From positions 1-20,293 of IMG/VR virus record IMGVR_UViG_3300020450_000124: a DNA stretch of 20,293 nucleotides; one strand, 5' to 3'. The first letter of the stretch is position 1. Each line of letters starts with the position of its first letter. The notes under the pieces were generated by a model that searched no databases, had not been told where the DNA came from, and worked only from the letters and a program-made list of their open reading frames with translations. A program made the translations under genes and the position numbers. The stretch is from a virus. Positions 1 through 20,293 of the stretch are shown here, in pieces.

Positions 1-87
1 GAGTGTACTGCAGCAATGAGTGAGGCTGCTGTGTTAGTATCAAACAACAGTGAGACACTAGCATGCCTAGAGCTAAGAATAAATTAA
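1..87 (+). CDS. C-terminal end of an unidentified gene (5' end outside window)
   Basis: Frame 1 is the only rightward frame open from the first base; it gives 28 residues and ends in TAA at 85-87. The visible tail is Ala/Ser/Asn-rich and has no recognisable motif. The next gene may begin inside it at 63, in keeping with the tight packing of this strand. The fragment is too short to assign a family, and it could be only the 3' end of a spurious reading frame. Confidence 0.35.
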   Translation, partial: ECTAAMSEAAVLVSNNSETLACLELRIN

Positions 88-203
88 TCGTTATGAAACG
101 CAAAAAGAAATGGGTTGCGTATGATAAGGATGGATACGTCTTAGTTATATGCAGAAACAAAAGAATAGTAGAGGACTTTGCTAAGAAGAGAGGAAGCAAA
201 TAA
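63..203 (+). CDS. Small basic hypothetical protein (46 aa)
   Basis: A 46-codon frame starts at ATG 63, ends in TAA at 201-203, and shares its last base with the next ATG (TAATG), an arrangement typical of translational coupling. The product is strongly basic (a KRKKK cluster near residues 12-16). It then has an aromatic/valine-rich strand-like stretch (WVAYDKDGYVLVICRNK) and a basic tail. The pattern 'DGYVLVICRNKRIVEDFAKKRG' looks like a small beta-beta-alpha unit, but I cannot name a family. A second ATG at 93 would give a 36-aa product. Neither start has a strong Shine-Dalgarno (SD) sequence, so the exact start is uncertain. Confidence 0.5.
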   Translation: MPRAKNKLIVMKRKKKWVAYDKDGYVLVICRNKRIVEDFAKKRGSK

Positions 204-514
204 TGTTAGAAGACAAAACATACAAAGTAAAAGTAGGTGACTATCATGATGCAGTTATCTACGTATACGAAAGACATCGTAAGTGTTTAAACCCTGATGA
301 TAAGCCAGAGGATCACAGATGGAAACACTGGAAAGAAATACTTACAGTCATACCTGTAAACAATGACTTTGATGACTATCAGGATAAGTCAGGTATGTTC
401 CACAATAATGTAAGGGTTACAGTGGATGCACTAGCAGAGCTATATTCTGCAAGTCCTGACTACGAGATGGGTATAGAGTACACTATGAATACTCACCCTT
501 ATATTAACGTGTAA
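203..514 (+). CDS. Hypothetical protein (103 aa)
   Basis: This 103-aa frame begins at ATG 203, overlapping the upstream TAA by one base. An AGAGGAAG purine stretch just upstream serves as ribosome binding site. The protein is soluble and rich in Asp, Tyr and His, with a central HRWKHWKEI segment and a C-terminal helix around 'VTVDALAELYSAS'. There is no signal peptide, membrane segment or metal-binding cysteine pair. It lies in the small-gene cluster ahead of the integrase, where phages often keep host-takeover genes, but that is only positional. Function unknown. Confidence 0.75.
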   Translation: MLEDKTYKVKVGDYHDAVIYVYERHRKCLNPDDKPEDHRWKHWKEILTVIPVNNDFDDYQDKSGMFHNNVRVTVDALAELYSASPDYEMGIEYTMNTHPYINV

Positions 515-527
515 AAGCAGTGTTTTA

Positions 528-635
528 ATGTATAAAATACCGATACTTATAATCGTAGTTTATCTACTCGCATTTGTGTGGTTCGTGTATGACACATACA
601 AAGGTAACAACGATGGAAGAAATAAAAGAAGATGA
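528..635 (+). CDS. Tiny single-pass membrane protein (35 aa)
   Basis: A 35-codon frame runs from ATG 528 to TGA 633-635. Residues about 4-22 form a continuous hydrophobic segment (IPILIIVVYLLAFVWFVY), followed by a short basic tail (KGNNDGRNKRR). This gives a single-pass membrane peptide with a positively charged, probably cytoplasmic, C terminus. The stop codon overlaps an ATG at 632 in ATGA fashion, which supports it as a real gene. A role in lysis or membrane modification is possible but not shown by the sequence. Confidence 0.55.
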   Translation: MYKIPILIIVVYLLAFVWFVYDTYKGNNDGRNKRR

Positions 636-817
636 CACATGATGATGAAGTTGACCCGAAAGATGATCCACATGATGACATTACTGACAGACTTGGGCAT
701 CTACCTAAAGCGGATAATGATAGCAGTGAGCATATTGTTAAACGTAATTCTAGGAGGTCAAAACAATCAAACGTTGAGCGCAAGAAACCACCAGTGGAAA
801 AGGGAGGGAAAGAGTAA
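632..817 (+). CDS. Possible overlapping hydrophilic ORF (61 aa)
   Basis: This frame starts at ATG 632, inside the stop of the upstream membrane peptide (ATGA), and runs 61 codons. The N-terminal third is very acidic (MTHDDEVDPKDDPHDD); the C terminus is very basic and disordered-looking (RNSRRSK, ERKKPPVEKGGKE). It overlaps the 639-908 gene in another frame, so either one is a shadow or the two are a true overlapping pair. The start-stop coupling supports it; the low-complexity composition argues against it. Confidence 0.35.
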   Translation: MTHDDEVDPKDDPHDDITDRLGHLPKADNDSSEHIVKRNSRRSKQSNVERKKPPVEKGGKE

Positions 818-908
818 CATCGTACACATTATAGATTCGATTATGGGAGAAGGCCATTGTCTTGAATCTTGGTTGTGTTGGATTAAAATAAAAATGAGGA
901 GAAAATGA
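639..908 (+). CDS. Small conserved phage protein with hydrophobic helix
   Basis: This frame gives up to 89 aa and ends by an ATGA overlap with the integrase start at 905. Residues about 20-40 form a hydrophobic helix (IMIAVSILLNVILGG). It is followed by 'NQTLSARNHQWKREGK' and 'IVHIIDSIMGEGHCLESW'. From memory, this resembles a small protein recurrent in phages (pattern NQTxSxRNxxWKRxGxxNxVxxID...GHCxxSW); I cannot confirm that without a search. That resemblance, plus coupling to the integrase, is why I prefer this frame to the overlapping one at 632-817. The start is uncertain: ATGs at 639, 642, 645, 663, 672 and 675 are all in frame. Function unknown; membrane association is likely. Confidence 0.6.
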   Translation: MMMKLTRKMIHMMTLLTDLGIYLKRIMIAVSILLNVILGGQNNQTLSARNHQWKREGKSNIVHIIDSIMGEGHCLESWLCWIKIKMRRK

Positions 909-1822
909 GAGAGATACCAAAGAATACATCTAAGCTAGAAGTCATTGTAGATTTTTATTTACACAGTAATGACTTCCTTAATCTAAGTGCAAAGTCTCAG
1001 AAAGACTACGCTAAACATTTGGATGTTGTACTCAATACTAAAGTAGAAGGTAAGCTGCTACGTAACTACACAGTGCGTAGTATTAAATCTAGACACACTA
1101 ACCAGGCTTACGAGCAATGGCTTGTGTCAGGTGTGCGTACAGCTAATTATCGTAAGGCTGTTCTATCTAAGGCATGGAAGTGCAGCATGAGGTTAGATGT
1201 AATGGATAATGATCCAGTGCGTTTGATCAAGACGAAGAACACTAAGCCACGAAAAGTCAAATGGACTCGTGACCAAGTAGTGTCTTTTCTTGACACAGCA
1301 TACGGTAACTTTAAGTGGCGCAGCATTGGGTTGATCGTGCACATGGCTTACGAGTGGGCGCAGCGTGTTGGAGACATGCGTACCTTGACTTGGGATAACA
1401 TTAACTTCAACGAACAACGTGTTGATTTAACACAAAGTAAACGTGGTGCTGATGTACATCTACCTATACCTGATGACCTGCTTTCTATGCTTAAGAAACA
1501 AAGCCAAGACTTTGGATTCCAAGACTACGTAGCACCAAAGACTACACCAGTAGCAGGAGCATACGTACCTTACGCAGTTGACCACATCGATGATGCTATC
1601 AACGAAGTCAAAGAAGCTGCACGACTACCAAAGAAATTGACAGCTATGGATCTACGCAGGACTGCAATCACTGAGATGGTAGAGGCAGGTGTTGAGACTC
1701 TTGAGTTGATGCAAGTGACAGGTCATGTGAATCCTGATTCAGTTAAGCCATACCTAGTCAACACATTTAGTGGGGCAAGTAATGCACTTAATAAGCGCAG
1801 GAGCAAAAATGAACAACATTAG
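905..1822 (+). CDS. int: Tyrosine recombinase / phage integrase
   Basis: This 305-aa site-specific recombinase would integrate or excise phage DNA at att sites. Residues 12-110 resemble the SAM-like core-binding domain; residues about 115-300 form the catalytic domain. Visible catalytic positions are Arg154 (EWAQRVGDMRTLTW), Lys179 (QSKRG), Arg251 (MDLRRTAIT), His274 (TGH) and the nucleophile Tyr283 (KPYL). The usual box-II histidine before the second arginine is Met248 here. The start at 905 has a GAGGAG SD about five bases upstream and overlaps the preceding stop (ATGA). The last 14 bases overlap the primase gene, so it is embedded in the replication operon rather than standing next to a visible attachment site or repressor. 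The family is clear; whether it supports lysogeny is not. Confidence 0.93.
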   Translation: MREIPKNTSKLEVIVDFYLHSNDFLNLSAKSQKDYAKHLDVVLNTKVEGKLLRNYTVRSIKSRHTNQAYEQWLVSGVRTANYRKAVLSKAWKCSMRLDVMDNDPVRLIKTKNTKPRKVKWTRDQVVSFLDTAYGNFKWRSIGLIVHMAYEWAQRVGDMRTLTWDNINFNEQRVDLTQSKRGADVHLPIPDDLLSMLKKQSQDFGFQDYVAPKTTPVAGAYVPYAVDHIDDAINEVKEAARLPKKLTAMDLRRTAITEMVEAGVETLELMQVTGHVNPDSVKPYLVNTFSGASNALNKRRSKNEQH

Positions 1823-2597
1823 AAGCTATCTAGAAACCCTTGATTTAAAAGAAGATTATAGACATAGGGGTGACTGCCCTGTGTGTAGAGGTAAGAACAC
1901 ATTCACTGCTACACGAGATGGCAGTGCTATGCTTTACAATTGTTACAAGCTTGATTGCAGAGTTAAAGGTGTAGTGTCTTCAGGTATGACAGCACAAGAA
2001 ATACAACGTAGACTTAATCAGTATGAAGAGCCTGAGTCGGAACACGAGTTATTCACTTGGCCTGAGTATGTAGTCAAGCCCACAGCAGAGCACAAGAATT
2101 TCACACGCTTTGTAAGTAGGTGGGGTCTAGAAGGGGAGGACTTGATGTACGATGTAAGGGATGAACGTGTAGTATTTCCTATCCATGAAAGAGGTAGACT
2201 GGTAGGAGCTACAGGTAGATGTACTTCCTACGCAGGACAAGTTAAGTGGTTACGATATGACAGAACACCTACAGTGTTTACTCGTGCTATCGGTAAACCT
2301 AATGGTGTGGTGATAATAGTTGAAGATGTTATTAGTGCTACGGTTGCAGCCCAAGAGTTTCCAGGCGTAACAGGTTTAGCAATACTTGGTACATCTTTTG
2401 GTGTGGCAGATATGCAACACTTAGATAGCTTTCACAAAGTTATAGTGGCCTTAGATCCAGACGCTGCACAAAAGACACTGCAATATAAAAAGGAGATAGA
2501 AGCTTTCACTGGATTAGAAACAATAGCTTTAAGACTTGACGATGACATCAAGTACAAAGTAAGTTCTGATATTAAGAAACTAGAGGAGATAGTTTAA
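1809..2597 (+). CDS. DNA primase, zinc finger plus Toprim
   Basis: This primase lays RNA primers for lagging-strand synthesis. Numbered from ATG 1809 (262 aa), Cys23/Cys26 (CPVC) and Cys45/Cys50 (CYKLDC) form the template-reading zinc ribbon. A middle catalytic region follows (VVFPIHERGRLVGATGR, residues 121-137). The Toprim metal site is Glu172 (IVEDVIS) and Asp216/Asp218 (ALDPDA). A longer reading from 1770 is possible, but ATG 1809 has an AGGAG SD six bases upstream and leaves only a 14-base overlap with the integrase. In T7 the primase and helicase are fused in gp4; here the helicase is a separate gene starting at 3523. The TAATG at 2595-2599 couples it to the next gene. Confidence 0.9.
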   Translation: MNNIRSYLETLDLKEDYRHRGDCPVCRGKNTFTATRDGSAMLYNCYKLDCRVKGVVSSGMTAQEIQRRLNQYEEPESEHELFTWPEYVVKPTAEHKNFTRFVSRWGLEGEDLMYDVRDERVVFPIHERGRLVGATGRCTSYAGQVKWLRYDRTPTVFTRAIGKPNGVVIIVEDVISATVAAQEFPGVTGLAILGTSFGVADMQHLDSFHKVIVALDPDAAQKTLQYKKEIEAFTGLETIALRLDDDIKYKVSSDIKKLEEIV

Positions 2598-2800
2598 TGA
2601 AGGGTGTAGAACCAAAGTACGCAGCAGAGCTAGAAGCAAAGCAAACATACGAGGCATTCATCAAGTGGGTTAAGGTTACCTTCTACTGGATAATGGCACT
2701 GCTAGTTATACTAGCTTATTTTAACTTCGGAACAGATACTGAAACAGGTAGCCAATACAACGGTGAAGTTTATGCACCCAGAAACATAGGAGAGAAGTAA
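2597..2800 (+). CDS. Small single-pass membrane protein (67 aa)
   Basis: It starts at ATG 2597, overlapping the primase stop by one base, with GAGGAG (2583-2588) as SD. Residues 1-25 are charged and probably helical (EPKYAAELEAKQTYEAF). Residues about 26-44 form one transmembrane helix (VTFYWIMALLVILAYF), and a polar tail of about 20 residues follows. It has no lipobox or cysteines. It lies between primase and helicase genes, so a membrane-tethering role for replication is conceivable, but nothing in the sequence proves it. The next gene begins in its stop codon (TAATG). Confidence 0.7.
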   Translation: MKGVEPKYAAELEAKQTYEAFIKWVKVTFYWIMALLVILAYFNFGTDTETGSQYNGEVYAPRNIGEK

Positions 2801-3015
2801 TGCAACCAAAGAACGTACCAGTACATATCCGTATTAAAGTAGAGCCAACAGTCAAGCAAAGAGGTAAGGCTTGTCGTTTACACGGTAAGGACTTCAAGAG
2901 TATAGCTGACGCAGCTAGACATTTTAATGTGGATTACTCGTGGGCTGCAGAGCAAGTCAGCAGGGGAATGAACATGGAAAACTTCCCCAAGAAGTACAAA
3001 GTAAAGCATGCCTGA
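2800..3015 (+). CDS. Small basic protein, possible helix-turn-helix
   Basis: This 71-aa basic protein starts at ATG 2800 (TAATG junction, GGAGAGAAG upstream). After a basic strand-like N terminus (VHIRIKVEPTVKQRGK), residues about 32-56 (DFKSIADAARHFNVDYSWAAEQVSRG, given here in outline) read like a helix-turn-helix: an 'SIADAARHF' first helix, an 'NVD' turn and an 'SWAAEQVSRG' recognition-like helix. This recalls small DNA-binding modules seen near phage nucleases (NUMOD1-like). It could be a regulator or DNA-binding accessory protein. The fold is inferred by eye; no known family was recognised with certainty. Confidence 0.65.
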   Translation: MQPKNVPVHIRIKVEPTVKQRGKACRLHGKDFKSIADAARHFNVDYSWAAEQVSRGMNMENFPKKYKVKHA

Positions 3016-3157
3016 ACAGTATTGTACAACAAAAGGTTTAGGTTGGGCATTCCTGGTTTGTATAATTTTTATACTAGGTGTGCCTGTGCTGATGTGGTTA
3101 GCCTTAGAGGGTAGCAGTTGGTACGAAAGATTTGACCTAATGAATCCGATGTTTTGA
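3008..3157 (+). CDS. Small membrane protein (49 aa)
   Basis: A 49-codon frame runs from ATG 3008 to TGA 3155-3157, overlapping the end of the previous gene by 8 bases. Residues about 11-34 are a long hydrophobic helix (LGWAFLVCIIFILGVPVLMW). A short tail with aromatic and acidic residues (SSWYERFDLMNPMF) follows. The composition is that of a single-pass membrane peptide. The overlap with its neighbour and the very strong SD of the next gene right after its stop fit a real operon member. Function unknown. Confidence 0.6.
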   Translation: MPEQYCTTKGLGWAFLVCIIFILGVPVLMWLALEGSSWYERFDLMNPMF

Positions 3158-3170
3158 TAAGGAGGGATCG

Positions 3171-3341
3171 ATGATAAAGACAGCAATAATAGACGAGCGT
3201 GTACCTTTAGGTAAGGTGTATGTTGATCTGACTGTTGATGAAGTATTGGAAGCTTGCAATAGATACAAAGCAGATAAAGAGTTCGATAAACAATTAAATG
3301 AGGTTTACAATAATAAAAAAGGAGACTCTAGTTATGGGTAA
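3171..3341 (+). CDS. Small hypothetical protein (56 aa)
   Basis: This gene starts at ATG 3171 behind one of the strongest ribosome binding sites in the window (AAGGAGGG, 3159-3166). It encodes 56 aa with an N-terminal beta-like stretch (TAIIDERVPLGKVYVDLTVDEV). A charged helix follows (LEAC...YKADKEFDKQLNEVY). It overlaps the start of the next gene (ATG 3334) by 8 bases. It has no membrane segment and a single cysteine. Function unknown; the RBS strength suggests high translation. Confidence 0.65.
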   Translation: MIKTAIIDERVPLGKVYVDLTVDEVLEACNRYKADKEFDKQLNEVYNNKKGDSSYG

Positions 3342-3501
3342 GAGGACAGACAAACTAGAAGAGGAGCTTAACAGGTTAGAGTTCTTCATGCGTATTACAA
3401 ATGGTCTTCCTAAAAAGAAGATAGAAGAAGACTACGCATACGTGCAGAAGGAGCTTCAAGACAGAGCGCAACAAAAGAAAATAGCAGCAACATATTCCTA
3501 G
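3334..3501 (+). CDS. Small coiled-coil-like protein (55 aa)
   Basis: Starting at ATG 3334, with GGAG at 3321-3324, this gives a 55-aa, highly charged, almost entirely helical protein. Residues 5-20 (TDKLEEELNRLEFFM) and 30-50 (IEEDYAYVQKELQDRAQQKK) show heptad-like Leu/Ile/Tyr spacing, consistent with a short helical hairpin or dimeric coiled coil. A longer in-frame reading from 3298 exists but lacks an SD and would extend deep into the previous gene. It lies just ahead of the helicase; a helper role in replication is possible but unproven. Confidence 0.65.
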   Translation: MGKRTDKLEEELNRLEFFMRITNGLPKKKIEEDYAYVQKELQDRAQQKKIAATYS

Positions 3502-3522
3502 ACTGCTTAAGAGGAGACAAGT

Positions 3523-4752
3523 ATGATGGAACTAGCATTGATCCACACTATGCTGGACAAAGAGTTCTACAATAATCACAAAGGTATACGCTGCCCCGAT
3601 AAAATATTTACAAAAGAAGTACGTAAGATCAAGCAAACACTAGACTACGCTATGGATACGTACGACAAGAACCTTACTCCTGTGGAACTACAGGCATTGT
3701 TTGAGTCTAACAACAGGAGTATGACTACAGCAAACAGAGAACTATATCGTGATCTATTCAGCAAAATAGCCAAAGAAAAACCTTTGAATAAAGAGATAGC
3801 GACAGATGTTCTGTCAAAACTATTTCAACAAACGATAGGCGAAGAGATTGCCAATGTAGGGTTTGATTATGTCAACGGTTCAAGGACTGGATTAGAGCCT
3901 TTACGAAGTATACTAAATGATTATGAAGATAATTTTCTGCCTAAGATTTCTATTGATTGGGATGATACATCTTTAGAAACAGTATTAAAACTTAATGACC
4001 AACAGTCTAAATGGAAATTTAACATACCGTCATTAGCACGAAGAGTTAAAGGCATTAGCCCTGGTCACTTTATCGTTGTGGGTGCAAGACCTAACACAGG
4101 TAAAACAAGTTTTCATGCTAGTATAATTGCATCCGAAAAAGGTTTTGTGGAGCAAGGGGCTAAATGTATTATCTTACTGAACGAAGAAGGATATGAACGT
4201 GTATGTTTAAGGTATATATGTGCAGCTACAAACATGAGCGTAGAAGAGGTGTATGCAAATAGGGCTTTAGCTACACTGAGATATAAACCTGTGGACGAGA
4301 ATATTTTTATTAAAGAAAGCTCAGGTAAAAATATGGATTGGGTTGAGGCTGTTGTAAAACAATCTAAACCAGACATTCTTGTGCTAGATATGGGTGACAA
4401 GTTTTCATCAGGTAAAGGTGAACGATCCGATTTATATTTAAAAGAGGCTGCAATACACGCACGTAACATAGCAAAGCAGTATAAGTGTGCTGTTATATGG
4501 ATGTCTCAATTGAGTGCAGTAGCAGAAGGTTTAGTGCATCCAGATCAATCTATGCTAGAGGGTAGCCGTACTGGTAAAGCAGCAGAGGCTGACTTGATGA
4601 TACTTTTATCGCAGAACAAAGTAGTAGAAGGTATGAGTGAAGAAGAAACACGTCAACGCCACTTAAACATTGCAAAGAATAAACTTAGGGGTGGCTGGCA
4701 TGGCACTATACATTGTGAGCTAGACATAGAAAGAAGCACGTTCCTAGCATGA
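3523..4752 (+). CDS. Replicative DNA helicase, DnaB/gp4 type
   Basis: This 409-aa RecA-fold hexameric helicase would unwind DNA at the phage fork. Residues 1-110 are helical and resemble the DnaB N-terminal domain (ELALIHTMLDKEFY at the start). Walker A is GARPNTGKTS at 187-196 (Lys194) and Walker B is DILVLDMGD at 284-292 (Asp289). The conserved 'WMSQLS' glutamine motif and a 'SRTGKAAEAD' segment with likely arginine-finger and loop residues follow. It has no fused primase domain; the partner primase is at 1809-2597. The start at ATG 3523 has GAGGAG (3511-3516). An immediate second ATG at 3526 cannot be excluded. It ends in an ATGA overlap with the polymerase gene, suggesting coordinated production of fork proteins. 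Confidence 0.92.
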   Translation: MMELALIHTMLDKEFYNNHKGIRCPDKIFTKEVRKIKQTLDYAMDTYDKNLTPVELQALFESNNRSMTTANRELYRDLFSKIAKEKPLNKEIATDVLSKLFQQTIGEEIANVGFDYVNGSRTGLEPLRSILNDYEDNFLPKISIDWDDTSLETVLKLNDQQSKWKFNIPSLARRVKGISPGHFIVVGARPNTGKTSFHASIIASEKGFVEQGAKCIILLNEEGYERVCLRYICAATNMSVEEVYANRALATLRYKPVDENIFIKESSGKNMDWVEAVVKQSKPDILVLDMGDKFSSGKGERSDLYLKEAAIHARNIAKQYKCAVIWMSQLSAVAEGLVHPDQSMLEGSRTGKAAEADLMILLSQNKVVEGMSEEETRQRHLNIAKNKLRGGWHGTIHCELDIERSTFLA

Positions 4753-6797
4753 GACTTGTACTTGACGTAGAAAATACGATAACTAAAAGAGAAAAGAAAA
4801 ACATTCTTGATCCGTTTGAACCTGGTCTTGAACTTGTACAGGTGGGTGTACAAAATGTAGACAGAGTAAACGAGACATATTTGTTTACGCTTAATCATAA
4901 AGAGTCACAAGATGTTGGAGGTTCTAAAACAAAAAGCATTCAAGATATACTAGATAAAACAACCTTATTAATTATGCATAACGCACAGCATGACTTGATG
5001 TGGTTGTGGGAGTCGGGTTTCAAGTATGACGGTGACATCTATGATACGATGTTAGCTGAGTATCTATTACAACGTGGCAAGAAAGAACCTATAAGTCTTG
5101 AGGCTTGTGCTGAACGTAGGAATCTAAACTACCAGAAGCAAGACACTCTCAAAGAGTATTACAAGAAAGGATACAACACCAATGAGATACCTTTACAAGA
5201 GCTTCTTTTTTATCTTAGGAGTGACCTCGACATTACTCGTGAGTTGTTCCTTGCCTTGGAACAAGACTACGCAAAGCCAGAATCAGAGTCCTTACATAGA
5301 GTTAAAGACATTACCTTCCGCACCTGTAAAGCCCTCACCAGAATGTATATGTCAGGAATCCGTGTGGACAGAACCGCCCTTCAGCAAGTCCGAATAGAGT
5401 TTGAGAAAGAGAAAGCTGAGATAGAAGACAGGCTGCAGCGCAAGACTCGTGATCTTATGGGTGACACACCTATCAATCTCAACAGTCCAGAACAAGCATC
5501 TCAAGTTATATTTAGTAGACGTGTGCACAACAAAAAAGAATGGGCTGATCTGTTTGAATACACGAATACAAAACAAGAGTTCAAAGAAGCAGTTGAAGCA
5601 AATAGTTCTATCATTAAAAAGACTAGAGCTTTTACCTGTGCAACATGCGGTGGACGTGGGTATGTGCACAAGAAAAGAAAAGACGGTACGCCTTACAAAA
5701 AAGCAAACAAATGTAAAGACTGTGAAACCCGAGGCTATCAATTAAAAGAAACAAAACAAGTAGCAGGGTTGTGTTTTTCTGCACCAAACAAAAATTGGAT
5801 AAGCGCAAATGGATTCAGTACTAGTAAAGGTAATTTGGAAAGTCTTATTACTACCGCTACGAATAACAATATGCAGCTTGCTCTTAGCTTTCTTACTGAT
5901 CTTAAGCGTTTGTCTGCTATCAGCAGTTACCTTAGCAGTTTCGTGGATGGTATCGAAATACACACCAAACCTAACGGAATCTTACACGTCAGCCTTACCC
6001 AGCACATCACCAGTACAGGTAGATTTTCTGGAAGAAATCCCAACATGCAAAACATGCCTAGAGGAGGAACATTTCCAGTAAAGCGTGTGTTTATATCACG
6101 TTGGGAAGGTGGTCAGATCATGGAATGTGACTTTGCCCAGTTGGAGTTCAGAGTTGCTGCATTTCTTTCACAAGACAGCACAGCCATGCAGGAGATAGAA
6201 ACAGGATTTGATGTGCATTCCTACACGGCACAGGTAATAAGCAATGCAGGACAGCCTACAGAGCGTCAGGCAGCAAAGGAGCATACCTTTGCCCCTCTCT
6301 TTGGCGCTACAGGTTACGGTAGAACTAAAGCTGTAGCTGCTTACTACCAACACTTTACTGATAAGTATAAAGGTGTAGCCAAGTGGCATAAGAATCTAGG
6401 TGATGAAGCCGTGAGGTTTCTAAAAATTACTAATGTGAGTGGTAGACAATACGCATTCCCTGAAGTGACTCGAAGGAGTAATGGTAGTGTGTCACACTTT
6501 ACTATGATAAAGAATTACCCAGTACAAGGATTTGCTACAGGTGATATTGTTCCTGTAGTACTACTAGAGTTTGAGCGATTGCTTGAACCTCTACAATCAT
6601 GCTTAGTCAATACAGTGCATGACTCTATGGTAATAGATGTGCACCCTGACGAAGTACGTAAAGTCTTGACTATCGTTGAGATTATAAACAAGAATCTAAA
6701 CTGTGTCATAAAAGACGCATACGATATAGAAATGAATGTGCCTCTCTTACTTGAAGCCAAGATAGGAGATAATTGGCTTGACACAATAGACGTTTAG
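4749..6797 (+). CDS. polA: Family A DNA polymerase with DnaJ-like zinc insertion
   Basis: This 682-aa replicative polymerase has proofreading. Exonuclease motifs: Asp6/Glu8 (LDVEN), HNAQHD with Asp82, and Tyr155/Asp159 (YLRSD). The exonuclease site therefore looks intact. Residues about 297-329 hold CATCGGRG and CKDCETRG, a DnaJ central-domain-like zinc module (Cys297, 300, 322, 325), which I know from HMO-2011-type phage polymerases. Polymerase motifs: TSTGRFSGRNPNMQNMP, motif A ECDFAQLEFR (Asp461), motif B RQAAKEHTFAPLFG (Arg506, Lys510, Phe514, Phe518) and motif C VHDSM (Asp625). Phe514 aligns with E. coli Phe762. Phe518 replaces the usual Tyr766. Motif C has HDS rather than HDE. It starts by ATGA overlap with the helicase gene. 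Confidence 0.96.
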   Translation: MRLVLDVENTITKREKKNILDPFEPGLELVQVGVQNVDRVNETYLFTLNHKESQDVGGSKTKSIQDILDKTTLLIMHNAQHDLMWLWESGFKYDGDIYDTMLAEYLLQRGKKEPISLEACAERRNLNYQKQDTLKEYYKKGYNTNEIPLQELLFYLRSDLDITRELFLALEQDYAKPESESLHRVKDITFRTCKALTRMYMSGIRVDRTALQQVRIEFEKEKAEIEDRLQRKTRDLMGDTPINLNSPEQASQVIFSRRVHNKKEWADLFEYTNTKQEFKEAVEANSSIIKKTRAFTCATCGGRGYVHKKRKDGTPYKKANKCKDCETRGYQLKETKQVAGLCFSAPNKNWISANGFSTSKGNLESLITTATNNNMQLALSFLTDLKRLSAISSYLSSFVDGIEIHTKPNGILHVSLTQHITSTGRFSGRNPNMQNMPRGGTFPVKRVFISRWEGGQIMECDFAQLEFRVAAFLSQDSTAMQEIETGFDVHSYTAQVISNAGQPTERQAAKEHTFAPLFGATGYGRTKAVAAYYQHFTDKYKGVAKWHKNLGDEAVRFLKITNVSGRQYAFPEVTRRSNGSVSHFTMIKNYPVQGFATGDIVPVVLLEFERLLEPLQSCLVNTVHDSMVIDVHPDEVRKVLTIVEIINKNLNCVIKDAYDIEMNVPLLLEAKIGDNWLDTIDV

Positions 6798-6805
6798 AGT
6801 ATAAC
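6778..6805 (+). promoter_or_regulatory. Candidate sigma70 promoter upstream of SSB-like gene
   Basis: A perfect -35 hexamer TTGACA (6778-6783) is followed after 16 bases by TATAAC (6800-6805), a five-of-six match to the -10 consensus. The -35 lies in the last codons of the polymerase gene, and the -10 in the 41-base gap before the gene at 6839. Transcription would start near 6812, leaving room for the GAAGGAAG SD (6823-6830). This is one of very few true gaps in the rightward block. A host-sigma70 promoter here would give extra expression of the SSB-like gene and the genes after it. Confidence 0.6.
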
Positions 6806-6838
6806 TAACCATCTTTAACTTTGAAGGAAGTGAAAAAA

Positions 6839-7696
6839 ATGAGTACAGAATTAGCAATGCAAAAAGATCTGGGCATGTCTCTCGCAGAAGCGGTAGGCGT
6901 AACAAATTCTGACGGAGTAGAAAGACGAACATCGAACTTAGCTAGACTTAACTTGATGCACAAAGGTATCATGGGTGAGATCGAAGTTGACGGTAAGGCT
7001 ATGAAAACGGAAGTGGTTTCTGCAGGTTCTTATGTCCTTACGCAAAATGACGAAGAAATATTTTTATCAAATCCTACAGTAAGGATCTTTGCTATTCGAC
7101 AGCAATACAAAAAATGGAATAGTGATGAAGACTTCATGATGAAGAGCGTCATGGCTACAGACCTCAAGGGTGACCTTAAAGATAACATGGGTACATTTAA
7201 TTTAGGTAGACCATCAGGCTACATTAAAGATTGGGATTCTGTTCCTGAAAAAACTAAAGAAATAATTAGAAACATTAAAAGAAAGAAAATTATCTTTGGT
7301 ATATTGACCGCCTCAGAGGTTGTTGATGAGCAAGGAAATAAAATAGACGCCATCAAAGATCCTGTCGCTTTCTTTATGGAGATTGCACCTTCAAGTATTA
7401 AACGTCTTGATCTTGCGGTAAACGCTTTATCAAGAAAAAACATCCTGCCCATACAACACACTCTTACCTTTGGGGCAGAGCCAGGTGGAGAAACTTATTA
7501 CGTTATGACGTTTGATGCTAAAGAAAGGGTTGAGCTTGATCATACTGATCAGGAAATACTAAGTAACTTCTTAGAGTACATTACGAATGAAAACGCACAG
7601 ATTTTAGATCAGTGGGAAGAAAAAAATAAAGACTCAGTAACTGAAGAGGAAGCTGCACTAGTTGCTGAATTTGTAAATGTCGAAGAAGAAGATTAA
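6839..7696 (+). CDS. Putative ssDNA-binding protein (285 aa)
   Basis: I take ATG 6839 as start, with GAAGGAAG upstream; a TTG at 6821 would add six residues but overlaps that SD. The protein is soluble, mixed alpha/beta, and ends in a strongly acidic tail (EEEAALVAEFVNVEEED), the type of C terminus used by T7 gp2.5 and other SSBs to bind partners. It has no nuclease or nucleotide-binding motif. It sits directly after the polymerase and before exonuclease and endonuclease I, where podoviruses usually keep their SSB (gp2.5 is 232 aa, this is longer). A strong promoter and good SD suit an abundant protein. The SSB role is inferred from position, tail and composition; a recombination-annealing protein is the main alternative. 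Confidence 0.6.
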   Translation: MSTELAMQKDLGMSLAEAVGVTNSDGVERRTSNLARLNLMHKGIMGEIEVDGKAMKTEVVSAGSYVLTQNDEEIFLSNPTVRIFAIRQQYKKWNSDEDFMMKSVMATDLKGDLKDNMGTFNLGRPSGYIKDWDSVPEKTKEIIRNIKRKKIIFGILTASEVVDEQGNKIDAIKDPVAFFMEIAPSSIKRLDLAVNALSRKNILPIQHTLTFGAEPGGETYYVMTFDAKERVELDHTDQEILSNFLEYITNENAQILDQWEEKNKDSVTEEEAALVAEFVNVEEED

Positions 7697-8466
7697 TGGG
7701 CATAATCAAAGACTTATCGAATACGAGGTATCATTCAATGAGTGGTATCTCCTCTTCGGCAGTCAAGACAGTATATAAAAAATCACTAGCACATTGGAGA
7801 GGACAAAAGCAAAAACAATCCTCAGCTTTTAATTTAGGTAGTGCAGTTCATGCATTACTCTTAGAAGAAGATAAGGACTTAGTTGTAAAGGGTCCAAAAA
7901 CTAAAACATCTAAATCCTTTAAAGAGCTAGAAAAAGAACTACAGGAAGATCAGATTCTTCTTACTGAAGTAGAATACTACATGGCACACAAGATGGCTAA
8001 GTCTGCTTTAGAAAATAACAAATGTGGTAAAGCACTCAGACACAAAGATAGAGTTAACGAAGTTAGTATTTTTGAAAGATGTCCTAGATCAGGACTAGAG
8101 TTAAAGACAAGACCTGACCTCATGATAACCAAAGAGGGTGCAGTCTATGACGTTAAGACAACTATAGACGCTTCTCCTGCAGGTTTTTCTAAAGAGTGTT
8201 TTAAATATGCATACGATATTCAGGCAGCGTTTTACAAATACGTAATAGAATTAGCAGGTATTGAAGTCAAAGAGTTTTCTTTTATAGCTTGTGAAAAATC
8301 CAGTCCTTATGTTTCACACATGCATGTAGTCAGTTCAGACCTCTTGAATAACGCTAAAAATCGTATGCATGATACACTAGATCAAATAGCTTTTGCTGAT
8401 CTTTCTTTAGACTATGGAACAGGGTGGGGTAACTACAGCGTTATTGATTTACCTAAATGGCTGTAA
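7696..8466 (+). CDS. RecE/RecB-family PDDEXK exonuclease
   Basis: This 256-aa protein has the signature layout of phage exodeoxyribonuclease VIII/RecB-like nucleases. His52 lies in NLGSAVHALL, Asp141 in TRPDLMI and Asp152/Lys154 in VYDVKTT. The QxxxY motif follows at Gln176 to Tyr180 (DIQAAFY). These form the metal-dependent 5'-3' exonuclease site. It occupies the place of T7 gene 6 exonuclease, just before endonuclease I, and probably processes ends for recombination and degrades host DNA to nucleotides. The start is fixed by a TAATG junction at 7694-7698. The 3' end overlaps endonuclease I by 10 bases. Cys129, Cys168 and Cys199 are too scattered to make an obvious iron-sulfur cluster. Confidence 0.85.
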   Translation: MGIIKDLSNTRYHSMSGISSSAVKTVYKKSLAHWRGQKQKQSSAFNLGSAVHALLLEEDKDLVVKGPKTKTSKSFKELEKELQEDQILLTEVEYYMAHKMAKSALENNKCGKALRHKDRVNEVSIFERCPRSGLELKTRPDLMITKEGAVYDVKTTIDASPAGFSKECFKYAYDIQAAFYKYVIELAGIEVKEFSFIACEKSSPYVSHMHVVSSDLLNNAKNRMHDTLDQIAFADLSLDYGTGWGNYSVIDLPKWL

Positions 8467-8876
8467 GATACCGTAGTGGTCTAGAAAAAAATATCGCTTC
8501 GTATCTAAAAAAGAAACAAGCAAAAGTTAGATATGAAGTACTCAAGATAGAATGGGAGGATCTACGTTATCGTACTTACACTCCTGATTTTATCTTAGAC
8601 AATGGTATTATAATTGAAGCAAAGGGTATCTTTAGTGTTGCCGATAGGTACAAGCATCGTGAAATACAGAGGCAGCACCCAGAGCTAGACATACGTTTTG
8701 TATTTAGTAATTGTAATTCAAAGCTGTATAAGGGTTCTAAATCTAGATATTATGATTGGTGTGATAAACATAGCTTTAAGTGGGCGCATCGTGTTATACC
8801 TGAAGCGTGGCTGAAAGAAACAGGTAAAGAAATTAAAATTAAACGCATAAAGCTAAAAGCAAAAGGGAAAAGCTAA
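8457..8876 (+). CDS. Endonuclease I (T7 gp3-like Holliday junction resolvase)
   Basis: The 139-aa protein aligns by eye with T7 gp3 along most of its length. Shared segments are FRSGLE/YRSGLE, HTYTPDFLL/RTYTPDFIL, ETKG/EAKG, 'EQHPELDIR/RQHPELDIR' and 'TKLYKGS/SKLYKGS'. The catalytic set Glu10, Asp44, Glu54 and Lys56 matches gp3 Glu20, Asp55, Glu65 and Lys67. It should resolve branched DNA before packaging and help break down host DNA. gp3 is 149 aa; this one is shorter mainly at the N terminus. It starts inside the end of the exonuclease gene (10-base overlap) and ends with a TAATG junction to the next gene. Confidence 0.95.
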   Translation: MAVRYRSGLEKNIASYLKKKQAKVRYEVLKIEWEDLRYRTYTPDFILDNGIIIEAKGIFSVADRYKHREIQRQHPELDIRFVFSNCNSKLYKGSKSRYYDWCDKHSFKWAHRVIPEAWLKETGKEIKIKRIKLKAKGKS

Positions 8877-9214
8877 TGGGCCATGATTTAAGAGACGATG
8901 AAATAGCGATAGTTATAAGTCCTATGGATTATGAAGATCCTGACGAGTGGGGTGGAGACATAAACGTAGGGCTAGTAATCTCTCCTGACAATGAAATACC
9001 TCAAAAAGTTATGACTAGAATTATAAGTATAGCTACAATGATGTCAGCATTTTTAGATGTGGCTACAGATAATCCAGAAATATACGATTTAGTTGAGGAT
9101 CACAGAAATTATTTACTGGGTTTACATAGTGAGGAAGAAGACAAACCTGTTGTAAGTAAAGACGGTAACGTTTATACATTAGATATATGGACAAAGACAA
9201 AGGGGAGCGCATGA
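8876..9214 (+). CDS. Hypothetical acidic protein (112 aa)
   Basis: It begins at the TAATG junction after endonuclease I. The protein is acidic and soluble. The N-terminal half is beta-rich with a repeated 'VISP' (IAIVISPMDYEDPDEWGGDI then VGLVISPDNE). A helical stretch follows (VMTRIISIATMMSAFLDVA), then an acidic region ending in a short strand (GNVYTLDIW). It lies between DNA-processing enzymes and nucleotide-metabolism genes and is coupled to the next gene by an ATGA at 9211. No domain was recognised. Confidence 0.75.
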   Translation: MGHDLRDDEIAIVISPMDYEDPDEWGGDINVGLVISPDNEIPQKVMTRIISIATMMSAFLDVATDNPEIYDLVEDHRNYLLGLHSEEEDKPVVSKDGNVYTLDIWTKTKGSA

Positions 9215-9477
9215 TAGACACAATAACATTAACTAGTGATACAACTTTAGATCACGATCAAGTAAACAATCCAGTGCATTACAATCACAGTGGTATAGAG
9301 TGCATCGAAGCTATAGAAGCAATGACAGAAAATATGTCAGGAGCTACAGCGCCACACGCTGCTAATGTGTTAAAGTATCTTTGGCGGCATGAGTATAAGA
9401 ATGGCTTAGAAGATATAAGAAAAGCAAAGTGGTATCTTGATAGGCTAGAAGAGCGTTACAAGGAGATGCATAAATGA
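9211..9477 (+). CDS. DUF3310 family protein
   Basis: From ATG 9211 (88 aa) this matches the small phage family DUF3310: NPVHYNHSGIECIEAIEAM at residues 20-38, then VLKYLWRHEYKNGLEDIRKA at 53-72 and a KAKWYLDRLEE tail. Members are often fused to or neighbours of nucleotide kinases or MazG, and some are annotated SaV-like. I know of no firm biochemical function. I prefer 9211 to an in-frame ATG at 9187 because AGGGGAG (9201-9207) sits just upstream and 9211 gives an ATGA overlap with the previous stop. It overlaps the MazG start (ATGA at 9474), consistent with a joint role in nucleotide handling. Confidence 0.85.
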   Translation: MIDTITLTSDTTLDHDQVNNPVHYNHSGIECIEAIEAMTENMSGATAPHAANVLKYLWRHEYKNGLEDIRKAKWYLDRLEERYKEMHK

Positions 9478-9830
9478 TAACAGCAGATGATATAAATGCT
9501 TGGAAAGATATGTATGAAATGACATTCGGTGATTATCAGATAGAGGCACGTAAGACTGCCATATATCCTGATGAACACAAAATAGTTTACCCTGCGTTAG
9601 GACTCGCAGGTGAAGCAGGTGAAGTAGCCAACAAAGTAAAGAAGATGTTAAGGGATGGGAAGTTTGACAGGGAAGATGTAGCTGCAGAGGTGGGTGACTG
9701 CCTCTGGTACATCTCAGCTTTATGCCGTGATCTGAACTTTGATATGGGATATATAGCTAGATGTAATTTAGATAAACTTCACAGCCGTATGGAGAGAGGA
9801 ACCATTAAGGGCAGTGGCGATAAAAGATGA
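9474..9830 (+). CDS. mazG: MazG-like nucleotide pyrophosphohydrolase
   Basis: This 118-aa all-alpha NTP-PPase carries the MazG metal-binding pattern. Glu47xxGlu50 lies in GLAGEAGEVANKVKK, and Glu72xxAsp75 in AAEVGDCLWYISAL. The family hydrolyses (d)NTPs to monophosphates. Phage versions have been proposed to alter (p)ppGpp or to clear host-derived nucleotides, and their true substrate is debated. It is a single-domain form. It is coupled on both sides by ATGA overlaps, downstream of DUF3310 and upstream of a small acidic ORF and NrdJ, which makes a nucleotide-pool cassette. Confidence 0.93.
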   Translation: MITADDINAWKDMYEMTFGDYQIEARKTAIYPDEHKIVYPALGLAGEAGEVANKVKKMLRDGKFDREDVAAEVGDCLWYISALCRDLNFDMGYIARCNLDKLHSRMERGTIKGSGDKR

Positions 9831-9988
9831 AGTTCAAAATAATAATGACAATAGAGATAGATGAAAAAGAATACATACTTCCTATTGTTGAAGAAATGCA
9901 CGAGGAGGCTGTTGCTGAATTATTTCACGACATAATCTACGACATAGACAGCGCAGTGATTAAAAAAATAGAGGTGAAAAAAATATGA
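9827..9988 (+). CDS. Small acidic protein between mazG and nrdJ (53 aa)
   Basis: A 53-codon frame runs from ATG 9827 (overlapping the mazG stop as ATGA) to TGA 9986-9988 (overlapping the nrdJ start as ATGA). Couplings at both ends make this a convincing gene despite its size. The product has a beta-like N terminus (KFKIIMTIEIDEKEYILPIV). An acidic helix follows (EEMHEEAVAELFHDIIYDI), then a short basic tail (KKIEVKKI). No family was recognised. Its position suggests an accessory role for MazG or the reductase, but that is only positional. Confidence 0.7.
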   Translation: MKFKIIMTIEIDEKEYILPIVEEMHEEAVAELFHDIIYDIDSAVIKKIEVKKI

Positions 9989-11883
9989 ATAGTAATTACT
10001 TACCAACAGATTATCAAAGTTTTATACACAAATCACGATACTCTAAATACATTGATGGTAAAGGCAGAGAGTCTTGGCCTAAAACAGTCTACAGATATAT
10101 GGAAAATGTAGTTGGTGATAAGATTGATAAACAAACGTATAATGAAATAGAACAAGCAATTATATCGTTAGACATTATGCCTAGCATGAGAGCCATGATG
10201 ACTGCTGGACCTGCTGCAGAACGTGACAACACTGCCATGTATAACTGTAGTTACTTACCTGTAGATGACCCAAAGTCCTTTGATGAAGCTATGCATATTC
10301 TCCTTTGTGGAACTGGTGTCGGATTCAGTGTCGAGAGACAGTTTATTAGCAAGCTCCCCGAAGTGCCTGAACTCTTCGAGAGTGATACTACCATTGTGGT
10401 AAAGGACAGCAAGGAGGGCTGGGCTAAGGCGTTCAGACAATTGTTGGCACTCTTGTGGGCAGGTGAAATTCCACAATGGGATGTTACTAGAGTTCGTCCT
10501 GCAGGTGCAAGACTAAAAACATTTGGCGGTAGAGCTAGTGGACCTGCGCCTTTGGTTGAGTTGTTTAACTTTACAGTTAAGACATTCAGAGATGCTCAAG
10601 GAAGAAAGCTTTCTAGTTTAGAATGTCACGATCTAATGTGCTTCATTGGTCAGATAGTTGTTGTAGGTGGCGTTAGACGTAGTGCCATGATTAGTTTGTC
10701 TAACCTTAGTGATGATAGAATGCGCCACGCTAAGTCAGGACAGTGGTGGAACGAAGCTGGACACAGGGCATTAGCTAATAACAGTGTATCGTATACAGAA
10801 AAGCCAGATTCAGAAACGTTTATGCGTGAGTGGTTGGCATTAGTAGAAAGTAAGTCAGGCGAGAGGGGTATCTTTAATCGTGAAGCATCTAAAAAACAAG
10901 CTGCTAAATTTGAAAGACGTGATCCTAACCATGAGTTCGGAACTAATCCTTGCAGTGAAATTATACTGCGTCCTTACCAGTTCTGCAATCTTACAGAAGT
11001 TGTGGTACGAGCCACGGACACGATTGAAGACCTGGATAAAAAAGTCAGATACGCCACAATACTTGGGACGATCCAAAGCACGTTCACAAAATTCCCATAC
11101 CTCAGAAAAGTCTGGACAAAAAACACAGAAGAAGAAAGACTCTTAGGGGTAAGTTTGACAGGTATTATGGATAACCCTCTTATGACATCAGCTAACAAAG
11201 GATTGGAGAAGACCCTTGAACATTTACGAGAAACTGCTGTTCGTACTAATAGTGACTGTGCTAACCGCCTTGGCATTGCACCAAGTGCAGCAATTACCTG
11301 CGTCAAGCCAAGCGGAACAGTATCACAATTAGTTGACTCAGCATCAGGTATACATGCACGTCATTCACGTTACTACATCAGAACTGTGAGAGGAGATAAC
11401 AATGACCCCTTAACACAGATGATGAAGGATCAAGGTGTACCAAACGCACCTTGTGTTATGAAACCTGACAGCACTACAGTATTTAGTTTCCCAATGAAGT
11501 CACCACAAAAAGCTGTAACTCGAAACGATATGACAGCCATTGAACAATTGGAGACATGGCTAGTTTATCAGAGACACTGGTGTGAACATAAGCCCTCTGT
11601 AACGATAACAGTTCGTGCAGATGAATGGATGGAAGTAGGCGCATTTGTTTATAAACACTTTGATGAAATGTCAGGTGTGTCTTTTTTACCACACTCAGAT
11701 CACTCTTATCAACAAGCTCCTTATCAAGATTGTACAAAAGACGATTACAATAAACTTCTCAAGATTATGCCAGATAGTATTAATTGGTCTAGGCTCAGTG
11801 AGTATGAGCAAGAGGATAATACGATTGCTATGCAGACAATGGCCTGTTCAGGGGAAGTGTGTGAGGTAGTCGATATAGTTTAA
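9985..11883 (+). CDS. nrdJ: Class II (B12-dependent) ribonucleotide reductase
   Basis: This 632-aa monomeric class II enzyme converts ribonucleotides (triphosphates in the best-known relatives) to deoxy forms using adenosylcobalamin. Cys88 (MYNCSYLP) and Cys334 (QFCNLTE) form the active-site redox pair. Cys323 is the thiyl-radical cysteine, with Asn321 and Glu325 in NPCSEI. A C-terminal CSGEVC (Cys621, Cys626) shuttles reducing power. The Cys323-Cys334 spacing of 11 equals Cys408-Cys419 in the Lactobacillus leichmannii enzyme. At 632 versus about 739 aa it is shorter, with losses at the N terminus and between Cys88 and Cys323 where the effector-binding insert lies. No separate small subunit is needed or present. 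The host must supply B12. A GAGGTG SD precedes ATG 9985. Confidence 0.94.
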   Translation: MNSNYLPTDYQSFIHKSRYSKYIDGKGRESWPKTVYRYMENVVGDKIDKQTYNEIEQAIISLDIMPSMRAMMTAGPAAERDNTAMYNCSYLPVDDPKSFDEAMHILLCGTGVGFSVERQFISKLPEVPELFESDTTIVVKDSKEGWAKAFRQLLALLWAGEIPQWDVTRVRPAGARLKTFGGRASGPAPLVELFNFTVKTFRDAQGRKLSSLECHDLMCFIGQIVVVGGVRRSAMISLSNLSDDRMRHAKSGQWWNEAGHRALANNSVSYTEKPDSETFMREWLALVESKSGERGIFNREASKKQAAKFERRDPNHEFGTNPCSEIILRPYQFCNLTEVVVRATDTIEDLDKKVRYATILGTIQSTFTKFPYLRKVWTKNTEEERLLGVSLTGIMDNPLMTSANKGLEKTLEHLRETAVRTNSDCANRLGIAPSAAITCVKPSGTVSQLVDSASGIHARHSRYYIRTVRGDNNDPLTQMMKDQGVPNAPCVMKPDSTTVFSFPMKSPQKAVTRNDMTAIEQLETWLVYQRHWCEHKPSVTITVRADEWMEVGAFVYKHFDEMSGVSFLPHSDHSYQQAPYQDCTKDDYNKLLKIMPDSINWSRLSEYEQEDNTIAMQTMACSGEVCEVVDIV

Positions 11884-11894
11884 GGAAACACTTC

Positions 11895-12350
11895 ATGGAA
11901 GTATACACTAGACGATTCCGAAAAGACGTTTATGACGAAGTAGATGCCCCTTCCAAAAAAGCTTTGATTAAGTATTTAGAGTCAGAGGGTCATACAATTA
12001 CTAGAACAAAAGAAAACTACTACGCAGACGTTGTATCAGAAAAGGATGGTGTAACTTACTTCCATGAAGCTGAAAGAAAAGCACAGTGGAATGGTGATTG
12101 GCCTACACATTGGGAAGAGATAAGAATCCCGGGTAGAAAAAGAAGGCTTGTTGAGAAGTATAAAAATGTAATACACAATCTATACTTTTTTATTTTTAAC
12201 AAAGACTATACTCAAGCCTGGAAAATAAAAGGTTCGCAAATGGTAGATAATAATATTAAGGAAGCATCGGGTCCAATATATAGAATACCAAAAGGCGAAA
12301 CCTTTTATCACATCCCTTATCAAGAAGCTGAACTAGTAGACATAGTTTAG
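11895..12350 (+). CDS. Possible PD-(D/E)XK nuclease-like protein (151 aa)
   Basis: The start at ATG 11895 has AAGGAAA upstream. The protein begins with a helical segment (SKKALIKYLESEGH). Next comes a core that reads like a PD-(D/E)XK fold: Asp45 in NYYADVVSEKDG, then YFHEAERKAQW with Glu58, Glu60 and Lys62, the Glu60-x-Lys62 pair fitting the ExK half-motif. The following 'DWPTHWEEIRIPGRKRRLVEK' and 'YFFIFNKDYTQAWKI' segments look like conserved family features, though I cannot name the family. It has no zinc cysteines or membrane segments. It follows nrdJ by 11 bases. A nuclease role is inferred from the motif arrangement only; a nuclease-fold DNA-binding protein or host-directed effector is possible. 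Confidence 0.75.
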   Translation: MEVYTRRFRKDVYDEVDAPSKKALIKYLESEGHTITRTKENYYADVVSEKDGVTYFHEAERKAQWNGDWPTHWEEIRIPGRKRRLVEKYKNVIHNLYFFIFNKDYTQAWKIKGSQMVDNNIKEASGPIYRIPKGETFYHIPYQEAELVDIV

Positions 12351-12365
12351 TTACTGTGTTAAGAT
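12337..12365 (+). promoter_or_regulatory. Candidate extended -10 promoter before the small-gene trio
   Basis: TAGACA (12337-12342, five of six to the -35 consensus) is followed after 17 bases by TAAGAT (12360-12365). A TGT directly before the -10 gives the extended TGn element. It lies at the end of the 151-aa gene and in the 45-base gap before the gene at 12396. The -10 overlaps a perfect 12-base palindrome, TTAAGATCTTAA (12359-12370). Together these suggest a separately started, possibly repressible, transcript for the three small genes. AT-rich sequence makes chance matches common. Confidence 0.42.
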
Positions 12366-12395
12366 CTTAAAAAACAACAATAGAAGGAGTCAGTT

Positions 12396-12578
12396 ATGTT
12401 GTTATTTAATTTATTAGTACCCGTAGTGTATGCTTTAACTATTTATGGAAGCTATGAAAATATAGCTAAACCTGTAGCTAAAGCTACTTGGGAAACAAGT
12501 GTAATTGTTTATGATAAAAGTGTAGAAATTATTAAAGACGTTACCACAGACGATCCTATCGAAGAGTCAACAGAGTAA
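12396..12578 (+). CDS. Small protein with N-terminal signal/anchor (60 aa)
   Basis: It starts at ATG 12396 behind a strong SD (AGAAGGAG, 12381-12388). Residues 1-17 are hydrophobic (LLFNLLVPVVYALTIYG) and act as either a signal anchor or an uncharged-start signal sequence, with 'YALT' as a possible cleavage site. The rest is amphipathic (VAKATWETSVIVYDKSVEIIKDV) and ends acidic (TDDPIEESTE). It is the first of three small genes at the end of the rightward block. Export to membrane or periplasm is likely. Lysis, superinfection exclusion or host manipulation are all possible; none is demonstrated. Confidence 0.65.
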   Translation: MLLFNLLVPVVYALTIYGSYENIAKPVAKATWETSVIVYDKSVEIIKDVTTDDPIEESTE

Positions 12579-12769
12579 TGTATGTGCTTATATTCATACT
12601 CTCAACAGGGAATGGATATTCTGAGGTAAAAGCTATGGACTATATTTTTTCTAGTATGAAAGAGTGTAAAGAAACTGCTTCTATTATAAGAGAAAATCTT
12701 ATGTTAACTAGACCGACTTTTGAATCTAATGCACAAGCTTATTGTACAGAGATACCTATGGAGGTATAA
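12578..12769 (+). CDS. Small protein with N-terminal hydrophobic start and two Cys (63 aa)
   Basis: It begins in the stop codon of the previous gene (TAATG). The first residues (MYVLIFILSTGNG) form a short hydrophobic segment like a weak signal sequence. The remainder has two cysteines, Cys30 (MKECKET) and Cys56 (QAYCTEI), spaced 26 residues apart around a helical region. This suits a periplasmic or secreted mini-protein stabilised by one disulfide. The pattern 'F.SMKECKE' followed by 'AYC' resembles small host-exported phage proteins, but I do not recognise a named family. The end precedes the next gene's GGAGG SD (12760-12764). Confidence 0.65.
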   Translation: MYVLIFILSTGNGYSEVKAMDYIFSSMKECKETASIIRENLMLTRPTFESNAQAYCTEIPMEV

Positions 12770-12774
12770 AAATA

Positions 12775-12981
12775 ATGAGCCTAGAAAAGGAAGCGAAAGA
12801 CTTTGTATCTAGGAGACAAGATAATTTTAAAGAGGGAGTTAAGCAACGTGTAGAATCGTTGGATAATTTTATAACAGATAATTTGTACCACACTACAGAA
12901 ACCACAGAGGCCAGAAAACATTTAATTGCTGTGCAGATGTGGGCAGAACGTAGTTCAAAACTCAATGGTATAAAAAAGTAA
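12775..12981 (+). CDS. Small helical protein (68 aa), last gene of rightward block
   Basis: I take ATG 12775, preceded by GGAGG (12760-12764); an in-frame ATG at 12742 would lie deep in the previous gene with no SD. The product is soluble and nearly all helical. An N-terminal charged helix (EKEAKDFVSRRQDNFKEG) and a middle segment (DNFITDNLYHTTETTEA) are followed by a C-terminal amphipathic helix (HLIAVQMWAERSSKLNG). That last helix resembles, by eye, the LxxAxxWAxxA-type helix of small cyclic-nucleotide sponge proteins (Acb2), but the similarity is short and could be chance. Its stop is immediately followed by a terminator hairpin. Confidence 0.75.
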   Translation: MSLEKEAKDFVSRRQDNFKEGVKQRVESLDNFITDNLYHTTETTEARKHLIAVQMWAERSSKLNGIKK

Positions 12982-12998
12982 GGGCGCTAAATGCGCCC
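12982..12998. terminator. Bidirectional intrinsic terminator between convergent blocks
   Basis: GGGCGC (12982-12987), a five-base TAAAT loop and GCGCCC (12993-12998) form a perfect six-pair GC stem. Rightward it is followed by CTATTTATTT; leftward, on the other strand, by TTACTTTTTT, so both sides carry a U-rich tract. It fits exactly between the rightward stop (12979-12981) and the leftward stop (13003-13005) and should end transcripts from both sides. Confidence 0.85.
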
Positions 12999-13002
12999 CT
13001 AT

Positions 13003-16000
13003 TTATTTGTAATACTCTTTCAAGTAATCTATGTAGTCCATGAAATAGTGTAACTCTGTGATAGTCATGTCACGCACACCACCTTCAAATCCATATCTCT
13101 CTTTCATTGTTTTCATAGCTTTGCTGCGTAGCTCTTTGTTACCATGCTCTGTTGCTTTAGCTCTCATTGCGCCTAGTTTAGTTTCATCAGTTCCGTACTT
13201 CTTAAGAACAACACGTAGATCTTTCTTAATTTCTGATACAATAGACTTCAACATAGCACGTTTACCTACAAGATCAGCATTAAGGAACTTCTTGTCTCTT
13301 AATAAATTATCTGTGGCACGTTCTAATTCAGGAGCTATAGCTTCATTAAAGATGGTATCGTAAGCAGCCATACTTGTTCGTTCACTGGCTGTCCAATCTT
13401 GCATGTTAGCCATTGAATATGCTTGTTCTGTAGATGTACGTGCAGGTTTAACAGTGATACCAAAGATTCGAGCCATAGGATTAGCATCCTGTATCTTACC
13501 TTGTCTACTTGCAACCCTTAATTCTTCTCCAGAAACTGTTTCTGCTCTGTCTGTGATAGCTTCTATAACGTTATCAAAGTATCTTGTTGCACCCTGTGTA
13601 AACATCTGACCGCCTGTTTCAGCTTGGCGTATATCTCTTGCTGCGTCTGTGTCGGTGACAAACCCAGTAAGTTTGTTTACTGCATCAAGAGGTCTGGTAA
13701 AACCTGCAGCATAGTTACCTGCAAACTTTCCGATTTCTTTAAATGAAGCCTGGCGTAAATCTACATCTTGATTTACCAAAGTATCAATGATTCGAGTAAC
13801 ATCGTTACCAAACTGTAAGTCCGTAGCAAGTTGCCCTACGGCTACCTGTTCACCAAACTTAATCATAAGTTCTTTTGGTACAGTCTCTCCATCTTCCATT
13901 AATCTACCAATGCGTCCAGCCGCTAACCACAGTGAAAAAGGAAACGTGTTACGAGCATCTATGATCGCACCGCCAGTTCCTTCAATTTCAAATACGTCTA
14001 AGCCTTTCTCGCTTCTCTCTCTGTCATAATTCATTGCCAAACTTATAGCGGTTATACCTACAAGACTACGTGATGCAGCTTCTAAAGTTTCAACATTACG
14101 TTTTTCCGACTTAGCTATAGCAGACATAAGCTGCACACCACCGCCTACAGACCATTGATAAGAGGTAGCAACTACATTGTTAAAGAATCTACCGAAAGGA
14201 AGTATTGTACCAAACAACGGTATGTTAGATATTCTTTCCGCTATTACAGCTGCACCTCTTAGAAGCTGATCATCTGTCGTGTAATCTTTTGAGAACACAG
14301 ATTTTAGCGTAGTGTCGATAGCACCGCCAACTACGCTGTCATCTATTAGATCAATATCTCCTGAGTTAAGTACATCTTTTAAGGTTCTATCTTTATGCTT
14401 CAGTCTAATTCTTTTATCTAACTCAGTCATAAACATCTGAGACTTAGTAAACGTATCTTGTACTCGCACACCTGTTAGACGGTTAGCACCGTTAGCTACA
14501 GCCTCTACGCCTTTGAACCACTTAGCATCAGGATTAATATCAAAACGTTTACCTGATCTTTCAATACCACCAGTAACACTCTCAAACAAAACTTTCTCTA
14601 TGTCTCTATTCTGAGATAAGAAGTCCATGTAAGAATCATGAGTAGTGTATGGGTCCATTAAGTTACGCATCTTTTGTGCTTGTATCTGATGAAACACTTT
14701 ACCTTTACGTAGTAATTCTGAACCTGTCTTAGTAAACTTACCACCTGTGGCTAAACCACCAAGTATATACATATTGCCTGTCGCTACATCAGCAAGTGTA
14801 GAACCAATATAGAACTGTGAAAAACCTGCAATGTTTAAGCCTGTTGTGGCAGGTGAGGAAATAAGCAACCTACGCCACACACTCTGTGTGTAAGCTCCTA
14901 TCTTAGGACGTTTAGTTTGCCCTGTAGCCTTTAATATTTCCTCTTCCATTTTTTCTTTTAGCTGTGGATTACGAACTAAATTAATCATAGCATTGTGACC
15001 AGCTATAAGACCTGCATCTACTGTCCTACGTGTAGCTGACATCACTGCACCATAAGTCATACCTCTACGAACATTAGAGGCAATGTAATCACCTATCTCT
15101 TGTGCTATTTCTGTCGTGTCACCAAGGGTGTAACCAACTAAAGGTTGCATACGCTTAGATATAGCTTGCAGTTCGTCTTGAGGCATTTGTCTTAGTGTGT
15201 TGGTCATTACGTCTGTGACACGCACATTCTTAGGCAGAGGTTTGCCTACTTCATCTAAGTATATCTTAGCTATGCCACCCTTGCCATTCTCGCCACGCAT
15301 AATAGTATCCAAGAACTCTGCAGGCATGACACCTGCCTGAAACATATTATCACCACGCTTCCACTTTTGTTCCCAAGAGTCCAATGCTTTATTTACATCA
15401 GTCGTAAACTTCTTCATAGACTTATCAGATAGTGGAACTAAAAGCTTACCTTCGATGTCGGCTTCCAGCTCTGCCTTACGTTTACCTGCAATAAGTTTAC
15501 CTTTGGTGTCTTTGAGTCCACTTACGCCTTTTAGTTTACCGCCTACAAGTTGAGCGCCTCCACCTACAAGACCTAGAGCAGAACTAAATCCTGTCTGTAG
15601 CATGCTGTACTCTTCTTGTGCGCCTACATCTAACATGACATTCTGTATCATGTTGTCGTGCAACATAGCTAGTGATCCATCAATACCTGTGGTAGCTAAC
15701 AAAGAACCACGCACAGCTTTCTTAGCTCTTTCATCTAAGAACTCTTTTTGTGCTTTCTTCTTTGCGTTATATATAAAATTACGCTGTTCTTGTAGAGCTA
15801 CACGTTCTTGTAACTTCTTAGCTGCTGGACCTTTTATACCTGATTCTACTATGCGTTGGGCTACACGTTCTGCTGCTTCATCTGCTGCTTTCTTAGCGCC
15901 TTGTGTTGTTGCACCAGACTTGGCTGCTCTTTGTCCTGCTTCTATAGCGGCTTGTCTGACTAACTGTTTACCACCTTGTGTTATACCTAGAGATGCAGCC

Positions 16001-16512
16001 TTACCTAAACCACCAGTAAGTAGACCAATATAGTTGGAAGGATCTGTAGCTGCAGCTTGAATATAGTCAAACACACCGTCTACCGCACCGAAGAAACCAT
16101 CATTTACAAACACATTGCCTAGCCTGTCGTATAACTTGTAAGCATCTCCTGCTAAGGCTTTATCTTGTTGACTAGCGTTTGTAATGTGCCTTACTTCACC
16201 ACCTGTGTTTATGATGTTGGTGTTGAAGCTACGCATATGATCCATAAAATCTTCTACAACATCTTCGTCACTTTTATCATTATACTGTATGCCTCTGCGA
16301 GACACCATGTACCTACGTATGGTTCTTAAGTTAGAAGCCTCATACAAGTCTTTCTTTTTTAATTTAGCTCCTGTATCAACAAGTTCACTCTCACTGTTTA
16401 CAGGTACAGGATCTATTTGTTCTATGCTTGGAGGATCAATAACATTAGGCGCAAGAATATCATCTTTTGTTACACCATACTGATCCATCAAGTCTAAGAA
16501 GGAATCACTCAT
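13003..16512 (-). CDS. Large internal virion / ejection protein (1169 aa)
   Basis: The size, leftward structural-block position and composition suit a podovirus internal core protein, the counterpart of T7 gp16 in place though not visibly in sequence. Residues 1-50 are acidic and disordered. Residues about 185-265 are Ala/Lys-rich helix (AAKSGATTQGAKKAADEAAER). Gly/Ala-rich hydrophobic stretches occur near 140-178, 303-325, 557-591 (TGLNIAGFSQFYIGSTLADVA) and 755-798 (IPLFGTILPFGRFFNNVVATS). Such segments would suit membrane insertion during DNA ejection. The C terminus (1040-1169) is helical and charged. No lytic transglycosylase motif was seen. It starts at ATG 16510-16512 with AGAGGG from the end of the upstream gene as SD. 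Confidence 0.8.
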   Translation of the reverse strand: MSDSFLDLMDQYGVTKDDILAPNVIDPPSIEQIDPVPVNSESELVDTGAKLKKKDLYEASNLRTIRRYMVSRRGIQYNDKSDEDVVEDFMDHMRSFNTNIINTGGEVRHITNASQQDKALAGDAYKLYDRLGNVFVNDGFFGAVDGVFDYIQAAATDPSNYIGLLTGGLGKAASLGITQGGKQLVRQAAIEAGQRAAKSGATTQGAKKAADEAAERVAQRIVESGIKGPAAKKLQERVALQEQRNFIYNAKKKAQKEFLDERAKKAVRGSLLATTGIDGSLAMLHDNMIQNVMLDVGAQEEYSMLQTGFSSALGLVGGGAQLVGGKLKGVSGLKDTKGKLIAGKRKAELEADIEGKLLVPLSDKSMKKFTTDVNKALDSWEQKWKRGDNMFQAGVMPAEFLDTIMRGENGKGGIAKIYLDEVGKPLPKNVRVTDVMTNTLRQMPQDELQAISKRMQPLVGYTLGDTTEIAQEIGDYIASNVRRGMTYGAVMSATRRTVDAGLIAGHNAMINLVRNPQLKEKMEEEILKATGQTKRPKIGAYTQSVWRRLLISSPATTGLNIAGFSQFYIGSTLADVATGNMYILGGLATGGKFTKTGSELLRKGKVFHQIQAQKMRNLMDPYTTHDSYMDFLSQNRDIEKVLFESVTGGIERSGKRFDINPDAKWFKGVEAVANGANRLTGVRVQDTFTKSQMFMTELDKRIRLKHKDRTLKDVLNSGDIDLIDDSVVGGAIDTTLKSVFSKDYTTDDQLLRGAAVIAERISNIPLFGTILPFGRFFNNVVATSYQWSVGGGVQLMSAIAKSEKRNVETLEAASRSLVGITAISLAMNYDRERSEKGLDVFEIEGTGGAIIDARNTFPFSLWLAAGRIGRLMEDGETVPKELMIKFGEQVAVGQLATDLQFGNDVTRIIDTLVNQDVDLRQASFKEIGKFAGNYAAGFTRPLDAVNKLTGFVTDTDAARDIRQAETGGQMFTQGATRYFDNVIEAITDRAETVSGEELRVASRQGKIQDANPMARIFGITVKPARTSTEQAYSMANMQDWTASERTSMAAYDTIFNEAIAPELERATDNLLRDKKFLNADLVGKRAMLKSIVSEIKKDLRVVLKKYGTDETKLGAMRAKATEHGNKELRSKAMKTMKERYGFEGGVRDMTITELHYFMDYIDYLKEYYK

Positions 16513-16521
16513 ATTAATAAT

Positions 16522-18438
16522 CTACCCTCTAAATGCTTTTTGAAATTGTAACGTTAGGAATCCCATGTTGTATGGCAGTCTCTTATTGTTTGCATCTGCC
16601 CACTCACTAAGTGCTCTCATAATGTCAAAGGCTTCTGAGTCTTCATCCAGACCTTGCTCTTGCATATACTTAAATATGTCTTCACCAAAGTCAGCCATCA
16701 CAGATATATCTAACTCTGTAATAGCACCTGTATCCATACCTTTTTCTATTTCTTCATCGGTAGTTCTGGGGAAGAGTCTCTTTAGTTTATCTCTTAAGCT
16801 TAATACCTTTTTAGATCCTGGCTCTAGCTCTGCCATACGTGCAGCAATAGTCTCACGCTTTACTCTACCTTTAGGTAATTCTATGAAGCCATTCTCTGTA
16901 GCGTTCTGTGCACCAACCTTAGATGTGGGTAGACCAAGTAGCTTCCTAGCGTTTGGACCCATCTCTTCCCACTCTTCAAAGGTAACTCTATCTCTATCCA
17001 TGTACAGCGCAGCTTTACGGATACCCATTTCTTCTGCAGTTTCAGTTGGGGCTTCTATTTTAACATCAGTCTTAGGAGGCTCTAGCTCCAACATTTTTTC
17101 TACAGGATCTTCTGTTTTAAGTTCACTGATTGCTACATTCTCTGTAATGTCTATCTCTTCTAGGTTTAATGTTTTGAGGACTTGCTTTTCTACTGGACCT
17201 ACAGGTGTTTCTTTCTTGTTTAGATGCTGTACTAGTACATCCCACCCTTCACTCTCTGGTGTGTAAGTATTGCCACCATCAGTTATAACTTCAAGAGGAT
17301 TACCTTCTGAATCAGACTTTGTTACAGTAAACTCAATGTCCTCAAATATTTTCTTAGTTGTAGGCACTTCTCCTAATGCCTCTATAGTTGCCGCATCAAC
17401 AGAACTATCTGTATCTGCATCACTTTTTTGCAAGCCAAGCAATTCACGCATTTGCTCTACATACTCTTCACCTACGTTGGCTTTCATACTATCTTCTAAG
17501 TCTTCAAATGCTGATATACCATATGTATCAATAGTTTCATCATATACATCTTTATAAATAGGCATTTCAACAGATCTTACTTTAGTCTTTGATGCTATAT
17601 AGTTTGTTAATTCATTTTGAAGAATCTTATCATCAGGATTGTCTTTAGCCTCTTGTTCAAGTATAGTTAATCCTGTTTCTTTGTTTACAGTTAACCTGCC
17701 TCTTGCAGCAAGTTTTGCTAAGTCATCTACAGCCTTTTCATAAACTTTATCAATTCTTATTTTATCTGCAATAAAGTTATCTATACTATCACTTACAAAC
17801 TTCTTAGCTTTTAAGTCGTAGCGTTTCATGTCTGCTATCACTGCGTAAGTAGATGGCTGTATTGCTTCATACTCTTGCTGTCGTGCTAACATATTTATAT
17901 CTTCAGCAGTATATCCATCATAGATAATATCACTACCAAGCTTGTACTTAGAACTCATCATAGCTGCTTCACCAGTAAGTCTATCAAAGAAACCTATGTC
18001 TGGTTTTTCTGCAGTAGCACCTTTTGTTTCTAAACCAAGGCCATACGTTTTTCTTACGTACTGATCCATGTCCATATCAAGGGCTTGAAAACCCTCTGGT
18101 AGTTTTATGATCATGTCTACTTCAGTATCACTCAGCTTCCTACCGCCATTAGCCTCAACTGCTGTTCTAACTTTAGTAGACAAATCTTGTATAGCTTGAG
18201 GTCCACTTGCTATTGCAGCTTGCATTTGTGCAGTACTTACACCTTGATCCTCTAAGTAGTTAGTAAGACCTAGCACCTCGTTGACTACAGAGTTACGCCT
18301 AGAGATCTTCATAATGTTATCTTTAGCTAACTGCTCTTGTTCTAATCTGTATTTACGAGCTTCTTTACCTTTTTCTTTTATGTTCTCTGCTGCTGTTTCA
18401 GCAAACCCTTCAGCGAATGCTCTCCAATCAAATCCCAT
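16522..18438 (-). CDS. Virion/internal structural protein (638 aa)
   Basis: It starts at 18436-18438 with GGAG from the end of the preceding gene as SD, and ends nine bases before the 1169-aa gene. Residues 1-50 are a charged coiled-coil-like helix (GFAETAAENIKEKGKEARKYR) of a kind common in marine-phage internal proteins. The middle is helical. Residues about 360-470 are Glu/Pro/Thr-rich and probably disordered (KKETPVGPVEKQ, ELEPPKTDVKIEAPTETAEE). The C terminus is compact and helical. It has no enzymatic motif or membrane segment. The pair with the 1169-aa protein recalls T7 gp15/gp16 in order. Structural role is inferred; the exact one is unknown. Confidence 0.75.
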   Translation of the reverse strand: MGFDWRAFAEGFAETAAENIKEKGKEARKYRLEQEQLAKDNIMKISRRNSVVNEVLGLTNYLEDQGVSTAQMQAAIASGPQAIQDLSTKVRTAVEANGGRKLSDTEVDMIIKLPEGFQALDMDMDQYVRKTYGLGLETKGATAEKPDIGFFDRLTGEAAMMSSKYKLGSDIIYDGYTAEDINMLARQQEYEAIQPSTYAVIADMKRYDLKAKKFVSDSIDNFIADKIRIDKVYEKAVDDLAKLAARGRLTVNKETGLTILEQEAKDNPDDKILQNELTNYIASKTKVRSVEMPIYKDVYDETIDTYGISAFEDLEDSMKANVGEEYVEQMRELLGLQKSDADTDSSVDAATIEALGEVPTTKKIFEDIEFTVTKSDSEGNPLEVITDGGNTYTPESEGWDVLVQHLNKKETPVGPVEKQVLKTLNLEEIDITENVAISELKTEDPVEKMLELEPPKTDVKIEAPTETAEEMGIRKAALYMDRDRVTFEEWEEMGPNARKLLGLPTSKVGAQNATENGFIELPKGRVKRETIAARMAELEPGSKKVLSLRDKLKRLFPRTTDEEIEKGMDTGAITELDISVMADFGEDIFKYMQEQGLDEDSEAFDIMRALSEWADANNKRLPYNMGFLTLQFQKAFRG

Positions 18439-18441
18439 ATT

Positions 18442-19005
18442 CTAAGCTCCTCTTGCCATCAAGCCTTGGGGTTCAGCCATTTCGCTTACTTCCATTTCAT
18501 CTTCCATTTCTTCCTGTGGCACATCGTCTGTTTCTTCTTCCAGAGTACCTTGTAATGTCTTCAACAAGTCCAGACCTACATCACCTTCTTTACCTTTAGC
18601 GTCAGCTACTGCTAGTTCTATAGCTAGTGACAAACGTTTTTTCTCACGATCTTTGAGTGCCTCTTCAGGGTCTTCTATGTCATCTCTTACTTCTATGCCA
18701 TATGTAGTCATCGATGCTTTAATAAACTCGTGTATGACAGGAGCTACAATCAAGCTTACATCCACACTGTGCAGTCCGTTCATAACACCTGTAGTCATTA
18801 GCGTTTTAACAAACGGAGCTACAGGCATGTCACCACCAAAGAGTACGGACAGATCATCCATAACCTCTTCATTAGCTAATCTATTGATGTAATATTTAGT
18901 TACTTCATCAGGATCAACCATCTCAGGTGGATTTTCCCAAGGCCAGTTCTTAGGTTCATCTGTCAGAGACTGTCCTGCTATTGGTGCTTCAAGAAATGAT
19001 GCCAT
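18442..19005 (-). CDS. Conserved phage protein, probable virion component (187 aa)
   Basis: The N terminus 'PIAGQSLTDEPKNWPWENPPE' followed by a 'DPDEVTKYYINRL' helix, and later HSVDVSLIVAPVIHEFI, looks like a recurrent protein of marine tailed phages in structural regions, from memory only. Residues about 60-110 are helical and moderately hydrophobic. The C-terminal 40 residues are very acidic and Met-rich (EEEMEDEMEVSEMAEP in part) and probably disordered. It precedes the 638-aa gene by three bases and follows the membrane-protein gene by 11. The SD is AGGAT upstream of ATG 19003-19005. It may be an assembly or internal protein; no function is known to me. Confidence 0.72.
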   Translation of the reverse strand: MASFLEAPIAGQSLTDEPKNWPWENPPEMVDPDEVTKYYINRLANEEVMDDLSVLFGGDMPVAPFVKTLMTTGVMNGLHSVDVSLIVAPVIHEFIKASMTTYGIEVRDDIEDPEEALKDREKKRLSLAIELAVADAKGKEGDVGLDLLKTLQGTLEEETDDVPQEEMEDEMEVSEMAEPQGLMARGA

Positions 19006-19016
19006 GTTATTATATC

Positions 19017-19460
19017 CTATTTAGTAAACCCTGCGCCAAAGTATAGTCCTACTATGGCTGATACGATGTGTGTATCTAGTGGTGTGATTACAAATCCCTG
19101 AGCCATTTTCCATTTAATAGCTTCGTCTGGTCCAAACATCCAGCTAAAGAAACCGCCAGTAGCCTCAGTGTATCCTACATAAACACTAACTTCAGGATAC
19201 CACACAGCTACTAATTTAGGCAATACGATTATAGAAAATACAGCAGATAAAGCTATAAGCCTACGTGTCCATGCAAAGTGCTTGTCATTCTTACCTGCAT
19301 CTCTTGCATCAGCTACAGCACTACGATTGAACTCTGCACGTTGCATCAACATCTCTTGTTGCATCTGGCGGTTCTTCATTGACTGACCCCAGATAGACAT
19401 GACTCCACCTAGTATAGTGGAGAAGAGCATTGTGATTAGTTCTAGCGGTAATCCAAACAT
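19017..19460 (-). CDS. Three-helix membrane protein, holin candidate (147 aa)
   Basis: Three hydrophobic segments are visible: residues about 5-24 (PLELITMLFSTILGGVMSIW), 66-88 (RRLIALSAVFSIIVLPKLVA) and 122-145 (ITPLDTHIVSAIVGLYFGAG). Between the first two lies a charged helix (MKNRQMQQEMLMQRAEFN). The WTRRLIAL, VGYTEA and ITPLDTH...GLYFGA features resemble a widespread but unnamed phage protein, as far as I recall. The gene begins in the stop codon of the lysin-like gene (TAATG), and such pairing supports a holin. A membrane-bound virion or ejection component is the main alternative, since the next genes are structural. Confidence 0.75.
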   Translation of the reverse strand: MFGLPLELITMLFSTILGGVMSIWGQSMKNRQMQQEMLMQRAEFNRSAVADARDAGKNDKHFAWTRRLIALSAVFSIIVLPKLVAVWYPEVSVYVGYTEATGGFFSWMFGPDEAIKWKMAQGFVITPLDTHIVSAIVGLYFGAGFTK

Positions 19461-20293
19461 TAATTTATTTCTTTCAAATATTTTTCATAAGTTGGAAATC
19501 TTTTCTCAACAATATTTTTTTCACCAGGATTTATACTTTTTAGCATTTCTTCTGGTGTACTGTAATTTGAAAAGCCTTTCATTTTTAAGTAAGCTTTTAC
19601 TGCAGCTTTTGATACGGCATTATTTGTTGCTAAGAGATCAGGATTCTTAATAAGATCAACACCTATAGCATCTCCTACTTTTCTATATGTATCCATACCT
19701 GTAATTTGAATAGGGCCTCTACCTCTATAGGTAGCAAACTTTTTATCTCCTACATTACCCATTTTTATGCTTTTGTAATGATCATTATATCTAATATCAA
19801 ATATTTCTTCTGCTTTATCTGGAGGTATATGTTCAGGAGGGTTTTTAACAACATGCATAGCTATTGGCTGTCCTACATGATCTAACTCTCTATATTCTAT
19901 ATTTAATTTTTTATAGGTTTCAGGGTCTAGCTTCCCTGTTACATTTAAGCCTTTTATTTTTTGAAATCTTTTAATCCCAGAAATTGTATTTTTACCTATT
20001 ATACCGTCTACATTACCTACATCAATTCCTTTTTTATTTAAGGCTTCTTGAACTTCTTTATTTAAAATAGTTTTTGGTCTTTCTAGATAAACAATATTAC
20101 CATCATCATCTGTCTGTTTTGGAAAACCTAGTATCTCATATATTTTCTGATCGTTTCTTTTTAAAGGAGCCTTTTTTGTGTTAGGATGCAAAACTTTTTT
20201 AAGACTATATTTTTCATTTGTTCCTATTAATTCAACAGGACTTTCCATACCTTCAAATTGAATTGTTGCAGCCAAAGCTGCAGCAGCTACTTT
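19460..20293 (-). CDS. Peptidoglycan-binding / GH19-like lysin, 5' end outside window
   Basis: The frame is open to the last base of the window (it begins KVAAAALAATI), so the true start lies beyond; a TTG at 20273-20275 is not a convincing start. Counting from the first visible codon, residues about 80-130 are a peptidoglycan-binding repeat (VQEALNKKG, VDGIIGKNT, IKRFQKIKGL, GKLDPETYKKL). Residues about 165-225 resemble the C-terminal half of GH19 chitinase/endolysin domains (YRGRGPIQITG at 189-199, then YRKVGDAIGVDLIKNPDLL). It would cleave or bind cell-wall peptidoglycan. I cannot find the usual HES-type catalytic glutamate motif before that. The AAAALAA start could belong to a signal peptide. 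It is coupled to the holin-like gene. Confidence 0.8.
   Translation of the reverse strand, partial: KVAAAALAATIQFEGMESPVELIGTNEKYSLKKVLHPNTKKAPLKRNDQKIYEILGFPKQTDDDGNIVYLERPKTILNKEVQEALNKKGIDVGNVDGIIGKNTISGIKRFQKIKGLNVTGKLDPETYKKLNIEYRELDHVGQPIAMHVVKNPPEHIPPDKAEEIFDIRYNDHYKSIKMGNVGDKKFATYRGRGPIQITGMDTYRKVGDAIGVDLIKNPDLLATNNAVSKAAVKAYLKMKGFSNYSTPEEMLKSINPGEKNIVEKRFPTYEKYLKEIN

Follow-up and report, generated by a model that had tools for sequence, protein, structure and literature searches.

Gene Content of the Window and Identity of the Polymerase

The window, by which the whole analyzed stretch of DNA is meant, is a virus record in the form of a 20,293-base fragment, and its genes follow the order integrase, primase, DnaB-type helicase, polymerase, an unnamed gene, exonuclease, endonuclease I, MazG and class II RNR. 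The polymerase, the elements of its thumb and the downstream gene are located in Table 1.

Table 1. Location of the polymerase, its thumb-tip elements and the downstream gene in the window.
Feature	Position	Strand	Basis
Family-A DNA polymerase, 682 aa (3'-5' exonuclease, thumb, palm, fingers)	4749..6797	+	Pfam, AlphaFold2 (AF2), fold search
Thumb helix after NLNS, residues 247-255	5487..5513	+	Corresponds to the helix that follows FNLSS in Klenow
Thumb-tip insertion, residues 259-354, with a length of 96 aa (relatives, 96-121 aa)	5523..5810	+	Alignment with Klenow, StenR_269, L254 and T7; AF2
Stem strand 1, residues 290-296; nearly all sequences keep K/R291 and T292	5616..5636	+	Conservation, AF2
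Putative zinc knuckle 1, CATCGGRG, residues 297-304	5637..5660	+	C297 and C300 in 289/289; G302 in 288/289
Basic hairpin YVHKKRKDGTPYKKANK, residues 305-321	5661..5711	+	K/R308 in 285/289; K/R310 in 288/289
Putative zinc knuckle 2, CKDCETRG, residues 322-329, degenerate at 327	5712..5735	+	C322, C325 and G329 in 289/289; G327 in 185/289
Stem strand 2, residues 330-338	5736..5762	+	AF2
Probable phage SSB, 285 aa, acidic C-terminal tail	6839..7696	+	AF2 beta-barrel, BFVD matches, tail charge

In the Pfam search the polymerase matched DNA_pol_A (PF00476) at residues 331-677 with an E-value of 2.6e-49 and a score of 168.6 bits against a cut-off of 34.3, which assigned it to family A, and DNA_pol_A_exo1 at residues 53-172 (E 9.5e-8). 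Between these two matches lies a partial DnaJ domain (PF00684, residues 291-333) with CxxC pairs, as is characteristic of HMO-2011-type polymerases. The catalytic residues D461, H624, D625, K510 and R506, together with D6 and E8 of the exonuclease, were invariant in 80 sequences. The closest annotated polymerases were those of CRP-603, CRP-2 and CRP-207, with 69-71% identity (about 70% for CRP-2 and CRP-603), and the order of the replication genes was close to that of HMO-2011 and CRP-2. Since the identity to CRP-2 is 70% and the gene order is shared, the window protein was placed among the HMO-2011-type polymerases. The polymerases of Puniceispirillum phage HMO-2011 and of the Roseobacter phages CRP-2, CRP-603 and CRP-207 have the family, the insertion and the four cysteines described below in common with it, and phages of this type show a similar neighborhood of integrase, primase, helicase, polymerase, unnamed gene, exonuclease, endonuclease I and class II RNR.

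Additionally, a tyrosine integrase is encoded upstream of the replication genes (905-1822), which suggests that the window virus is a temperate member of the HMO-2011-type group. No capsid or terminase gene was recognised in the 20,293-base fragment among the families searched. Two long proteins of 1169 and 638 aa are encoded on the minus strand between 13003 and 18438, the larger of which had no match in PHROGs, and the sign of the GC skew flips near 13,000, along with the change of coding strand.

Conservation of the Cysteine Knuckles

A partial DnaJ domain has already been published for the polymerases of HMO-2011-type phages (PMC9038755, PMC6918029, PMC8528129), which account for as much as 19.7% of the family-A polymerases in individual marine virome data sets (PMC9038755). 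In the window protein, the initial annotation had picked out Cys297, Cys300, Cys322 and Cys325 (CATCGGRG...CKDCETRG) as a single zinc unit of the DnaJ type. The four residues were found at that place, their codons spanning 5637-5723 within the flagged stretch 5634-5742 (residues 296-331), and the feature is real, strongly conserved and proper to a known phage group, with its place in the polymerase restated below.

Conservation was assessed in 289 distinct full-length sequences, that of the window included (34-89% identity to it), which came from phage records, from one scan of genome contigs and from IMG/VR scans that used five polymerases as seeds; at no more than 80 loci per scan, the figures refer to this sample and not to HMO-2011-type phages as a whole. 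The four cysteines were present in 289 of the 289 sequences, close homologues included, and the remaining six cysteines of the window polymerase were not conserved. This result was not built into the collection, since the scan patterns contained none of the four knuckle cysteines. When the residues of the polymerase were shuffled, any CxxC-x(15-40)-CxxC arrangement arose in 13 of 20,000 shuffles, and one with CxxCxGxG as its first motif in 0 of 20,000.

The glycines of the knuckles were kept to different degrees: Gly329 in all 289 sequences, Gly302 in 288, Gly304 in 280 and Gly327 in only 185. The second knuckle of the window protein therefore reads CxxCxTxG and not the full CxxCxGxG. The strict rule of two CXXCXGXG motifs, as stated in PMC9038755 and PMC8528129, was satisfied by 178 of the 289 sequences and would miss both the window protein (CKDCETRG) and the published member CRP-2 (CKDCDARG); in the published work, in which motifs were checked by eye, the rule was evidently applied loosely. 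In the CRP-738-like polymerases (32/289), 33-34 residues instead of 21 separate the equivalents of Cys300 and Cys322, so that the hairpin varies in length among relatives and the knuckles do not.

The PF00684 match (DnaJ_CXXCXGXG) had an E-value of 5.6e-4 and a score of 20.6 bits, below the curated cut-off of 32.7, and the score fell below this cut-off in every member tested. Together with the invariant cysteines, this sub-threshold match agrees with a single unit of the DnaJ type, but not with a complete DnaJ central domain. That domain likewise carries CxxCxGxG knuckles on beta strands, but it has four motifs and two zinc sites, whereas the phage module corresponds to half of it, with two motifs, one expected zinc site and no J domain. 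The J domain is the part of DnaJ that stimulates DnaK, and none was matched in the Pfam search of the polymerase. The resemblance to DnaJ could be read as a sign that the module binds a host partner such as the DnaK system, in the way that DnaJ serves the replication of lambda, and this parallel has been raised in the literature (PMC9038755). Nevertheless, the module has just two of the four motifs of DnaJ, and it occurs in isolates from SAR116, Roseobacter and SAR11 hosts without any host-linked change of the cysteines; a host partner is considered very improbable.

Position and Predicted Fold of the Insertion

The initial annotation had set the module between the proofreading and polymerase halves, ahead of the palm. 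The position ahead of the palm was borne out, but the alignment and the AF2 model placed the module within the tip of the thumb and not between the two halves. The insertion starts after the helix that follows NLNS (FNLSS in Klenow), ends at GFSTSK (GAPSTSEE in Klenow) and replaces the short thumb-tip loop of Klenow. A short loop without cysteine knuckles is also found at that point in the polymerases of StenR_269, VpV262, Vibrio 1.015 and the viral contig L254. At the start of the insertion, the CRP-3 (FNIGVDHRGKPL) and CRP-738 (FNIFTDDEGKPL) subgroups carry an extra D-x-x-GKPL stretch that resembles the short thumb loop of StenR_269 (DHKGKPL) and may be a remnant of a loop predating the zinc unit.

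T7 gp5 was aligned by anchoring on FNPSS (residue 334), the equivalent motif, which its thioredoxin-binding domain precedes. Since the module of the window follows the NLNS helix and the T7 domain enters before the motif, both insertions belong to the thumb tip, where they flank a single helix from either side. Hence, the insertion is not a thioredoxin-binding domain of the T7 type, which would lie before FNxSS, and the earlier remark that it occupies a different place from the T7 loop holds for the point in the sequence but not for the subdomain, which is the same.

AF2 modeling of the polymerase with 80 sequences gave a mean pLDDT of 92.7 and a pTM of 0.84, with values of 85-94 across the insertion. 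The predicted order comprises helices 262-271 and 275-284, strand 290-296, knuckle 1, the hairpin, knuckle 2 and strand 330-338, the two-stranded stem bearing the two knuckles, and the thumb continues after the insertion with helices 360-372 and 376-405. The matches listed from a PDB fold search with the polymerase included Bst/Klenow Pol I and the Pol I of phage G20c (7r0k) but no DnaJ; the 7r0k passages on the thumb mention neither an insertion nor thioredoxin. Only weak matches were obtained when the 48-aa module was searched against solved structures (ribosomal bL33, E 0.087; DnaJ 1exk, E 4.9).

A further match was obtained with Anti-TRAP (PF15777), which hit the insertion of HMO-2011 itself with an E-value of 2.5e-5. 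By sequence this match covered HMO-2011 and HTVC033P, was weak in CRP-3 and did not appear for the window's own polymerase at the threshold used; the AF2 fold prediction is consistent with it. Anti-TRAP is a one-zinc relative of DnaJ, a zinc-requiring protein of 53 aa in which two CXXCXGXG motifs bind zinc (PMC2896485). It has two motifs of this type on one zinc unit, as is predicted for the phage insertion, but the Bacillus protein is a free-standing oligomeric regulator of TRAP (PMC2896485), whereas here the putative unit is part of a polymerase. The match of the HMO-2011 insertion to Anti-TRAP speaks for a single putative zinc site. The insertion would thus form one zinc-stabilised beta hairpin of the DnaJ or Anti-TRAP type, borne at the thumb tip by a two-stranded stem, in which the two CxxC knuckles would bind one zinc and fix the Lys/Arg-rich hairpin.

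Distribution and Origin of the Insertion

With two different query modules, the insertion was detected only in 12 HMO-2011-type records among 50,697 phage records. All 12 matching annotated phage records were of this type and, in line with the publications cited above, the module can be taken as a mark of HMO-2011-type phages, as the initial annotation had proposed. It was not found in the plasmid search. Among genome contigs, one full-length HMO-type polymerase and one fragment were recovered, both from environmental MAGs, and at the other five loci the polymerase was of the cellular Pol I type or of another kind lacking the module. The MAGs holding HMO-type polymerase genes are labelled Euryarchaeota and Flavobacteriaceae (PAZU01000016.1 and PANU01000010.1); these are most likely phage contigs binned to the wrong organism. 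In scans of viral contigs, the StenR_269 polymerase as a query returned one relative (L254) and that of Alteromonas R8W returned two. In a tree built from the palm of 24 polymerases, one change sufficed for the zinc-bearing group, with weak support (27/79), and this group adjoined the short-loop group. This distribution is compatible with one gain.

Insertions without cysteines were observed at the same point in the polymerases of Alteromonas R8W, Stappia SI01, Vibrio K437b, ICP2 and MEP402. They likewise follow the NxxS helix and are of comparable length in several cases, but they lack the knuckles and fall on a branch separate from the zinc-bearing group. Given these cysteine-free counterparts, the zinc need not be the decisive element. 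The zinc unit might, in this light, be a structural brace that folds an older thumb-tip insertion inherited from podoviral polymerases and makes no functional contact itself. This explanation would account for the cysteine-free insertions in polymerases assigned to Autographiviridae and Zobellviridae, for a profile comparison that runs through both flanks, and for the variability of most side chains, the commonest residue having a mean frequency of 0.51 in the insertion outside the knuckle-hairpin segment. It leaves unexplained, however, why a basic residue is kept at 308, 310 and 291 in at least 98% of the sequences, and the short-loop group stands between the two insertion-bearing groups in the tree, although that branching is weakly supported. 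We regard a mere brace as improbable.

The polymerases of MEP402, ICP2 and P-SSP7 are split into two annotated genes, and in MEP402 an extra ORF lies between the two parts.

The Basic Hairpin and Its Proposed Contact With DNA

The segment from Cys300 to Cys322 carried a mean net charge of +5.8 (range +2 to +10) and a charge of +7 in the window protein, whose overall net charge is close to zero. Lys or Arg occupied position 291 in 288 of the 289 sequences, position 308 in 285 and position 310 in 288. The position and the charge of the hairpin suggest that it helps the polymerase to hold DNA. When the thumb closes on primer and template, the basic hairpin would touch the phosphate backbone of the new duplex behind the active site, and this contact could raise DNA affinity and processivity with no need for a separate factor such as thioredoxin. 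No tested role for the module was found in the publications covered here, in agreement with the initial annotation, which had offered a host partner, a clamp and template recognition as options; among these, the conserved basic hairpin, judged from sequence, would favor a grip on DNA.

Several lines of evidence point in this direction. The four cysteines are invariant while the other six vary; a conserved basic hairpin sits between the knuckles of a nearly neutral protein; the insertion is predicted with confidence where Klenow has its thumb-tip loop; and the insertion of HMO-2011 matches a zinc binder. E. coli Pol I with a truncated thumb is reported to be less processive and less faithful (Minnick 1996, cited in PMC10061031), and in the T7 thioredoxin-binding domain, also at the thumb tip, exposed basic residues contacted the DNA backbone in molecular dynamics (PMC5984650). 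On the other side, basic surfaces can bind acidic protein tails as well, cysteine-free insertions about as long occupy this point in other podoviral polymerases, and no member tested reaches the PF00684 cut-off. Weighing these points, we give about an even chance to a zinc-stiffened basic finger at the thumb tip that would grip the upstream duplex and raise processivity.

Zinc hairpins commonly bind nucleic acid, and the module could instead recognize a structure of the template or primer, such as an RNA primer made by the separate phage primase, or an origin. Primase and helicase are indeed separate proteins here and fused in T7. The conserved residues, however, are mostly basic and not of a base-reading kind, and the thumb, as judged from its equivalence to Klenow, would lie on the duplex behind the primer end, so that recognition of this sort appears very improbable.

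The thioredoxin-binding domain of T7 gp5 is also a basic thumb-tip insertion of a phage family-A polymerase, but it enters before FNPSS, has no cysteine knuckles and needs host thioredoxin (PMC5984650), whereas the insertion of the window follows the NLNS helix. It is conceivable, though rather doubtful, that this abundant marine phage group swapped a borrowed thioredoxin clamp for a built-in, zinc-stabilised basic finger across the same thumb-tip helix, which would give a self-contained processive family-A replicase whose finger may also receive the acidic tail of an SSB. The thumb-tip site and the conserved basic hairpin turn a catalogue remark into a testable claim on processivity and, if this is true, the polymerase would offer a compact, self-contained clamp for comparison with T7 thioredoxin. 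The placement in the thumb tip, the AF2 fold, the Anti-TRAP match of the HMO-2011 insertion, the conserved basic hairpin and the probable SSB described next are new to this analysis.

The Gene Downstream of the Polymerase

The gene directly downstream of the polymerase starts with the ATG at 6839, and its 285-aa product gave no informative family match. AF2 predicted a beta-rich barrel with disordered ends (pLDDT 87). The PDB search returned no significant match, RB69 SSB being the most probable (0.41), and in the BFVD search most matches were unnamed, the named ones of high probability being SSBs (Acinetobacter phage ZZ1 SSB, E 9.3e-4; uncultured phage SSB, 1.2e-3). The last 15 residues had a net charge of -4 or lower in 80% of 259 distinct tails, compared with 3.6% of control ORFs. 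Judging from the modeled fold and the tail, this protein is probably an SSB.

This protein brings in the main rival of a grip on DNA, namely that the hairpin docks the SSB or another partner of the replisome. The predicted barrel, its named SSB matches and the frequent acidic tails would fit such docking, and the family-A polymerase of a C. perfringens mobile element has been predicted to bind its own SSB by the tip of its thumb (PMC10061031). Nevertheless, the charge of the hairpin and that of the tail were positively correlated (rho 0.29, 230 pairs, relatedness not controlled), and since this sign is opposite to the one expected, charge compensation between hairpin and SSB tail was not seen. 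Acidic tails are, moreover, general among SSBs and usually bind several partners, and the PDB fold search of the downstream protein was not significant. Docking was accordingly judged unlikely, and a direct grip on the duplex is preferred.

HMO-2011-type phages are predicted to encode an SSB that has gone unrecognised. An unannotated gene was present downstream of the polymerase in the five of five HMO-2011-type isolates examined; it adjoins the polymerase in four of them, and in HTVC033P one small ORF lies between the two genes.
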